Positions 1 through 64,000 of a stretch of DNA of 64,000 nucleotides are shown piece after piece. The stretch spans positions 1 to 64,000 of the forward strand of contig JAJQAG010000002.1 of NCBI GenBank assembly GCA_021203905.1, in the 5' to 3' direction. Made by a program: the position numbers and the translations under genes. Source of the DNA: Coprobacillus sp. (GTDB lineage Bacteria > Bacillota_I > Bacilli_A > RFN20 > CAG-826). How positions within the stretch are numbered: position 1 is the stretch's first letter; each line of letters opens with the position of its first letter. The notes under the pieces are model-generated. The model was given only the letters and a program-made list of their open reading frames with translations. It had not been told where the DNA came from and searched no databases.

Positions 1-75
1 CGGAACTGGCAGACGCGCTAGACTTAGGATCTAGTGGGGTAACCCGTGCAGGTTCAATTCCTGTTAACCGCACCA
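1..75 (+). tRNA. tRNA-Leu (anticodon TAG), 5' end missing
   Basis: The anticodon arm is a five-base-pair stem around the loop CTTAGGA, giving anticodon TAG (leucine, CUA-type codons). A long variable arm typical of class II tRNAs, a T arm with GGTTCAATTCC and an encoded 3' CCA follow. The first eight to ten bases of the acceptor stem lie before the window. A hairpin and T-run begin ten bases downstream. Confidence 0.95.
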
Positions 76-84
76 AGAAAATAT

Positions 85-108
85 CCGAATCGTTGCATTC
101 GGTTTTTT
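85..108 (+). terminator. Rho-independent terminator after tRNA-Leu
   Basis: A perfect six-base stem (CCGAAT / ATTCGG) with a six-base loop is followed by TTTTTT. It ends the tRNA-Leu transcript. Confidence 0.8.
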
Positions 109-111
109 ATA

Positions 112-136
112 CAAAAAATGGATACAAAGTATCCAT
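112..136 (-). terminator. Rho-independent terminator of the two-component operon
   Basis: Read on the minus strand, TGGATAC-TTT-GTATCCA forms a perfect seven-base stem followed by six T residues, just past the stop codon of the histidine kinase gene. Confidence 0.75.
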
Positions 137-150
137 TGGTGAATGTTTTA

Positions 151-1248
151 TTAGTCTAGATTACTTTTTGGAATATGAACAATAAAGGTACTGCCTTTAT
201 TTTTTATTGAATCCGCAGTAATGGTCCACCCATGGAGATTACAAATCCCCTTACAGATAGATAAACCTAATCCTATTCCTCTATTAGAAGTATTTCCTGC
301 TTCTTGATAATAACTATCAAAGATATGGGGAAGGGCCTCTTCTGAAATCCCAATTCCGTTATCCGCAAAGATAACGCGGTACTCGTCATCCCACTCCTCT
401 GTATACACTCTAATATGACCCTCTATTCCCGTATATTTCACCTCATTGGTAAAGAGGTTGTTCCATAGATCCTTCGTTAAGTCCTTAGAGGCATTTACTA
501 ATATATGTCCCACATTGATATCCACGGATATCTTTTTATATTCCACTTGTTGATAGAGTAGGAGCGCGGCCTCACCAATCTGTTCATCAAGATAAACATC
601 TTCTTTGTTAAGGATGATGTTTTGAGATTCGAGATTAGATTGCATTAAAGTCATATTAGCAAGATTAGATAACCAATCCGCTTGATCCATAATAATATGT
701 AAATATTTCTCTTTGTCTTCTTCAGAGAGGGTTTTGTCCTTTAAAAGTAGTTCACTATATCCTTTAATCGCGGCAATTGGAGTTTTAAATTCATGGGAGA
801 AATTTCTAATAAAATCTTGCTTTAATATAGTCGTCGAACTAAGCTCTTTTGCCACGGTATTTATTTGTTCCGCAATGTCTGTTAGATATTCCTCTCTACT
901 CGTTATTTTTAGGTTAATATCAAAGTTGCCTCTGGTCATTTGATTTAAAGCATCTCTAATATCAGTAATCGCTCTGGCACTTGTTCTCAATCTCAGGGTT
1001 GTTATTAAAGCGGATATGAGCAGGGATACAATCAAAGAGAAGAGGAGTAATAAGAACGCTCCTAACACCCCAAATTCAAGGTGGAATCCAAAGATAATAA
1101 TCGCAGCGATCCCTAAAGTAATCGCCGACGATATAATGTTATAAATAAATAAAGCGAGTCCTGTTCTGAGGATATATTCGACATAATGAGGATTATTTAT
1201 TTTGATTTTTTCTTTATTTTCTTTACTCTTTTTCTCTTTTTTACTCAT
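151..1248 (-). CDS. Sensor histidine kinase
   Basis: Membrane sensor kinase of a two-component system, 365 residues. After a basic N-terminus there are two membrane segments (about residues 26-54 and 61-85), a HAMP-like linker, and a HisKA domain with the phospho-acceptor in SHEFKTPIAAIKGYSELL (His about 152). The ATPase domain has an N box (NNLFTNEVKYT, about 263-273), G1 (DNGIG, about 296) and G2 (GIGLGL, about 324). The two segments are separated by only a few residues, so there is almost no extracellular sensor and the stimulus may come from the membrane or a partner. Start chosen at ATG 1248, preceded by AAGGAG and overlapping the regulator stop by eight bases; a longer frame reaching 1362 lies inside the regulator gene and is rejected. 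Stimulus unknown. Confidence 0.93.
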   Translation of the reverse strand: MSKKEKKSKENKEKIKINNPHYVEYILRTGLALFIYNIISSAITLGIAAIIIFGFHLEFGVLGAFLLLLFSLIVSLLISALITTLRLRTSARAITDIRDALNQMTRGNFDINLKITSREEYLTDIAEQINTVAKELSSTTILKQDFIRNFSHEFKTPIAAIKGYSELLLKDKTLSEEDKEKYLHIIMDQADWLSNLANMTLMQSNLESQNIILNKEDVYLDEQIGEAALLLYQQVEYKKISVDINVGHILVNASKDLTKDLWNNLFTNEVKYTGIEGHIRVYTEEWDDEYRVIFADNGIGISEEALPHIFDSYYQEAGNTSNRGIGLGLSICKGICNLHGWTITADSIKNKGSTFIVHIPKSNLD

Positions 1249-1924
1249 TACGGACTCCTTGGTAACCCACACCCATAATTGTATTAATTCCGATGTTTTC
1301 AAATGGCTCAATTTGCTTTCTAATTTTTGAAATAAAGACTTTGACAATATCATCATCAACATCTGAACTCACACCCCAGAATTCGTTAAATAATTGCCAC
1401 TTTGAAAACACTTTTTCAGGATATGAAAGTAGTTTAAATAAAATATCAAATTCAGTCTTGGTTAGAGTTACTTCTAGTTTCTTTGTTTTATCCGTTATTT
1501 TGTGGACATTGTTATCTAGAACTGTGTTTCCAATTTTCATGACATTAGATGTCGCAATTTTACTTCTTCTCGCAATAGCGTTGATTCTCATTATTAATTC
1601 GTCATAGTCAATGGGTTTTACCATGTAATCATCCACTCCTAAATCATAGGAGACCTTCTTATCTTCTGATGATCCTTTCGCGGTCACCATAATAATTGGA
1701 ATCGTGGAGTTTTCTTTTCTCACTTCCTCAACGAGTTCGTTCCCACTGAGATTGGGCATCATCTCATCAGCGATAATCATGTCAAAACTCTGGTCGAGAA
1801 ATAAATCTAGGGCCTCCGCTCCGTCTTTAGCGGTGACCACTTTAAACCCATTATGTGTTAAAACGGTCTCTAGTAAGGAGAGAATTGTTTCTTCATCATC
1901 AACGACTAGTATTTTCATGCTCAT
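1241..1924 (-). CDS. OmpR/PhoB-type response regulator
   Basis: Response regulator of 227 residues: receiver domain (about 3-118) with acidic pair D9-D10, phospho-acceptor D53, T80-type threonine in MVTA and the lysine of VKPIDYDEL, then a winged-helix DNA-binding domain (about 130-225). It is the first gene of a two-gene operon with the overlapping kinase. A second ATG two codons downstream (1918) has the better spacing from AGG, so the start is uncertain by two codons. It is divergent from a heterodimeric ABC exporter, a layout in which such regulators often control the exporter; a nine-base inverted repeat flanks the intergenic region and is a candidate binding site. Confidence 0.94.
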   Translation of the reverse strand: MSMKILVVDDEETILSLLETVLTHNGFKVVTAKDGAEALDLFLDQSFDMIIADEMMPNLSGNELVEEVRKENSTIPIIMVTAKGSSEDKKVSYDLGVDDYMVKPIDYDELIMRINAIARRSKIATSNVMKIGNTVLDNNVHKITDKTKKLEVTLTKTEFDILFKLLSYPEKVFSKWQLFNEFWGVSSDVDDDIVKVFISKIRKQIEPFENIGINTIMGVGYQGVRNE

Positions 1925-2010
1925 AACCTATATTTTACCCCCGTTTTTAATATTTTAGAAAATATTTAAAAAATGTTTCAAAAATTAACCTTTTATTAAC
2001 ATATAGGTTA
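1924..2010. promoter_or_regulatory. Divergent intergenic region with paired inverted repeats
   Basis: TAACCTATA at 1924-1932 is repeated as its exact reverse complement TATAGGTTA at 2002-2010. A second TAACCT at 1986-1991 forms a closer inverted pair with AGGTTA at 2005-2010. These sit between the response regulator and the ABC exporter and are candidate sites for the regulator. No clean promoter pair was identified. Confidence 0.4.
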
Positions 2011-2042
2011 CTAAAATATACTCTTTGGATAGGAGGAAAGCT

Positions 2043-3797
2043 ATGAGAATATTCAAGTATATTTCTAAACTTGGTTGGATTCTACTAGTCATTGCGGCTG
2101 GTCTAATTGTGTTTCAAGTATGGCTCGATCTTAAGTCCCCTGAGTACATGGCGGAACTCACCACTCTTATTCAAGAGCAAGAAAGTTCCATGCACGATGT
2201 TTGGATGAATGGATTGTGGATGCTTTTATGTTGTCTAGGTTCCTTAGCTACTTCCGCTTTAGTTGCGGTTATTTCAGCAAAGATTGCTTCTGATTTCTCC
2301 GCAACTCTTAGAGAGAAAATTTATGATAAGGTGATGTCATTCTCTATGGCGGAAATTGGAGCATTTTCAACCGCTTCGTTGATTACAAGAACAACCAACG
2401 ATATTACCCAAGTTCAGATGTTAATTACTATGGGACTTCAATCTCTCATTAGAGCCCCTGTGTTAGCGATTTGGGCAATTTGTAAAATTTCAAATGCGAG
2501 CTGGCAATGGACAGTTGCCACTGTGATCGCCGTGGTCATCATGGTTGCGGCTGTGGTCATTGTGATTTGCATTGCTCTACCAAAATTCAGAAAGTTGCAG
2601 AAGTTGACTGATGATGTCAACCGTGTCACGCGTGAAAACTTAAGTGGTATCCGCGTTGTGCGTGCGTACAATGCTGAAGATTATCAAGAGCAGAAGTTTG
2701 ATACTGCTAACGAGAAACTCAGTCGAACTAACTTATTCACTAATAGAACGATGGCCTTCTTGAACCCAATTATTTCCATGGTCATGAATGGTCTATCGCT
2801 TGCTATTTATTGGATTGGAGCGTTCATGGTTAACGCTATTGATCCTGAGAACTCTCTTGAGCGTATCACCCTCTTCTCTAACTCTCTTGCCTTTACTACT
2901 TATGGTTTACAAGTGGTGATGGCCTTCATGATGCTCGTCATGATCTTCATTATGTTACCAAGAGCTATGGTCTCTATCAGACGTCTTAATGAAGTTCTTG
3001 ATACTGAGCTCATTATTAAAGATGGTGAAGTTACCGAATCCCCAATTACCACTGGTGATATCGAATTCCACAATGTCTCCTTCTCTTACCCCGATAGTGA
3101 GGGTGGTGAGCATGTTCTCTCGGATATCGATTTCTCTGTGAGGGGAGGTGAGACTCTTGCCCTTATTGGTGCAACCGGTTCTGGTAAATCATCTATCATT
3201 AATCTCATTCCTCGTTTCTATGATGCGACCGAAGGTGAAGTCATAGTCGATGGAGTGAATGTCAAAGATTACAATCAACATTACCTCAGAGATAAGATTG
3301 GTTACATTTCTCAAAAGTCAGTTCTCTTCTCTGGTGATATTGAATCTAATGTTAACTATGGCACAAACAATGTCACAGAAGATGGTGTGCAAGAAGCTCT
3401 TCAAGTAGCGCAAGCATCAAACTTCGTGAACACCAATCCTGATGGCATCCATGCTTATGTCGCTCAAAATGGTGATAACTTCTCTGGTGGCCAGAAGCAG
3501 AGATTATCCATTGCTCGTGGTATTGCGAGAAAGCCTGAGATCCTCATCTTTGATGATACCTTCTCCGCTCTTGACTATGCCACCGATAGAAAATTACGTA
3601 CTGCTTTGAAGCAGTACTGTGCAAACACGACAAAGATTTATGTCTCACAACGTATTGGAACAATACGTGATTGTGACCAAATCCTTGTTATTGATGAAGG
3701 AAGGATTGTTGGTAAGGGCACTCATGATGAATTAATCAAGAATTGTCCCGTCTACCAAGAAATCGCTCTTTCTCAACTTTCAGCGGAGGAATTGTAA
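2043..3797 (+). CDS. Heterodimeric ABC exporter, subunit 1 (degenerate-site ATPase)
   Basis: Half-transporter of 584 residues: six-helix exporter membrane domain (about 1-310) fused to an ATPase domain with Walker A GATGSGKSS (about residue 376), canonical signature FSGGQKQR and Walker B ILIFDD. The residue after the Walker B aspartate is Asp, not the catalytic Glu, so this subunit brings a degenerate site, as in BmrCD/LmrCD-type multidrug exporters. Start at ATG 2043 behind AGGAGG; the in-frame TTG at 2025 lies upstream of that ribosome-binding site. The second subunit begins one base after the stop. Likely exports drugs, lipids or peptides; substrate not predictable. Confidence 0.93.
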   Translation: MRIFKYISKLGWILLVIAAGLIVFQVWLDLKSPEYMAELTTLIQEQESSMHDVWMNGLWMLLCCLGSLATSALVAVISAKIASDFSATLREKIYDKVMSFSMAEIGAFSTASLITRTTNDITQVQMLITMGLQSLIRAPVLAIWAICKISNASWQWTVATVIAVVIMVAAVVIVICIALPKFRKLQKLTDDVNRVTRENLSGIRVVRAYNAEDYQEQKFDTANEKLSRTNLFTNRTMAFLNPIISMVMNGLSLAIYWIGAFMVNAIDPENSLERITLFSNSLAFTTYGLQVVMAFMMLVMIFIMLPRAMVSIRRLNEVLDTELIIKDGEVTESPITTGDIEFHNVSFSYPDSEGGEHVLSDIDFSVRGGETLALIGATGSGKSSIINLIPRFYDATEGEVIVDGVNVKDYNQHYLRDKIGYISQKSVLFSGDIESNVNYGTNNVTEDGVQEALQVAQASNFVNTNPDGIHAYVAQNGDNFSGGQKQRLSIARGIARKPEILIFDDTFSALDYATDRKLRTALKQYCANTTKIYVSQRIGTIRDCDQILVIDEGRIVGKGTHDELIKNCPVYQEIALSQLSAEEL

Positions 3798-3798
3798 A

Positions 3799-5691
3799 AT
3801 GCCAGGGCCAATGGGTGGAGCAGGAGCTCGTCGTGGTGGACCTATGGGAGGCAGAGGCAATACTGGTGAAAAAGCCAATGACTTCTGGGGAACATGGAAG
3901 AGAATCATCCTTTATTCAAAGAAATTATTACCCGTTATGGGTATCGCCTTAATCTGTGCTATTGGAGCAGCGGTCTGTGCTTTACTCGGACCAGGATATC
4001 TCTCTGATATCTCAGATGAAATTCAACTCGGTATTCAAGGCAATATTGCCGTCAACATGGATGAGGTGGTCCATCTCTGTATCATCTTACTCATTATCTA
4101 TGTTGTCAGTGCCTTACTGCACTTCACGACCTCTCTAACGATGGCGTGGGTCACCATTAGCATTGCCCAGAAAATGAGAACAGATATTTCAAATAAGATT
4201 AACGTCTTACCCATGAAATACTTCAACTTACACGAAACCGGAGACATTATGTCGCGTGTGACAAATGATGTCGATATGGTAGCACAATCACTGAATAGTG
4301 TTGTGTCAACGCTATTCACCGCGGTGACAAACTTCATTGGTGCCCTTATCATGATGTTTGTGACTAACTGGATTCTTGCCTTCACCGGCATTGCCGCTTC
4401 AATTATCGGCTTTGCCTTCATGCTTATCATCATGTCCAGATCTCAGAAATACTTCTTACAACAACAACGTTACCTTGGTGATGTTGATGGTCATATTGAA
4501 GAGGTCTATACCGGACACACTATTGTGAAAGCCTATAATGGTGAAGAAGAAGAGAAAATTAAATTTGATGATCTTAACAATCATTTGAGAAGTGCCAACT
4601 TCAGAGCAAACTCTTTATCTGGTCTAATGATGCCATTTATGACATTCGTTGGTAACCTTGCCTATGTCGCAGTCTGCGTTGTGGGAGCAATTCTAGTCAA
4701 GAACGATACAATAACTATTGGTGTTATCATTGCGTTCATTGTCTACGTTCGCGTTTTCACATCACCCCTATCCCAGATTGCTCAAGCTACTCAATCAATG
4801 CAGTCTGCGGCAGCGGCTGGTGAAAGAGTCTTCCAGTTCTTCGATGAGACTCCTCTTCCAGACGAGAGCTATAAGCCAAGCTTCAATACCTTAAAGGCAC
4901 AAGCACTTGGTGAGAATGCTCCTGTTGATGAGAATGGAAATTATCTTCCTATTCCCACAAAGGGTGATGTCGTCTTTGATCATGTCCAGTTTGGATATGA
5001 AGATACCGGTGTGATTGTTATTCACGATTTATGCGCACACGCAAAAGCCGGAAAGAAGATTGCCATTGTTGGTCCTACTGGCGCGGGTAAAACAACCATC
5101 GTTAACTGTCTAATGAGATTCCACGAACTCGTCTCTGGTGATATTAGGATCGATGGAGTGAGCACTAAAGACATCTCAATGAGTGATGTCCGAAGTAACT
5201 TCTGTATGGTCTTACAAGACACATGGTTATTTGAAGGCACCATTAAAGAAAACCTCGTCTATAACCTCGAGGGAATCAGTGATGAAACAGTTCTTGAAGC
5301 CTGCGAAGCCGTAGGTCTCACCTACCTCATCAATACTCTCCCAGAAGGACTTGATACCGTCATTAATGATGACATCAACCTCTCCGCTGGTCAGAAGCAA
5401 CAATTAACTATTGCCCGTGCAATTATCGCTAATCGTCCAATCTTAATTCTCGATGAGGCAACTTCCTCTATTGATACGAGAACTGAGATTAAGATTCAAG
5501 AAGCGATGGATAAACTCATGGAGGGAAGAACTAGTTTCGTCATTGCCCATAGATTAAGCACCATTAAGAACGCGGATCTCATTCTCGTCCTTGATCATGG
5601 TGATGTCGTGGAGCAAGGCACTCACGAAGAACTCCTCGCCAAGGGTGGCTTCTATTCTAACTTATATAACTCTCAATTTGATCCAGAGTAA
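3799..5691 (+). CDS. Heterodimeric ABC exporter, subunit 2 (catalytic ATPase)
   Basis: Half-transporter of 630 residues. A Gly/Arg/Met-rich N-terminal tail (about 1-22) precedes a six-helix membrane domain and an ATPase domain with Walker A GPTGAGKTT (about residue 425), signature LSAGQKQQ (about 528) and a canonical Walker B ILILDEATSSID with catalytic Glu. The altered signature (Ala for the first Gly) faces the subunit 1 Walker site, so both defects fall in the same nucleotide site, as expected for an asymmetric exporter. SD GGAGGA overlaps the end of subunit 1. Divergent from the two-component genes. Confidence 0.93.
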   Translation: MPGPMGGAGARRGGPMGGRGNTGEKANDFWGTWKRIILYSKKLLPVMGIALICAIGAAVCALLGPGYLSDISDEIQLGIQGNIAVNMDEVVHLCIILLIIYVVSALLHFTTSLTMAWVTISIAQKMRTDISNKINVLPMKYFNLHETGDIMSRVTNDVDMVAQSLNSVVSTLFTAVTNFIGALIMMFVTNWILAFTGIAASIIGFAFMLIIMSRSQKYFLQQQRYLGDVDGHIEEVYTGHTIVKAYNGEEEEKIKFDDLNNHLRSANFRANSLSGLMMPFMTFVGNLAYVAVCVVGAILVKNDTITIGVIIAFIVYVRVFTSPLSQIAQATQSMQSAAAAGERVFQFFDETPLPDESYKPSFNTLKAQALGENAPVDENGNYLPIPTKGDVVFDHVQFGYEDTGVIVIHDLCAHAKAGKKIAIVGPTGAGKTTIVNCLMRFHELVSGDIRIDGVSTKDISMSDVRSNFCMVLQDTWLFEGTIKENLVYNLEGISDETVLEACEAVGLTYLINTLPEGLDTVINDDINLSAGQKQQLTIARAIIANRPILILDEATSSIDTRTEIKIQEAMDKLMEGRTSFVIAHRLSTIKNADLILVLDHGDVVEQGTHEELLAKGGFYSNLYNSQFDPE

Positions 5692-5714
5692 TATAATCTC
5701 CAACCTTAAAGAAA

Positions 5715-5740
5715 AGTCCCACTTTGTGGGGCTTTTTCTT
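5715..5740. terminator. Bidirectional terminator
   Basis: AGTCCCAC-TTT-GTGGGGCT stem followed by TTTTTC on the plus strand, with a T-run also on the minus strand. It serves the ABC exporter operon and the converging membrane-protein cluster. Confidence 0.85.
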
Positions 5741-5757
5741 TATATTGTTTTGGTTTT

Positions 5758-6075
5758 TTACTCTGACACTTCGACATAAAGAAGAAGGAAGAAGGCCACA
5801 ATGACCACAATGAGGAGAGCGAGAAAAGAGAGGACAAAAGAGGTCACTCCTAACCAGTTTAATTTGTTGTAGCGGTTATGAAGCGCGAGAGCGCAGATGC
5901 TAAAGATAAAACCTATAAGTGGCACTCCAATAAAGAAGAAGAGAAAGATAGTAAGCTCTCCATCAACAACAAGGGTGAGAAGGATTATTAATATAATCGT
6001 GCCCACGAGAAAAATAGTGGAGACGATTCCCCACCAATTGTATTTGTTTTTAACTCGTTCTATATCTTCATTCAT
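5758..6075 (-). CDS. Small membrane protein (three predicted helices)
   Basis: Protein of 105 residues, unrecognised. Three hydrophobic segments (about 15-36, 41-62, 77-102) follow a short charged N-terminus beginning MNEDIERVKNKY. The start ATG directly follows the stop of the upstream membrane protein (TAA-ATG), so it is the last gene of a translationally coupled minus-strand cluster. It resembles the DUF4190-like class of small zinc-ribbon-associated membrane proteins only in architecture; that is a guess. Confidence 0.7.
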   Translation of the reverse strand: MNEDIERVKNKYNWWGIVSTIFLVGTIILIILLTLVVDGELTIFLFFFIGVPLIGFIFSICALALHNRYNKLNWLGVTSFVLSFLALLIVVIVAFFLLLYVEVSE

Positions 6076-6378
6076 TTATCTAAATCTTGTCGCGCTGTCA
6101 TAGCCGTCCCAGGCATAGAGGACTATCACCCCCACCATAACGATGAGAGAGATGATAAAACCAATGAGGGCTAACCACTTGGAGTTATATTTCTTCCAAC
6201 GGCTAAAACCGGCGATGGAGAAGAGATTTCCAAGAACACATCCTATCCACCAACCCATGGAATAGGAACAGAGAAACATACAACCCACACTCATAATAAG
6301 GCCCACTAAAGCCATCCAGTTAAAGGGTAGTTTGGTCTCTTTTTGTTCTGTCTCAATATTCGTTTCTTCTAATTCCAT
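6076..6378 (-). CDS. Small membrane protein
   Basis: Protein of 100 residues with an acidic N-terminus (MELEETNIETEQKE) and three hydrophobic segments (about 22-40, 43-58 and 71-91); function unknown. Start placed at ATG 6378, because the longer frame to 6432 would overlap the upstream gene and begins with residues that look like translated non-coding sequence. The stop codon abuts the ATG of the next gene. Pattern of helices is close to its downstream neighbour, suggesting related proteins arising by duplication. Confidence 0.65.
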   Translation of the reverse strand: MELEETNIETEQKETKLPFNWMALVGLIMSVGCMFLCSYSMGWWIGCVLGNLFSIAGFSRWKKYNSKWLALIGFIISLIVMVGVIVLYAWDGYDSATRFR

Positions 6379-6397
6379 AATCTCTATTATATCTCTT

Positions 6398-6841
6398 TTA
6401 TAGTAGTATGGCGTATAACAACCCCGCAACAAAGAGGATGACGCCTAAGGTAATTCCCACTCCGGCGTAGCTATTTCTCGCTCTAAATATCTTATCTTGC
6501 TTCGCGAGGGAGATGGAACTAATAATTGTACCCACACCCCCAATAACGGCTGTGGCAATTAAGAGTCCAACACTTTCAAATATCATCGCAAGGATGATAA
6601 GAACCACGCCCACCATGGAAATAATAAATCCCACAACAGAACCAATGTTTGTCTTTTTGATTTTTGCGGGTTCTCCAGTGGTACTCATCATATTTCCGGT
6701 GGTTCCTATGGGTTCAATGCTCCCTGGAGTCTGTCTATGAGGATTCATGGGACTCATCTTCTCTTTCGCGACCGGCGCTCCACAATGAGAGCAATATAAT
6801 GAATCATCATCTATTTCTGCACCACACCTTGAGCAATACAT
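6398..6841 (-). CDS. Zinc-ribbon membrane protein
   Basis: Protein of 147 residues. The N-terminus is a zinc ribbon with two CxxC pairs (YCSRCGAEI and YCSHCGAPV, residues 3-22), then a polar linker and three hydrophobic segments (about 66-87, 89-108 and 125-146). This zinc_ribbon_2 plus membrane-helix architecture is common in Firmicutes but its role is not established. It starts two bases after the thioesterase stop and is followed by two small membrane proteins, so all four are probably co-transcribed. Confidence 0.78.
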   Translation of the reverse strand: MYCSRCGAEIDDDSLYCSHCGAPVAKEKMSPMNPHRQTPGSIEPIGTTGNMMSTTGEPAKIKKTNIGSVVGFIISMVGVVLIILAMIFESVGLLIATAVIGGVGTIISSISLAKQDKIFRARNSYAGVGITLGVILFVAGLLYAILL

Positions 6842-6843
6842 TC

Positions 6844-7575
6844 TTACTCCCCTATCTTAATTAGTATTCTTGTTACTATCTCTCCATCTAGGATGAAGAC
6901 TGCGGTAATTTTATTTTCTTCTTTTCCCCATTTAATAGTGGCCTCTTCTCCAAGAGAGAGTTCTTTTAAGTAGTTGGTCTCCACACTGGTAATTACTTCA
7001 TCATATTCGTGACCAGTAGCGTCTAAAACTTTGGCAAAGTACTTGGTGTTATTCATATGACCATTGTGATCAATGACATCGGGTTCCACTTTAAAGTGGT
7101 ACTCATGGTCAAGTTTACTTTCATCCACACTGATGGCCATCAAAGGTCCTGGAAGAGCGTCTTCTTCATCAAAGATATCGTCACCTTCAAGAAGGGTATC
7201 AAGAGAGACAAGCTTTCGATTCTCTGTGGAGATGACCGCCCACTTAAACTTTCCTCTCGCAATAACCTCTCCCTTAGTGGTGGTCACCACTTCATGTCTC
7301 ATTGAAGAGAACTTTTCAAAAGGATTAGCCCAGGTAGTGACAATGACATCATCCCCAAAATTGAAGCAGCGATTGACAATCTCAATCTTTGTTCGCGTGA
7401 TAATCCAAAGAAGTCCTCTCTCTTTCATCCTGTGGTATTCAATGGAGGTTGGTAAGACCGCTCTCCCGGCAACATCTTGGAATAAATCAAGGATAGTTAA
7501 AGGAGTCAATTGGTCGTTTCTATCCACCATATTGAGAGTAATTGCGTACACCTGGGAAAACTTATCGAGTTTCAT
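6844..7575 (-). CDS. Acyl-ACP thioesterase (double hot-dog)
   Basis: Protein of 243 residues of the acyl-ACP thioesterase family (bacterial FatA/FatB relatives): two hot-dog repeats, the first with the motif LFQDVAGRAVL and the second with DHNGHMNNTKYF, which holds the conserved Asn/His-type catalytic region. It would release free fatty acids from acyl carrier protein in the cytoplasm. Length fits the bacterial family. No Shine-Dalgarno is visible before ATG 7575 (upstream bases TTTTTGTGTT). First gene of a minus-strand cluster with three small membrane proteins, suggesting a link to envelope lipid metabolism, which is inference. Confidence 0.88.
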   Translation of the reverse strand: MKLDKFSQVYAITLNMVDRNDQLTPLTILDLFQDVAGRAVLPTSIEYHRMKERGLLWIITRTKIEIVNRCFNFGDDVIVTTWANPFEKFSSMRHEVVTTTKGEVIARGKFKWAVISTENRKLVSLDTLLEGDDIFDEEDALPGPLMAISVDESKLDHEYHFKVEPDVIDHNGHMNNTKYFAKVLDATGHEYDEVITSVETNYLKELSLGEEATIKWGKEENKITAVFILDGEIVTRILIKIGE

Positions 7576-7715
7576 AACACAAAAATAATAATACTATTTT
7601 TGAGAAATAGGAATAATTGCTCATATTTTACAAAATTATCATTCTGATAATAATACACTTTAATCTCTTTTTGTTTTATAATTATTCTAAGCGTTTATAA
7701 AAGGGGAAACCGATT

Positions 7716-9140
7716 ATGAGAAGAACAAAGATTATTTGTACTATCGGTCCCGCGAGTGACAATGAGGAAACACTTGAGAAGCTTGCTCTTGCCGGTATGA
7801 ATGTCGCGAGACTCAATTTTTCACATGGCACTCACGAAGAACACAAAGAGAAAATTGATAGGATTAAAAGGGTGAGAGAAAAACTTCATCTCCCCATTGC
7901 CATAATGCTAGATACCAAAGGACCAGAGTTCCGTATTCGTGATTTTAAAGATGGGAAAGTCTTTATTTGTGATGGAGCGGAGTTTACCTTTACCACTGAA
8001 GAGATCTTAGGTGATGAGACTATTGTCTCTGTGAACTATAAAGGTTTAGCGGATGATCTTAGTGTGGGAGATACTATCACTGTTAACGATGGACTTGTCA
8101 TCTTTAGAGTAACCTCTATTGTGGGTCCTGAAATTCACTGTAAGTGTGTCGTTGGAGGAGAACTCTCTAACCACAAATCTATGTCCTTCCCTAATAAAGT
8201 ATTAAATAACATCTTCCTTAGTGATGATGATAAGAGTGATCTTCTTTTTGGAATTGAGAATGATATTGATTTTATCGCCGCATCATTCGTGTCCACTAAA
8301 GCGGATGTCGCTTCCATGAGAGCCTTCTTAAATGCTCATGGAGGAGAGAATATTGATATCATCGCCAAGATTGAAAATCAAAGCGGTGTCAATAACATTG
8401 ATGAGATTTGTGAAGTTGTCGATGGGGTGATGGTGGCCCGTGGTGATCTTGGATGTGAACTCCCAATTAGAGAAATCCCCATGGTTCAGAAACAACTCAT
8501 TGCCAAGTGTCGTATGCTTGGTAAGAAAGTGGTAACCGCGACCGAAATGCTTGAGTCGATGACTCATAATCCTCGTCCCACAAGAGCCGAGGTTTCTGAT
8601 GTCGCTAACGCTGTAGTGGATGGTAGTAGTGCGATTATGCTCTCCGCAGAAACCGCTAGTGGTAAGTTCCCTGTAGAATCAGTTAAGACCATGGCGGAGA
8701 TTGCGGAATATACTGAAAATCACATTGACTATACAACTATCTTTAACGCCACTCACTTCACAGTTAATAGTGCGACAGATGCTCTTTCATATAGTACTTG
8801 CTCGATGGCCATAAATGTTGGTGCAAAAGCCATAGCGGTTTCCACTGTCAGTGGGCGTACCGCTTATATGGTTTCAAGATTCCGTCCTCCAGTGCCTATT
8901 ATGGGTATTACTATTGATGAGAAGTGCTGGAGAAAGTTATCTCTCTCTTGGGGAGTGATTCCCATGCTTACTGTGAAAGCGGATGATACTGATGAACTCT
9001 ATAAAAATGCCTTTGTTCTTACAAGAGATTATCTTGATCTTGTTAAAGGAGACATTGTCGTTTTAACCGGTGGTCGTGTTAAGGGTTATCGTGAAGAAGC
9101 TGAAGACACTGACACAATTAAAATTATTACAACCAAATAA
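7716..9140 (+). CDS. pyk: Pyruvate kinase
   Basis: Glycolytic enzyme converting phosphoenolpyruvate and ADP to pyruvate and ATP. The 474-residue length fits the form lacking the extra C-terminal PEP-utiliser domain of Bacillus Pyk. Visible are the N-terminal [11 protein letters not shown], the active-site strand [11 protein letters not shown], the metal/PEP-binding [13 protein letters not shown] and the TATEMLESM motif. AAGGGG lies before the ATG. A TATAAT at 7677-7682 is a plausible -10, without a good -35. glyA follows two bases later. Confidence 0.97.
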
Positions 9141-9142
9141 TT

Positions 9143-10357
9143 ATGGCAGATAAAGTATTTGAGATTATTGAGAAAGAGAAAGAGCGCCAGCAAAATAACA
9201 TTGAGTTAATTGCGAGCGAGAATTTTGTATCTCTTGATGTTCTCAAGGCTCAAGGTTCTATTATGACCAATAAGTACGCTGAAGGTTATTCAGGTAAGAG
9301 ATATTATGGTGGCTGTCGTTATATCGATGAAGTGGAGAACCTCGCTATTGAAAGAGTATGTCAACTCTTTAACTGCAAGTACGCAAATGTGCAACCCCAT
9401 AGTGGTTCACAGGCCAATCAAGCGGTCTATCGCGCTTTGCTTAAACCCGGAGATACCATTCTAGGGATGTCTCTTGATGCCGGTGGTCATTTGACCCATG
9501 GTTATTATCTCTCTTTCTCTGGCCAAGACTATAAAGCCTATAACTATGGTCTTAATAGTGAAACCGAGTCAATTGATTACGATGCTTTAGAGAAATTAGC
9601 ACTTGAAGTCAAACCTCAACTTATCGTCTGTGGAGCGAGTGCCTATCCTCGTTTTATTGACTTTAAGAGATTCCGTGAAATTGCGGATGAAGTGGGAGCA
9701 TACCTTATGTGCGATATGGCCCATATTGCCGGTCTCGTGGCCGCGGGTGTTCATCCCTCTCCCTTCCCCTATGCCCATGTCGTTACCTCCACAACGCATA
9801 AGACCTTAAGAGGTCCAAGAGGAGGAATCATCCTCACTAATGATGCGGATCTTATTAAGAAGATTAATAAGTCAGTCTTTCCTGGAGTACAAGGTGGTCC
9901 CCTTGAACATGTCATCGCCGCAAAAGCGGTGTGCTTTGGAGAAGATTTAAAACCAGAATTTAAGAAATATCAGAAGCAAGTTGTTAAAAACGCGGCAAAA
10001 CTCGCTCAAACATTACAAAAATTTGGCTATCACATTATTTCTGGAGGAACCGATAATCACCTCTTACTCGTCGATGTCTATCACGCGACAGGATTAAGTG
10101 GTAAAGAAGCCGAAACCCTTCTTGAAGAAGTGAATATCACCTGCAATAAGAACGCTATTGTTAATGATGAACTCCCACCCGCTAAGGCTTCTGGGATTAG
10201 ATTAGGAACCCCGGCGATGACCACAAGGGGCTTCAAAGAAAAAGACTTTGTCAAAGTCGCTGAACTCATTAATGATGCCCTCCGTAACCTTCGTAGTCAC
10301 GAGGATATAAAAGCGGATGTGAAGAAGCTCACAGATGCTCATCCACTTTGGTATTAA
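9143..10357 (+). CDS. glyA: Serine hydroxymethyltransferase
   Basis: PLP enzyme (404 residues) interconverting serine and glycine with tetrahydrofolate, supplying one-carbon units. The PLP lysine sits in [12 protein letters not shown]; the N-terminal [11 protein letters not shown] and the [11 protein letters not shown] motif are typical. The start ATG follows the pyk stop by two bases (TAATTATG) with no Shine-Dalgarno visible, so translation is presumably coupled to pyk. Length is normal for bacterial GlyA. An 18-base perfect palindrome begins at the stop codon. Confidence 0.97.
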
Positions 10358-10386
10358 TTGAGATATATATCTCAAAAAAATATAAT
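10358..10386 (+). promoter_or_regulatory. eno promoter overlapping an 18-base palindrome
   Basis: TTGAGA (10358-10363), a 17-base spacer and TATAAT (10381-10386) make a near-consensus sigma-A promoter. The -35 box and half of the spacer form the perfect palindrome TTGAGATATATATCTCAA (10358-10375), a candidate operator. Confidence 0.6.
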
Positions 10387-10400
10387 GTTTATGGTAATAA

Positions 10401-11723
<1,323 letters not shown>

Positions 11724-11746
11724 CTTATCTCTTAGTTATATATAAG

Positions 11747-11770
11747 AAAGCACCCTTTGGGTGCTTTCCT
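11747..11770 (+). terminator. Terminator after eno
   Basis: Perfect nine-base stem AAAGCACCC-TTT-GGGTGCTTT followed by CCTTT; the T-run is interrupted, so efficiency may be moderate. Confidence 0.7.
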
Positions 11771-11786
11771 TTAAAAGAGTATTAAA

Positions 11787-11815
11787 TTGTTTTTTCCTTT
11801 CTTTTTCTCTATAAT
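11787..11815 (+). promoter_or_regulatory. Promoter of yqeY
   Basis: TTGTTT, a 17-base spacer and a perfect TATAAT, ending 17 bases before the start codon. The GAGGTG Shine-Dalgarno would lie at the very 5' end of the transcript. Confidence 0.55.
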
Positions 11816-11832
11816 TTTAAGAGGTGATAAGC

Positions 11833-12258
11833 ATGCTCTTACAAGATTTACAAAAAGCCAACATTCAAGCGATGAAAGATCATGATACCGATGCAAGGAG
11901 TATCCTTTCTATTGTCCTTTCTCGGGCGAATGATATTCGTCGAGAACTCGATATGAAGGGGGAAGATATTAAAGATAGTGACATTCTCTCTCTCATTCAA
12001 AAAGCTCTTAAAGAACTCAGTGATGAGAAGGAAGGCTACGCCACTCAAGGAAACCTTGAAAGAGTGGAGGGTATTAGTCATCAAGAAGAAGTTATCTCCG
12101 CTTATCTTCCTAAGCAATTAAGTGAAGAAGAGATTAGAATGATTATTGATTCTCTTACTGATAAGAGCATCCCCTCTATCATGAAACACTTTAAGAGCGA
12201 GTATGCTGGAAGTGTGGATATGTCTCTTGTCAGTAGTATTGCGAAATCCTATCAATAA
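11833..12258 (+). CDS. yqeY: GatB/YqeY domain protein
   Basis: Protein of 141 residues of the YqeY family, which shares the tRNA-binding tail domain of the GatB amidotransferase subunit; exact role unproven. Helical throughout, with the family features AMKDHDTDARSILSIVLS near the N-terminus and EEVISAYLPKQLSEEEI in the middle. Start at ATG 11833 behind GAGGTG; the in-frame GTG at 11824 is part of that ribosome-binding site. Followed 43 bases later by tRNA-Trp. Confidence 0.9.
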   Translation: MLLQDLQKANIQAMKDHDTDARSILSIVLSRANDIRRELDMKGEDIKDSDILSLIQKALKELSDEKEGYATQGNLERVEGISHQEEVISAYLPKQLSEEEIRMIIDSLTDKSIPSIMKHFKSEYAGSVDMSLVSSIAKSYQ

Positions 12259-12301
12259 AACTTGTTTTATTTATTCTTCATCTTTAAGATTTAAAGATAC
12301 T

Positions 12302-12375
12302 AGGGGCGTAGTTAAATGGTATAACTACGGTCTCCAAAACCGCTGTTGTGGGTTCGATTCCTACCGCCCCTGCCA
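12302..12375 (+). tRNA. tRNA-Trp (anticodon CCA)
   Basis: Acceptor stem AGGGGCG / CGCCCCT, anticodon loop CTCCAAA giving CCA, T-loop GGTTCGATTCC and an encoded CCA tail. Only the UGG-reading tRNA is seen, which agrees with TGA acting as stop throughout the window. Confidence 0.97.
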
Positions 12376-12388
12376 TCTATTGTGATTA

Positions 12389-12413
12389 ATGTGCGACAAG
12401 CACATTTTTATTT
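12389..12413 (+). terminator. Terminator after tRNA-Trp
   Basis: ATGTGC-GACAA-GCACAT stem followed by TTTTATTT. Confidence 0.7.
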
Positions 12414-12454
12414 CTCCGCTTTATTTTTAATAATAAAGGAATAATATTATTCTT

Positions 12455-13291
12455 ATGGATTATAACATGCTCTTTATGTTTATTTTCACTTTAGTGGCCA
12501 CGATTGGGGGCACTCTTTTAGGGGCTCTTGTCGCCCACTTTAGTCAAGGACATAAGGAGTGGTTAAACTTTATTCAAAACTTCTCAACAGGCTCGATTAT
12601 TGCTTTCCTTTTTATTGATCTTTTAAGAGATTCCATAGACTACATGTTAGAGGATATGTCCACTCTTGGAGGGATTGCTATCTTACTTGGTATTGTCTTA
12701 GCCGTAGGAGTCCTCTTCTTTGCCCTCCACGAATTAATCCATCGTTTGACCCACCATCATGTTCATGATTACCACGATGATGAAGTGTGTGATGACCATA
12801 TTCACGTCAATGAAATATTTGGAGAAGAGGAAGAGAACAGTCGTTCTCTTCTCGTCACAAGTTTTATCTTTCTCGCGGCGATATTTGTCCATAACATCCC
12901 CGAAGGATTAGTCTTAGGTATTTCTTTTGTGGATGAGAGCTGGACCGTTGGTCTTATCTTTAGTTGCATTATGCTTCTTCATAACTTTGTTATTGGTATC
13001 TCGATGTATACTTCCTTTAAGAATACTCACAAGAGTACAGGCTTCTCTGTAGGCATGTGTGCGGTCGCAGCTTGCCCCGCTTACATCCTTGCGATAGTGG
13101 GCTACTTTGTTGGGAGTATTGAAGTCTCTTCAACCTTCCTTGGATGTGTCTATGCTTTTGCCTTTGGTTCTCTTCTCTATGTTCTTCTTATCGAATTACT
13201 TCCACAGATCTTTAAGAAATACAAGAGTACTTTGTCTGTGTTATATGCCACATTAGGATTCTGTGTCTTCGGATTCCTTCTCTTCCTCTAA
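12455..13291 (+). CDS. ZIP family metal transporter
   Basis: Membrane protein of 278 residues, a ZIP importer for zinc or other divalent metals. About eight helices; a His/Asp-rich cytoplasmic loop (residues about 96-125, HRLTHHHVHDYHDDE) sits between helices III and IV, and the metal-site helix carries HNIPEGLVLGIS; helix V has HNFVIGISM. No convincing Shine-Dalgarno precedes the ATG (AAAGGA lies 15 bases or more upstream); the AT-rich run just before it could be a -10 box giving a very short leader. Preceded by the tRNA-Trp terminator, so it needs its own promoter. Metal specificity not predictable. Confidence 0.9.
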   Translation: MDYNMLFMFIFTLVATIGGTLLGALVAHFSQGHKEWLNFIQNFSTGSIIAFLFIDLLRDSIDYMLEDMSTLGGIAILLGIVLAVGVLFFALHELIHRLTHHHVHDYHDDEVCDDHIHVNEIFGEEEENSRSLLVTSFIFLAAIFVHNIPEGLVLGISFVDESWTVGLIFSCIMLLHNFVIGISMYTSFKNTHKSTGFSVGMCAVAACPAYILAIVGYFVGSIEVSSTFLGCVYAFAFGSLLYVLLIELLPQIFKKYKSTLSVLYATLGFCVFGFLLFL

Positions 13292-13323
13292 TCTTAATTC
13301 AATAGAATTAATCAAGTTAGATA

Positions 13324-13332
13324 TGCTATAAT
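13324..13332 (+). promoter_or_regulatory. Extended -10 promoter of gpmA
   Basis: TGCTATAAT is an extended -10 box with a perfect hexamer, 21 bases before the gpmA start; no clear -35. Confidence 0.55.
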
Positions 13333-13352
13333 AAAAATGAGGAGCGATTTTT

Positions 13353-14105
13353 ATGAAAAAGTATCAATTAGTCTTAATTAGACATGGTGAAAGTGAGTGG
13401 AACAAACTCAATCTTTTTACTGGTTGGACCGATGTCGATCTCTCTGATAAAGGGGTGGAGGAAGCTAAAAGAGGTGGTCAACTTCTTAAAGAAGAAGGAT
13501 TCCATTTTGATGTCGCTTATACCTCAGTCTTAAAGAGAGCTATTCATACATTAAATTACGTCTTAGAGGAATTAGACCAAGAATACATCCCTGTGATTAA
13601 GTCTTGGAGACTTAATGAGCGTCATTATGGCGCCCTTCAAGGACTCAATAAGAGTGAGACCGCGGAAAAGTATGGTGAAGATCAAGTCAAGATTTGGAGA
13701 AGAAGCTATGATGTCCAACCCCCAAAACTTGATCCAACGGATAAGAGAAACCCCGCCTTACAAGACACCTACGCTGGTATTGGAGTGCAAGATTGTCCTC
13801 TTACCGAATGCTTAAAGGACACAGTCGCTAGAGTCCTTCCTTATTGGGAGTGTGAAATTAAACCCGCGATTGTTTCTGGAAAGAGAGTTTTAATTGCCGC
13901 GCATGGTAACTCACTAAGAGCCTTACTTAAATACTTAGAGAACATCTCTGATGAAGAGATAGTCAACCTCAATATTCCCACTGGTGTACCTCTAGTCCTT
14001 GACTTTGACGAGAACTTCAATGTTGTCGGTGAAAGATACCTTGGTGATCAAGCGGCGATTGAAGAAGCGATGAATGCGGTCGCTAATCAAGGTAAAGCAA
14101 AATAA
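13353..14105 (+). CDS. gpmA: 2,3-bisphosphoglycerate-dependent phosphoglycerate mutase
   Basis: Glycolytic mutase interconverting 3- and 2-phosphoglycerate; 250 residues as in E. coli GpmA. The phospho-histidine motif [10 protein letters not shown] lies at residues 6-15, followed by [10 protein letters not shown], the [11 protein letters not shown] arginine motif, and the second catalytic histidine in [18 protein letters not shown]. The gene is monocistronic, with its own extended -10 box and a bidirectional terminator. Confidence 0.97.
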
Positions 14106-14122
14106 TATTAAATCTATGATTT

Positions 14123-14154
14123 AATAAAAGATCCGCATTCGCGGGTCTTTTATT
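14123..14154. terminator. Bidirectional terminator between gpmA and the XRE gene
   Basis: A 14-base stem (AATAAAAGATCCGC / GCGGGTCTTTTATT, one G-T pair) with loop ATTC; T-rich on both strands. Its last bases overlap the stop codon of the converging XRE gene. Confidence 0.85.
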
Positions 14155-14830
14155 ATGATTTTGTCGATTCTTTTTCTTTTTTATTGGTTCTATTTACCAT
14201 TCTATTACCTAATCCTAGCCAGATGAGTAACATGATTTCAATAGGCACACCGATTACCATCGTTACCCAAATATTAGTGCCTAAGGTGATGGCCTGAAGA
14301 CACACCGCCACTAAACCTGTCCAAGTTGCTAAAGAACCAAAGATGAATATTGTCAGTTTAGTGGTGCTCTTCCAATAGAATCTTACTAATAATGTAATGG
14401 CCACAAAAGAGACTGGAATCGCCCAGATCCACGCCATCCATATCGGGGGATTGTCTCCTGTACTCTCTGATATATTTAAATAAATATATAGATAAGTATA
14501 TATGATAGCGGCCAATAGCCACACTAGGGTCACAAGGAAACTAATAATGAGAATCTTTTGTCTGTTAGTGGTGGAAGGAGCGGAATCATTATCCATCCTC
14601 CTGATTCTCTGCTTGGTAGTATCAGGAGAGAAAATGAAGTTCATATCCACATGGTAGAATTCCGCAATTTTAGTTAATGTTTCCGCATCTGGAAGAGCGG
14701 TTCCATTCTCCCATGTCGAGATTGCCTTATCACTATACCCAAGTTTTTCTGCCAGCTCTGCTTGGGTTAACTTGGCATTTTTTCTTAGGTAAGCAAGATT
14801 TTCTCCTATTGTTTTTTTAACATTATCCAT
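14153..14830 (-). CDS. XRE-family regulator with C-terminal membrane domain
   Basis: Protein of 225 residues. Residues about 9-63 form an HTH_3 (Cro/CI) domain (IGENLAYLRKNAKLTQ, LAEKLGYSDKAISTWENG), then about four membrane helices fill the C-terminal half. Such membrane-tethered XRE proteins are common in Firmicutes but poorly studied. ATG 14830 is chosen because the DNA-binding domain starts there; the frame stays open to 14974 through AT-rich sequence unlike coding DNA. No Shine-Dalgarno is visible. Divergent from two lipoprotein genes; phased repeats upstream are candidate operators. Confidence 0.85.
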   Translation of the reverse strand: MDNVKKTIGENLAYLRKNAKLTQAELAEKLGYSDKAISTWENGTALPDAETLTKIAEFYHVDMNFIFSPDTTKQRIRRMDNDSAPSTTNRQKILIISFLVTLVWLLAAIIYTYLYIYLNISESTGDNPPIWMAWIWAIPVSFVAITLLVRFYWKSTTKLTIFIFGSLATWTGLVAVCLQAITLGTNIWVTMVIGVPIEIMLLIWLGLGNRMVNRTNKKEKESTKS

Positions 14831-14852
14831 GACCACATAATAGAACAAAAAC

Positions 14853-14927
14853 CCTTGCTGGGCAAGGAATTCTAATTTTATTGGAGCAATTCTAATGCAT
14901 TCTAATTTTTTTCTTTTACTTATTAGA
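14853..14927. promoter_or_regulatory. Phased ATTCTAAT repeats between the XRE gene and lipoprotein genes
   Basis: ATTCTAAT occurs at 14869-14876, 14889-14896 and 14899-14906, so starts are 20 and 10 bases apart, placing all on one helix face. The inverse core ATTAGA is at 14922-14927. A six-base hairpin CCTTGC-TGG-GCAAGG (14853-14867) lies nearest the XRE start. Candidate operator cluster for the XRE regulator. Confidence 0.5.
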
Positions 14928-14988
14928 TATAATAATATATTATATTGACTGCATAATGTGCAGGGAAAATGCAAAGGAACTTTCGCTT

Positions 14989-15909
14989 ATGGCTAAAAGA
15001 AAATTATCTACCCTTGGATTAGTTGTTCTAGGTGCGTGCACCGCTCTTAGTCTCACCGCTTGTGGTCCAAAAGAATGGTCATACGATGATTATGACATCT
15101 ACGAACTAGATGATGATTATGCCGCTCTTTACCAAGAGTGGGTCACTAATCCAAATCCTGATGATTATCATCCATATGAGTTAGTGAATATTGCGTTTTA
15201 CAAATATGAGCAAGAGGAGTATCACCACTCCGAAGCTTATGGTGAAGTTGATTCCGCTGGAACCCACCAAACGACACATGCCGTTTATCTCAAAGAGCAA
15301 GATGAACTCTTCAATGAAGTTATTTCCACTGTGAGTAGTTCCCTTCTCTCTTCTGTCAACAATGCCTTAAGAATCTATGAGCATGCTGATGGTAGTGCCG
15401 AAGAACATATGGGCACACCTGTCAAGAAGAACAAGGCCAAAGATGATTATGGTTTAATTGCTGAGTTTGAAGAAGAAGCTAATTATTATACAGCGGATGA
15501 ATTAGTGGATCACCTTGGTCGTAGTCTTACCCGAGGCACCAATCACATTATCTCTTCTAAGACTGTGATTGATGAAAGCATCACGACAAACTCTGATGGA
15601 TCTTATTCCGTTTACTTGGATTTAGACCCCATTAAGAGTGTAGTGAGATATGTGAGACAAATGGCGTTATGCGGTAATCTAAATAACTATCCTATTTTCT
15701 CTCGTATGTATGTGGATGTCGTCTTAGATTCTAACTTCGACATTGTCTCCGCTGCATATCATGAAGAATACGAAGTTAAGATTATCGGTATTAATTTTAA
15801 CTCCAATGGTGTAACGACTGAATGGTTCCATCATAATGAGAGTTATGAAGGTGGAATTCCTAGTGACTTAACAACACCTATCAACTATACGGATTGGGAG
15901 GAATATTAA
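14989..15909 (+). CDS. Predicted lipoprotein, unknown function
   Basis: Protein of 306 residues with a lipoprotein signal peptide: basic MAKRKL, a hydrophobic stretch and lipobox LTAC (acylated Cys about 25). The mature part is acidic and rich in Tyr/Asp, and I recognise no domain. Start at ATG 14989 behind AAAGGA; an in-frame ATG at 14956 would put eleven polar residues before the signal peptide. The next lipoprotein gene follows by three bases and its SD GGGAGG overlaps this gene's end, so the two are an operon, divergent from the XRE regulator. Confidence 0.8.
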   Translation: MAKRKLSTLGLVVLGACTALSLTACGPKEWSYDDYDIYELDDDYAALYQEWVTNPNPDDYHPYELVNIAFYKYEQEEYHHSEAYGEVDSAGTHQTTHAVYLKEQDELFNEVISTVSSSLLSSVNNALRIYEHADGSAEEHMGTPVKKNKAKDDYGLIAEFEEEANYYTADELVDHLGRSLTRGTNHIISSKTVIDESITTNSDGSYSVYLDLDPIKSVVRYVRQMALCGNLNNYPIFSRMYVDVVLDSNFDIVSAAYHEEYEVKIIGINFNSNGVTTEWFHHNESYEGGIPSDLTTPINYTDWEEY

Positions 15910-15912
15910 TTT

Positions 15913-17667
15913 ATGAAATCCGGAAAATTTGCAAAGATTGCAACAGTTTGTGTGGCTGCGCTTGGATTGGCCGCTTGTAATGGTGGTACTAGCGAGGAAG
16001 CAAGTGAGTCTATTACTGACTCCATCTTAGAATCACTCACTAGTGCGGAAATCAGTGGCAGTGTGGTTATTGATGCGGCACAAACGACAACATTTGAGTT
16101 CACCGGCAGCCTCGCTGTTGACCTCAATAACATTGACAACATTGGACTTGATTTAGATGCTTCTGTCACTAATCAAAATGGAAAGTTACCCTTTGGTCTT
16201 CAGTATGTAGATAATGTCATCTATGGGGAGTATAACAAAGGTTTAACCGATGAGATTGATTTCTATCTCGATATGGCGTCTTGGGATGATGTCATGGACA
16301 TCCTTGACATGTTTGGTGTCAGTTTTGATCTTGATCTTGATGGTCTTGGAGATTATCTCTATGGCTTTGAATGGAACAAAGGTGAGAAGTGCTGGGAGAT
16401 GGATATCAGTGGTACCTCATTATTTGTCTCGGGAACAAAGAAAGGTGAATTTACTGGTGACCTCTGGTGCACTATTGAAGGAGCAAATGCCACCACAGTG
16501 ATTGAAGCTACGGTTACTCCTGTTAGTGTCCTTTCCTTCTCCACTCCAAAAGATTTAACTGGTTGGGCACCTTTGAGTACATTAATTACTGCCGCTACTA
16601 ATTCTTTAGTGGGCTATAAGTACTATGAGTTCAATGGCTATTTTGATTTTGATATGGATGTTGATTACAGTGGTTTATCTCTCACTGTGAATCTCGGTTT
16701 TGAGAATGTCAACATTGGTCTCTTACTCAATGATAAAGGCATGATTGACGCTTTATCGATGGACTTTGATTTAAAGATTGCAAAGGTTATGAGTCTCATT
16801 ACTATTAATGGTAATGAAGAAGATCACTACTTTACTGATGGTACTAATACAATTACCTTTGGTAGCAGCTATACAGACTCAAGTTCTACAAAGTATAGTT
16901 CTGTTTCCGTCAACAACATTCACTACTCTGTCTACTGGGATGGTGAGTATATGTACATGCATCGTAGCGATGATTTAACACTCAAATACGGCACTAATGT
17001 TTTAGGTACAGGTGGAACTAGTGTTTCCGCTAAAGATGAATTCTATAAGAAAGTTACACTCAGTTATTTTGGTTCTAACTTCACTGAAATCTTCGTCTCT
17101 GATTTATTCAATATCGCTGATACCTGGTTATCTTCTGTGAGCCTTGGTGGTGAAGGTGGGATGAGCTTTGACTTAACCACTGCTGAGTGGCAAGGTCTTG
17201 TCACTGAACTCTCTTATGAAGAAGCTCACACTGAAGTCATTGTGTCTGAAGTTGATGGTGGTAATGACGAAGAAGCAGAAACCGAAACTATTGACGTTAG
17301 TGAAAACTTCAAGATTGGGGTGGACCTCACTTCTCTCTTATGGAACCTCGATGCTGATGGTAACCACACTGATAACCCCATTCCTTGGGCTTTAGTGGAG
17401 ATTGATCTAACTGATTACGGAGAAGAAGAAACTAAGATGATTAGCTCTCTCATTGTGACTGGTGAGATGTTTGGTGGACAAGTCGCTCTTGGACTTGATG
17501 TTGATATCGCTAAATGCACTACTAGTAATGAAGATTGGTTAGCGGGTATTAAGGAGTACGCCGCCGCGCACGCCGAGGATCCAGAAAACGAGTGGGTCAA
17601 AGAAACCGCTTATCCAATTGACTCTCCTCTTGATATTTCCACTTCTGATGAAGGTTCTAGCAGATAA
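15913..17667 (+). CDS. Large predicted lipoprotein, unknown function
   Basis: Protein of 584 residues, with signal peptide MKSGKFAKIATVC and lipobox LAAC (Cys 22). The mature sequence alternates hydrophobic and polar residues (for example FDFDMDVDYSGLSLTVNLGF), suggesting extended beta sheets, possibly in two similar halves; this recalls LolA/LppX-like lipid carriers in texture only. A low-complexity acidic stretch (DGGNDEEAETETID) lies near residue 450. Cotranscribed with the preceding lipoprotein and ended by a strong terminator. Confidence 0.8.
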   Translation: MKSGKFAKIATVCVAALGLAACNGGTSEEASESITDSILESLTSAEISGSVVIDAAQTTTFEFTGSLAVDLNNIDNIGLDLDASVTNQNGKLPFGLQYVDNVIYGEYNKGLTDEIDFYLDMASWDDVMDILDMFGVSFDLDLDGLGDYLYGFEWNKGEKCWEMDISGTSLFVSGTKKGEFTGDLWCTIEGANATTVIEATVTPVSVLSFSTPKDLTGWAPLSTLITAATNSLVGYKYYEFNGYFDFDMDVDYSGLSLTVNLGFENVNIGLLLNDKGMIDALSMDFDLKIAKVMSLITINGNEEDHYFTDGTNTITFGSSYTDSSSTKYSSVSVNNIHYSVYWDGEYMYMHRSDDLTLKYGTNVLGTGGTSVSAKDEFYKKVTLSYFGSNFTEIFVSDLFNIADTWLSSVSLGGEGGMSFDLTTAEWQGLVTELSYEEAHTEVIVSEVDGGNDEEAETETIDVSENFKIGVDLTSLLWNLDADGNHTDNPIPWALVEIDLTDYGEEETKMISSLIVTGEMFGGQVALGLDVDIAKCTTSNEDWLAGIKEYAAAHAEDPENEWVKETAYPIDSPLDISTSDEGSSR

Positions 17668-17688
17668 TCATTCTTATTAAAACAAAAC

Positions 17689-17718
17689 AAAAACCCGCGT
17701 TTTGCGGGTTTTTCTTTT
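17689..17718. terminator. Bidirectional terminator
   Basis: AAACCCGC-GTTTT-GCGGGTTTTT stem with T-runs on both strands, between the lipoprotein operon and the converging copA. Confidence 0.85.
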
Positions 17719-17738
17719 GTGTTTAGAGGTTTTTTAGT

Positions 17739-17960
17739 TTACTTTCTCTCAACGATTTCACCAAGATATCCCGCTTTAGTGACCGCTTTAATAAGAGCCT
17801 TCTCTTTGACGTTTTCTGCACTAACTAGGGCTTGCTTGTCTTCAAGAGAGACTGAGACTTCACTCACTCCCTTGACCTTCTCTAGGGTGGTTTTTACCCT
17901 TTCGACACAGTGAGAGCAACTCATTCCCTCCACGCTAATGGTGTAAGTAACTTTTCCCAT
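17739..17960 (-). other. Possible internal CopZ-like product of copA
   Basis: Within copA an in-frame ATG at 17960 is preceded by AAAGGA at ten bases' distance. Translation from it gives a 73-residue protein that starts MGKVTYTISVEGMSCSHC and is exactly one HMA domain, the size of a free CopZ copper chaperone. Whether it is made is unknown; it may be the remnant start of a once separate copZ gene. Confidence 0.4.
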
Positions 17961-20213
17961 AAGAACTTCGTCCTTTCCTTTAATATTATATAAGTTTATC
18001 GTTAAAGCGGTTAAAACCACTAAAACCGATGATACACACATACAGATTGATCCAATCATTGGATTAATATTCCACCCTAGTGGATAAAACACCCCACAAG
18101 CAAAAAACACAGCGACAACATTATAGATAGAGGCCCAAAAGAGACATACATAGATAGTGGTCATAACTCTTTTAGAGAGGCCTATGGCATTTCTAATATC
18201 CATGAGATTATTTCTCTCTAAGATGATGTCACTATTCTCTATCGCTACTTCACTCCCCTCTCCTATAGCAATAGAGAGGTCACTCAGGGTGAGAGCAATT
18301 GTATCATTTACCCCATCTCCCACCATAGCGATGACATCTTTCTTGTCCTGTTTTAATTGTTTAATAATCTCTCCTTTTTGCGAGGGTAAGACTTCAGCAT
18401 AGTATTCACTAATCCCCACTTCCCCCGCAATCGCTTTAGCGACTTCTTTATTATCTCCTGTGAGCATGACCACTCTAATGCCCATCTTATGAAGTTGTTT
18501 AATCGCCTCTATAGATGAACTCTTTACTTCATCCTTAAGCGCAATTAAACCAATGACTTCATTATCACAGGTTATTAGTAGTGGGGTTTTAGCCTCTTGT
18601 GATAGATTGTTATATTGTTTTAGGTATTCTTCATTAATACTGATGTCTTTTAGGATTGTGGTGTTTCCGATAAGGTATGTATGTCCATCATAGATACCTT
18701 TTAATCCCTCTCCCTCTCGAAACTCATATTCCTCTATATTTAGTTTTACGGCATTATTCTTTAATCCATAACGAACAATAGAATCCGCTAAAGGATGAGA
18801 GGAGAGACTCTCTAGGGAATAGATAATATCTAAGAGATTATCTTTGTTTGTGTAGTTATAGAAGTCTGTCACTGTGGGAGTACCCTCAGTGATAGTGCCC
18901 GTCTTATCAAAGACGACAATATTCACTTTATGGGCTCTTTGTAAGATCTCCGCATTCTTAATTAAAAGACCATTACTCGCTCCCTTACCAGTACCCACCA
19001 TTATGGATATTGGTGTGGCCAGTCCTAAAGCGCAAGGACACGCAATTACCAAAGTGGTAATCGCGTGATTAAAAGCCACTTCAAAACCAAGCCCGCAACA
19101 GAGAAAGACCACGAGAGAGATAATCGCAATCCCAATAATCGTCGGGACAAAGTAAAGAGCAATCTTATCGACAAGTCGAGATATCGGAGCCTTAGAATTA
19201 GAGGCTTCTTCCACTAACTTAATGATTTGATTAAAGGAAGTATCCTCTCCCACTTTATCCGCTTCGACCTCGATATATCCATTAATAATTGTCGTGGCGC
19301 TATAAACACTATCTCCCCTCTTCTTATAGATAGGGACACTCTCTCCTGTAATGTTACTTTCATTAATGGATGCTCCCCCTTGAACAATGTGTCCATCAAT
19401 TCCACAGATATCCCCATTCTTACAAACAATGATATCTCCTACTTTCACTTGACTAACATCAACCTCTTGTAAGGAGTCACCTCTTTTAATGGTGACCTTC
19501 TTAGGAGAGAGATCCACTAATTGTTCTATCGCTCTAGTGGTTCTTGATTTAGAGACATTCTCTAAAAGCTTTCCTAGACTCACTAGGGTGAGTATCATGC
19601 TACAAGCATCAAAGTAGAGAGATTCTCGATATGTCTCAATAATGGAATCATCTCCAATACTGACGCCATAGTTAATCATAAAGAGCGCCACTATCCCGTA
19701 GATTATAGAAGCACTGGCGCCTAGAGCGATTAAAGAATCCATATTAGGATGTAACTTAAATAGTTTCTTATATCCTGAAATAAAGTAGTTAAAGTAGATA
19801 ACCACTGTGGGGAGAGTAAGCACTAATTCAAATAACCCAAGGTTACTGACATTACTATCTCCCGAGATAAATCCAAATTGTGGCCATCCCCACATCGTTC
19901 CCATACTGACATAGAGGAGAAACAACATAAAGAATCCAGAGATAGAGAGTTTAATAATATCGTTTCTTACGACATGACTAACACCCGCTCTCTCACTTGT
20001 TGGTGATTCTATAACTAAGGTGTAACCAGCTTTCGTGACTGCATCTTTAATATCAATCTCACTAACAACACCTTCATCAAATTCTACTTCCATGGAGTTC
20101 GTTAAAAGATTGACGTTGACTTTCTTAACGCCTCTTAGTGATGACACCGCTTTATCCACATGAGCGGAGCACGCACTACAAGTCATTCCTAAGACTGGAT
20201 ACTTCTTCTTCAT
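17739..20213 (-). CDS. copA: Copper-exporting P1B-type ATPase with HMA domains at both ends
   Basis: Cu(I)-exporting P-type ATPase, 824 residues. In order: HMA domain with GMTCSAC (residues 9-15), membrane helices, TGES actuator loop, metal-site CPC (392-394), DKTGT phosphorylation site (Asp 436), SHPLA motif, GDGVND hinge, last membrane pair and a second HMA domain with GMSCSHC (about 764-770). The hinge reads GDGVNDTIAL where the family usually has GDGINDAPAL. Two HMA domains are common but normally both N-terminal; here the last 73 residues look like a fused CopZ chaperone. The start overlaps the csoR stop by four bases (ATGA) behind GAGG. Copper-inducible by CsoR. Confidence 0.96.
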   Translation of the reverse strand: MKKKYPVLGMTCSACSAHVDKAVSSLRGVKKVNVNLLTNSMEVEFDEGVVSEIDIKDAVTKAGYTLVIESPTSERAGVSHVVRNDIIKLSISGFFMLFLLYVSMGTMWGWPQFGFISGDSNVSNLGLFELVLTLPTVVIYFNYFISGYKKLFKLHPNMDSLIALGASASIIYGIVALFMINYGVSIGDDSIIETYRESLYFDACSMILTLVSLGKLLENVSKSRTTRAIEQLVDLSPKKVTIKRGDSLQEVDVSQVKVGDIIVCKNGDICGIDGHIVQGGASINESNITGESVPIYKKRGDSVYSATTIINGYIEVEADKVGEDTSFNQIIKLVEEASNSKAPISRLVDKIALYFVPTIIGIAIISLVVFLCCGLGFEVAFNHAITTLVIACPCALGLATPISIMVGTGKGASNGLLIKNAEILQRAHKVNIVVFDKTGTITEGTPTVTDFYNYTNKDNLLDIIYSLESLSSHPLADSIVRYGLKNNAVKLNIEEYEFREGEGLKGIYDGHTYLIGNTTILKDISINEEYLKQYNNLSQEAKTPLLITCDNEVIGLIALKDEVKSSSIEAIKQLHKMGIRVVMLTGDNKEVAKAIAGEVGISEYYAEVLPSQKGEIIKQLKQDKKDVIAMVGDGVNDTIALTLSDLSIAIGEGSEVAIENSDIILERNNLMDIRNAIGLSKRVMTTIYVCLFWASIYNVVAVFFACGVFYPLGWNINPMIGSICMCVSSVLVVLTALTINLYNIKGKDEVLMGKVTYTISVEGMSCSHCVERVKTTLEKVKGVSEVSVSLEDKQALVSAENVKEKALIKAVTKAGYLGEIVERK

Positions 20214-20518
20214 TGAAACCTCTTACATAGATCAATCACTTCATCTAAGACTTCGAGTTTATCTTCTTTGATATCTCTCACTACACATGTCTCAAGATGC
20301 CTCTTTAAGATATCATTAGAGACACTCTTGATCGCTTTATCAATGGCACTTAATTGAATGAGGATATCTCCACAATATCGATTCTCATCAAGCATCTTTG
20401 ATATTCCTCTCACTTGTCCCTCTATTCTATTAAGACGAGACTTTATACTTTGTATTTCTTCCCTACTCCTCATAGTGGTCTTTTCACTATTAGTTTCATT
20501 TTTACCACAACAATCCAT
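20210..20518 (-). CDS. csoR: Copper-sensing repressor CsoR
   Basis: All-helical repressor of 102 residues that leaves DNA when Cu(I) binds. The Cu(I) ligand set is visible as Cys 49, His 74 and Cys 78 (RYCGD and RHLETCV), along with RLNRIEGQVRGI in the first helix. Start at ATG 20518 behind GAGGT; the frame remains open to 20566, but that would run through the operator. The N-terminal MDCCGKNE adds two cysteines. Operon with copA, autoregulated through the upstream operator. Confidence 0.95.
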   Translation of the reverse strand: MDCCGKNETNSEKTTMRSREEIQSIKSRLNRIEGQVRGISKMLDENRYCGDILIQLSAIDKAIKSVSNDILKRHLETCVVRDIKEDKLEVLDEVIDLCKRFQ

Positions 20519-20537
20519 ATCTATATACCTCACTATT

Positions 20538-20566
20538 ACAATATACCCTATGGGGGTATATGTCAA
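20538..20566 (-). promoter_or_regulatory. csoR-copA promoter with CsoR operator
   Basis: On the minus strand TTGACA, exactly 17 bases, then TATTGT form a strong promoter. The spacer is filled by the dyad TATACCCCCATAGGGTATA, the classical CsoR-type site with G/C tracts, so repressor binding would block RNA polymerase. Confidence 0.85.
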
Positions 20567-20587
20567 GAGAGAGAGGTTTCTCTTCTC

Positions 20588-20610
20588 TTGTCTAATTCTT
20601 GATTAGACAA
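20588..20610. promoter_or_regulatory. 23-base perfect inverted repeat upstream of the fucO-gal operon
   Basis: Nine-base arms TTGTCTAAT and ATTAGACAA flank TCTTG. There is no T-run, and the site lies 52 bases before the first start codon of the operon, so an operator is more likely than a terminator. Confidence 0.5.
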
Positions 20611-20661
20611 TCAATCTGGTTTAAAGTTATAAATAGAATGAAATAAGGAGATTATATACTT

Positions 20662-21810
20662 ATGGCACAGCGTATTGTTTTAAATGAAACCAGTTATCAT
20701 GGTGAAGGCGCAATTAATGAAATTGTCCCAGAAATTAAAAAGAGAGGATTTAAGAAAGCTTTAGTGGTTTCTGATGCTTCTCTTGTGGAGGCGAAAGTCA
20801 CAGATAAGGTGACCGCTTTATTAAAGAAAGCAAAACTTCCCTATGCGGTTTATAGTGATGTGAAACCTAACCCCACAATTGAAAATGTCTTAAGTGGTGT
20901 GCAAGCCTTTAAGGACGCGGAAGCAGATTATCTTATTGCTGTGGGTGGTGGTTCATCTATCGACACCGCAAAAGCCATTGGTATTATCATAAATAACCCT
21001 GAGTTTGCGGATGTGAGATCCCTTGAGGGAGTGGCCGCAACTAAGAACCCCACTGTTCCTATCTTAGCAGTTCCCACAACTGCGGGTACCGCAGCGGAAG
21101 TAACAATTAACTATGTGGTAACCGATGCCCAAAATCATCGTAAGTTTGTTTGTGTGGACGTCCATGACATCCCGGTATGTGCCTTTGTTGATCCTGATAT
21201 GATGGCGAGTATGCCTAAGAGTTTAGCGGCGGCGACAGGAATGGACGCTCTTACTCATGCGATTGAAGGATATATTACTAAAGGTGGTTGGGAGATGACT
21301 GATATGTTCCATCTCGAAGCCATTAGATTAGTGTCTAAGCACCTTAGAGGGGCAGTTGCCGGCAACCCTGAAGATATTAAAGGTATGGCTCTAGGTCAAT
21401 ACATAGCGGGTATGGGTTTCTCTAATGCCGGTCTTGGAGTGGTCCACTCTATGGCCCACGCTCTTGGAGCCTTATATGACACTCCCCATGGAGTGGCCAA
21501 TGCGATGTTACTCGCTAGGGTGATGGAGTATAATGCTCCTGCAACTGGAGATAGATTTAGAGATATCGCCGTAGCGATGGGAGTGAAGAAAGCGGAGAAG
21601 ATGCCTATTGAGAAAGCGAGAAAAGCCGCGGTTAATGCGGTCAGACAACTTGCGATTGATGTTGGTATTCCTCAGACTCTTAAGGGAGTGGTGAAAGAAG
21701 AAGATCTCGACTTCCTTAGTGAAAGTGCTTATGCGGATGCTTGTCGTCCCGGTAATCCTCGTGAAACCTCTGTTGAAGAAATTAAACAACTATATATTTC
21801 ATTACTTTAA
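20662..21810 (+). CDS. fucO: Iron-dependent alcohol dehydrogenase, lactaldehyde reductase-like
   Basis: Group III (iron-containing) alcohol dehydrogenase of 382 residues, matching E. coli FucO in length and in long stretches such as NNPEFADVRSLEG, PTTAGTAAEVTINYV and DALTHAIEGYIT. FucO reduces L-lactaldehyde to 1,2-propanediol with NADH during fucose or rhamnose fermentation. NAD site GGGSSIDTAKAIG; iron ligands include the His of HSMAHALGA and TPHGVANA. SD AAGGAG at normal distance. First gene of a five-gene operon with the Leloir genes; this fits use of rhamnose-bearing pectic galactan, which is inference. Confidence 0.88.
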   Translation: MAQRIVLNETSYHGEGAINEIVPEIKKRGFKKALVVSDASLVEAKVTDKVTALLKKAKLPYAVYSDVKPNPTIENVLSGVQAFKDAEADYLIAVGGGSSIDTAKAIGIIINNPEFADVRSLEGVAATKNPTVPILAVPTTAGTAAEVTINYVVTDAQNHRKFVCVDVHDIPVCAFVDPDMMASMPKSLAAATGMDALTHAIEGYITKGGWEMTDMFHLEAIRLVSKHLRGAVAGNPEDIKGMALGQYIAGMGFSNAGLGVVHSMAHALGALYDTPHGVANAMLLARVMEYNAPATGDRFRDIAVAMGVKKAEKMPIEKARKAAVNAVRQLAIDVGIPQTLKGVVKEEDLDFLSESAYADACRPGNPRETSVEEIKQLYISLL

Positions 21811-21812
21811 TT

Positions 21813-22721
21813 ATGGCAAACAAAGTACCTGGAAAAATTAAAGAGTTTAAACTCTACACCAAACAACCTAACGCAATTAGTTGTGGTTATTTATACACCA
21901 CAAAAGTCAATCTTTCCTTTACTCTCAGTGAACAAGATAGAACTTTAAGAGTGTATCTTCCTGAGGGATATTTTGATAGTGATAAGAGATATCCTGTTAT
22001 CTATATGTTTGATGGACAGAATACTGTGGATGCCTACACCACCAGATTTGGTGAATGGGATATTGATGATCATATCCACAATCTCATGAAAAGTGGAGAT
22101 ATCGATGGTCTTATTGTCGTAGGTATTGATTGTCCTGTAAAAGAGAGCAGTGGTCACTTAAGAATGAGCGAACTCTCTTGTAGCACAAAGTTTACAAACC
22201 CAGATGAGACTATTGGAAAGAATAAGATACCCGCTTTTGGAAAAGAGATGGGGGAATTTATGATTCACACAGTAAAACCCCATATTGATGACATATTCCG
22301 CACTATCCCAGATAAGAAGCATACTGGTATCGGTGGATCCTCTATGGGAGGATATGAAGCCTTCTATGTGGGATGTAAGTACCATAAAGAAGTTGGTTTC
22401 AGTCTTTGTTTCTCTCCCGCCTTCTTCCTTTTTAGAGAGAAAGATTTAAGAAAGGCTTTAAATAAGTGGCATCCTAATCCTAAGGATTACGGAAAGTTCT
22501 GTTTCTTTGTGGGAGGAAAAGACTTTGAGCGTGAGTTTGTAAAACCCACCTTCCAAGTCTATGATTACATGGCCAGTTGTGGTTTTGACACCACTCAAAT
22601 ATTAACCCTTCATGAATCTGACTTACTTCATCAAGAAGCCAGCTGGTCTAAATACTTTGAAGAAGCGATCAAGTTCTTACTTCCTAAAGATGAAGTAGAG
22701 ACACCTAAAGGAGACAAATAA
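21813..22721 (+). CDS. Alpha/beta-hydrolase, putative esterase
   Basis: Protein of 302 residues of the esterase D / Fes-like family. The strand YPVIYMFDGQN is followed by the nucleophile elbow GGSSMGGYEA (Ser about 173) and a C-terminal His in SDLLHQEASW. No signal peptide, so cytoplasmic; it may deacylate imported sugars, though the substrate is not predictable. Begins two bases after the dehydrogenase stop (TAATTATG) without a Shine-Dalgarno; galK starts one base after its own stop. Confidence 0.85.
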   Translation: MANKVPGKIKEFKLYTKQPNAISCGYLYTTKVNLSFTLSEQDRTLRVYLPEGYFDSDKRYPVIYMFDGQNTVDAYTTRFGEWDIDDHIHNLMKSGDIDGLIVVGIDCPVKESSGHLRMSELSCSTKFTNPDETIGKNKIPAFGKEMGEFMIHTVKPHIDDIFRTIPDKKHTGIGGSSMGGYEAFYVGCKYHKEVGFSLCFSPAFFLFREKDLRKALNKWHPNPKDYGKFCFFVGGKDFEREFVKPTFQVYDYMASCGFDTTQILTLHESDLLHQEASWSKYFEEAIKFLLPKDEVETPKGDK

Positions 22722-22722
22722 T

Positions 22723-23868
22723 ATGAACACATCTTTTGAACAAGTCTTTGGCACCAAGCCTGAAAAGAAAGTTTCCGCAAGTGGAAGAATTAATCTCATT
22801 GGGGAACATGTCGACTATTGTGGGGGACCAGTATTCCCTGCGGCACTCAATTTAAAGTGCTATGTCTATGGAAGAAAAAATGGCACAGATAAAATTAGAA
22901 TTGCTCTTGCGGGATTCGAAGGTTTTAAAGAATTTGATCTTAATCATCTCGAGGATTACAAGGAGACAAAATTCTATTCTTATCAAGCGGGTTGTGCTTA
23001 TATTTTACAACAATCAGGTTATAAGATTGTAGGTTGTGATTTATACTATGATTGTCAAGTTCCATTTGGAAGTGGTCTCTCTAGTAGCGCAGCGATTGAG
23101 AATTCCACAATTATTATGTTAAACGAACTCGCGGGTAATTCTGTTTCTAACTTTGATACCTCTCTTATGGCTCAAAGAGCGGAAGTTGAATATTGCGGAA
23201 TGAATTGTGGGATTATGGATCAATTTGCCAGTGCTATGGGTAAAAAGGATTGCGCTATTCTTCTTCACTGTGACACTCTTGAATATGAATATCATCCCGT
23301 GCTCTTAGATGGCTATACCATTGTTGTGGCCAACTCCAATAAACCCCACGCTTTAACTGATGGAGACTATAACTCTCGAAGAAAAGAAGCGGAGGAAGCC
23401 ACAAAAATCTTGCAAAAGTCCGCTGATTTTAAAAATTTAAGTGAATTATCGGTGGAGAAATTTAATGAAATTTCTTCTGTGTTAGATCCCGTATTATATA
23501 AGAGAGCGAAGCATGTCGTAGTGGAATGCGAGAGAGTGAAAGAAGCTGTGGTTGCCCTTGATAGTGGTGACATCGTAAAACTTGGCCAACTCATCAATGC
23601 TTCCCATGAATCTCTCTCTGTTTTATATGAAGTCACAGGTAGAGAGCTAGACGCTCTTGCTCATATTGCGCAGAAACAAGAAGGCTGTCTTGGTTCCCGT
23701 ATGATTGGTGGGGGTTTTGGTGGTTGCACCATCTCCATTGTTCGTAATGATTGTGTGGAGAAATTCCGAGAAAATGTCAATAGAGAATATGAGAGTGTTG
23801 TGGGTTATAAAGCGACATTCTATAACACCTCGATAGAAGATGGAACAAGTGTGGAGGATTTACTATGA
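22723..23868 (+). CDS. galK: Galactokinase
   Basis: GHMP kinase (381 residues) phosphorylating alpha-D-galactose to galactose-1-phosphate. The galactokinase signature GRINLIGEHVDYCGG is at about residues 22-36, the ATP-binding motif PFGSGLSSSAAIE in the middle, GIMDQFASAMGKKD and the C-terminal GGGFGGCTISIV follow. SD GGAGA. Its stop overlaps the galT start (ATGA), part of the fucO-esterase-galK-galT-galM operon. Confidence 0.97.
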   Translation: MNTSFEQVFGTKPEKKVSASGRINLIGEHVDYCGGPVFPAALNLKCYVYGRKNGTDKIRIALAGFEGFKEFDLNHLEDYKETKFYSYQAGCAYILQQSGYKIVGCDLYYDCQVPFGSGLSSSAAIENSTIIMLNELAGNSVSNFDTSLMAQRAEVEYCGMNCGIMDQFASAMGKKDCAILLHCDTLEYEYHPVLLDGYTIVVANSNKPHALTDGDYNSRRKEAEEATKILQKSADFKNLSELSVEKFNEISSVLDPVLYKRAKHVVVECERVKEAVVALDSGDIVKLGQLINASHESLSVLYEVTGRELDALAHIAQKQEGCLGSRMIGGGFGGCTISIVRNDCVEKFRENVNREYESVVGYKATFYNTSIEDGTSVEDLL

Positions 23869-25367
23869 TAGACGAGGATATTTGTAATCTTGTCAGTTAT
23901 GCATTAACGACAGAATTAATTAAGGAAGATGATATTGATTATTGTGTGAATCGTCTTCTTCCTATCTTTCATTTAACATCAATTAAAGGACAGGATAACA
24001 TTGTCAATCTCCATGTCCCTATCGCTCAACTTCCTATCATTATCGATAATCTCTGTGACTATGCGCTAAAGCACGGAATTATTGAAACGGATACAGTGAC
24101 GATGAGAGATTTATTTGACACTGAATTAATGGATGTCTTTATTGATCATCCCACAACGATTATTGAGAAGTTTAATGCTCTCTATAAGAAGAGTCCTGTT
24201 TCCGCTACTGATTGGTATTATAAGTTTGCGCAAGATTCAAACTACATTAGAAGATATAGAATTAAGAATGATGAGAAGTGGACATACGAGAGTGAATTTG
24301 GAACCCTAGATATTACCATCAATCTTTCTAAACCAGAGAAAGATCCAAGAGATATTGCCGCGGCAAAAACTGTCGCTCAAACCAATTATCCTAAATGTGC
24401 TCTCTGTAAAGAGAATGTTGGATTTGTGGGTAGTGTGAATCAACAACCTCGTAACAACCATCGTATCATTCCTTTAGACTTTCATGGTGAGAGATGGTAT
24501 ATGCAATACTCTCCCTATGTTTATTACAATGAGCACTGCATTGTCTTTAATGAAGTGCACACTCCTATGACTATCAATCCCACAACCTTTGATAAGTTAT
24601 TAACCTTTATAGATTACTTTCCTCACTACACCATTGGTAGTAATGCCGATCTACCAATTGTGGGTGGTTCTATTCTTACCCATGAGCACTATCAAGGTGG
24701 AAGATATATCTTCCCCCTTCAGAAAGCTAAAGAAGAATATTCTTTTAAATTAAAAGACTATCCAAAGACAACCTTTGCCATTGTCCATTGGCCCATGTCT
24801 GTGATTAGAGCGACCTCTAAGAATAAAGCGGAACTTATCAAAGCGTGCGCTCATATTCTTCAAGCGTGGAGAAGTTATAGTGATGAGAAAGCTGGTATCT
24901 TTGCGATGACCAAGAATGAACTCCACAATACTATTACTCCGATTGCGTGTAAGAGAGATGGTAAGTATGTCATGGACTTAGTGCTTAGAAATAATATCAC
25001 TAGTAAAGAGCATCCTCTAGGAGTGTTTCATCCCCATGAAGAGCTCCATCATATTAAGAAAGAGAATATTGGTCTTATAGAAGTCATGGGTCTTGCTATC
25101 TTACCCGCACGACTTAAAGGAGAACTAAATACTCTTGGAGAGATGATGGTGAATGGCCAAGACCCCGCTACGAATGAAGATGTCAAGAAACACGCCGAGT
25201 GGGCTAAAGATATTATCTCTCGCAGAGAGATAACTAAAGAGAATATCAATGATGTCTTACACCAAGAAGTTGGCAGTGTCTTTAATCAAGTATTAAAAGA
25301 TGCTGGTGTCTATAAATGCGATACAGAAGGGAGAGAAGCCTTTAAGCGCTTCATCGCCACATTATAA
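23865..25367 (+). CDS. galT: Galactose-1-phosphate uridylyltransferase (Firmicutes class)
   Basis: Transfers UMP between UDP-glucose and galactose-1-phosphate. The 500-residue length and sequence (CALCKENVGFVG, PRNNHRIIPL, GGSILTHEHYQGGRY) belong to the class II GalT of Gram-positive bacteria rather than the 350-residue E. coli type. Overlaps galK by four bases, suggesting coupled translation. galE is not in the window, so UDP-galactose must be recycled by an epimerase encoded elsewhere. Confidence 0.96.
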   Translation: MIDEDICNLVSYALTTELIKEDDIDYCVNRLLPIFHLTSIKGQDNIVNLHVPIAQLPIIIDNLCDYALKHGIIETDTVTMRDLFDTELMDVFIDHPTTIIEKFNALYKKSPVSATDWYYKFAQDSNYIRRYRIKNDEKWTYESEFGTLDITINLSKPEKDPRDIAAAKTVAQTNYPKCALCKENVGFVGSVNQQPRNNHRIIPLDFHGERWYMQYSPYVYYNEHCIVFNEVHTPMTINPTTFDKLLTFIDYFPHYTIGSNADLPIVGGSILTHEHYQGGRYIFPLQKAKEEYSFKLKDYPKTTFAIVHWPMSVIRATSKNKAELIKACAHILQAWRSYSDEKAGIFAMTKNELHNTITPIACKRDGKYVMDLVLRNNITSKEHPLGVFHPHEELHHIKKENIGLIEVMGLAILPARLKGELNTLGEMMVNGQDPATNEDVKKHAEWAKDIISRREITKENINDVLHQEVGSVFNQVLKDAGVYKCDTEGREAFKRFIATL

Positions 25368-25369
25368 TT

Positions 25370-26407
25370 ATGAGCACGATAACCACAACTCCATTTGTCA
25401 CCACAAGTGGTGGTCGAGAAACACATTTATATCGTATTACCAATAGTAGTGGCTGGTATGTTGAAGTCACTGATTTAGGTGCGGCTATTACCTCTATTGT
25501 CGTGAGAGATCGAAAGAGTTATTGGAGAGATGTCGCTTTAAGCTATAGAACCGCTCTAGGATTTGAAAAAGGTGGAGAGTATTTTGGTGCCACTGTTGGT
25601 CGATGTGCGGGCCGTATCGCTAAAGGACATTTCACTCTCAATGATAAAGAGTATCAACTCGCCACTAACAATGGTGAGAATCACCTTCATGGAGGTGTTT
25701 TTTCCTTTTCAAGGAAAGTGTGGAACACCACCATTAAAAAAGATAAAGTGATGTTTACCATCTCTTCTCCTGATGGAGATGAATCCTACCCTGGAAGAGT
25801 TGATGTCATTGTCACCTATTCCTTTAATGATGATAATGAGTTAACTATTAGTTGGGATGCTGCAAGCGATAGTGACACTATTTGTAATCTCACTAATCAT
25901 GTCTATTTCAATCTCAATGGTGAGGGAGATACCTCTATTTTAGATAATGAATTAAAGATAGACGCTAGTAAGTACATAGAAGTGGATGAAGGCTTAATAC
26001 CACTAGGTATTAAAAAGGTTAGTCACACTCCATTTGACTTCCGTCATTTTAAACTTATTGGCGAGGATATCTTTAAAGAAGATGTCCAACTCGAGAGAGG
26101 TAGTGGTTATGATCACTCCTTTATCATTAGAAATAATCCCTGTGTTATTGCCTCTTCCCCGAGAACCGGTATTACCCTTACCTGCAGTACTGATTATCCT
26201 ATTGTGCATCTCTACACTGGTAACTTTGTTGATGTCACCTGTGAGAATGGTAAGAATGGTCATACCTACACTAGTCACGCTGGCTTCTGTCTAGAGACAC
26301 AGATGTATAATGATGCAATTAATCATCCTGAATATCCCAGTGTCATTCTTCATAAAGGCGAGAAGTATCACCACAAGACAACTTATAAGTTCTCAGTCCA
26401 GCGTTAA
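25370..26407 (+). CDS. galM: Aldose 1-epimerase (galactose mutarotase)
   Basis: Converts beta-D-galactose to the alpha anomer used by GalK; 345 residues. Family motifs: GATVGRCAGRIAKG, NNGENHLHGG, the catalytic His in NLTNHVYFNL, and the C-terminal glutamate in GFCLETQMYNDAINH. Last gene of the Leloir operon; starts two bases after galT at a TAATTATG junction with no Shine-Dalgarno. Followed by a strong bidirectional terminator. Confidence 0.95.
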   Translation: MSTITTTPFVTTSGGRETHLYRITNSSGWYVEVTDLGAAITSIVVRDRKSYWRDVALSYRTALGFEKGGEYFGATVGRCAGRIAKGHFTLNDKEYQLATNNGENHLHGGVFSFSRKVWNTTIKKDKVMFTISSPDGDESYPGRVDVIVTYSFNDDNELTISWDAASDSDTICNLTNHVYFNLNGEGDTSILDNELKIDASKYIEVDEGLIPLGIKKVSHTPFDFRHFKLIGEDIFKEDVQLERGSGYDHSFIIRNNPCVIASSPRTGITLTCSTDYPIVHLYTGNFVDVTCENGKNGHTYTSHAGFCLETQMYNDAINHPEYPSVILHKGEKYHHKTTYKFSVQR

Positions 26408-26431
26408 ATTCTGTTAGAATTTAGATAGAAA

Positions 26432-26462
26432 AAAAGCAACGATAACTCGTTGCTTTTATTTC
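26432..26462. terminator. Bidirectional terminator after galM
   Basis: AAAAGCAACGA-TAAC-TCGTTGCTTTT stem with T-runs on both strands, shared by galM and the converging lipoprotein gene. Confidence 0.88.
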
Positions 26463-26478
26463 AATGTATCAGGTTTAA

Positions 26479-27654
26479 TTACCAGAGAACAGGAGTGGTG
26501 CCATCGGTGTCGTAGTGCCAACAACCTGCACTTTCTTCTTCACTATAGAAGATCTTCTCCGCTCTATCGAAAGGACCGTTTTGAGTGCCAACAGTCACCT
26601 TCTCGTTGTACTCTTCTTCACTGCCTTCCACATAAACTGTCTCTAAGTTTGTGATGTATCTAAAGGCAATACTTTCAACGGTGACAGTTTCATAACCCTC
26701 AAGTGGAAGAATAATAGAGGACACATTGCTACCCGCAAGAGGATTTACACCGAAGTTTTCATCGATGAATCCATCTGGATTCCAATGGTCATATCCTAAT
26801 CTCTCTTGCCACTCAAAATCTTCTGTCTTCACCCAAGTAGGAATATAGACGGAAGAGATAGGAGAAGCACTGATGGTGTATTCATCTGGAATATCGAAGT
26901 ACTCCACTCCGCTTTCATCAACTTCACCTTCGATTTCTTCATCTTCATCTTCGTCTTCTTCACCTTCATCATCGGTGACATCTTCCATATACTCTCTTTC
27001 CCAGAGTAAGGAAGAAAGATCATTATTCTTATCTTTTTCCACAGTGAGTGTCGTGGTGTATTCATCTTCCCAGAATTCCGCTTTCACTTTCTTGGACCAA
27101 AGCTTCGCTTCGTGGAGACCATTTGTATATGTTGAGGGGAGATCTTCATCTTCCATGCTTTGGACAGTTCCCGTTATTACTGGTGAGAGAATGTCGAGAA
27201 TTTCTTGATAAGTACCATATGTCCAATCTCTCATATAGAAGGTCTGGAGTTTTGAACTATTATACTCGGTGTAGTTAAGCATAACCCCATCCTCGATAAA
27301 GATGCATTGGGAAATAGTACGAATATCACTAATTGTGAGAGTGCTAACCCCACCGGCTTCAACTTCATATCCAGAGACATAGGTATATGGCATAATGAGA
27401 TAACCATATAAGTTTCCTTTGGAGTCAGTCGTGACTTCAAACTCATAAGTTAAATGATATGTTGAACTAGCTGACACCCTGGATCCCTTATAGGTAAAAG
27501 AAATGCCTTCCCAGCTGCTAACATTTTCTGTGGAAACACCTTTAATGAAGTCGACAACATCGCCCCATTCCACAACTTTAGCACAACCAGAAACGCCACC
27601 TGCGAGGCATAAACAAGCCGCAGCTAAACCAAAAACAGTTTTACTTTTTTTCAT
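26479..27654 (-). CDS. Predicted lipoprotein with LRR_5 (BspA-like) C-terminal end
   Basis: Surface lipoprotein of 391 residues: signal peptide MKKSKTVFGLAAACLCLAGG with lipobox VSGC (Cys 24). The middle is unrecognised and carries an acidic run around residues 226-243 (DEGEEDEDEDEEIEGEVDE). The C-terminal 100 residues contain one or two degenerate BspA-type leucine-rich repeats (IAFRYITNLETVYVEG) and the usual terminal sequence of that family, here GCWHYDTDGTTPVLW. Such repeats often mediate surface binding. Divergent from the secreted galactanase, so it may belong to the same uptake programme. Confidence 0.8.
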   Translation of the reverse strand: MKKSKTVFGLAAACLCLAGGVSGCAKVVEWGDVVDFIKGVSTENVSSWEGISFTYKGSRVSASSTYHLTYEFEVTTDSKGNLYGYLIMPYTYVSGYEVEAGGVSTLTISDIRTISQCIFIEDGVMLNYTEYNSSKLQTFYMRDWTYGTYQEILDILSPVITGTVQSMEDEDLPSTYTNGLHEAKLWSKKVKAEFWEDEYTTTLTVEKDKNNDLSSLLWEREYMEDVTDDEGEEDEDEDEEIEGEVDESGVEYFDIPDEYTISASPISSVYIPTWVKTEDFEWQERLGYDHWNPDGFIDENFGVNPLAGSNVSSIILPLEGYETVTVESIAFRYITNLETVYVEGSEEEYNEKVTVGTQNGPFDRAEKIFYSEEESAGCWHYDTDGTTPVLW

Positions 27655-27798
27655 ATGTGCATACCGCCTTTAATCTAATTTTACATTGAAAGAGGGGCAT
27701 GTCAACAAGCAAAATTATAAAAAAATGTAGAAACTACATTCCCTTCTAATTGCTCATTTTTTGGGTTTGATATTTTTCCCTCATTCTGTATTTTTTCC

Positions 27799-27816
27799 TA
27801 AACAATCTATTGTTTA
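27799..27816. promoter_or_regulatory. 18-base palindromic site before the galactanase gene
   Basis: TAAACAA-TCTA-TTGTTTA is a perfect seven-base inverted repeat in the 275-base divergent region (27655-27929). An extended -10 box TGCTAAAAT follows at 27887-27895, 34 bases before the GH53 start. Candidate operator for the galactan genes; otherwise this region is featureless AT-rich DNA. Confidence 0.45.
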
Positions 27817-27929
27817 AATAAATAAAAACTTTGCAAATGTCCTATAAAAATCCCCAAAATAAAATACTTTTATTAGTTTTAAATTGTGCTAAAATGAAAA
27901 CAACCTAATTTTGTCGTGAGGTAAAATTT

Positions 27930-29936
27930 ATGAAAAAATCTCTTTTGCCTGTTGTCGTGGCGCTTATGTCCGTTAGTTTAGGTGCCCTTGCAGGATGCTC
28001 CTCTAGTAGTGTGAGTGATCTTTCTTATGAAGAATGGGAATCCACAGAAGGAGTTATCGTTCCCGCTATTCCGGAATTAAGCAAGAGCAAAAATAAAGAC
28101 TTTATCTTTGGTATGGATGTCTCTTCCATCATTGAAGTAGAAGAAGCCGGTGGTCAATTCTATGACTTTGATGGTAACCCTGTGAGAGATATTATGACCT
28201 TCTTAGCGGATTGTGGTGTCAACTACATTCGTATTCGTTTATGGAATGATCCCTTTGATGAATATGGTAATTCCTTTGGTGGTGGTGGTAATGACATCAC
28301 CACAGATATCGCTATTGCCCAAAGAGCGGTAAACGCGGGAATGAAAGTTTGTTTAGACTTCCATTATTCTGATTTCTGGGCGGATCCTAGTAAACAGACC
28401 ACTCCGAGAGCGTGGGCGAATTATGATATATATGAATTGAGAGACGCTCTCTATGATTATACATATGACACTTTAAAGGCCTTTGATGAGGCTGGTTGTC
28501 TCCCTGATATGGTCCAAATCGGTAATGAAATCAATAGTGGTATTCTTACGGATAAGACCAACTCTCAATCCTATTGTTGGTGTCTCAATGAAGGTATTAG
28601 TGCGGTGAGAAAATACGAGAAAGACACCAAGAGTAGCATTAAGATTGTCCTTCACTATGCCGAAGCAGCCTCTTATAACTCTGTGAGTCAACTCCTCAAT
28701 ACCGTTATGAGCTATGGTGTCACCGATTTTGATATCATCGGTCTTAGTTATTACTCCTATTGGCATGGTGGAATTGATGAACTCAAAGAGTCTCTTGCTC
28801 AGTTTGAGCAGAACTTCAAGAAATATGATATTGCAATTATGGAGTATTCATATGGTTACACTGATGACTACACCGGTAACGCTGCAAATATCTATAACTC
28901 CAGCGACTGTGAGTCGATGGGTGGTTATGTGACCTCTGTCCAAGGACAAGCCTCTTACATCCACGATGTCAATGAAGCGGTCGCAGAAATCAATAATGGT
29001 ATTGGTACCTTCTATTGGGAGCCTGCTTGGTTACCACTAGATGGAACAAGCTGGGCATCTAGTTATGCCGCAGATTATCTCACATCCCAAGGTGATGACA
29101 CCGGCAGTCTTGATAAAGTTACTTGGGCGAACCAAGCCTTATTCGACTTTACTGGTCATCCTCTTGATTCCTTAAAAGCCTATCGTTTAATGAAGGGTGA
29201 CTATGGATATACAGAAACATCATTCTCCTATGAAGAAGAGATGGAAGCCAGTGTCAATATCGCTGCTAGCGATCTCACCGCTGCCCTTCCACAGAACCTC
29301 AAGGTTCTTACCGAACTTGATCGTTGGGTGAACGCTCCAATCACTTGGGATCAAAGCGATGTTCAATCTATTAGAGATGGTGGTGAAGGGAACTACACAA
29401 TCCACGGAACCGCTTCTTATCTCGATGGTAGGTTTGATGTGATTGGCAACCTCACTTGCTACTACGAGTATCTCGCCAATGGTGGTTTTGAGGAATGCAC
29501 TGGAACCGCTGATATCAGTGACTTCTCTCTTGTTCCTGGCTGGTCTTGCCAAGGCACAGGATACCGTGTTGAGAGAAAGGGTAATGCTCATGATGGTTTC
29601 TATAACTTCAATGTGTGGGCAAGCACTGACTTCTCTTGCACTCTCTCGCAAGAAGTCTATTGTGATGCGGGTGATTACTTCTTCCAGGTCTATGGTCGAA
29701 GTGGTGATGGTTCCTATCCAGATGTGACAATCTTTGTTGAACAGAATGGAACTGAGATTGCCTCTGCGTCCCTTGATTGGTCCACTGGTGAAGGTAATTG
29801 GCCTGACTGGTTACTCACCACTGTGAACTTCTCTCTCACCAGTAGTTCTTCTCTCACCGTGGGAGCGAGAATCACTGGTCATTCACAAGATTGGGCACAC
29901 CTCGATGACTTTGCTCTTGGTCATGTCATTGCGTAA
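27930..29936 (+). CDS. Cell-surface arabinogalactan endo-beta-1,4-galactanase (GH53 lipoprotein)
   Basis: Secreted endo-galactanase of 668 residues that cuts beta-1,4-galactan side chains of pectin. Lipoprotein signal with lipobox LAGC (Cys 23); GH53 barrel about 55-420 with acid/base Glu 200 in QIGNEI and nucleophile Glu 305 in IMEYSYGY; then a bacterial Ig-like domain (about 430-515, with the typical VITWD-like segment APITWDQSDV) and a C-terminal carbohydrate-binding-like beta sandwich (about 520-668, starting NGGFEECTG and ending AHLDDFALG). SD GAGGT. Opens the galactan locus; two cytoplasmic GH53 paralogues follow. Confidence 0.95.
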   Translation: MKKSLLPVVVALMSVSLGALAGCSSSSVSDLSYEEWESTEGVIVPAIPELSKSKNKDFIFGMDVSSIIEVEEAGGQFYDFDGNPVRDIMTFLADCGVNYIRIRLWNDPFDEYGNSFGGGGNDITTDIAIAQRAVNAGMKVCLDFHYSDFWADPSKQTTPRAWANYDIYELRDALYDYTYDTLKAFDEAGCLPDMVQIGNEINSGILTDKTNSQSYCWCLNEGISAVRKYEKDTKSSIKIVLHYAEAASYNSVSQLLNTVMSYGVTDFDIIGLSYYSYWHGGIDELKESLAQFEQNFKKYDIAIMEYSYGYTDDYTGNAANIYNSSDCESMGGYVTSVQGQASYIHDVNEAVAEINNGIGTFYWEPAWLPLDGTSWASSYAADYLTSQGDDTGSLDKVTWANQALFDFTGHPLDSLKAYRLMKGDYGYTETSFSYEEEMEASVNIAASDLTAALPQNLKVLTELDRWVNAPITWDQSDVQSIRDGGEGNYTIHGTASYLDGRFDVIGNLTCYYEYLANGGFEECTGTADISDFSLVPGWSCQGTGYRVERKGNAHDGFYNFNVWASTDFSCTLSQEVYCDAGDYFFQVYGRSGDGSYPDVTIFVEQNGTEIASASLDWSTGEGNWPDWLLTTVNFSLTSSSSLTVGARITGHSQDWAHLDDFALGHVIA

Positions 29937-30041
29937 TTGAGTAAAATTAACAAAATTTCTTAATTTTGTAAAATAACATTGTTATTTAACAATTAGATAT
30001 ACTAGAATATATCGAACTTACAGCGTGGAGAAGAGATAAAG

Positions 30042-31181
30042 ATGAAGTATATAGTAGGAATGGATGTCTCCACTTTGCTCGAATGTGAAAGTGATGGAGC
30101 GAAGTATTATGACCACGGAGAAGAGAAAGAATTAATGCATATTCTTAAGGATTATGGCACGAATTCTATCCGTCTTCGCTTATGGCTTGATCCCTATGAT
30201 GAGAATGGAGTGCCCTATGGAGGGGGAACCTGTGATATTGAACATGTCATCACCCTCGCAAAGAGAGCAAAATCTCTTGGTTTATCATTCCTTCTTGATA
30301 TTCATTACTCTGACTTCTGGGTAGATCCTTATAAACAGACGATTCCTAAAGCGTGGAAGAACTATTCTTTTGAAGAACTCGTCAATGTCATGTATACCTA
30401 CACAACTGAGGTTCTCAATCGTTTAAAAGACGAGGGAGTCGCTCCTGATATGGTTCAAGTAGGTAATGAAATTACCTATGGAATGCTCTGGCCTCAAGGA
30501 AAAATTGAAAAGAAAGCTTGGAAGGATTATGGAGCGGATGAGTATGATGACTTCTGCACTCTCCTAAAAAGCGGTATTAAAGCGGTGAGAGATTTTAACC
30601 CCTCTATTCCCGTTATCATCCACATTGAAAGATCATTTGATAATGGTTACTATCGTTTCTTCTTTACTGAGATGGCCCAGCATAATGTGGATTATGACGC
30701 TATTGGATTAAGCTATTATCCTTATTGGCACTTCTCCTTCGATCTTGTCATTAACAATATGATTGATATGTGGAACATGTTCCACAAAGACCTCTATGTG
30801 GTGGAAACTGCTTATGCCTTTACCACAAAACACTACACAGATCGTTGGGACGCCAAACCTCTAGCGGTTGACTCTGAGTATATTCCTTCCAGTAACTACA
30901 CAGTGGAGTTTCCTCTCACTCCAGATGGACAAAAAGAGTTCTTCACTCAACTCCTTCATCGTCTTACTCGAGTGGAAGGATTTAAAGGTATTTATGTTTG
31001 GGAACCCGCATGGTTACCCACCCCCCATTCAACCTGGGCAAGTGAGGGAGCCCTTCGTTATATGGAACTCATTGATAAGATGGGTAATGAGTGGTGTAAT
31101 CAAGCTCTCTTTGATTACAGTGGTAACGCTTTACCCGCTCTTGAAGTCTTTAAAGACTTCTCAAAGAAATATAACTCCTAA
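30042..31181 (+). CDS. Cytoplasmic GH53 galactanase paralogue 1
   Basis: GH53 enzyme of 379 residues with no signal peptide, hence intracellular. The barrel is complete: GMDVSTLLECESDGAKYYD at the N-terminus, RLRLWLDPYDENG, DIHYSDFWVDPYKQ, acid/base Glu 143 in QVGNEIT and nucleophile Glu 255 in VVETAYAF. The likely role is trimming imported galacto-oligosaccharides. SD GGAGAAG; the 105-base gap after the secreted galactanase holds AT-rich inverted repeats, so it may have its own promoter. A strong terminator follows. Confidence 0.92.
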   Translation: MKYIVGMDVSTLLECESDGAKYYDHGEEKELMHILKDYGTNSIRLRLWLDPYDENGVPYGGGTCDIEHVITLAKRAKSLGLSFLLDIHYSDFWVDPYKQTIPKAWKNYSFEELVNVMYTYTTEVLNRLKDEGVAPDMVQVGNEITYGMLWPQGKIEKKAWKDYGADEYDDFCTLLKSGIKAVRDFNPSIPVIIHIERSFDNGYYRFFFTEMAQHNVDYDAIGLSYYPYWHFSFDLVINNMIDMWNMFHKDLYVVETAYAFTTKHYTDRWDAKPLAVDSEYIPSSNYTVEFPLTPDGQKEFFTQLLHRLTRVEGFKGIYVWEPAWLPTPHSTWASEGALRYMELIDKMGNEWCNQALFDYSGNALPALEVFKDFSKKYNS

Positions 31182-31208
31182 ATATAACGATTCAAGGTGT
31201 TAATAAAC

Positions 31209-31245
31209 AAAGACGACCTGTCCTAAAAACGGTCGTCTTTTTTTG
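31209..31245 (+). terminator. Terminator after cytoplasmic GH53
   Basis: AAAGACGACC / GGTCGTCTTT stem with a twelve-base loop followed by a seven-T run. Confidence 0.88.
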
Positions 31246-31487
31246 TGTTTATTATGTCTTTTTCCCTCTTGTGCCCACACCTCATATGCATATGTGCAAA
31301 TAATTGTTGAAATAAAACGACGAGAGAGTAAAATAATACTTGAAATTAGGAAATAAGTGGACACTTTATTTTAGTTAATGAATGTTTTACTTTTTCCTTA
31401 CCCAACATAATTTGGGATTTGTATCAAGGTAATTTTTTTACCTAAAAATTCTTTTTAATTTACTACTATTTTTTGGAGGTAAAACAA

Positions 31488-32834
31488 ATGAAAAAAGGAT
31501 TAAAAGTCTTATCGATTGTCGGTCTCACCGCAGTCAGCATTGGTGCCGTGAGTGCCCTTGCTTCTTGTGGCAGCAAAGAGAAATTCTACATCTGGGGTCC
31601 AGAAGAAGTCATTGATGATCTTGAAGGACAAGTCAATGATTGGCTCGACACTCTTGATGAAGAAGAGTATGAGGATTTCACATCCAAATACAAACTCACC
31701 TACTCTAGTGTTTCTGAGTCCAATGCGGCGGAGCAATTACAGACCGATGTTGGTGCTGCTGGTAGTGTGTACTTCTTCCCACAGGATCAACTTGCACGTT
31801 TGATTAGCTCAAACCTCATTCAACCAGTCTCTAGCACCTTTGCTAGTGATGTGAGAAGTAGAAACGATAGTGGTTCCATTGCTGCTGCTACCGCTGGCTC
31901 CACTCTCTATGCCTTCCCAATCACATCTGATAATGGGTTCTTCGTCTATTACGATGCCACTGCTCTTAATAGCTATGTGAGCACTTTAGACGATGGCACA
32001 ACTGTGGAAGATGTTATTGGTGATCAGACCAAACTTATTGCGGCCGCAACAGCACTTAGCATGACCATTAACTTCAACCTTGCTGAAGATGGTGGTTGGT
32101 ACAACGCTGCCTACTTCTTCGGTGCGGGTGCAACTTCTGAATGGGGTCTTTCTTCAGATGGTAGCTTCTACGCTGAAGGTGTGACCGATACCTATAATTC
32201 TGACGCTGGCCTTCTTGCTTGTGCTGGTATGGCTGAATTAATCAACTCTGGTGTTTGGGTTGATGGTAGTTCCGCTAGCGGCTTCTCTGAATCAGCTCTC
32301 GTTGTCGTTGATGGTACATGGGATTACAATGCCGCTAATGAAGCTCTTGCCACAAGAGAAGGTGGCCACGAATTAGGCTGTGCTCCTCTCTGGACTGTTA
32401 CTGTCAGTGCAGATACACTTTCTACTATCACTGAGGATACGACCTATCAACTCTACACCTTCACTGGTAATAAGCTCATTGGAACAAAGCCAGAAGAAGA
32501 TGGTGAGAAGAATGCTTACGCTCAATCCATTGCTAACTATCTCTCTGACTATGATTGCCAGATGGATCGTTTCAACAAGCATGCCTGGGGACCAAGCAAT
32601 CTCAAAGCTCAAGAGTCTGAGGCTGTCCAAGAGAACCCCGCTCTTGTTGCTCTTAACACTCAATTCTCTTTAGGTGGTGTCCCTCAAGGAAACTATCCTG
32701 ATGAGTGGTGGTACTGGGCCGCTGAGATTGGCTGTGGTATTAGAACTAATGAAGCAACTGACGAAGACGCTTGGGCATCTATTCTTGCTACTTATGGAGC
32801 AAGTTTAACTGAATATATTGATTCATATCTCTAA
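31488..32834 (+). CDS. Sugar ABC transporter solute-binding lipoprotein
   Basis: Binding protein of 448 residues of the maltose/galacto-oligosaccharide type (SBP_bac_1 family). Lipobox LASC (Cys about 27). It begins FYIWGPEEV after the lipid anchor and shows the hinge-typical LYAFPITSDNGFFVYYD and LALVVVDGTWDYNAANEAL-like segments. Start ATG 31488 behind GGAGG; an in-frame TTG at 31473 is inside the leader. A terminator-like hairpin separates it from the permease genes, which would favour excess binding protein over membrane subunits. The 240-base upstream leader holds the palindrome CATATGCATATG. Confidence 0.93.
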   Translation: MKKGLKVLSIVGLTAVSIGAVSALASCGSKEKFYIWGPEEVIDDLEGQVNDWLDTLDEEEYEDFTSKYKLTYSSVSESNAAEQLQTDVGAAGSVYFFPQDQLARLISSNLIQPVSSTFASDVRSRNDSGSIAAATAGSTLYAFPITSDNGFFVYYDATALNSYVSTLDDGTTVEDVIGDQTKLIAAATALSMTINFNLAEDGGWYNAAYFFGAGATSEWGLSSDGSFYAEGVTDTYNSDAGLLACAGMAELINSGVWVDGSSASGFSESALVVVDGTWDYNAANEALATREGGHELGCAPLWTVTVSADTLSTITEDTTYQLYTFTGNKLIGTKPEEDGEKNAYAQSIANYLSDYDCQMDRFNKHAWGPSNLKAQESEAVQENPALVALNTQFSLGGVPQGNYPDEWWYWAAEIGCGIRTNEATDEDAWASILATYGASLTEYIDSYL

Positions 32835-32848
32835 TTGTCAGTTATTTT

Positions 32849-32878
32849 AGGGGCGGGCTATGCTCGCCCCTCCATTTT
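32849..32878 (+). terminator. Intra-operon terminator/attenuator after the binding protein gene
   Basis: AGGGGCGGG-CTATG-CTCGCCCCT (one G-T pair) followed by CCATTTTTA. It lies between the binding protein and its permeases and probably lets only a fraction of transcripts continue. Confidence 0.75.
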
Positions 32879-33036
32879 TATTATTTTGGGTTTCTTATAT
32901 ATTGATATTAGATAGGTAATATATAGTTGCAAAATATATTAGTTAGCCAATCTTAATATGTATCTCTACCCTTTAATCTCATGAAGTATTTAAATCTTCG
33001 GATCTAAATAAAAAATACAAAGGTGGTTATTAAATT

Positions 33037-34557
33037 ATGACTAAGCAGTTAACTACACTTGAATACTTAGGAATGAGTTCTATCAAGAGATTTGGTTACC
33101 GCTCATGGAATCTAATACTATCCCTTCCACATCGATGCATGAATCTTCTTCGTGCTTGTGGGCGTTTCTTTAAGAAATTTGGACTTTGGTGTGCCCATAC
33201 TTGGATTGATATTTGGCAGACCTTTAAATATGGCGATTGGAAAGCGCGCCTTTCGTTCATAGTTATGGGTTTTGACAACATCTGTCATGGGCAATGGCTT
33301 AGAGGATGTGTCTTTCTCCTCTTCGAGGCTGTCTTCATCTGGTTCATGATTGCGTATGGAGGTTTGTGGTTAGCAAGATTGGCCCTCTCTAATCTACAGA
33401 TTGAGTCAATTGAATCCCCAACGATTACTCGTATCGCGGGTTCTAATGTTGTGACCACAGAGTATCAATATGCTGATAACTCCATTAATTACCTCATCTG
33501 GGGTATTCTTACACTCTTTATCTGTATCGCCGCGATTTGGACATGGCGACTTAATGTCAGACAATCCAAACTCTTAAGAGAAGATATGGCCCAAGGTAAG
33601 AGACTCCACAATGCGAAAGATGATGGTTACGCTCTCATTGATCGTCAGTTCCATAGAACAGTGTTAGCATTACCAACAATTGGTATTCTCATTTTTACAG
33701 TAATGCCAATCATTCTTATGATTATGGTGGCATTTACGAATTTCGATGCGTATACGCAACCGCCGATGAACTCCTTTGAATGGGTTGGAGGTCAGAACTG
33801 GTCTACTATCTTTACCTGGAGTAATGGTGGTAACGCCTTCATGGCAACCTTTGGAGAGCTGCTGTACTGGACGTTACTATGGGCCTTCTTCGCAACCTTC
33901 ACTAACTACTTCTTAGGTATGTTCGTGGCGATGATGATTAATAAAAAAGGTATTAAGCTTAAGAAGATGTGGAGAACCTTGCTGGTTATTACCATCGCGG
34001 TTCCACAATTCATCTCCCTCCTCTACCTCTCTCACATGTTTGATAGAAGTGGACTTGTCAACTCCTTCTTCGGTAGTGATGTTGGTTTCTGGGAGAACAA
34101 GTGGATTGCCCGTGTGATGGTTATTGTCATCAACATTTGGGTGGGTATTCCATACTTAATGCTTATTACAACCGGTGTTTTAATGAACATCCCAGCGGAC
34201 CTCTATGAATCCGCGAAGATTGATGGGGCTAATGCGATGCAGATGTATGGAAGAATTACTCTCCCTTATATGCTCTTCGTTACTGGACCCTATCTCTTAA
34301 CTTCCTTTACAGGAAACATGAATAACTTCAACGTTATATATCTGCTTACCGGTGGTAATCCATCAGTGGGTCTCTATAAGCAAGCCGGTGGTACTGATTT
34401 ACTTATCACTTGGTTATTCAAGTTGACCACTCAAGGTGATCACTCCTATTACCTCGCTAGTATTATTGGTATCTTCGTGTTCGTCGTTGTCGCAGTTGTC
34501 TCCTTAATTGTGTACAACATTATTCCATCAACAAGAAACGAGGAGGATTTCGCATAA
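33037..34557 (+). CDS. Sugar ABC transporter permease, MalF type
   Basis: Inner-membrane permease of 506 residues. The N-terminal 130 residues form a basic, Trp-rich cytoplasmic stretch and a hydrophobic region (FDNICHGQWLRGCVFLLFEA) seen in MalF-like permeases of Gram-positive galacto-oligosaccharide systems. The BPD transport domain (about 215-495) contains the EAA loop ESAKIDGANAMQMYGRITLP, which docks the ATPase. The stop overlaps the next start (TAATG), with AGGAGG upstream of it. Confidence 0.94.
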   Translation: MTKQLTTLEYLGMSSIKRFGYRSWNLILSLPHRCMNLLRACGRFFKKFGLWCAHTWIDIWQTFKYGDWKARLSFIVMGFDNICHGQWLRGCVFLLFEAVFIWFMIAYGGLWLARLALSNLQIESIESPTITRIAGSNVVTTEYQYADNSINYLIWGILTLFICIAAIWTWRLNVRQSKLLREDMAQGKRLHNAKDDGYALIDRQFHRTVLALPTIGILIFTVMPIILMIMVAFTNFDAYTQPPMNSFEWVGGQNWSTIFTWSNGGNAFMATFGELLYWTLLWAFFATFTNYFLGMFVAMMINKKGIKLKKMWRTLLVITIAVPQFISLLYLSHMFDRSGLVNSFFGSDVGFWENKWIARVMVIVINIWVGIPYLMLITTGVLMNIPADLYESAKIDGANAMQMYGRITLPYMLFVTGPYLLTSFTGNMNNFNVIYLLTGGNPSVGLYKQAGGTDLLITWLFKLTTQGDHSYYLASIIGIFVFVVVAVVSLIVYNIIPSTRNEEDFA

Positions 34558-36077
34558 TGGCAGAAGAAAATGCTGTGGCCACTGTTGTGACCGCCCAACA
34601 AGTGAAAGACCTCGTCTTCGATAATTCCCAAAAGATTGGTGAATTCCGTCTCGTTATGAAGCAAGACATCAAGAGAGCGAGATTTGCCGCAGAGAAAAGA
34701 ACCATTAGAATGACGGAGGGCGATGAGCTCAAAGACATGATTGCCAAGGCGAACTTTGAAGAGAAAGCCTTACAGGTTCAATATGAAGCGAGTTTAGCCG
34801 CTCTCAAAGAGAGACAAGCGCAAGAGTTAGAAGGAGTCACCGATCCTATTGAACTTCAAGAATTAAAACTTGCCCAGCAAGCGGAGTTCAATAAGTTCAT
34901 TGGTCGTGACGATAAAGTCGTCAAGATCCAAAATAAAGCACAAATGCTTGATCTCAAAGAGAGACAAGCGAAAGAGACTGAGGAGTTTGCCGCTCGTAAA
35001 GCGACGGCTTTAGAAGGTCTCAGTGAGGAAGAGGCGAAAGTGAAGAGTGATGAACTCAAAGCGGAAGAGAAAGCCTTAAATAAGAATCACAAGCACGAGG
35101 AAGCTCTTCTTGTGATGAAACAAAGACAACTCTATGCCTCAACTGGTTATTACGTCTCTAAACAACGTAATCACAAGTCCTCTCAAAAACGTAATCGTAT
35201 TATTGCTAATACCTCTATCTATGTGGGCTTAACAATAATCTCCCTTCTCTGGTTATTACCATTCGTCTTCATTCTTCTTCAATCACTCAGAACCGAGACC
35301 TATCATGGTGTCTCTGGTTATCTCCTCTTGATTGATCGAGAATACGATGAGTTTGGTAATGTGATTTCTCGACACTGGAATGTGGGCTGGGATAACTACG
35401 CTGCCCTCTTTAAGACCTCAGAGAATAACTTCTTAAAGTGGTACCTTAACACCTTCATTATTGCGGTGTGTACCGCTGTCGGCCAAACCATTATGGTGCT
35501 TCTTGTCTCCTATGGCTTAAGCCGTCTTAGATTCCGTGGTCGTAAGATGCTCATGAACGTCATGCTCGTGCTCGGCATGTTCCCTGGATTCCTAACGATG
35601 ATTATTCTCTACTGGATGCTCTCCGATATGGGCTTAACTCAAAGTGGTGCGGTTGGAGGTATCATCCTGGTCAACATTGCTTCATCTGGAATGGGCTACT
35701 ATGTCTGTAAAGGATATTTCGATACCATTCCAAAAACACTTGATGAAGCCGCAAGAGTCGATGGGGCAACAAGAGCTGGTGTCTTCTTCAAAGTCATCAT
35801 CCCAATGTCCGGATCAATTATCATTTATGTTATATTAACAGCCTTCATGGGCCCATGGGCTGATTACATCTTTGCCAGCTACATTGCCTTCGGTGAAGAG
35901 AGCTCCTACAACGTGGCTGTCGGTCTCTACACCTGGCTGACGAAAGATCAGATCAACTCAATGTACACAGAATTCTGTGCTGGCGGCGTTTTGGTCGCCA
36001 TCCCTGTGACCGTGCTATTCATGTGTCTACAGAGATTCTATGTTGAGGGTGTCACTGGTGGCGCAGTTAAAGGATAA
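34557..36077 (+). CDS. Sugar ABC transporter permease, MalG type, with a 200-residue N-terminal coiled coil
   Basis: Permease of 506 residues, about 200 longer than the usual 280-300. Residues 1-215 are highly charged and predicted helical, with heptad-like spacing and two copies of LKERQA[Q/K]E at 83-90 and 133-140; no signal peptide, so cytoplasmic. The MalG domain starts near 217 (NTSIYVGLTIISLLWLLPFV) and contains the EAA loop EAARVDGATRAGVFFKVIIP. The extension's repeat resembles one in the C-terminal tail of the cognate ATPase encoded next. Frame and codon usage are continuous, so a fusion artefact is unlikely. Confidence 0.93.
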   Translation: MAEENAVATVVTAQQVKDLVFDNSQKIGEFRLVMKQDIKRARFAAEKRTIRMTEGDELKDMIAKANFEEKALQVQYEASLAALKERQAQELEGVTDPIELQELKLAQQAEFNKFIGRDDKVVKIQNKAQMLDLKERQAKETEEFAARKATALEGLSEEEAKVKSDELKAEEKALNKNHKHEEALLVMKQRQLYASTGYYVSKQRNHKSSQKRNRIIANTSIYVGLTIISLLWLLPFVFILLQSLRTETYHGVSGYLLLIDREYDEFGNVISRHWNVGWDNYAALFKTSENNFLKWYLNTFIIAVCTAVGQTIMVLLVSYGLSRLRFRGRKMLMNVMLVLGMFPGFLTMIILYWMLSDMGLTQSGAVGGIILVNIASSGMGYYVCKGYFDTIPKTLDEAARVDGATRAGVFFKVIIPMSGSIIIYVILTAFMGPWADYIFASYIAFGEESSYNVAVGLYTWLTKDQINSMYTEFCAGGVLVAIPVTVLFMCLQRFYVEGVTGGAVKG

Positions 36078-36089
36078 AGGAGAAATATT

Positions 36090-37631
36090 ATGGCAGAAGT
36101 AAAATTAACAAATGTCAAAAAAATGTACGATAACCGTGTGGTCGCGGTCCACGATTTCACTCTTACCATTAAAGATCGTGAGTTCATCGTTATCGTTGGT
36201 CCCTCTGGCTGTGGTAAATCCACAACTATGCGTATGATCGCAGGACTTGAAGAAATCTCAGATGGCACTGTTGAAATTGATGGTGTCGTTGTTAACGACT
36301 TAGAGCCTAGAGATAGGGATGTCGCCATGGTATTCCAAAACTACGCTCTCTACCCACACCTTTCAGTTTTTGAAAACATGGCCTTCGCCTTACGTATCCG
36401 TAAGGTCCCAAGAGAAGAAATCTTCGAACGTGTGAAGAATGTCGCTGAGACATTAGGTATCACTGAATACCTCGCTCGTAAACCAAGAGCTCTCTCCGGT
36501 GGTCAAAGACAACGTGTGGCTATCGGCCGTGCCATGGTTCGTGAATCAAAAGTCTTCCTTCTCGATGAGCCATTATCTAACCTCGATGCGAAGTTAAGAA
36601 ACGCCATGAGAGCGGAGCTCATTGCCCTTAGAAAGAAAATTGATTCCACATTTATTTACGTGACTCACGATCAAACTGAAGCCATGACTTTAGGTGATCG
36701 AATCGTGGTCATGAAAGATGGTAAGATTCAACAAGTCGGCACTCCTAGTGAAGTGTTCGACACTCCATACAACCTCTTTGTCGCGGGCTTTATTGGCGCT
36801 CCTCAGATGAACTTCTTCTCTTGTGATCTCACCAAGACCGAAGAGGGCAAATACGTTGTTGACGTCTTTGGTGTTCCTATGGAAGTTTCAAATGAGAAGA
36901 GAGATTGTCTCCTCGCTAATGGCGTGGAGTCTCGTAAGGTTGTCTTAGGTGTCAGACCAGAGCATATCACCTTAGGAAAGAAGGGTGATACCTTCTGCTT
37001 CCCCGCAACTGTTGATATCTCTGAAATGATGGGTAGTGAAGTGCACCTCCACGTGACCTGCCCTAATCAACAATCCATCATTGTCCGTGTCGCTACTCTT
37101 ACTCTTTCTCCAAAAGAGAAAGCTGCTCTTGAGCCAGGCAATGTTATCTATTTACACTTCACTGGTGCGGCGATGCATCTCTTTGATCCTGACACCACAA
37201 GAAACTTAATCGTTGATCCCACAATTGATATTCCTGTGGCCTACAATGAGATGGGTGATAATGTCACCATCGCTGAGAGTGCGGAAGAGAGTGAGAAGAC
37301 TCACTTCCAGGAGCAACTCGACGATCTCAAGCAACAACAGAGAGAAGAAATTCAACAAGCGACCTCTACTGAAGAGATCAAAGAACTCAAGAAAGTGCAT
37401 GCTTCTCAAATTGCGGACTTAAAAGCTCAACAAAAAGAAGAGCACAAAGAGAGAGTGATAAAAGATAGAGAAAAACTCGCTGAAGAGAAAGAAAAAGCTA
37501 TCGCTATGGAGAGAGAAATCCGTGAAAAGAGAGCTCTCGCTCGTGCGGAAAAAGCGGGCTTAATCTCTGATGCCGAGCATAAGGAAGAAGAAGTCAAAAA
37601 AGAGAGAAAGAACAAAAAGGGTGAAGAGTAA
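36090..37631 (+). CDS. Sugar ABC transporter ATPase (MsmX/UgpC type) with coiled-coil tail
   Basis: ATPase of 513 residues energising sugar uptake. Walker A GPSGCGKST (38-46), Q loop VFQNYALYP, signature LSGGQRQR (135-142), Walker B VFLLDEPLSNLD and switch His in THDQTEA; a regulatory TOBE/OB domain runs to about 378. MalK relatives normally end near 370; here about 120 more residues form a Lys/Glu/Gln-rich coiled coil (about 395-513) with LKQQQREE (413-420) and LKAQQKEE (444-451). These match the repeats in the adjacent permease's N-terminal extension. SD AAGGAG, twelve bases after the permease stop. Confidence 0.94.
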   Translation: MAEVKLTNVKKMYDNRVVAVHDFTLTIKDREFIVIVGPSGCGKSTTMRMIAGLEEISDGTVEIDGVVVNDLEPRDRDVAMVFQNYALYPHLSVFENMAFALRIRKVPREEIFERVKNVAETLGITEYLARKPRALSGGQRQRVAIGRAMVRESKVFLLDEPLSNLDAKLRNAMRAELIALRKKIDSTFIYVTHDQTEAMTLGDRIVVMKDGKIQQVGTPSEVFDTPYNLFVAGFIGAPQMNFFSCDLTKTEEGKYVVDVFGVPMEVSNEKRDCLLANGVESRKVVLGVRPEHITLGKKGDTFCFPATVDISEMMGSEVHLHVTCPNQQSIIVRVATLTLSPKEKAALEPGNVIYLHFTGAAMHLFDPDTTRNLIVDPTIDIPVAYNEMGDNVTIAESAEESEKTHFQEQLDDLKQQQREEIQQATSTEEIKELKKVHASQIADLKAQQKEEHKERVIKDREKLAEEKEKAIAMEREIREKRALARAEKAGLISDAEHKEEEVKKERKNKKGEE

Positions 37632-37673
37632 TCTCCCCTAGTTGTTAATCCTATTTAGTTAACTTTTCCTTTT

Positions 37674-39500
37674 ATGGCAGACAAGTTTATTGTCAATGTC
37701 ATCCATCGTCCAGAACTTTCCCCTGAATACGCCGAAAAGGTGAACGGCAGGGGAAAGAAAGCGGACGTGGGGGCAAATGAACTTCACAACGAATCTCTTG
37801 ACATCTTCCTTCTTCAACAACGCTTAGCCCATGAGAATGGACTTAAAACTACAATTCAAATTACATATGCCTCATTATTTAATGATGAGATAGTGGAAAT
37901 TGCCAAACATGATCACGAGACTTACGGAGATGAGATATCCCTTTCCTTACTCGGTCTTCCTTGTGATGAATTTAAGGCAAAATACCAAACGAAGGATTTC
38001 TGTATCTGGATGTTTTCGAAAGAGGATAAGAGAAAGATCATTGATGATTGTTTCTCGCTTTTTTATACCAAATTCGGCTTCTATCCAGAGAGTACAGGTT
38101 CCTATTATCTTGATGCCTACACCATTAACTACATCAAGAAAAAATATCCCAGTGTGATCTGCGTGATTGCTACTTGCTGGGAAGAAGGCCCCAAGGCTTA
38201 TCACACTTGTAATAACTCTTGGTATACCTTCATGGATGGTGGTCCATGGGCTCCATGGATTCCCTCTAAAGAGAACACTCATTGTCCTGCGATGAATGAA
38301 AAGGATGATAGTGGAGTGGTCGCTATTCCCCACCTCTCTCGTGACCTCATCGCCTGCTTTGATGGGAATGGTTCTAATTTTGGAACCCACCCTCAAAATG
38401 TTATTCGTGGTCTCTTATATAAAGATAATGAACTTCCATACTTCTTCAACCTTGTGGATCAATATCGTCACCTCGCTAAGTATAATAATGGACTCGCCTA
38501 CAACATGTGCTTTGTTGGTCCTGGATGGCTTAATAAAGCGGGTCGTTGGGAAGCCCCCTACGAACTATTAGAGAAAGCCTATGAAGATGGGATGGCGTAC
38601 TACGGGAAACTCAAGAAACAAGGTCTCTGTGAAGATATGACCATGAGTGAGTTCGCCCGCTATTATCGAAGTGTGAAAACTTATCAAGAACCAGAAGTCG
38701 CGCTTTGGAAAGATATCATCTATGGAAGCCAAAAGCAGTATTTCTGGTATGTTGACCCCTACTTAAGATGTTGTCTTGATTTCAATCAAGGAGGAGCGAT
38801 GATTGATCTCCGTCCTTATGTCGCTCAACTCAAGTGGGAAACAGGGATTGGGACAGATCACGTCTATGATGCTTCCTATCCTTACCTTATTCAAGCCAAC
38901 TATCGAGCGGGTTATTTTACCCACTATGCCGGAGCGGGCACAGTGAAATCTCTTAAAGTCTCTTATAAGAATGAAGAAGTGGATCTTGCCCTTGTAAGAT
39001 GTAAAGCTTCTTATTCTAAAGAAGGGGATGACACCGTGATTACCACCACTCCAGTGGATATCAAGTTCCAAAGCTTTACGATGAAACTACAATCTCGTTT
39101 CATCTTTAAGAGAGGAACTGGTGAAATTATTATTGAGAGAAATATCCTTAATGATATTGGAAAGAGAGAAGTCTTATTTGATGAGTACTTTACTGGAGCC
39201 TTTGGCACCACCGAATATCAAAGTGATATGACCAAACTCAAACTCTACGCCATTGGAGAGAAAGAGAAAGCGAAAGTCAACTTCAACTACAAATGCCGTA
39301 TTCGTGATGTCAACGATTGCAAGGTTGTCGGAGTGAAGATCCCTGATGTTGAGACGATTGTCGAGATGAGTGGGGATAATGACTATGGAGAATTTGAAGA
39401 AGGCCACGCTTTCAGCCCCTCATATCGTCTCTCCTTAAAGAAAAAAATTACAACAGGAGGAGGTATGAGAACATGTCTCAAGCTAAAAAAGGCCGCTTAA
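37674..39500 (+). CDS. Enzyme-like protein of unknown family in the galactan operon
   Basis: Cytoplasmic protein of 608 residues, no signal peptide. Residues about 1-250 read like an alpha/beta barrel of the polysaccharide-deacetylase/GH57 kind: QQRLAHENGLKTTIQITYAS, a DISLSLLG-like strand, and FYTKFGFYPESTGSYYLDAY followed by aromatic Trp-rich loops (DGGPWAPWIPS). The C-terminal part (about 400-600) is beta-rich. I cannot assign catalytic residues. It lies between the transporter ATPase and a cytoplasmic GH53, so action on imported galactan fragments is likely but inferred. No Shine-Dalgarno precedes ATG 37674; its end overlaps the next gene by 28 bases. Confidence 0.82.
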   Translation: MADKFIVNVIHRPELSPEYAEKVNGRGKKADVGANELHNESLDIFLLQQRLAHENGLKTTIQITYASLFNDEIVEIAKHDHETYGDEISLSLLGLPCDEFKAKYQTKDFCIWMFSKEDKRKIIDDCFSLFYTKFGFYPESTGSYYLDAYTINYIKKKYPSVICVIATCWEEGPKAYHTCNNSWYTFMDGGPWAPWIPSKENTHCPAMNEKDDSGVVAIPHLSRDLIACFDGNGSNFGTHPQNVIRGLLYKDNELPYFFNLVDQYRHLAKYNNGLAYNMCFVGPGWLNKAGRWEAPYELLEKAYEDGMAYYGKLKKQGLCEDMTMSEFARYYRSVKTYQEPEVALWKDIIYGSQKQYFWYVDPYLRCCLDFNQGGAMIDLRPYVAQLKWETGIGTDHVYDASYPYLIQANYRAGYFTHYAGAGTVKSLKVSYKNEEVDLALVRCKASYSKEGDDTVITTTPVDIKFQSFTMKLQSRFIFKRGTGEIIIERNILNDIGKREVLFDEYFTGAFGTTEYQSDMTKLKLYAIGEKEKAKVNFNYKCRIRDVNDCKVVGVKIPDVETIVEMSGDNDYGEFEEGHAFSPSYRLSLKKKITTGGGMRTCLKLKKAA

Positions 39501-39733
39501 ACTATCGTTGTCCACAGTGCTTTGCCCGTGATATCGATATGGATCTCTTCTACGATACAGAAAAGAAAGAGTATTATTGCCTCAGATGTTGCTTTAGAGG
39601 GAGTGAGGAAGAGATCCTCGCTCTCAACGAACAAAATAAAGGCAAGTATGGTCTCCTCACCAAGAGAGTGGACTCCTTTGGAGAGGACACTGAACCCATT
39701 CATTACCATGAGTATGAGAAAGGTGAACTCTAA
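39473..39733 (+). CDS. Small zinc-ribbon protein
   Basis: Protein of 86 residues. Two cysteine pairs, YRCPQCFARD (residues 13-16) and YCLRCC (about 36-39), make a rubredoxin/TFIIS-like zinc ribbon; the C-terminal 45 residues are charged and unrecognised. GGAGG lies upstream, inside the preceding gene, and the stop overlaps the GH53 start (TAATG), so it is embedded in the operon at both ends. Role unknown: a regulator, an RNA-binding protein or an enzyme cofactor are all possible. Confidence 0.75.
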   Translation: MSQAKKGRLNYRCPQCFARDIDMDLFYDTEKKEYYCLRCCFRGSEEEILALNEQNKGKYGLLTKRVDSFGEDTEPIHYHEYEKGEL

Positions 39734-40848
39734 TGGTCTTAGGTATTGATGTTTCTAGCTATGAAGAGGTTATTGCCTCTGGAGTGAAATTCCTCGATCA
39801 CGGAAAAGAATGTGATCCCATTAAGGAACTTCATAAACAAGGATGTGACCTAGCACGTATCAGAGTGTGGCTTGATCCTTACGATAGTAAGGGGAAACCC
39901 TATTATGGTGGCACTAGTGATAAAGCTCACTTCTTCTCTCATGCGAAGATGATGATGAAGTATGGCTATAGCATTATGGTGGACTTCCATTACTCTGATT
40001 ATTGGGCGGATCCCTCTAAACAAGTCCCCCCAAAAGCTTGGGCCCACAAAAGTATAGATGAACTACAAGACGCCGTTTATAACTATACAAAAGAGTTCCT
40101 CCTAGAATGTGTTAAAGAAGGAATCGATGTTAAATACATTCAAATCGGGAACGAAATTACTAATGGAATGCTCTTCCCTACAGGTGCCCTTTTAGAGTGG
40201 TCTCATGGTGGAAAGCATAATTATGGAAACTTTATCTCTTATTTAAAGGCAGCGTCTAAAGCCTGTCGTGAAGTTGTTCCTCTCGCGGGAATTATCGTTC
40301 ATGTTGAGAGAACCGCTTATACGGAGTGGATTACGGAATTCTTCACCCGCTTAAACGAAGCGAGACTTGACTACGATATTATCGGTTGTAGTTATTATCC
40401 CTTCTGGCATGGAGGCTTTAGAGATTTTGAGTCTTCTCTCGCTAATCTCAAACATTTCTGTCCTCGGGTGATGATCGTGGAGACTGGATATGGATTTACC
40501 GATACTCCCTATTTCCTTAAACCCGCGAAACCTAAAGAAATTGAAGAAGCGAGACAAGCCTATATTAAGTACTTCTCCACACCTCTAGAAGTTCCTCTTA
40601 CACCAGAGGGTCAATGTGAGTTTATCGACCGCATCTTTGATCTTGCCGAGAAGTATGAACTTGAGGGAGTGTGCTATTGGGAACCCCTTTGGTGCAGTGG
40701 TAAAGATGGCTATCCACAGAATCCTAATGCTTATAAGTATGTGGGAGAGAAGTATCACTACTCAAAGAGTGTCATGGCGAATACTTGTCTCTTCGACTAC
40801 GATTGGGAGAAACTCCCGGCCTTTGGTCACTTTAAAAAGAGAAAGTAA
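39733..40848 (+). CDS. Cytoplasmic GH53 galactanase paralogue 2
   Basis: Third GH53 enzyme, 371 residues, no signal peptide. MVLGIDVSSYEEVIASGVKF starts the barrel; RIRVWLDPYDSKG, DFHYSDYWADPSKQ, acid/base Glu 141 in QIGNEIT and nucleophile Glu 250 in IVETGYGF are intact. The start overlaps the zinc-ribbon gene stop. Last gene of the galactan transport operon, followed by a terminator. Divergent enough from paralogue 1 to suggest a different chain length or branch preference (inference). Confidence 0.92.
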   Translation: MVLGIDVSSYEEVIASGVKFLDHGKECDPIKELHKQGCDLARIRVWLDPYDSKGKPYYGGTSDKAHFFSHAKMMMKYGYSIMVDFHYSDYWADPSKQVPPKAWAHKSIDELQDAVYNYTKEFLLECVKEGIDVKYIQIGNEITNGMLFPTGALLEWSHGGKHNYGNFISYLKAASKACREVVPLAGIIVHVERTAYTEWITEFFTRLNEARLDYDIIGCSYYPFWHGGFRDFESSLANLKHFCPRVMIVETGYGFTDTPYFLKPAKPKEIEEARQAYIKYFSTPLEVPLTPEGQCEFIDRIFDLAEKYELEGVCYWEPLWCSGKDGYPQNPNAYKYVGEKYHYSKSVMANTCLFDYDWEKLPAFGHFKKRK

Positions 40849-40868
40849 TTATCTCCTTATATCCACTT

Positions 40869-40893
40869 AAGGCACCAGATGGTGCCTTTTTTG
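40869..40893 (+). terminator. Terminator of the galactan operon
   Basis: AAGGCACC-AGAT-GGTGCCTT stem leading into TTTTTT. Confidence 0.88.
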
Positions 40894-40956
40894 GTGTTTT
40901 CGTGTTATTTATTCTTTAATAAGTGTTAAAATAAAAAAGAAAGAAGGATTACACAT

Positions 40957-42318
40957 ATGTATAAGAAATTAGCGTGGGAAAAATATTTAGATGACCTTAG
41001 CCCAGTCTATGATTTTTGTGAGGATTATAAGGCCTTTATTAGTGAGTGTAAGACAGAAAGACTTGTTGTTAAAGAAGCAGTCCAACTCCTAGTAGAACAT
41101 GGCTTTAAAGACGCCTCCACAGTCACTAAATTAAAAGCGGGTGATAAACTCTACTTTGTAAATAAGAATAAGAATATTGCCGCTTATATCATTGGTAAGA
41201 AACCCTTAGTGGAAGGCGTGAGAATTCTTGGCGCTCACATCGACTCCCCAAGACTTGATTTTAAAGAGAGACCTATCTTAGAGAGAGATGGGTTTGTCTA
41301 TGGTAACACTCACTACTACGGAGGGATTAAGAAATATCAATGGGTCACTATCCCTCTCGCAATCCACGGAGTGGTGTGTCTTAAAGATGGAACAACGATT
41401 GATGTCAACATCGGAGAGGATGAAAAAGATCCAGTGATTGGGATTAGTGACCTACTCCCACATCTTGCGAGACAACAGATGCAAAAACCCGCTGGAAACA
41501 TCATTGAAGGAGAAGACCTTGATGTCTCTCTAGGCTCTCTTCCTCTTAAAGAAGGTGATCACAAAGTCAAAGGTTATCTTCTTAAACTCCTCAAAGATAA
41601 ATACGGTTTTGAAGAAGAAGATCTTATCTCGAGTGAGATTGAGATTACCCCCGCTGGAAAAGCGAGAGACTATGGTCTTGATGGAAGTATGATTCTTGGT
41701 TATGGCCATGATGATCGTAGTTGTGCCTATACCTCACTTAGAGCCCTTCTTGATGTCCAACCAACTGAATACACTTCTTGTTGTGTGCTCGTGGATAAAG
41801 AAGAGGTTGGTTCTATTGGAGCGACTGGCGCGCAATCCCACTTCTTTGAGAATAGTTTAGTGAAGCTTTTAGAACTCTCTGGAAGTAAAGATACCCACCA
41901 AGATATCATCACTCTCTTTGAGCATTCCCATATGCTATCAAGTGATGTCAGCGCCGGCTTTGATCCCATTTATCCAAGTGTCAGCGATAGAGATAATTCC
42001 GCACTACTCGGGTATGGTTTGACCTTTAATAAGTATGTTGGAGCAGGTGGTAAATCTTCATCAAACGATGCAAATCCGGAATATTATGCTTGGATTCGAA
42101 AAATTATGGATGAAAATAATGTCAATTGGCAAAGCGCAGAAATTGGTAAAGTTGATGCTGGTGGGGGTGGCACAATTGCGTTTATTCTCGGTAACTACAA
42201 CCTTGATGTCATCGACGCAGGAATCCCTGTGCACAGCATGCACGCCCCAATGGAAGTGGTCTCCAAAGTGGATGTCTATGAAGCCTATCTTGGCTATCAG
42301 GCATTCTTAACCAAATAG
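40957..42318 (+). CDS. M18 family aminopeptidase
   Basis: Zinc aminopeptidase of 453 residues, dodecameric in characterised relatives, releasing N-terminal acidic or neutral residues in the cytoplasm. Metal and catalytic motifs: GAHIDSPR, YGHDDRSCA, DKEEVGSIGATG, SSDVSAGFDP and the C-terminal HSMHAPMEV. An extended -10-like TGTTAAAAT lies about 25 bases upstream of the ATG with a purine-rich AGAAAGAAGG leader. The Nudix gene begins one base after its stop. Confidence 0.94.
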   Translation: MYKKLAWEKYLDDLSPVYDFCEDYKAFISECKTERLVVKEAVQLLVEHGFKDASTVTKLKAGDKLYFVNKNKNIAAYIIGKKPLVEGVRILGAHIDSPRLDFKERPILERDGFVYGNTHYYGGIKKYQWVTIPLAIHGVVCLKDGTTIDVNIGEDEKDPVIGISDLLPHLARQQMQKPAGNIIEGEDLDVSLGSLPLKEGDHKVKGYLLKLLKDKYGFEEEDLISSEIEITPAGKARDYGLDGSMILGYGHDDRSCAYTSLRALLDVQPTEYTSCCVLVDKEEVGSIGATGAQSHFFENSLVKLLELSGSKDTHQDIITLFEHSHMLSSDVSAGFDPIYPSVSDRDNSALLGYGLTFNKYVGAGGKSSSNDANPEYYAWIRKIMDENNVNWQSAEIGKVDAGGGGTIAFILGNYNLDVIDAGIPVHSMHAPMEVVSKVDVYEAYLGYQAFLTK

Positions 42319-42319
42319 T

Positions 42320-42847
42320 ATGAAACTTCTCTATACACTTAAAGACACAGTTTATCCTAAAAGGGGAGAGAACAAACCGAGAAAGATTTCCCGTTGTGTT
42401 TTACTTAATAAGAAGAATCAAGTCCTTCTTAATCACTTAGTGTGTGATGATCCTGACTTTGGATATCGTAACTACTATGAACTCCCTGGTGGAGGAGTGG
42501 AACACGGAGAAACCCTCATCGAAGGTTTAAAGAGAGAGATCAAAGAAGAGACAGGATATGACATTGATGATAATCGAATCTTCCCCCTTGGGAGAGTGGA
42601 GGATGAATATAACACTATCCATCGTTATAACATCAATCACTACTATGTGGCCTTCGCCACAAAGAAGGGGAAACCCTCCATGCTTGAGTATGAGAAGAAG
42701 TGGATTAGTGAGCAAGTCTGGGTCTCTATTGATGAGGCTATTAGACTAGAAGAGGCCACAGACACTATTGCCTCTCCATTAGCCACTTTAGTGGTGGCAA
42801 GAGAACTCCCTATCTTAAGACTTGCTAAACGCATGTTTAACTTATAA
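42320..42847 (+). CDS. Nudix hydrolase
   Basis: Protein of 175 residues with a complete Nudix box in GVEHGETLIEGLKREIKEET plus Gly (about residues 59-79). Nudix enzymes cleave nucleoside diphosphates linked to another moiety; the substrate cannot be read from sequence. The start follows the aminopeptidase stop by one base (TAGTATG) with no Shine-Dalgarno visible, so translation is presumably coupled. Confidence 0.9.
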   Translation: MKLLYTLKDTVYPKRGENKPRKISRCVLLNKKNQVLLNHLVCDDPDFGYRNYYELPGGGVEHGETLIEGLKREIKEETGYDIDDNRIFPLGRVEDEYNTIHRYNINHYYVAFATKKGKPSMLEYEKKWISEQVWVSIDEAIRLEEATDTIASPLATLVVARELPILRLAKRMFNL

Positions 42848-42909
42848 ATCTCTTTGGCCACTGATTGACAAGAATAGTGGTTAGAGATAAACTAATATTT
42901 ACGTATCGT

Positions 42910-42986
42910 GGCGGATGTGGTGAAGTGGTTAACACACCTGGCTGTGAACCAGGCACGCGTGAGTTCGATTCTCATCGTCCGCCCCA
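42910..42986 (+). tRNA. tRNA-His (anticodon GTG)
   Basis: Acceptor stem GCGGATG / CGTCCGC with the histidine-specific extra G at 42910 facing C at 42983, anticodon loop CTGTGAA giving GTG, T-loop GAGTTCGATTC and encoded CCA. Confidence 0.96.
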
Positions 42987-42997
42987 GAAAGCTTACG

Positions 42998-43027
42998 AAA
43001 TCACATGTCAAAGTGTGATTTTTCTTT
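42998..43027 (+). terminator. Terminator after tRNA-His
   Basis: AAATCACA-TGTCAAAG-TGTGATTT stem followed by TTCTTTT. Confidence 0.8.
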
Positions 43028-43082
43028 TATCTTTTTATTTTTATATCTTTGGTTTTTATCATTTGATAAACTTTAAGTATAT

Positions 43083-44483
43083 ATGGATGATGAATTAGTC
43101 TCTGAACCCGCTCTTGAAGTCGGTGGAAGAAGCATCGACGGCAAGAAACCCAAACAGAAAAAGAAGTTTACCAAGACTCTTATCTATTTTGCGGTGGTCT
43201 TCCTTCTCACCGGATATTCCATCTTTAGTGCGCTTAACGGCAATATTGAGTCTATTGGCGAGTGCTTTAAGATTATTAACTGGTATTTCTTTATCCTTGC
43301 CTGTGGGGTGGTCTTTCTCTCCTTTATGGCTAGATCTCTTATCTACTTCTGTTTTGCCCGACTCTACACTAGAAAATATACCTATTCCCAAGCCTTAGCT
43401 CTTGATCAAGTGGGAATCTTTTATAGTGCGGTGACTCCCTTAAATACTGGAGGTCAATTTGTGCAGTGCTACACGATGAAAAGACAAGGGATCCAGATGT
43501 CTAGTGCGGTCTCTATCTTTGTCATGTACTCCGTCATGTATCAGATTGTCCTTATCCTCTACGGGGTTGTCTCTTTTATTGTGGTGGCCTCTAACTACGG
43601 TAGTAGCTTCCTTAATATGAGTATGGATATCTTAGGTCTTCATATCCCTATGTGGGCACTTGTCATCTTTGGTTTTGTCTGTAACATTGGTTATATCTTA
43701 ATCATTTTCTTGCTCACCTATTGGAAAGGTTTTCAGAATTTCATCGCCGGACCATGTGTTAATCTCCTTCATAAGATGCATCTTATTAAGAATCCAGAGA
43801 AAAGCAGAAACTCTATCCATATGTCGATGGAAAACTATCGTTTGGAGTTTCGAAGACTCTTTACGAATATCCCCTTTACCATCTTAATAGGAGTGTTACT
43901 TATCATCTTTTTTACTGTCTCCTTCTCCATTCCTTTCTTTACTGGAGTGGCCCTAGGTAACACCAGTGCGATTGGAACCGGAGTCACTGGTTTCTTTAAT
44001 TCCGTGTTTTTCACTAATCTCCATCAATTGATCTCTGGAGTGATTCCTATTCCTGGTGGAGCGGGTGTCTCTGAATTAATCTTTAATGCCTTCTTCTATG
44101 CGGAAGAGGGGAGCACGACAAATTACTATGATAGTGCGGCCATGTGCTCGAGCGCGATGCTAGTATGGAGAAGTATTACCTTTACGATTCCTCTTTTGAT
44201 CTCAGGAATCTTTTCCACCATCTATAAAGGCGCACCGAAGAAGGAAACCACTCAGGAGCAGAGATATGGTTATCGTATCGCACTTCATGAGATTGAGAGT
44301 GAAACCCTCTCTATAAGAAGAGAGGAACTCTTAGAGATGGAACATCACACCAAAGAAATCTCAAGAGAAGAGTTATATGATAAATTAAGTTTTAATAATG
44401 AAAAAACTAAAAAAAGTCATGGTCACCATCTCTACACAGATGATGATTCGCCGTATACTATTAATAGAGAGGATGATGATTAA
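43083..44483 (+). CDS. Flippase-like membrane protein (LPG synthase TM-domain family)
   Basis: Membrane protein of 466 residues of the UPF0104 family, related to the flippase half of MprF. About eight helices; family motifs are DQVGIFYSAVTPLNTGGQ (about 100) and VIPIPGGAGVSELIFNAFF (about 320). The C-terminal 90 residues are charged and cytoplasmic. It may move a glycolipid or lipid precursor across the membrane, consistent with the glycosyltransferase encoded next. It starts 56 bases after the tRNA-His terminator with no Shine-Dalgarno, so the transcript may have a very short leader. Overlaps the next gene by one base. Confidence 0.88.
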   Translation: MDDELVSEPALEVGGRSIDGKKPKQKKKFTKTLIYFAVVFLLTGYSIFSALNGNIESIGECFKIINWYFFILACGVVFLSFMARSLIYFCFARLYTRKYTYSQALALDQVGIFYSAVTPLNTGGQFVQCYTMKRQGIQMSSAVSIFVMYSVMYQIVLILYGVVSFIVVASNYGSSFLNMSMDILGLHIPMWALVIFGFVCNIGYILIIFLLTYWKGFQNFIAGPCVNLLHKMHLIKNPEKSRNSIHMSMENYRLEFRRLFTNIPFTILIGVLLIIFFTVSFSIPFFTGVALGNTSAIGTGVTGFFNSVFFTNLHQLISGVIPIPGGAGVSELIFNAFFYAEEGSTTNYYDSAAMCSSAMLVWRSITFTIPLLISGIFSTIYKGAPKKETTQEQRYGYRIALHEIESETLSIRREELLEMEHHTKEISREELYDKLSFNNEKTKKSHGHHLYTDDDSPYTINREDDD

Positions 44484-45502
44484 TGAATGTCGTAATTCTA
44501 TCGGATACTTATTTACCTGACCTCTCGACAGAATCCCTAGAGGTCGTTAATACTGTTTCTCTTTTAGAGAGAAGAGGAAACAGAGTTTTAGTCATGGTTC
44601 CCTCAAAGAGAAAAGAGAGCTATGAAGATGATGGAGTGCACTATCTCTCAAAAAATGAGAGAAATAAAGTCACTGACTCTCTTAAAGAGAGAATTCTTAA
44701 TTTTAAGAGCGAAGTGGTGCATTCTTTCTCCCGCTCCCTAGATAAACTCGCCGAAGACATTCATGTTCAGTGTGGAATCGCTCTGGTGAAAACCATCGTG
44801 CCCACAAAAGAAGAGATTGTCGCGGATGAAGTGATTGTGAGGAGTGAAGAAGAGAGAAAACTCTTAAGAGAATATAACCTTGATATTCTTATCAATGTTT
44901 TACCAAGAGCGATAGATCCTCTTCCCTTTACTAGTCTTCACATCTCTAAGGATCGAGTGGTGCAGTTTGAAAGTGAGAACGGGATGAGTGAAGCCACAAA
45001 AGTCTTTCTCGCGATTACTCCTTTAGAGAAAGAGATGGCCCCTCAAACCCTTATCCGTGTCTTTAGTGCGTTTCACACTGCCCATCCTGAGATAGATGCA
45101 AAACTATTTATCCTTGGAGAGGGGAGTGAGAGAACCTCTTTAGAATTACAAGCCCATGAACTTCATGTCCCCGAGTTTGTCGTCTTTCCTGGTTATATCA
45201 AATATGAAGAGCTACCTTTCTATTTTTCTAGAAGTAATCTCTATATATCTATTAATAGAGATAAGGAAGAAGAGATGTGTCTTATCTGTGATCTCATGAA
45301 TAAACCATATCTTATCTATTCTGATGATGTGGTTAGTCCTCATACCTATAAAACCGAACATGGGTTTGTTGAAAATGCCTCCACTCTTTTAAGTGAAGAA
45401 GAAGTGGTCTCTTCTCATCCTGAAATCCCATTTCAGGATGGAGAGAGTTATGTGAGTAAACTAATGGAGATCTATAATAATGCCAAAAGAAAAGCCTGGT
45501 AA
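44483..45502 (+). CDS. Glycosyltransferase, GT4-like and divergent
   Basis: Protein of 339 residues with the GT-B fold order of family 4: N-terminal MNVVILSDTYLPDLSTES and a C-terminal half with LFILGEGSERTSLE, FPGYIKYEELPFYFSRSNLYIS. It is shorter than typical GT4 diacylglycerol glucosyltransferases, and the usual EGFG-type donor motif is replaced by REEMC-like residues (DKEEEMCLICDLMNKPYL). Membrane glycolipid synthesis with the upstream flippase-like protein is the best guess. SD GAGAGG; 3' end overlaps recX by 23 bases. Confidence 0.78.
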   Translation: MNVVILSDTYLPDLSTESLEVVNTVSLLERRGNRVLVMVPSKRKESYEDDGVHYLSKNERNKVTDSLKERILNFKSEVVHSFSRSLDKLAEDIHVQCGIALVKTIVPTKEEIVADEVIVRSEEERKLLREYNLDILINVLPRAIDPLPFTSLHISKDRVVQFESENGMSEATKVFLAITPLEKEMAPQTLIRVFSAFHTAHPEIDAKLFILGEGSERTSLELQAHELHVPEFVVFPGYIKYEELPFYFSRSNLYISINRDKEEEMCLICDLMNKPYLIYSDDVVSPHTYKTEHGFVENASTLLSEEEVVSSHPEIPFQDGESYVSKLMEIYNNAKRKAW

Positions 45503-46304
45503 GACTTATACTATCTCCTGTATAAAGGTTTTTAAAACCTGTGTTCACGTCTCTTTTAAAGAGAGAGATATGGATACGATGAGACTTGAGAGTGAAACCT
45601 TTACTAACCATCTCCTCTATAGTGGAAAGACTCTCTCTAAGAAAGAGTTAGATGAAATCTTACATGAAGATAAACTCTCTCATATCTACACAGTGGAGAG
45701 AAATGCTCTTTTAAAGAAAAGACAGACAGAGAGAGAAGTAAGAGACACTCTTAAAGAGAAATTTAATAATCCGAACTATAAAGATATTAATTACATTATT
45801 GATAGATTAAAGGATGTGAAGTTAATTGATGACGAGAGTTATGCGATTGACTTCATGGAACTAGGGAATCTCCACAACTGGGGAGAGAATAAGATTAAAG
45901 AGAAACTAAGAGAAAGGGGTATTAGTCATGAGATACTAGATTCTCTCTCCTTTGATCTTGATATTGAAGTGGAGAAAGGAAGAAATCTCCTACCCACACT
46001 TCTAAGCCGCTACAAGAAGTATCCCCTTAATGTGATGAAGGGGAAAATAAGAAATACCCTCCTCTATCAAGGCTTCTCTCATGTGGCGGTTAATAAGATC
46101 CTTGATGTGGACATCAAAGAGGATACCGAAGCCGTTCTTTCTAATCTTGAGAAAGATATGAAACGAGCGGTGGCTTCAAGAAGTCGTAAGAAGGAAGATG
46201 AGAGAGAAATTAAACAAAAGGTTATCGCTACCCTTTTACAAAAAGGGTATCAATATAATAAAATAAATGAAGTATGGGACAAGTTACATTATGAAAATGA
46301 TTAG
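45480..46304 (+). CDS. recX: Regulatory protein RecX
   Basis: RecA-modulating protein, 274 residues, all helical with repeated three-helix units. Visible: LLYSGKTLSKKELDEIL near the N-terminus, the YIIDRLKDVKLIDDESYAIDF repeat and the GENKIKEKLRERGIS repeat (about 130-150). Length matches the long Firmicutes RecX. The ATG lies inside the glycosyltransferase gene; the 3' end overlaps the yhaM start. Confidence 0.88.
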   Translation: MPKEKPGKTYTISCIKVFKTCVHVSFKERDMDTMRLESETFTNHLLYSGKTLSKKELDEILHEDKLSHIYTVERNALLKKRQTEREVRDTLKEKFNNPNYKDINYIIDRLKDVKLIDDESYAIDFMELGNLHNWGENKIKEKLRERGISHEILDSLSFDLDIEVEKGRNLLPTLLSRYKKYPLNVMKGKIRNTLLYQGFSHVAVNKILDVDIKEDTEAVLSNLEKDMKRAVASRSRKKEDEREIKQKVIATLLQKGYQYNKINEVWDKLHYEND

Positions 46305-47223
46305 TGAATTTAATAATGATGAAAGAATTAGTGAACAATTACTTGTAGTGTCATGCTCTAAGAACATGTCCACAAATAATATTCCTTATTTAAACATTGA
46401 GTTTAAGGACAGAAGTGGAACAATCTACGGGAAGAAGTGGGACTACAGTGAGGGAGATGAAGATCTCTTTGCCCCAGGTAATATTCTTCTCGTTAATGCG
46501 GAGACGAGTATCTATCGTAACAACTTACAACTTAAGGTGACTAGCGCTACCCCCTTAGATAGTGAAGAAATTGATTTCTCAAAGTTTACCAAAGACACCC
46601 CTTCTAATTTTGAAGCGCTTCAAAAAGAACTTGATAAATATATTGCCTCAGTCTCTGATCCCAAGCTTAGAGAGGTCATGACCACAGCGATCAAGAAATA
46701 CGAAAACGGGTATTATAATTCCCCCGCGGGAAAGAATATCCACCACGATTATAAACATGGACTATTAACTCACATCCTCTCCATGTGTGAGATTGGAGAA
46801 TTCTTAAGTCACCACTACGAAGATGTGGATTATGACATTCTTATGACGGCTATCATCTTACACGATATCGGTAAGACTGTGGAGTTAGAGGGTGAACTTA
46901 TTTATACCTACACCACTGAAGGGAAGCTCCTTGGTCATATCTCTATTGGTGAGGCCATTGTCCAAGAGACATGTAAGGAAGTTGGCTTAGATCATGAGAA
47001 GAGTGTTCTTTTAGAGCATTGTATCCTCGCTCATCACGGACAACTTGAATTTGGTTCTCCTGTGATGCCCCTTACAAAAGAGGCTCTTATCCTTTCTCTC
47101 ATCGACCAAGTTGATTCTAAAGTGGAGGCTCTTAATAAGGCTTTAGAGAGCACAAAAGAAGGAGAATTTAGCTCAAAGATCTTTGCGCTTGATAACCGCT
47201 CCTTCTATAAACCGAAGAAATAA
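46291..47223 (+). CDS. yhaM: 3'-5' exoribonuclease YhaM
   Basis: Protein of 310 residues: N-terminal OB fold (about 10-90, with PYLNIEFKDRSGTIYGKKWD) and C-terminal HD phosphohydrolase domain with HDYKHGLLTHILSM, HDIGKTVE and LAHHGQLEFGSP metal ligands. YhaM of Bacillus degrades RNA and DNA from the 3' end. Start set at ATG 46291, with ATG 46297 also possible; the frame opens at 46267 but those residues resemble translated recX. A terminator follows. Confidence 0.9.
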   Translation: MKMISEFNNDERISEQLLVVSCSKNMSTNNIPYLNIEFKDRSGTIYGKKWDYSEGDEDLFAPGNILLVNAETSIYRNNLQLKVTSATPLDSEEIDFSKFTKDTPSNFEALQKELDKYIASVSDPKLREVMTTAIKKYENGYYNSPAGKNIHHDYKHGLLTHILSMCEIGEFLSHHYEDVDYDILMTAIILHDIGKTVELEGELIYTYTTEGKLLGHISIGEAIVQETCKEVGLDHEKSVLLEHCILAHHGQLEFGSPVMPLTKEALILSLIDQVDSKVEALNKALESTKEGEFSSKIFALDNRSFYKPKK

Positions 47224-47246
47224 TAGTGGCATAAAAAAACAAAAAT

Positions 47247-47273
47247 AAAAGCACCCGTGGGGTGCTTTTTTAT
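47247..47273. terminator. Bidirectional terminator between yhaM and the HIT gene
   Basis: AAAAGCACCC-GTG-GGGTGCTTTT stem with T-runs on both strands. Confidence 0.88.
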
Positions 47274-47290
47274 TTTTTGCTATTGTGTTT

Positions 47291-47698
47291 TTACTCGATT
47301 TTAATTAACTCCGCGAGAGCGGGTAAATTAAGCCCCTCGGAGTTATTTTTCATCTCAATGACGAGTCCTGTGTCGTTGGTGTATCTCGGGATGACATGGA
47401 CATGGAAGTGCATAACACTTTGACCCGCTGCTTCATAGACATTAGAGATAATATTTACTCCTTCCGCTCCAAGCATCTTAATCTGCACTTGACCAATCCT
47501 TTGAGCGACATCCATGACTTTATGCATGACCTCTTGGGGTGTGGCAAGGAAGTTGTCGTAGTGGGTTTTAGAGACCACTAAAGTGTGACCCCTTGTGGTT
47601 TGACTGACATCAAGAAAAGCGAGAACCTGTTCATCCTCATAGACTTTATAGCAGGGAACCTCTCCCCTGATAATCTTACAAAAGATATCATCCGCCAT
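47291..47698 (-). CDS. HIT family protein (Hint-like)
   Basis: Nucleotide hydrolase of 135 residues, close to Bacillus Hit. The N-terminus DDIFCKIIRGEVPCYKVYED and the histidine triad HFHVHVIPR (about 98-106) define the Hint branch of the family, which hydrolyses adenosine phosphoramidates. Single gene on the minus strand, upstream leader about 80 bases and containing the terminator of the next minus-strand operon. Confidence 0.94.
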   Translation of the reverse strand: MADDIFCKIIRGEVPCYKVYEDEQVLAFLDVSQTTRGHTLVVSKTHYDNFLATPQEVMHKVMDVAQRIGQVQIKMLGAEGVNIISNVYEAAGQSVMHFHVHVIPRYTNDTGLVIEMKNNSEGLNLPALAELIKIE

Positions 47699-47731
47699 AA
47701 GTATATTTTAGTGCGTACCCTTCTTTTTGTT

Positions 47732-47757
47732 AACAAAAAAGAAGCCAAAGCTTCTTT
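47732..47757 (-). terminator. Terminator of the PrsA-like operon
   Basis: On the minus strand AAAGAAGC-TTTG-GCTTCTTT is followed by a T-run; it lies just past the stop of the second lipoprotein gene. Confidence 0.75.
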
Positions 47758-47782
47758 CTTGTCTGTTTATTTCTTCTTTTGA

Positions 47783-49672
47783 TTAATCGTCAAATAAATC
47801 AGGATAGTTCTCGTAGAAGTAGTCGTAGACCGCTTGATCATGGTAAGTAAGTTCACCTTGCTCAAGCCAGTATTCAGTAGAGAGAGAATCATAACTTGAG
47901 GAGGTCGCTACTAACTTAGCAATCTCATTGACCGCGTCTTCCATGACATCACTACCTCTGGTCACCGCATATCTGTTATTAGAGGTCTTAGAGAGTTTAG
48001 AGGAAGAGATGGCTTCTTCAATTTCAATGATGTAATAAGTGCCATCTTCATAGAATAAGACATCTTCATCTTCATGACCACTTAAGACAGAGGAATCTTT
48101 AAGATAGTATCTGCCGTTAATGATAGCGACATAGTTATTAACATCATTCTCTGTGGAGTAGACCCACTCTCCATCTTCATATTGCCAACGATCGTGCTCT
48201 CTCACACCATCATCGTCACCTTCTTGAATCGCATTAGCGACAGAGATGTTAAATAATCTTGTTCTAATGCTATCAGGGAGATTAGAGAGACCGCCATTTT
48301 TAATGAACCAACCATCGTAGGTATAGCTTTGAAGTCTGATGGAGTTCTCAGAGAGTTCAATCCCAGTGGAGATAGGATAAGTACCCCCGCCGTTGAATTC
48401 TGTTTCCACAGATTCATCGGTTTGATAGATGTTATCATCGAGTTTAGAGATCTTCTCGACTAACTCTCCGTATGGAGTGCCTAAATAGCCAACATAGCTC
48501 TCCTCTCCATAGGTGGCTTCAATCGTAGAGAAGCCCTCACTTTCAGTGAGATATGTGTACTCGTCAGTCTCTTCTTCGATATCAATACCACGATAAGCTC
48601 TTGCTAAAGTCTTAAAGGTAGAGAGTTCCACGTGGTTAGTGGAAGTGACCACATCGTGATCATCACCTTCTGGTTCTGCATTAATAACATTATCGAGGAA
48701 GTAGTGCATTAAATACCAAGTTGAGGTCTTATAATCGCTAGACTCAGGAATAGCCACGACATTGACCTTACGAGCGTAGCTACGTCCAAGGGAGTTATAA
48801 GTTTCATCGAGAATATATTGCTCCACGAGTAAGTCACGATAGATGTTAGGAATAATCACATCTTCGACGTAGGTGTAATCATCATTAACACTCTCACTTG
48901 CATCAAGCGCATAGTTTGACTGATAGAGTTCACGGTGGAGTAGAGGAGTGCCCTCAATACCATCAATCTCATCAAAGACTTCTTCTTCTTCAATATCAGG
49001 ATCCACTAAAGTGTGGGTAAGTTCAGTCTCCACATTATTAGGATTCGCGACTTTGTTATAAGAGGTATATAAGCTTTGGAGATATTCTTTCTCGTAGAAG
49101 ATATCTCTGGTGGAATAACTTCCACCACGAACTGCAGTCATCATCGTCTCAGAGATACGATCTTCAATCGTGTCCCACTTGGAGATGAGTCTGATGTACT
49201 CACTTTCACAAGCATCAGCGTCTTCATCGACGACGACAGGATTTGTGGGATCATCGTCGTTAAGACGATTATCATCGTTATCCACTGTCCAATAAGCTTT
49301 GTGGCCTTTAATGAATTCGTTAGCCACGCTAGCGCTTGCTCCTTTTTCAATATGATTTGTGGCGTCCGCCACAGCTTCTTTTAAGGTTGTTGAACTGCTA
49401 TCAGGATTTGTGACCTTGTTATAACGACCAAAGACACTAATCGCATATTGATATAACACTTCATCAAGGACATCACTCGCAAGAGAACCATCGTGGAGAG
49501 CGTCATAGATAACATTCATCACGTTATTATAGATTTCTTCATCATAGCCCATGATGGAAACAATCTTATCATCATAATCAGTTGGCTTTGCTTGAATGTC
49601 GTCACATCCCGCAAGGCAGAAGCATCCCACTAAGGAAAGGCCTAATATCTTACCGAATTTTTTACTCGACAT
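47783..49672 (-). CDS. Predicted lipoprotein, PrsA-like paralogue without an evident parvulin domain
   Basis: Surface lipoprotein of 629 residues: MSSKKFGKILGLSLVGC then lipobox LAGC (Cys 23). After it, IVSIMGYDEEIYNNVMNVIYDALH and further helices resemble the N-terminal chaperone region of PrsA/SurA-like foldases and of its upstream neighbour. No rotamase motif is seen, and the rest is acidic. Start at ATG 49672 behind AAAGGAGGTG, overlapping the upstream gene by 11 bases; the longer frame to 49732 would begin inside that gene. Probably a partner or duplicated derivative of the neighbour. Confidence 0.78.
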   Translation of the reverse strand: MSSKKFGKILGLSLVGCFCLAGCDDIQAKPTDYDDKIVSIMGYDEEIYNNVMNVIYDALHDGSLASDVLDEVLYQYAISVFGRYNKVTNPDSSSTTLKEAVADATNHIEKGASASVANEFIKGHKAYWTVDNDDNRLNDDDPTNPVVVDEDADACESEYIRLISKWDTIEDRISETMMTAVRGGSYSTRDIFYEKEYLQSLYTSYNKVANPNNVETELTHTLVDPDIEEEEVFDEIDGIEGTPLLHRELYQSNYALDASESVNDDYTYVEDVIIPNIYRDLLVEQYILDETYNSLGRSYARKVNVVAIPESSDYKTSTWYLMHYFLDNVINAEPEGDDHDVVTSTNHVELSTFKTLARAYRGIDIEEETDEYTYLTESEGFSTIEATYGEESYVGYLGTPYGELVEKISKLDDNIYQTDESVETEFNGGGTYPISTGIELSENSIRLQSYTYDGWFIKNGGLSNLPDSIRTRLFNISVANAIQEGDDDGVREHDRWQYEDGEWVYSTENDVNNYVAIINGRYYLKDSSVLSGHEDEDVLFYEDGTYYIIEIEEAISSSKLSKTSNNRYAVTRGSDVMEDAVNEIAKLVATSSSYDSLSTEYWLEQGELTYHDQAVYDYFYENYPDLFDD

Positions 49673-51542
49673 AGCAGACACCTCCTTTCTCAAAGTCAGT
49701 ACTCTTGTCACCATTTGCTTTCTTAAATCCAATGGCGCAACTAACTGGTAAGAGACGACTACCGGAATCTACTTCGACAGTCTTATTTCTCTCTTCTGTC
49801 TGTAATTGAATTAATTCAATATAACTTCTCCAAGATTCATTGAGAGACTTTTCAGCTTCCCAACGAGCGGAGACTCTCTTTGTTTCAATGAGTCGATCAA
49901 TAGCATCACCAATGTTCACTCTTGCGTAGTCTGTGGTGAACTCGATGTCAAAGGTATCTAAGTAATACTCATAGAGTCGATATTCATAAGTGGAATCAAA
50001 ACTTGAGATAGAGGATTTCACTGTGTCCGCTCTCGCCTTAAGAGTGGATTGCTCAGTTGTGGTCACCGCGTTATTGACAAAGGTGGTCTTATCCTTCTTC
50101 ACCCCATCCGCTGTGGTATAGGTTGGATAATCATCATCCCCTGGAATTGCGGTGGTGTAGTACTCTTCAAGGGAGACTTCATCCTCACTATCGCTTCCTT
50201 CACCAAAGTCATAAATGGACTTTTGGATGATCATGAGATGAATACCATATTCACTTCTCACTCCGATAATGACACGACCCTCTTCATCCGCTAGAACCTT
50301 TTTACCAGAGGTACCGTCAAAAGGATCATCAATCCATCTATCAGAGGTAAGCTCCTCTAAGAAACCACCGCTGTGACTGCTGCCATCATAGTCAAAATTG
50401 ACATCCTCGTTTGTAATCACAAATGGATTGTGGAGATTAAGGTATTGGTTCCAAATAATATTACGGGGATATAAAGCACTAGTGCCATCACAGACTTCAT
50501 AACCATTCTCATCGGTTGTATCTTCAGCGTAGTAACCAAGAGCGTTAAACACTCCATAAGGAACCTCACCTAATTCAATATCCTTACCTTCACCGATGTG
50601 ATCTTCTACAGTAGTGTCGGTGTTATTGAATTCACCAGTCACACCTAATCCTTCTTTAATAGTGGCATCCGCTTCTTCATTCTCTTCGACTGTGCTATGG
50701 GAGGCATAGGCAGTTTCATAGGCATAGATACCAAGCTTAAATTCATTCACAAAGCTTGTCGTGGTATCCATAATTCCCGCATCACCACCAGTGGAAGCCG
50801 AACTATCACTTGAGAAGAGTTCCGCCACATGGCCAAAGGAAGCCACAGAACCACTTCCTTCATCAGTTGTTCCTTTTTGTAACATATCTAAAGCCTGGAC
50901 CATGGTCTTAGCTTCACTTTCTGTTATTGTGTCTCTGGTGAAGCTCCCGCTATCATCAGCGACAGAAAGGAGAATATGACGAATGTGATAAGGGAAGCGG
51001 GAGGAGGCCACGGTTTCCGTAGCTTCACCCGTATCAGAGATACCGATGTACTCTTCTCTTAATTCGTCAATGTGATTATCGAAGTACCAATCTTCGATTT
51101 CTTCTTTTTCAAGATTATAAATAAAGTACTCAAGGAGCTCGTCCTCATCCTCAAGTCCTAAATCAGCGAGATATTCACTCATCTCTGTATCGTAGCTAGT
51201 CCCATTAAGGGAAGCATCTTCTTTCGCGTTTTCTTTGGCGCCCTTTAAGTTCTTTTCCGCTTCGGTTTCAATCTCACTATAAGATTTAACTCCTTCTAGA
51301 TCGCCTGTCTCAAAAATATATCTCGTAAGGGTCTCCATAATCGCATTGTAGAAAGTAGTGACACCACTTTCTGTATTACGATATTTCTGATAGAAATCAT
51401 TCGTAATGAGAGATACCCTTTCTCCGTCATAACCAACAAAGGTAACAATGTCTGTTTTACTTTTAGTGACGGAGCATGAGCTTAAGCATAGTGCAGCGAC
51501 GAAGCTAGTCATAAGTGCGACAGATAGTTTCGTTCTCTTCAT
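49662..51542 (-). CDS. PrsA-like foldase lipoprotein with a parvulin-type domain
   Basis: Surface lipoprotein of 626 residues; signal MKRTKLSVALMTSFVAA with lipobox LSSC (Cys 23). An N-terminal helical chaperone region is followed by a parvulin-like PPIase domain: YHIRHILLSVADDSG, a long insertion with TMVQALDMLQKG, SFGHVAELFSSDSSASTGGD and, far downstream, RSEYGIHLMIIQK. The insertions roughly double the usual domain. PrsA folds secreted proteins outside the membrane; seven lipoproteins in this window would be potential clients. SD AGGAGGT ten bases before ATG. First of two genes, divergent from suf. Confidence 0.82.
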   Translation of the reverse strand: MKRTKLSVALMTSFVAALCLSSCSVTKSKTDIVTFVGYDGERVSLITNDFYQKYRNTESGVTTFYNAIMETLTRYIFETGDLEGVKSYSEIETEAEKNLKGAKENAKEDASLNGTSYDTEMSEYLADLGLEDEDELLEYFIYNLEKEEIEDWYFDNHIDELREEYIGISDTGEATETVASSRFPYHIRHILLSVADDSGSFTRDTITESEAKTMVQALDMLQKGTTDEGSGSVASFGHVAELFSSDSSASTGGDAGIMDTTTSFVNEFKLGIYAYETAYASHSTVEENEEADATIKEGLGVTGEFNNTDTTVEDHIGEGKDIELGEVPYGVFNALGYYAEDTTDENGYEVCDGTSALYPRNIIWNQYLNLHNPFVITNEDVNFDYDGSSHSGGFLEELTSDRWIDDPFDGTSGKKVLADEEGRVIIGVRSEYGIHLMIIQKSIYDFGEGSDSEDEVSLEEYYTTAIPGDDDYPTYTTADGVKKDKTTFVNNAVTTTEQSTLKARADTVKSSISSFDSTYEYRLYEYYLDTFDIEFTTDYARVNIGDAIDRLIETKRVSARWEAEKSLNESWRSYIELIQLQTEERNKTVEVDSGSRLLPVSCAIGFKKANGDKSTDFEKGGVCYVE

Positions 51543-51656
51543 TTCTTTGCCAACCTCCTAATTTACATAGCAAATATATTTTATATATTAGTGTTTGATA
51601 ACGCAATAAAAAAGAAAACGAGTTTTCCAAAAATTTGGGACTGAATATTTTTGACT

Positions 51657-51671
51657 TTATAATTATAATAA
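51657..51671. promoter_or_regulatory. Per/Fur-box-like site in the suf upstream region
   Basis: TTATAAT-T-ATAATAA matches the PerR box TTATAATnATTATAA at 14 of 15 positions, in the 210-base region between the PrsA-like gene and sufC. A further dyad TGATA-N7-TATCA follows at 51681-51697. AT-richness makes chance matches possible. Confidence 0.35.
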
Positions 51672-51752
51672 TTATATGTGTGATATTTTTCGTATCATTT
51701 GCAAATAATAAGCACATAAAAGTAAAATAATTATTCAGTGCGAGGTAACAAC

Positions 51753-52577
51753 ATGGAATACTTACGAGTCGAAGACCTTCATGTCAATGTTGAAGGCAAA
51801 GAAATACTTAGAGGAGTGAATCTCGTTGTCAACGAAGGAGAGACACTCGCTCTCTTTGGTCCTAATGGTCATGGTAAGTCCACCTTATTTTTAGCGATTA
51901 TGGGTCATCCTAGTTATGTCGTTACCTCAGGAAAGATCTATTTTAAGGGAGTGGATATCACCGAGATGACTACTTCTGAAAGAAGTAAATTAGGATTATT
52001 CTTAGGAATGCAAGCTCCAGTGGAGGTTCCTGGAGTGGTTAACTCTGACTTTTTAAGAGCCGCAGTGAACGCCAGAAGAGATAAACCCATCTCCACAGTG
52101 GAGTTTTATCGTAAACTCAATGCCGCGATAGAAGAGGTAAAGATGACCTTTGATTTAGCCACTCGTGGATTAAACGAAGGTTTTAGTGGTGGAGAAAAGA
52201 AGAGAAACGAGATCCTTCAAATGGTTCTTCTCGATCCAGAATTCATCATGTTAGATGAGATTGATTCAGGTCTCGATGTTGATGCAATCACCATTATCAG
52301 TGAGTGTATCAAACACGAACAAGAAAAGGGAAAGACCCTCTTTGTTATCTCCCACTATGCGAGATTATTTGAGCAGATTAAACCCACTCGAGCTGTGGTT
52401 ATGATTAATGGACAAGTGGTTTTAGAGGGTGGCCCTGAGCTTGTTGAAAAGATTGACGATGAAGGTTATGAATTCATCCGTAAAGATTACGGTATTAATA
52501 TTGACAAGATTGAGGATGAAACCCCAATGAATCAAGTATCAATTGGAGCCTGTGCGGTTAAAGAAAATGCCAAGTAA
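51753..52577 (+). CDS. sufC: Fe-S cluster assembly ATPase SufC
   Basis: Soluble ABC-type ATPase of 274 residues that works with SufB-SufD in Fe-S cluster assembly. Walker A GPNGHGKST, signature FSGGEKKR, Walker B FIMLDEIDSGLD and HYARLF switch region are intact. It carries about 20 extra C-terminal residues (DKIEDETPMNQVSIGACAV). Start at ATG 51753 behind GCGAGG; the in-frame GTG at 51738 lies upstream of that site. First gene of sufCDSUB, with mnmG and rsmG downstream. Confidence 0.97.
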   Translation: MEYLRVEDLHVNVEGKEILRGVNLVVNEGETLALFGPNGHGKSTLFLAIMGHPSYVVTSGKIYFKGVDITEMTTSERSKLGLFLGMQAPVEVPGVVNSDFLRAAVNARRDKPISTVEFYRKLNAAIEEVKMTFDLATRGLNEGFSGGEKKRNEILQMVLLDPEFIMLDEIDSGLDVDAITIISECIKHEQEKGKTLFVISHYARLFEQIKPTRAVVMINGQVVLEGGPELVEKIDDEGYEFIRKDYGINIDKIEDETPMNQVSIGACAVKENAK

Positions 52578-53367
52578 TAACAACTTTGTTTTTCATTCAA
52601 TAAAAGATCTCTCTTCCCATAAGGGTGCTTTTAATTGTGCCATCAAAGGTTCTAATGTGGAGATCACAACCGCAGAAAATCTTGAGTTATATTTTATCTT
52701 ATACATTGATAAAGAAGTGAATTTACATGTGACAGTTTCTAGGGATTGTGTTTTACACCTAGGTCTTATCTGTAAAAATATTGTCTCTCGTGTTTCCATT
52801 AGTGGCAATGTTGGTGAAAACGGTGAATTATATCTTTATTTTGCAGATTTTTCCGAAAATAAAAGCGATTTTACCTGGAGTTTTGATCTTGATGGCGCTA
52901 ATTCTAAAGGGGTCATTAAAGTGGCATCAGTAAGTTCACATAAAGACATTAAACATTATGAGATTCTTATTAATCACAATAATGTTGGAACCTATGGTTT
53001 AACCGATTGTTATGGCGTGGCTAAAGATGAGTCTACTTTATCATTTATTGGTAACGGTCACATCTTTAAAGGAAAGAAAGATTCAAAAGCTGTGCAAAAT
53101 TGTCGAGTCATGGTGTTTGATGAAAAAGCCAAAGGTGTGGTCAAACCCGTTCTTCAAATTGATGATAACGATATTGAAGCAAGCCATTTAGCAATCCTTG
53201 GGAAAATTAATCCCGAACAGATGTTTTATATGACAAGTCGTGGGTTAAGTGAAAGCATTGCTAAAGAACTCATTACCTATGGTTATTTAAATCCAATCTT
53301 AAATGGTTTTAATGATGAGGAGTGTAAAGATAATATCTCGAAACTCATGAGGGAGAAGATGTCATGA
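52567..53367 (+). CDS. sufD: Fe-S cluster scaffold subunit SufD, short form
   Basis: Beta-helix scaffold partner of SufB, 266 residues, far shorter than the usual 400 or more: the N-terminal part is missing or reduced. The SufBD core is recognisable in EASHLAILGKINPEQMFYMT and SRGLSESIAKELITYGYL near the C-terminus. Start at ATG 52567, overlapping sufC by eleven bases; a frame from 52543 is less likely because it lies further inside sufC. The position between sufC and sufS supports the SufD call; similarity is otherwise weak. Confidence 0.85.
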   Translation: MPSNNNFVFHSIKDLSSHKGAFNCAIKGSNVEITTAENLELYFILYIDKEVNLHVTVSRDCVLHLGLICKNIVSRVSISGNVGENGELYLYFADFSENKSDFTWSFDLDGANSKGVIKVASVSSHKDIKHYEILINHNNVGTYGLTDCYGVAKDESTLSFIGNGHIFKGKKDSKAVQNCRVMVFDEKAKGVVKPVLQIDDNDIEASHLAILGKINPEQMFYMTSRGLSESIAKELITYGYLNPILNGFNDEECKDNISKLMREKMS

Positions 53368-54590
53368 TTAACGTTAAGAAAATCAGAAAAGACTTCCCTA
53401 TGCTTAAAGGAAAGATGCAAGGTCATAACTTGATTTATTTTGATAATGCTTCGACCACCTTTAAACCCCAATGTGTTATTGATGAGAGTTCGAGATATTA
53501 CCAAAAGGTCAACGCTAATTCTCACCGTGGTGACTATGACCTCTGCTACAACATGGATCAAGAGTTGTGGCATGCTCGTGAAGTTGTGGCGGGATTTGTT
53601 AATTGTGAACCCCGAGAAGTCGTCTTCACCGCAGGAACCTCAATGTCTATCAATATGGTGGCATGGGGTTATGGCTTAAAGAATCTTAAAGCGGGAGATG
53701 AAATTCTTATTAGTGAGAGCGAGCATGCTTCAAATGTCCTCCCTTGGACCAAACTTGTTGAACTTACTGGAGCAGTCGTTAAAAAGATTCCTCTTGATAA
53801 AGAAGGTCGTATTACTCTAGCAAATGTGAAAAAAGTTATTTCTGATAAAACGAAGGTAGTGTCTCTCGCTTCAGTTGGAAATGTCTTAGGTCATTTAATT
53901 GATGTTAAAGGTATTGCCGCTTTAGCTCACGAACATGGCGCAGTCATCCATATTGATGGAGCCCAGTCTGTCCCTCACATGAAGACTGATTTCAAAGATT
54001 TAGATATTGATTTCTTATCATTCTCTGGACATAAGATGTGTGGTCCCACTGGAGTTGGTGTCTTAGTGGGTAAGTATGATTTACTCGATAAGATGGATCC
54101 TCTTTTAGCGGGAGGCGGTATGAATGAGAAATATGATTTATGTGGAGCAGTAGAGTATCTCACCCCACCCTCAAAGTTTGAAGCGGGCACTCTTAATTTA
54201 GCGGGAATTCTTGGTCTCGCTAAAGCCATTGAGTACCTTGAATCGATTGGAATGGATGAAATCAATGACTATGTCATTGATCTTAAGAAATATTGTGTGG
54301 AGAAACTTAAAGATCTCGATAATGTCATTGTCTATAATCCACACTCAGAATGTGGAATTGTGACCTTTAATGTGAAAGATGTCTTTAGTCAAGATGAAGC
54401 CACTTATCTTAATTCTTGTGGGATAGCGGTAAGAAGTGGTGAACACTGCGCTAAAACTCTAAATGAATTCTTAAAAACACCGGCAACTTGCCGAGCATCA
54501 TTCTATTTTTATAACACTAAAGAAGAGATTGATCAGTTTGTTGAGGTTTTAAAGAATGGAGGTAATTTCCTAGATGCCTACTTTAAGTAA
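53364..54590 (+). CDS. sufS: Cysteine desulfurase SufS
   Basis: PLP enzyme of 408 residues providing sulfur for Fe-S clusters. The PLP lysine lies in SFSGHKMCGP and the catalytic cysteine is Cys 362 in SGEHCAKTL, with the family start YFDNASTTFKP. Its start overlaps the sufD stop (ATGA), and its own end overlaps sufU by 17 bases. Class II desulfurase, as expected with SufU as sulfur acceptor. Confidence 0.97.
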   Translation: MINVKKIRKDFPMLKGKMQGHNLIYFDNASTTFKPQCVIDESSRYYQKVNANSHRGDYDLCYNMDQELWHAREVVAGFVNCEPREVVFTAGTSMSINMVAWGYGLKNLKAGDEILISESEHASNVLPWTKLVELTGAVVKKIPLDKEGRITLANVKKVISDKTKVVSLASVGNVLGHLIDVKGIAALAHEHGAVIHIDGAQSVPHMKTDFKDLDIDFLSFSGHKMCGPTGVGVLVGKYDLLDKMDPLLAGGGMNEKYDLCGAVEYLTPPSKFEAGTLNLAGILGLAKAIEYLESIGMDEINDYVIDLKKYCVEKLKDLDNVIVYNPHSECGIVTFNVKDVFSQDEATYLNSCGIAVRSGEHCAKTLNEFLKTPATCRASFYFYNTKEEIDQFVEVLKNGGNFLDAYFK

Positions 54591-55002
54591 TGACATGATG
54601 AGAGCGATTATAATGGACCACTCCACAAATCCATCTTTTAAGCATGAACCTGTGGGAGATGGTTACGACAAAGTCCACATGCACTCCGATAATTGTATCG
54701 ATGATATCGATGTCTTTCTTAAAATAGAAGGCGATAAGGTTGTGGATGCTTGCTTTACTGGAAGAGCCTGCGCTATCTCCACCTCATCCACTGATATTAT
54801 GTGTTCTCTTATCATAGATAAGAGCAAAGAAGAAGCTCTTCATATTATTGACCAATACAACAAGATGATTCATGAAGAGGATTATGATGAAGAAGTATTA
54901 GATGAAGCTTTAGCGTTTCAAAATACAAGTAAACAAGCCGCACGAATTCGCTGTGCAACTATCGGCTGGACTGCCGCACAAGAGATGATAAAGAAGGATT
55001 AA
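54574..55002 (+). CDS. sufU: Sulfur-transfer protein SufU
   Basis: Zinc-dependent sulfurtransferase of 142 residues that accepts sulfur from SufS in Gram-positive bacteria. The conserved metal set Cys 41, Asp 43, Cys 66 and Cys 127 is visible ([21 protein letters not shown]). The usual NPxCGD reads SDNCIDD here. GGAGG lies inside the end of sufS. Stop overlaps the sufB start by one base (TAATG). Confidence 0.95.
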
Positions 55003-56429
55003 TGATGCCAAAAGAAGATTTTGATAACGACGAATTTAGAGAAGAACTTAAAAAGGACGACTATAAGTACGGCTTTAAAGACGAAGATCCTTCTATTTTT
55101 AAGACGGACAAAGGTTTAAACGAAGATGTCATTAGAACCATATCCGCTCTTAAAGGTGAGCCTGATTGGATGCTTGAATTCCGCCTTAGAGCCTATCATC
55201 AATTTCTTAAGTTACCTCTACCTGACTTTGGTCCAGACTTAACCCACATTGATTATGATAGTTATACATACTTTACTCGTCCAACAGATAAGGAAGTTCG
55301 TAGTTGGGATGAAGTTCCTGAGACCATTAAAAACACCTTTAATAAATTAGGTATTCCTGAAGCAGAGCAAAAATATCTTTCTGGAGTGGCCACTCAATAT
55401 GAATCCGAAATGGTTTATCACAACATGCTTAAAGAAGTTGAAGATAAAGGAGTTATCTTTCTCTCCACAGATATGGGTCTTAAGCTTTATCCTGATCTCT
55501 TTAAGAAATATTTTGGAAGTGTTGTTTCGATGAGTGATAACAAGTTTGCCGCTCTTAATAGTGCGGTGTGGTCAGGTGGATCCTTTATCTATGTTCCTAA
55601 AGGTGTTCACCTTGATAAACCCCTTCAATCCTATTTTAGAATTAACAATGAAAAGTCTGGTCAATTTGAAAGAACCCTTATCATCGTAGATGAAGGTGCA
55701 GAAGTCCATTATGTGGAGGGATGTACCGCTCCAATATACTCAAAAGACTCTCTTCATGCCGCAGTTGTAGAGATTATTGTCCTGAAAGATGGAAAATGTC
55801 GTTATAGTACGATTCAAAACTGGTCAGATAATATTCTCAATCTTGTTACCAAGAGAGCAGCGGTATATGAAAACGGCACTATGGAGTGGATTGATGGAAA
55901 CATTGGGAGTATGACTAACATGAAATACCCCTCTTGCATCTTAAAAGAACCCTATGCAAAAGGGACTTGTATCTCTATTGCGGTAGCAGGCGCTAACCAA
56001 TTTCAAGATGCTGGAGCAAGAATGATCCACGAAGCCCCAAATACAGTGTCAGATATTGTTTCTAAGTCTATTGCCAAAAATGGTGGGAAGGTTAACTATC
56101 GAGGCACTGTAAGAATAAATAAAAACGCACACAATTGTAAGGCCCACATTGAGTGTGACACCCTTATTTTAGATGATGCGTCCTGGAGTGACACCATTCC
56201 CGTCAATGAAGTTAATAACAATACATCCTATATTGAACATGAAGCCACAGTCTCAAAAATCAATGCAGAACAACTCTTCTATCTAATGTCTAGAGGCCTC
56301 AGTCAAGAGGATGCAACCCTTATGATCGTCATGGGATTCATTGAACCTTTCTCCAAAGAACTCCCCATGGAATATGCAGTGGAACTCAATCAACTTATCA
56401 AAATGGACATGACGGGTTCAGTAGGATAA
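55002..56429 (+). CDS. sufB: Fe-S cluster assembly scaffold SufB
   Basis: Scaffold protein of 475 residues, standard length. Typical segments: [37 protein letters not shown] (20 or so residues around 190), the conserved VEGCTAPIY cysteine and [21 protein letters not shown]. Starts ATGATG at the sufU stop; either ATG is usable. Its stop overlaps mnmG (TAATG). Confidence 0.97.
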
Positions 56430-58303
56430 TGGATTACGATTTCGACATCATTGTAGTCGGCGGCGGTCACGCTGGCTTAGAAGCGGCTTTTGCGTCCGCA
56501 CACATGGGTCATAAGACCCTTCTTTTGACTTTAAATTTTTCTAAGATTGGTAATATGCCCTGTAATCCTTCAATCGGAGGAAGCGCCAAAGGGATTGTCG
56601 TGAGAGAAATTGATGCTCTAGGGGGTATGATGGGTAAGATTGCGGATCTCAATTACCTCCAAATGAAGATGCTTAACACCGGAAAAGGACCCGGAGTGCG
56701 TTGTTTAAGGAGCCAACAAGATAAGCTTGTTTATCCAAAAAACATGCAAAACGCAGTCAAAGAGTGTGAAAACCTCACCTGTCTAGAGAAAATGGTGGAT
56801 GATTTGCTCCATGACGAGAAGAGAGTTTATGGAGTTATTTGTAGTGATGGGACAAAATTTACCGCTCAAGCGGTGATCTTAACTACTGGAACATATATGA
56901 ATGCGGAAACCTTTAAGGGAAGTGAGAGAAAGGTTGAAGGACCAGAAGGCGAAAAGACTTCTGTTAATATCTCTAAGAAGCTTGAAGAGATGGGTATCTC
57001 TCTCTATAGATTAAAGACTGGAACCCCACCGAGAATTAAAAGAGATTCCATAGATTTTTCAAAAGCGAAGGTTGAACCAGGAACTCCTGGTAAGCTTGCC
57101 TTCTCTTATGAGACCGAGAAATTTGTTCCTATTGAAGATCAGATTGTCTGTCATTTAATCTACACTACAGAGTTAACCCACAAAATTGTAAGAGAGAACT
57201 TAGATAAAACTTCATTATATAGTGGTTTACTTGTGGGGACTGGCCCTCGTTATTGCCCCTCGATTGAAACAAAGATTGTAAACTTTCCCGATAAAGAGAG
57301 GCATCAATTATTTCTTGAACCTGAATCTTTAGAAACGGATTCAATCTATCTACAAGGTTTCTCAACCTCGATGGAAAAGTCGATTCAAGATGAAATGGTT
57401 CATTCCCTTCCCGGTTTAGAACACGCCGTAATTCTTAAGTATGGTTATGCCATTGAATACGACGCCATTAAAACAGAAGAATTTGATGAAACTTTAAAGA
57501 TCAAGAAATGGGATGGTTTATATATTGCTGGTCAAATCTGTGGCACTAGTGGATATGAAGAAGCTGCGGGTCTTGGTTTGGTCGCGGGTATAAATGCAGT
57601 CAGAAATATAGAGGGCAAATCCCCCTTTGTCCTTAAAAGAGATCAAGCATACATTGGAGTGATGATTGATGATCTGGTGACAAAAGGAACAGAAGAGCCC
57701 TATCGTCTTTTATCTTCTCGAGCGGAGTATCGACTTCTCCTCCGTCACGATAACGCTGATGCTCGATTGACAAAGATTGGTCATGACATTGGCCTCATCA
57801 GCGATGAAAGATATAATAAGTTTCTTTTAAAACAAGATAAAATATCAAAGACTTTGTCTTTGATAAAATCTATCAAAGTCTCAAATAATGTTTCATTAAA
57901 TGACTATTTAGAGGATCTTGATATGGCCACTACTAAGAACGGGACACCCCTAGAGGAAATTATTAAAAGGCCTTATGTCAAGCTATCTGAGATTATAAAT
58001 TTCATTCCTGAACTCTATGACTGTGAGCTAAGTGATGATGAAATAGATGAAATAGAAATCAATCTTAAGTATGAAGGATATATTAAAAAGCAAGAAAGAG
58101 AGGCTAATAATTCTCGTAAACTTGAGAATATGACCATTCCTGATAACATTGATTATCTTCATCTTGATGGTCTAGCCATAGAAGCCAGAAGTAAACTAGA
58201 TAAGATTAGACCCACTAATATAGGACAAGCTTCTCGTATTTCTGGAGTGAATCCTAGTGACATTTCCATCTTAATAATGTCGATTAAAAAGCGTAAGATA
58301 TAA
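56429..58303 (+). CDS. mnmG: tRNA uridine-5-carboxymethylaminomethyl modification enzyme MnmG
   Basis: FAD protein of 624 residues that, with MnmE, modifies the wobble uridine of several tRNAs. N-terminal FAD motif VVGGGHAGLEAAFA (about 8-21), NPSIGGSAKGIVVREIDALGG, the GTPPRI motif and the C-terminal YIKKQEREANN helix region are all present. The start overlaps sufB by one base, so it belongs to the suf transcript; this coupling of Fe-S assembly with tRNA modification is unusual. Confidence 0.97.
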   Translation: MDYDFDIIVVGGGHAGLEAAFASAHMGHKTLLLTLNFSKIGNMPCNPSIGGSAKGIVVREIDALGGMMGKIADLNYLQMKMLNTGKGPGVRCLRSQQDKLVYPKNMQNAVKECENLTCLEKMVDDLLHDEKRVYGVICSDGTKFTAQAVILTTGTYMNAETFKGSERKVEGPEGEKTSVNISKKLEEMGISLYRLKTGTPPRIKRDSIDFSKAKVEPGTPGKLAFSYETEKFVPIEDQIVCHLIYTTELTHKIVRENLDKTSLYSGLLVGTGPRYCPSIETKIVNFPDKERHQLFLEPESLETDSIYLQGFSTSMEKSIQDEMVHSLPGLEHAVILKYGYAIEYDAIKTEEFDETLKIKKWDGLYIAGQICGTSGYEEAAGLGLVAGINAVRNIEGKSPFVLKRDQAYIGVMIDDLVTKGTEEPYRLLSSRAEYRLLLRHDNADARLTKIGHDIGLISDERYNKFLLKQDKISKTLSLIKSIKVSNNVSLNDYLEDLDMATTKNGTPLEEIIKRPYVKLSEIINFIPELYDCELSDDEIDEIEINLKYEGYIKKQEREANNSRKLENMTIPDNIDYLHLDGLAIEARSKLDKIRPTNIGQASRISGVNPSDISILIMSIKKRKI

Positions 58304-58308
58304 CTAAC

Positions 58309-59013
58309 ATGAGAGCAGAGACAATTAAAAAAGCATTGCTATCTAATGGACTAAATTGCACTGATGAACAAGCGGGCAAGTTATCTTTTTTAATTGATCT
58401 TACTCTAGACAAGAATAAGTCATTAAACCTCACCGCAGTAAGAGATGAGAATGACTTCTTGTACAAGATGATTCTTGATAGTCTCCTTGTTTTAAGAAAC
58501 CTTGGTCTCAATAATGCTTATATTCTTGATGTCGGTACCGGTGGTGGATTCCCTGGATTGCCTCTTGCGATTATGGTGCCGAATTGTAAATTTGTCTTAC
58601 TTGATTCCACAAAAAAGAAGATTAACCATGTCCGAGATGTGGTTTTAAAACTTGGTCTACAGAATGTTATATGTGTTGATGGGAGAGCAGAAGATTATGT
58701 AAGAGAGAATTCCGCTATGTTTGATGTCGTCGTCACTCGTGCTGTCGCCTCTCTTCCCATTCTTTGTGAACTTTGTAGTCCCGCTCTTAAAGTCGGTGGC
58801 ATTATGGTGGCCTACAAAGGAGAAGACACCTATGTAGAAATCAACAGTGCTACTAATGCGATGCACGTTCTTAAATTATCTGTTGTGACCGCCACCCAGT
58901 ATCTTCTTCCAGCTGCTACTGGTTATCATTATTACGTCATCATTCGTAAAGATGGAAAGACTCCATCGGCTTATCCTCGTAAATATTCGCTTATTTCTAA
59001 AAAACCTTTATAA
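58309..59013 (+). CDS. rsmG: 16S rRNA (guanine-527-N7)-methyltransferase RsmG
   Basis: SAM-dependent methyltransferase of 234 residues. The SAM site is DVGTGGGFPGLPLAIM (about 77-92), preceded by NKSLNLTAVRDENDF and followed by VTRAVASLPILCEL. It follows mnmG by five bases, the classical gidA-gidB order, and ends the suf-mnmG-rsmG run at a terminator. Confidence 0.96.
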   Translation: MRAETIKKALLSNGLNCTDEQAGKLSFLIDLTLDKNKSLNLTAVRDENDFLYKMILDSLLVLRNLGLNNAYILDVGTGGGFPGLPLAIMVPNCKFVLLDSTKKKINHVRDVVLKLGLQNVICVDGRAEDYVRENSAMFDVVVTRAVASLPILCELCSPALKVGGIMVAYKGEDTYVEINSATNAMHVLKLSVVTATQYLLPAATGYHYYVIIRKDGKTPSAYPRKYSLISKKPL

Positions 59014-59036
59014 TTGCATATTTCGTGCATTTTTTT

Positions 59037-59070
59037 GAAAATCTCTGCAATTTGGCAGTGATTTTTTGTT
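59037..59070 (+). terminator. Terminator after rsmG
   Basis: ATCTCTGC-AATTTG-GCAGTGAT (one mismatch) followed by TTTTTGTTTTTT. Confidence 0.7.
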
Positions 59071-59112
59071 TTTTATGTACGTTGTGGACGCACACTTTCA
59101 ATAGTCAATCTA

Positions 59113-59141
59113 TTGATTTCATAAATCATAGATTTTATAAT
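59113..59141 (+). promoter_or_regulatory. Promoter of the FMN riboswitch and ribU
   Basis: TTGATT, a 17-base spacer and a perfect TATAAT; transcription would start at the 5' edge of the riboswitch. The -35 box overlaps an inverted repeat TCAATAG-TCAAT-CTATTGA (59098-59116). Confidence 0.65.
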
Positions 59142-59148
59142 AATTTCA

Positions 59149-59253
59149 ACTTCAGGGCGGAGGTGCAATTCCTCGACCGGCGGTATACCCCGCAAGCGCA
59201 AGCTGAACTTGTGAAATTCAAGTGGCGACAGTAAAGTCTGGATGAAAGAAGAT
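59149..59253 (+). promoter_or_regulatory. FMN riboswitch (RFN element)
   Basis: Conserved blocks of the RFN element appear in order: CTTCAGGGCGGAGGTGCAAT, the ACCGGCGGTATACCCCGC core, a GAACTTGTGAAATTCAAG hairpin, GCGACAGTAAAGTCTGGATG and the closing AGAAGA, which pairs with CTTC at the start. It lies directly upstream of the riboflavin transporter gene and should turn it off when FMN is plentiful. Confidence 0.95.
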
Positions 59254-59263
59254 TTTGTACATT

Positions 59264-59290
59264 TCGCCTTGTAGTGGAGGCGATTTTTTT
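59264..59290 (+). terminator. Riboswitch expression platform hiding the ribU ribosome-binding site
   Basis: TCGCCT-TGTAGTGG-AGGCGA followed by seven T residues. The GGAGG Shine-Dalgarno of ribU (59276-59280) sits in the loop and 3' arm, so the hairpin can both terminate transcription and mask the start. Confidence 0.75.
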
Positions 59291-59291
59291 A

Positions 59292-60005
59292 ATGTCTACA
59301 ACTAACATTGTGAGAATGGTTATCGCCATCGTCTTGATCTTGGTGGTGCTTGTATATGTTTACTATAAGCATCATCACCATGGTCATGTGATGACACTCA
59401 ATCTCATTGCGAGAACCGCAATATTTTCATCGTTCTCTGTCATCCTCTATGTTGTTCCGTATCTTAAGTTTCCATTACCTATCTTTCCATCGTTTCTTGA
59501 GATTCACTTTGATGAAGTTCCCGCTTTAATTGCAACCTTTGCTTATGGAACGAACGTGGGTGTCGCTATCATCTTTATTAAGACAGTCATCAAGTTACCT
59601 TTTACCACTACACTATGTGTTGGTGAGCTCGCGGATCTTCTCTATGGATTAGTGCTCGTAATACCCGCAGGGATGTGGTACAAGCGTCACCACAACTTTA
59701 AGGGTGGACTTGTTGCCTCTATCATTGGTGCCGTTATTCAAATTGCAGTGGCCTCTTTTGTGACGTCTTGGCCCATTCTTGATTTCTATATGGCGGTTAT
59801 GGGTTTCACAGAGGAGCAGATTTTATATATGTGTCAATTGGTTAATTCCAATGTTACTTCTCTTGGTTGGACCTTCTTACTGTGGGTTGCCCTGCCTTTT
59901 AACGCTTTAAAAGATGTCATTGTTGTGGTTTTAACCCTTCTTCTCTATCGTGCTCTGCGTTCCTTTATTGATAAAGCGTACTATGGAAGAAAGAAATCTG
60001 TCTAA
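59292..60005 (+). CDS. ribU: Riboflavin ECF transporter S component RibU
   Basis: Substrate-binding membrane subunit of 237 residues for riboflavin uptake with the shared ECF energy-coupling module (not in the window). About six helices; the RibU-type FPSFLEIHFDEVPALIATFAYG, YGTNVGVAIIFIKTVIK and GELADLLYG segments are present. A His-rich N-terminal run (YKHHHHGH) precedes the core. ATG 59292 follows GGAGG at eleven bases; the in-frame ATG at 59274 lies inside the regulatory hairpin. Identity is strengthened by the FMN riboswitch. Confidence 0.94.
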   Translation: MSTTNIVRMVIAIVLILVVLVYVYYKHHHHGHVMTLNLIARTAIFSSFSVILYVVPYLKFPLPIFPSFLEIHFDEVPALIATFAYGTNVGVAIIFIKTVIKLPFTTTLCVGELADLLYGLVLVIPAGMWYKRHHNFKGGLVASIIGAVIQIAVASFVTSWPILDFYMAVMGFTEEQILYMCQLVNSNVTSLGWTFLLWVALPFNALKDVIVVVLTLLLYRALRSFIDKAYYGRKKSV

Positions 60006-60067
60006 ATACCATAGACTTTAAATTTTATCTATAAAATTAAAGATACTTGGTATAGAATATTAGCATT

Positions 60068-60328
60068 ATGGAGACCAGGAAGAGTAAATACCAAAACTAC
60101 CGCTTGTCTCTCGGTCAAAAAAATGACGATATTTTAAAAACCCAATCTAATACGCGAAGTGATAACTCCACTCTTCCAATGGATGAAGTTATCGCCGTGA
60201 GTGCAGAAGAAAATCCTAAATATAAAGACCGCCACTTAAGGAACAGGGTCATATATACAAGTGTGGTGGGCGCTCTCATCTTAGCGCTTATTATTGTTTT
60301 GGTTGTGTTAGCTATCATTTATTTCTAA
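60068..60328 (+). CDS. Small single-helix membrane protein
   Basis: Protein of 86 residues: a polar charged N-terminal 60 residues and a C-terminal membrane helix (about 62-86, GALILALIIVLVVLAIIYF). Unrecognised. An extended -10 (TGGTATAGA) lies 11 bases before the ATG and no Shine-Dalgarno is visible, so the transcript may be nearly leaderless. cmk follows after 18 bases. Confidence 0.65.
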   Translation: METRKSKYQNYRLSLGQKNDDILKTQSNTRSDNSTLPMDEVIAVSAEENPKYKDRHLRNRVIYTSVVGALILALIIVLVVLAIIYF

Positions 60329-60346
60329 TGGGAGAGGGGAAAGAAT

Positions 60347-61030
60347 ATGAAAGTATCAATTGCGATTGATGGTCCAGCGGCTGCGGGTAAATCCACAGTA
60401 GCGAAGATTGTCGCGAAAAAACTACATATCACCTATATTGATACCGGTGCGATGTATCGTGCTTATACTTACTATTGCCTCGAACATGGAATAGATTGCC
60501 AAGATGAGGCCGCTTGTTGTGCGGTCATTGATGAGGTCAATATTGAGCTCCTTCCTGGAGATAAGGTTTTATGTAATGGTGAGGATGTTTCAGAAGCAAT
60601 TAGAACTCCTTATGTTTCCTCTCAAGTTTCCTATATTGCCTCCTATAAGGATATTCGTTTAGCCCTTGTTGAAAAGCAACGTGAGATGGCGGGTCGTAAA
60701 TCAGTCATTATGGATGGAAGAGATATTGGAACCTATGTCTTACCTAATGCGGATGTCAAGATCTATCAAATAGCCTCGGTAGAGACAAGAGCTATTCGTC
60801 GTTATGATGAGAACATCTCTAAGGGTATTGACTGCACTCTTGAAGAAGTCCTTGAAGATGTCAGAAAACGTGACTACATAGATTCTCATAGAGATTTTGC
60901 CCCTTTAAAGGCCGCTCCTGATTCTGTCCTCCTCGATACTTCTTATCTCACTGTGGATCAAGTGGTGGATGCCATCATTGAAATTGTCGAGGAAAAGATG
61001 GGTAAGGAGGTCTTAACCTTAAATGGCTAG
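60347..61030 (+). CDS. cmk: Cytidylate kinase
   Basis: CMP/dCMP kinase of 227 residues. P-loop IAIDGPAAAGKST (residues 5-17), YIDTGAMYRAYTYYC and the MDGRDIGTYVLP motif are diagnostic. SD AGAGGGG. Stop overlaps the der start by eight bases, the start of the cmk-der-gpsA-HU run common in Gram-positive genomes. Confidence 0.97.
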   Translation: MKVSIAIDGPAAAGKSTVAKIVAKKLHITYIDTGAMYRAYTYYCLEHGIDCQDEAACCAVIDEVNIELLPGDKVLCNGEDVSEAIRTPYVSSQVSYIASYKDIRLALVEKQREMAGRKSVIMDGRDIGTYVLPNADVKIYQIASVETRAIRRYDENISKGIDCTLEEVLEDVRKRDYIDSHRDFAPLKAAPDSVLLDTSYLTVDQVVDAIIEIVEEKMGKEVLTLNG

Positions 61031-62348
61031 TCGACTTCCCCTTGTGGCCATTGTTGGAGCGCCAAATGTGGGTAAGTCCACAATTTTTAATCGTCTTTTA
61101 GGTGAAAGGCGCGCCATAGTGGATGACACTCCAGGAATTACAAGAGATCGTCTTTATGGGATTATGGAGTGGAGAGGTCATCAGTTTTCTTTAGTGGATA
61201 CCGGAGGTATCGAATTAAGTGATGCCCCCTTTCAAAAGCAAATCCGTATGCAAGCGGAAGTAGCGATTGATGAAGCGGATGTCATTGTCTTTGTGGTCGA
61301 TGGAATCCTTGGTCCCACAAGCGATGATCGAGAAGTGGCAAGGATCCTTAAGGATTCAGGGAAACCGATTATCTTTTGTGTCAACAAAGTGGATGATGTT
61401 ATCCATATTGGTCTCGCTCATGAATTCTATTCTCTCTCTTTAGGTGAGCCCATTGCGATTTCCTCTCTTCATGGTGTGGGTATTGGTGACTTACTCGATA
61501 AGATTGTCTCTCTTCTTCCTCAACTAGAGGAGGTAGAATCCCCACAAGGAACAGTCTTCTGTATTATTGGAAGACCTAATGTCGGGAAGTCTTCTTTAGC
61601 GAATGCCATCTTAAATGAAGAGAGAGTCATTGTTTCTGACATCTCTGGAACCACAAGAGACGCCATTGACACCTATTTTGAAAAAGATGGACAGAAATAT
61701 ACAGTTATTGATACCGCAGGTTTAAAGAAAAAAGGTAAAATCTACGAAAGCATCGATAAATATTCCGCTATCAGAGCCTTACGAGCGATTGAGAGAAGTG
61801 AGATTGTTCTTTTGGTTATTGATGGTCATGAAGGAATTGTCGATCAAGATAAACACATCATTAGCTATGCTACTGACCTTAAAAAAGCGATTATAATTGT
61901 GGTTAACAAATGGGACTTAGTGGAAAAAGACGAGAACACGATGAGCGAGTTTACCAAAAAGGTGAGAAACGAATACAAGTTTCTCGGCTATGCTCCGATA
62001 GTGTTTGTCTCCGCCCTTAAGGGCAGCAGACTCAATACTTTATTTGATGCTCTTAAGATGGTAAATGAAGCCTATCATACGAGAGTGACCACGGGTCTGT
62101 TAAACACTGTTATTCATGAAGCCACTAGGCTTAATGAACCCCCTCACTTCAATGGTGGGAGAATTAAAGTTCTCTACGCCACGCAAGTGAGCACTGCACC
62201 CCCAACCATTGTTCTTTCGGTGAACAATCCGGAATGGATGCACTTCTCATACATTCGTTATTTAGAGAATCAACTCCGTCAAGCTTTTAACTTTGACGGC
62301 ACCCCTATTCGTTTTGTCTTAAAAAAGAGAGGTAAACAAGATGATTAA
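61023..62348 (+). CDS. der: Ribosome assembly GTPase Der
   Basis: Essential GTPase of 441 residues for 50S subunit assembly. Two G domains: GAPNVGKSTIFN / DTPGITRDR / NKVD and GRPNVGKSSLAN / DTAGLKKKGK / NKWD, followed by the C-terminal KH-like domain (about 355-441). Strong AAGGAGG upstream. Overlaps cmk and gpsA by eight bases each. Confidence 0.98.
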   Translation: MASRLPLVAIVGAPNVGKSTIFNRLLGERRAIVDDTPGITRDRLYGIMEWRGHQFSLVDTGGIELSDAPFQKQIRMQAEVAIDEADVIVFVVDGILGPTSDDREVARILKDSGKPIIFCVNKVDDVIHIGLAHEFYSLSLGEPIAISSLHGVGIGDLLDKIVSLLPQLEEVESPQGTVFCIIGRPNVGKSSLANAILNEERVIVSDISGTTRDAIDTYFEKDGQKYTVIDTAGLKKKGKIYESIDKYSAIRALRAIERSEIVLLVIDGHEGIVDQDKHIISYATDLKKAIIIVVNKWDLVEKDENTMSEFTKKVRNEYKFLGYAPIVFVSALKGSRLNTLFDALKMVNEAYHTRVTTGLLNTVIHEATRLNEPPHFNGGRIKVLYATQVSTAPPTIVLSVNNPEWMHFSYIRYLENQLRQAFNFDGTPIRFVLKKRGKQDD

Positions 62349-63357
62349 GGTTGGTATTATAGGTGCAGGCAGTTGGGGAACCACTCTTGCCCAAGTATTG
62401 ACAGATAATAAAATCCCTGAGGTAACTATCTATTCTTTGAGTGAGAAAGATGTGAGTGACATCAACACCCTTCATAGGAACATGACATATTTTCCCGACT
62501 ACCTCTTAAGTGAAAATATCAAAGCCACCTCTTCTTTTGAAGAAGTAGTGAAGGATAAGGACCTTCTCGTCCTCTCTGTTCCCACAGTGGCAATGAGAGA
62601 TGTTCTATCTAAGGTTGCCCCCTTAATTAATAAGAAAGTTATCTTAGTTAACACCGCGAAGGGATTTGATCCATCCACACGAGAAACGATGATGAATCTC
62701 ATTAGAGAAGTGATTCCTAGTGAGAAGTATCGTGGAGTGGTCTCTCTTATTGGACCAAGTCATGCTGAAGAGGTGATAGAAAGAGACTTAACATGTATAT
62801 GTTCAGTCTGTCGGGATGAAGAGGTTTCAAGGGAAGTGGCCAAAACCTTCTCTAATAACTATCTTCGTGTTTACACAAATACAGATGAGATGGGAAGCGA
62901 GATCTGTGCGGCACTTAAAAATGCCATTGCCATTGCTTCCGGTATCTTAGAAGGATTAGGGTATGGAGATAACGCGAGAGCGGCGCTCTGTTGCCGAGGA
63001 ATATTCGAGATAGCGCGAGTAGTCCTTGTCCATGGAGGGCATCGAGAAACCATCCTTGGTCTCACGGGTCTAGGAGACCTTGTCGTGACCTGTTATTCAT
63101 TTCACTCCCGTAACTTTTGTGCGGGGCTCGAGATTGGTAAAGACGACGACGCCAAACATTTTCTGGAGACGAATACAAAAACCGTCGAAGGTCTTAAAAC
63201 CATTCAAGTAGCCTATGATATGGCCAAAGAAGATGGGCTTGAACTCCCCATCATCGACGCACTATATCGCATCATTTATGAAGGCGCTAAACCCTCGCAG
63301 TTAGTGGATGAGCTCATGACTCGTCCCCTAAAAGCAGAACGAATCAAAGGAGATTGA
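62341..63357 (+). CDS. gpsA: Glycerol-3-phosphate dehydrogenase [NAD(P)+]
   Basis: Reduces dihydroxyacetone phosphate to sn-glycerol-3-phosphate for phospholipids; 338 residues. NAD(P) site GAGSWGTTLAQVL (residues 7-19), the LVNTAKGFDP and GPSHAEEV motifs, the catalytic-lysine region AALKNAIAIASGI and GLTGLGDLVVTCYSFHSRN are conserved. SD GAGAGG inside der. The HU gene follows after three bases. Confidence 0.97.
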   Translation: MIKVGIIGAGSWGTTLAQVLTDNKIPEVTIYSLSEKDVSDINTLHRNMTYFPDYLLSENIKATSSFEEVVKDKDLLVLSVPTVAMRDVLSKVAPLINKKVILVNTAKGFDPSTRETMMNLIREVIPSEKYRGVVSLIGPSHAEEVIERDLTCICSVCRDEEVSREVAKTFSNNYLRVYTNTDEMGSEICAALKNAIAIASGILEGLGYGDNARAALCCRGIFEIARVVLVHGGHRETILGLTGLGDLVVTCYSFHSRNFCAGLEIGKDDDAKHFLETNTKTVEGLKTIQVAYDMAKEDGLELPIIDALYRIIYEGAKPSQLVDELMTRPLKAERIKGD

Positions 63358-63360
63358 TTT

Positions 63361-63642
63361 ATGAAATTAAACAAGACGGATATCGCGGATGTTCTCTTCG
63401 AGAAAGGCGGATTTACGAGAAGAGAAAGTGATGCTGCTGTGGATCTTGTTTTTGAGACGATGAGAAAAGCGATGCTCGCTGGAGAAGAGATTAACATTTC
63501 TAACTTCGGTCGCTTCGTTCCTATTGAGAAACAATCCCGTGTGGGGACAAACCCCAATAGTCACACTCAAATCGAGATACCTTCAAGAAAGACAGTGGTG
63601 TTTCACCCCGCAAAGACACTAAAAGCCTCTTTAAACAAGTAA
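63361..63642 (+). CDS. hup: HU-family DNA-binding protein
   Basis: Nucleoid protein of 93 residues. N-terminal helices (KTDIADVLFEKGGFTRRESD), then the beta-arm region FGRFVPIEKQSRVGTNPNSH and the C-terminal KTVVFHPAKTLKASLNK. The RxxxNP tip of the arm reads RVGTNPNS here. SD AAAGGAG. Confidence 0.96.
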   Translation: MKLNKTDIADVLFEKGGFTRRESDAAVDLVFETMRKAMLAGEEINISNFGRFVPIEKQSRVGTNPNSHTQIEIPSRKTVVFHPAKTLKASLNK

Positions 63643-63655
63643 GTAATTCACAAAC

Positions 63656-64000
63656 ATGAATGGTCTAGATTTCTTTCACCTTTTAGCAGCGGAATTTAAG
63701 AAGAAGAATTTCTCTCTCTACCTTGTCGGTGGGACGGTAAGAGATATTCTTCTCTTTCGCCCTGTCACCAATTACGACTGTGTGACAGATGCTACTCCCC
63801 AAGAGGTGAAAGAGGTCCTCTCTAATTACAAGTTAGATGATTCCTTCAAGCAGTATGGAGTGATGACCCTAAAAAATGAGGGTCTTCACTTCGATATTGT
63901 GACTTTAAGAAAAGAGAAACACTATAAAGATTCTCGTCATCCCACAAAGATTGAATATGTGAAATCCATTAATGAAGATTTCCCGAGAAGGGACTTTACC
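63656..64000 (+). CDS. cca: CCA-adding enzyme / tRNA nucleotidyltransferase, N-terminal part
   Basis: First 115 codons of a class II nucleotidyltransferase; the gene runs off the window. Seen: MNGLDFFHLLAAEFKKKNFS, YLVGGTVRDILLFRP, YDCVTDATPQEV, YGVMTL and the PRRDFT beginning of the RRDFTxN motif. The metal-binding DxD appears as NYD, with Asn in place of the first Asp. No Shine-Dalgarno precedes the ATG 14 bases after the HU gene. All tRNAs here encode CCA, so the enzyme would act in repair. Confidence 0.88.
   Translation, partial: MNGLDFFHLLAAEFKKKNFSLYLVGGTVRDILLFRPVTNYDCVTDATPQEVKEVLSNYKLDDSFKQYGVMTLKNEGLHFDIVTLRKEKHYKDSRHPTKIEYVKSINEDFPRRDFT

Follow-up and report, generated by a model that had tools for sequence, protein, structure and literature searches.

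The copA gene in the 64,000-nucleotide stretch of DNA analysed here (the window) is predicted to specify two proteins, i.e., a copper pump carrying a CopZ domain at its C-terminus and, by in-frame internal initiation of translation, a free CopZ of 73 amino acids. We put the probability of this reading at roughly 0.84; no translation data are available, and the case depends on the relatives of the window gene, as its internal Shine-Dalgarno (SD) sequence and ATG taken alone are not significant. In the mechanism proposed, the csoR-copA mRNA would be induced by copper, an induction which is itself inferred, and its translation from the copA start would yield the 824-amino-acid pump with the tethered CopZ domain. 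Ribosomes would also initiate in frame at the SD and ATG at 17981-17958, both this initiation and the amount of free CopZ that it supplies being inferred, and the free CopZ might then carry Cu(I) to the pump, a chaperone function that is likewise presumed.

The copA gene and its putative internal cistron

The features relevant to this reading are the following.

20538..20566, minus strand: promoter-like TTGACA-17-TATTGT upstream of csoR-copA, with a CsoR-box-like palindrome TATACCCCCATAGGGTATA between the hexamers (operator role inferred)
20210..20518, minus strand: csoR, metal-sensing repressor of the CsoR/RcnR family (PF02583, 95.5 bits)
17739..20213, minus strand: copA, 824-amino-acid copper P1B-type ATPase with an HMA domain at the N- and at the C-terminus (PF00403), the pump product
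20019..20195, minus strand: N-terminal HMA domain of CopA, motif GMTCSAC, ATPase-type
17971..17981, minus strand: internal SD region AAAGGAAAGGA, within the copA frame
17958..17960, minus strand: internal ATG, corresponding to CopA residue Met752, in frame and 73 codons before the TAA
17739..17960, minus strand: internal copZ cistron, predicted free 73-amino-acid copper chaperone
17766..17942, minus strand: C-terminal HMA domain of CopA, motif GMSCSHC, CopZ-type
17689..17713, minus strand: intrinsic terminator at the 3′ end of the csoR-copA operon

CopA meets the requirements for membership in its family, since its translation contains the hallmarks ACPCALG (the CPC of the membrane helix), FDKTGTIT and GDGVND as well as the N-terminal GMTCSAC (MxCxxC), and it matches the NCBIfam models TIGR01511 (Cu) with 529.7 bits against a cut-off of 397 and TIGR01525 (heavy metal P-type) with 586.1 bits against a cut-off of 346. 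The csoR stop and the copA start overlap as ATGA in a two-gene operon on the minus strand, and because the intrinsic terminator ends this operon its mRNA contains no further copZ.

According to the initial annotation, CopA ends in a complete HMA domain with the motif GMSCSHC, and an in-frame ATG 73 codons from the stop is preceded by AAAGGA at a distance of ten bases. Both statements hold: PF00403 is found at both ends of the protein, and AAAGGA (17976-17971, inside AAAGGAAAGGA) ends exactly 10 bases 5′ of the internal ATG. The 16S tail read from this genome has the usual sequence, GGATCACCTCCTTTCT, so that SD-led initiation is to be expected. The pairing of the window SD amounts to -5.6 kcal/mol with the short anti-SD tail and to -10.0 kcal/mol (8 pairs) with the full 16S tail; the median SD energy at the first ATGs of long open reading frames in the window is -8.0, and 15% of the later in-frame ATGs of such frames reach -5.5. 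The short-tail value is, however, no improvement on what synonymous shuffling of the linker gives (p = 0.76), and such shuffles are only a little more structured than the region round the internal start.

With respect to the character of the C-terminal domain, the third residue of the CxxC motif is His (CxHC) in 108 of the 132 fused relatives described below, whereas almost all N-terminal HMAs have Ala or Ser there, and MxCxHC is the motif by which CopZ2 chaperones are defined (PMC7558416). In addition, 126 of these 132 C-terminal domains lie nearer to separate CopZ than to N-terminal HMAs. The predicted 73-amino-acid product models as a complete domain from just after the Met (pLDDT 93, element order E-H-E-E-H-E), and the model matches solved HMA structures including those of CopZ (2qif, 6ff2, 1cpz). 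As the best match to an NCBIfam CopZ model, CopZ_AFE_1862, scores 70.6 bits and does not reach the cut-off of 85, the domain is more appropriately named CopZ-like.

Conservation of the internal start among relatives

The search for relatives covered the genus, family, order and class to which the window belongs as well as one collection of named genome contigs, and about 200 copA loci were fetched and classified by their 3′ ends. A C-terminal HMA is fused to CopA in 132 of them, 43 are split with copZ adjoining the copA stop or close to it, and 23 have no copZ nearby. With few exceptions the fused genes stem from this same family, order and class, and there are a few near-identical pairs among the loci. 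At two loci, L121 (genome G042) and L069 (G218), stop codons interrupt the copA frame, which points to pseudogenes or assembly errors.

Of the 132 fused genes, 114 retain a start with an SD at the site of the internal ATG. An SD counted as strong (at or below -8 kcal/mol) accompanies an in-frame start in 101 of them (ATG in 99, GTG in 2), most commonly at a spacing of 7 nt, and another 13, the window gene included, have energies between -8 and -5.5, while the remaining 18 either lack a usable start or carry a weaker SD. The window SD is hence one of the weaker ones and would not convince on its own. By comparison, only 1.0% of 2,762 other in-frame ATGs in the fused genes reach -8, and the mean SD energy of the fused genes is -9.4 as against -4.8 in synonymous shuffles (combined p 1.9e-38, a value that is not exact because the rows are related). 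An SD arising by chance in a Lys/Glu-rich linker was considered and is rejected on the strength of the shuffles and of the other ATGs of the same genes.

Each of the three codon phases is represented among the SD cores (74/15/12), which read as Lys-Glu-Glu, Lys-Gly-Gly, Arg-Lys-Glu and others, in linkers that cannot be aligned and whose amino acids are not conserved, which indicates that it is the nucleotides and not the protein that are conserved; the conservation of start and SD across more than 100 relatives is independent of amino-acid sequence and codon phase. In the base profile anchored at the ATG, a AAGGAGGA-type peak at -14 to -8 makes the SD the sole strong upstream signal. ATG and SD also tend to be lost together. 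In a comparison of phylogenetically independent pairs, which takes the relatedness of the genes into account, loss of the ATG goes with loss of the SD in about 7 of 9 pairs, as against 0.2 pairs that disagree (median p 0.016). In the closest relative, a genus-mate with 63% identity (L004), AAAGGAAAGGAG stands at the position matching the internal SD of the window, and AAAGGAAAGGA and the ATG are retained with most of the following residues changed.

The gene satisfies two criteria for genes with an internal in-frame start (SctQ/SctQC, Cas8/Cas11 type): a ribosome-binding site and start precede a complete C-terminal domain, and start and SD are conserved beyond the needs of the protein. Poor conservation of the ATG and the SD in the face of a conserved domain would have refuted the initial annotation; the opposite was found across the relatives, and its reading in terms of internal initiation gains strong support from the comparison, with initiation at 17960 itself remaining an inference.

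Some relatives depart from the common arrangement. Two or three tandem C-terminal HMA domains are present in the CopA proteins of L224, L230, L074 and L099; in L074 and L099, which have two, start and SD occur only at the last domain, L224 has its likely start farther upstream, at about 16 codons from the motif, and L230 has no internal start. As to further HMA proteins, no HMA domain was found outside CopA in the genome of the window, which is 97% complete, and likewise none in about a dozen other genomes with the fused gene. HMA domains beyond the two of CopA were present in 14 of 15 genomes without a usable start or SD and also in most start-bearing genomes, and several extra small HMA proteins in the genomes of relatives are of other types. 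Small HMA proteins of about 85-130 amino acids with a motif of the type GMxCxMCExHV and mostly an FSFLRKK-like C-terminus were seen in several relatives, away from copA (L139-L141, L147, L152, L156). Two genomes in which the start is lost (G233, G234) have a separate CopZ-like gene directly downstream, whereas at least one genome whose fused gene is without usable start or SD, G357, contains no HMA protein besides CopA. That a separate CopZ is more often found in genomes without the internal start is suggestive only. As 18 fused genes have no usable start or SD, the tethered form alone suffices in some lineages.

Age of the fusion and alternative explanations

In a tree built from the CopA core without either HMA, about 55 deep-branching fused genes, among them the window gene, form one clade with a support of 100, the base of which is joined by one divergent split row. 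The tree implies 7 changes between the fused and the split state and, among fused genes, 11 between a start with SD and none. Judged from this tree, the copA-copZ fusion is ancient. The suggestion of the initial annotation that it might be a recent stop loss is not supported and is rejected, the fused state being common to the clade of about 55 genes. Identity to the window CopA within this clade is mostly about 46-63%, at which silent sites should be saturated, so that the persistence of the SD speaks for selection.

The initial annotation had also named relatives as the place to look for a separate copZ after copA, and in the split relatives copZ is the next gene. The copZ SD there often lies within the last copA codons, with stop and start within a few bases; in L109, L102 and L107 they overlap (ATGA, TAATG), so that translation is probably coupled in these three. 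Because stop and start are so close in the split relatives, a stop loss long ago, or an equivalent event, probably created the fusion.

The same proximity, including the TAATG of some split relatives, together with the weakness of the window's own SD, would also be compatible with SD and ATG being a mere relic, i.e., left over from a separate copZ that was fused by stop loss and now without function. However, over so old a fusion a functionless SD and ATG would have decayed, whereas they persist in 114 of 132 genes in a linker of unconserved amino acids and, where they vanish, vanish together; we therefore regard a relic as improbable. It is also conceivable that only the tethered C-terminal domain is made and that the SD serves as a pause site rather than as a start. 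That a tethered domain is viable by itself is evident from the 18 fused genes in which no usable start is present, but a pause site needs neither an ATG nor a fixed distance between SD and ATG, both of which are conserved and lost together, and the upstream HMAs of tandem C-terminal tails do without a start, so that this explanation appears very unlikely.

A third possibility, free CopZ arising from a separate short mRNA or from proteolysis of CopA in place of internal initiation, can be given hardly any credence. In its favour, a promoter-like TTAACC-18-TATAAT (18014-17985, minus strand) ends about 25 bases before the ATG, and to judge from the title of Drees et al. 2017 as listed in PMC7558416, the E. 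coli chaperone arises in part through differential transcripts. Nevertheless, promoter-like matches are fewer in this region than in shuffles (4 versus a mean of 9.0), and the ATG-anchored profile contains no conserved -10 hexamer; an internal promoter is rejected, as the upstream TATAAT is neither enriched nor conserved. Proteolysis, in turn, would not need a conserved SD. Internal initiation thus remains the preferred reading.

Relation to known systems

Release of the chaperone of the E. coli CopA(Z) type involves a slippery site and a pseudoknot. In E. coli, programmed ribosomal frameshifting lets copA yield both the pump and a free copper chaperone of the HMA kind (Meydan et al. 2017; Drees et al. 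2017; review: PMC7558416). The window gene is similar in that a single copA would have two products, pump and free HMA chaperone, the latter here predicted. However, in E. coli it is the N-terminal domain that is released, by a frameshift with early termination, while here it would be the C-terminal domain, by in-frame internal initiation, and the two have no mechanism in common. The remark of the initial annotation that the E. coli chaperone arises from the opposite end by frameshifting agrees with the review, the CopZ-type domain being C-terminal here.

In domain, motif and gene order the internal cistron resembles a separate CopZ beside CopA (CopZ2 type, MxCxHC; PMC7558416), the very arrangement present in split relatives from this taxonomic order. 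In contrast to a separate CopZ, no stop codon divides the fused gene into its two parts, and a tethered CopZ would thus be made as well. In-frame internal starts that free the C-terminal part of a large protein are known from SctQ/HrcQ (PMC8553256) and from Cas11 inside cas8/cas10 (PMC11899642). The predicted free copy of the CopA C-terminus is of the same kind, but whereas those products act as structural subunit or stabiliser, this one is predicted to carry metal to the pump of the same gene. HMA domains at both ends are also found in Archaeoglobus fulgidus CopA (Agarwal et al. 2010, cited in PMC7558416), where the C-terminal metal-binding domain is treated as part of the ATPase. Among the open-access papers searched, none was found that deals with internal initiation in copA; subscription papers were outside the search, and this absence is no proof of novelty. 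The ingredients are known, but within the same search no report came up in which internal initiation is combined with a copper pump and its chaperone.

Beyond the window, it appears likely that copA is, across a large part of the class, a conserved two-product gene, old and stable, which would release free CopZ from its 3′ end by internal initiation, convergent with the frameshift of E. coli, and with evolutionary exchange among split, fused-with-start and fused-without-start states. If this is true, chaperone genes have been overlooked in many annotated copA genes whose product ends in an HMA, even in genomes scored as lacking CopZ, and the natural series of these three states would make the value of a free as opposed to a tethered chaperone directly testable. 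Furthermore, two bacterial groups would have arrived at pump and chaperone from one gene by opposite routes, i.e., a 5′ frameshift and 3′ internal initiation, which suggests that there may be a selective reason to tie the supply of the chaperone to that of the pump.

Follow-up and report, generated by a model that had tools for sequence, protein, structure and literature searches.

The importer encoded at positions 30042-40848 of the window, which is the 64,000 nucleotide stretch analysed here from Coprobacillus sp. (contig JAJQAG010000002.1, assembly GCA_021203905.1), was found to carry charged, helical extensions on two of its subunits, one at the N-terminus of the MalG-type permease and one at the C-terminus of the ATPase, and the two sequences resemble each other to a modest but real degree that goes beyond their composition. 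The importer belongs to the CUT1 (MalFGK2-like) class and has a new architecture, which is real, modestly unusual and no artefact. In the openly readable papers, no description was found of importers with such extensions, nor of the family-wide trend to which they belong.

The importer gene cluster

The genome that includes the window measures 790 kb in five contigs, and all genes of the cluster are oriented in the same direction (Table 1). Assignment to the CUT1 class follows from Pfam matches and gene order, as two permeases with the BPD_transp_1 domain, an ATPase with OB and TOBE domains and a solute-binding protein form one operon. The permease domain of the MalG-type protein covers residues 323-495 (Pfam), and the best Foldseek matches of this permease were MalG chains (E 1.7e-11, TM by target 0.70). 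In the ATPase the Pfam domains ABC_tran, OB_MalK and TOBE_2 were located at residues 21-162, 236-293 and 286-365, respectively, and the protein matched the MsmX/UgpC-type model NF008653 over its full length with a score above the curated cut-off. No charged helical segment is present in the MalF-type permease. GH53 is the endo-beta-1,4-galactanase family, and the cargo of the importer is therefore probably beta-1,4-galactan oligosaccharides, a circumstantial assignment drawn from the two GH53 neighbours; a signal peptide was not evident in either GH53 protein of the cluster. The 608-aa protein had no match in Pfam, NCBIfam, PADLOC or the PDB. The stem-loop that follows the binding-protein gene possibly lowers read-through into the permease genes.

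Table 1 Features of the importer gene cluster (positions are those of the window).
Feature	Position	Strand	Basis
GH53 family glycoside hydrolase	30042..31181	+	Pfam PF07745, E 1.8e-105
Solute-binding lipoprotein of the importer	31473..32834	+	Pfam SBP_bac_8, E 5.5e-14
Terminator-like stem-loop in the gap between binding-protein and permease genes	32849..32871	+	10-pair stem, then T run; pattern scan only
MalF-type permease, 506 aa	33037..34557	+	Pfam BPD_transp_1, E 3.4e-17
MalG-type permease, 506 aa	34557..36077	+	Pfam BPD_transp_1; NCBIfam MalG model, E 7.1e-42, under the model's cut-off; AlphaFold2 model resembles MalG of MalFGK2
Cytoplasmic N-terminal extension of the MalG-type permease, residues 1-205	34557..35171	+	Lacking in orthologues, kept in two sister species
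Permease extension: first helical hairpin, predicted for residues 54-114 with turn VTDPI	34716..34898	+	AlphaFold2 secondary structure, pLDDT ~77-84
Permease extension: second helical hairpin, predicted for residues 118-194	34908..35138	+	AlphaFold2 secondary structure, pLDDT ~82-90
MsmX/MalK/UgpC-type ATPase, 513 aa	36090..37631	+	NCBIfam NF008653, 460.8 bits (cut-off 432); PDB MsmX 6yir, E 4e-112
C-terminal extension of the ATPase, residues 386-513	37245..37628	+	Lacking in orthologues, kept in two sister species
ATPase tail: helical hairpin, predicted for residues 398-423 and 427-488 with turn TSTEE	37281..37553	+	AlphaFold2 of read-through fusion, pLDDT ~64-81
608-aa protein, no family match	37674..39500	+	Sister-species homologue downstream of the ATPase gene (locus L042)
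Second GH53 family protein	39733..40848	+	Pfam PF07745, E 2.8e-79
Terminator-like stem-loop behind the last gene	40869..40888	+	Pattern scan only

An earlier note on this DNA had suggested that permease and ATPase may be a dedicated pair held together by an inter-subunit coiled coil. Two CUT1 permease systems were detected in the genome, the second one (contig 2) with an ATPase of 641 aa, and each has an ATPase in its own operon; no CUT1 permease pair without an ATPase of its own was seen in the genome, and a shared (multitask) ATPase is thus not indicated. Dedication is supported by this gene arrangement, for which the extensions are not needed, whereas the coiled coil as the means of holding the pair together is a putative one, read from the sequence.

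Size and motifs of the extensions

Alignment with orthologues begins at about residue 205 in the permease and stops close to residue 380 in the ATPase, so that the extensions amount to about 205 and about 130 residues, close to the values of about 215 and about 120 given before. Both were confirmed as charged and predicted helical, and the LKxxQxxE motifs reported previously lie at exactly the positions given (83 and 133 in the permease, 413 and 444 in the ATPase); a third copy in the permease, LKLAQQAE at 103, had been overlooked. At least two such motifs per extension were obtained in 0.04% of composition shuffles.

The permease extension has a near-constant length in three species (~203-205 residues) with about 37-43% identity, and it contains the non-repeat motifs FAAEKR and F-GRDD-V, which are invariant across the three. 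The ATPase tails of the same species measure 128, 119 and 208 residues. The longest one, in the genome G027, exceeds the others by about 80 residues through expansion of internal repeats, with the permease extension unchanged in length, and this speaks against a zipper that pairs strictly residue by residue.

Helix periodicity and predicted folds

No heptad a/d periodicity was detected in any of the six extension sequences (p 0.5 or more), and the GCN4 zipper used as control was positive for the heptad and not for the hendecad. An 11-residue (hendecad) rhythm was found in all six (p 0.045 or less for each) by a purpose-made composition-shuffle test, which is no published predictor, and in the pooled autocorrelation lag 11 had a z value of 4.4, against 3.4 for lag 8, 2.7 for lag 22 and -0.7 for lag 7. 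A classical heptad coiled coil was dismissed, as nothing rose above the shuffles; the rhythm of both extensions is hendecad. An ER/K-type single alpha helix was dismissed as well, the i/i+4 salt bridges not being enriched over shuffles.

AlphaFold2 applied to the permease alone predicted helices at residues 54-91, 97-114, 118-152 and 157-194 (pLDDT ~77-90), with the first turn at TDP; a further helix, at 197-243, continues into TM1. The helices of the ATPase tail were taken from the prediction of a read-through fusion of permease and ATPase, which the reading frame permits, and both extensions are predicted to form hairpins that turn at the same motif. In the fusion the pLDDT of the permease extension was 63-81, compared to 77-90 alone, and given this higher confidence for the isolated protein, the permease extension probably folds independently of the ATPase. 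The fusion model was poor overall (pTM 0.33) and was dropped as a route to the interface. Searches of PDB profiles with the extensions gave weak helical matches only, the best being a designed protein (E 0.01), and a PADLOC match to the ATPase tail (E 0.003) was taken as charged-helix similarity.

Resemblance of the two extensions

The likeness of the two extensions had been proposed from their motifs and from ten identities in an ungapped comparison of 32 residues (permease 80-111, ATPase 410-441). The count is correct but lies at chance level: 82% of shuffled tails hold an equal or better 32-residue window, so that it is uninformative alone and was dismissed as evidence. Profile-profile alignment of the extensions by hhalign, with three species in each profile, gave a probability of 82% and E 1.1e-5, and the real score was reached by none of 150 column-shuffled, 150 heptad-permuted and 150 hendecad-permuted controls; the reversed tail scored 25 against 38.

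Natural controls led to the same reading. In Smith-Waterman alignments the pair of the window species scored 106 against a best value of 84 for 64 natural charged-helical segments from the same bacterial family, the G027 pair 123 against at most 113, and the G071 pair 79 against at most 78, which is barely above. Ranked against 3776 between-operon cross-subunit pairs, the three stood at positions 11 (window species), 2 (G027) and 99 (G071). When the genomes of the four genus members were searched with the profiles and matches up to E 10 were considered, the sole cross-match was the partner extension, a weak one (E 0.02 to 0.06). The similarity thus exceeds that of shuffles and, in all three species, that of natural controls, and the earlier concern that the scores might be no better than between random coiled coils did not materialise.

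A codon comparison gave no sign of recent DNA copying in either the window pair or the G133 pair described below, and such copying was rejected, since identical residues share codons as codon usage predicts: 21 of 38 (~46% expected) and 18 of 31 (~52% expected) were identical.

Distribution of the extensions

When 224 family genomes were searched with the profiles, G000, G071 and G027 were the only ones with full matches to each extension. Both extensions are present in all three sister species that hold the operon and in 0 of the 221 other family genomes; the co-occurrence asked for in the earlier note is thus seen within one genus, and counts as a single event. Since both are confined to the same three species, they appear to have been gained on one branch, which fits coupling. 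In a fourth member of the genus (G050, 78% complete) there was no close match to the permease or the ATPase. Neither extension occurs in orthologues of the two proteins at 54-68% identity, save for one permease that is differently extended; for the permease, orthologues at 54-63% identity from the family and from other families of the class had no such extension apart from G133. No relatives were found on viral contigs.

Independence of the extensions in relatives, named before as an outcome contrary to coupling, was observed in part: related importers bear charged helices on one subunit only, as in the L084 locus with an ATPase tail alone, and strict co-occurrence throughout the family was dismissed for this reason.

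Charged helical segments in related importers

The MalF, MalG and ATPase proteins of 83 family operons were read jointly, with a threshold of at least 60 residues for a charged-helical segment. Such segments were found in MalF (10/83), in MalG (4/83) and above all in the ATPase (42/68), and at least one is present in 49 of the 68 complete operons. Their position varies and may be an insert between the Q loop and the signature of the NBD, an insert in an enlarged regulatory region (in ATPases of ~850 aa), a C-terminal tail, the N-terminus or a loop of MalF, or the N-terminus of MalG. The addition of charged helices to the cytoplasmic side of importers, on whichever subunit, is therefore a family-wide habit.

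An early comparison found a segment in 21 of 43 family operons and in 2 of 19 from other families (p 0.004), with fewer of the outgroup loci containing the ATPase gene. Among the matches listed, 105 of 150 MsmX-type reading frames of the family were longer than 450 aa, compared with 3 of 81 from the other families in its class; not all of this extra length is helical, because the ~630-aa type has added regulatory-type sequence instead. Genome-wide helix statistics were derived from profile searches and selected stretches.

In the 68 complete operons a permease extension and an ATPase C-tail are associated (3 with both, 1 and 1 with one alone, 63 with neither; p 3e-4), the three being one clade. 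Segments of MalF and of the ATPase tend towards mutual exclusion (p 0.004), by a statistic that ignores relatedness. Many ATPase inserts and MalF inserts have no partner helix, and the charged tail of L084 has a low-complexity look.

A second matched pair was found in G133, a member of another genus (locus L070), where an insert of MalF resembles the N-terminal extension of MalG with a score of 155 and 44% identity over 70 residues, higher than all 3776 between-operon pairs. No relatedness of this pair to that of the window was detected beyond helical controls, and matching helices within one importer therefore arose at least twice. The G133 pair is the best argument, albeit an indirect one, that the matching has a meaning; old copying within the operon also explains it.

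Possible roles of the extensions

The account that we rank first, tentatively and at somewhat less than even odds, combines these results: a CUT1 importer, probably for galactan oligosaccharides, gained both extensions on the branch to one genus, the tails dock, and the ATPase is thereby kept to its own permease. The permease extension would fold by itself into a helical bundle attached to TM1 and next to the ATPase dimer; the two tails of the dimer would leave the regulatory domains at their far end and dock on this bundle or on each other; such docking could steady the complex and retain the ATPase with its own permease. The clamp between permease extension and ATPase tail that this requires is plausible; against it stand the changing length of the tail, the higher pLDDT of the permease extension alone, the similarity in G071 barely over its controls and the many helices that have no partner. 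A wider version, by which the family builds dedicated importers through cross-subunit hairpin pairing and did so at least twice (MalG with ATPase, MalF with MalG) in replacement of a shared ATPase, is considered unlikely.

Next in order comes the possibility, likewise short of an even chance, that the extensions do not bind each other and are independent decorations in a family that tolerates or favours charged add-ons. Each would fold alone or act as a spacer or docking surface, and they would be alike either because a hairpin was copied long ago from one neighbouring gene to the other or because one and the same short helical repeat expanded. The shifting segments in most complete operons and the excess of long MsmX-type frames among the matches listed agree with this, as do the confident folding of the permease extension alone and the expanded internal repeats of the G027 tail; on the other side, the partner is the sole cross-match in each genus genome, similarity exceeds natural helical controls in three species, two unrelated matched pairs each lie inside one importer, and a DNA-level trace of copying is absent. 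The docking account is preferred to this one by a very narrow margin.

It is improbable, in our judgement, that the extensions serve as a putative scaffold which recruits cytoplasmic partners, such as the GH53 enzymes or the protein of 608 aa, and thereby let the oligosaccharide be cleaved where it enters the cell. The gene content of the cluster (two GH53 genes and a conserved 608-aa protein), invariant non-repeat motifs of the kind expected for a binding surface and the role of MalK regulatory domains as known hubs for regulators (PMC11466899) would suit such a scaffold, but the enzymes bear no extension, and neither do the closest orthologous importers outside the family, which were compared for extensions only. 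Least probable of all is neutral or near-neutral growth, by which a reduced and rapidly evolving genome would have gained charged helices of low complexity and without function: charged tails elsewhere look low in complexity, as in L084, and their presence, place and length change fast, yet the permease extension keeps its identity, motifs and length in three species, the hendecad rhythm is retained, and the genome has only 790 kb.

If the docking account holds and a clamp ties the ATPase to one permease, it would represent a route from a shared motor to a private one, and would offer a transferable module with which ATPases could be wired to transporters of choice. Even without a clamp, there is a family-wide trend towards oversized ATPases and permeases with shifting helical add-ons, in genomes otherwise reduced to ~0.8-1.5 Mb.

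Comparison with known systems

The importer shares the plan of MalFGK2 of E. coli (PDB 2R6G, 3PUV, 4JBW), with MalF, MalG, two TOBE-domain ATPases and a binding protein, and its permease model resembles MalG chains; such extensions are absent from MalFGK2, in which MalG has ~285-295 residues and MalK ~380 in the PDB. The ATPase is homologous over its full length to MsmX of B. subtilis. MsmX energises the galactan importer GanSPQ in Bacillus subtilis, and ATPases of this type are common to several importers and can replace one another across importers and species (PMC7658222). GanSPQ probably has the same class of cargo as the importer of the window, as judged from the GH53 neighbours, but MsmX is encoded apart and shared, whereas here the ATPase gene lies in the operon, the ATPase has a helical C-tail and the permease a helical N-terminal extension.

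In related Bacilli, OppD/OppF carry charged helical inserts of ~50-290 residues in the ATPase domain, often in both halves of the pair. These inserts differ from the present extensions in lying between the Q loop and the signature of the NBD and not on a permease, and they are class-wide, so that they were ruled out as a family-specific trait. Some Mycoplasma OppF proteins also have long inserts. Similarity of OppD/OppF inserts within operons was not clearly above that between operons, and the Opp ATPases of the window genome have short charged ends only, large inserts being absent. The MalF/MalG pair of G133 likewise has charged helical segments that resemble each other on two subunits of one CUT1 importer, but these are MalF and MalG, and an ATPase tail is absent.

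Helical segments in sugar importer subunits

A second matched pair of helical segments was found in G133, a genome from a different genus of the same bacterial family, where two subunits of a single sugar importer (locus L070), MalF and MalG, both carry such a segment, the two sharing 44% identity over 70 residues.

Features located in this part of the analysis
Feature	Location	Strand
MalF ORF, G133	L070:4986-7040	minus
MalG ORF, G133	L070:3832-4986	minus
MsmX-type ATPase, G027	L063:3336-4952	minus
Second CUT1 ATPase of G000, 641 aa	contig G000:C2, L061:3954-5879	minus
608-aa protein	window 37674-39500	
274-aa ORF	window 45480-46304	

In the second CUT1 ATPase of the window species' genome, an insert of about 260 residues lies after the Q-loop region and before the ABC signature, and similar ATPases of 640-643 aa occur in sister species (L043, L048 and L049). 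An MsmX-type ATPase of the sister species G027 has about 100 extra, charged N-terminal residues together with an insert in its regulatory domain. Other enlarged MsmX-type ATPases include proteins of about 850 aa (L088-L090, L100, L101, L104 and L200), whose regulatory region is enlarged and which also contain a long helical insert of the heptad type, and proteins of about 625-630 aa (L192, L193, L196, L197 and L199), in which an extra C-terminal half devoid of a charged-helical segment looks like added regulatory domains.

Neighbouring and other proteins

The 608-aa protein retains its position beside the importer in a sister species, and searches of Pfam, NCBIfam, PADLOC and the PDB gave no hit for it; judged by its context, it is a candidate new sugar-active enzyme. 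The 274-aa ORF has long charged-helical segments at residues 26-146 and 200-269. A coiled-coil protein with an Ig-like tail (L122, G016:C143) gives the impression of being MAG contamination, possibly of archaeal origin.

Among other ABC transporters, a 553-aa ribose/galactose-type permease (L123 in G112, L125 in G085) bears a charged helical N-terminal extension of about 200 residues. OppD and OppF ATPases (L262-L281 and class-wide) have, within the nucleotide-binding domain, charged helical inserts that measure about 50-290 residues and commonly occur in both halves of the pair.
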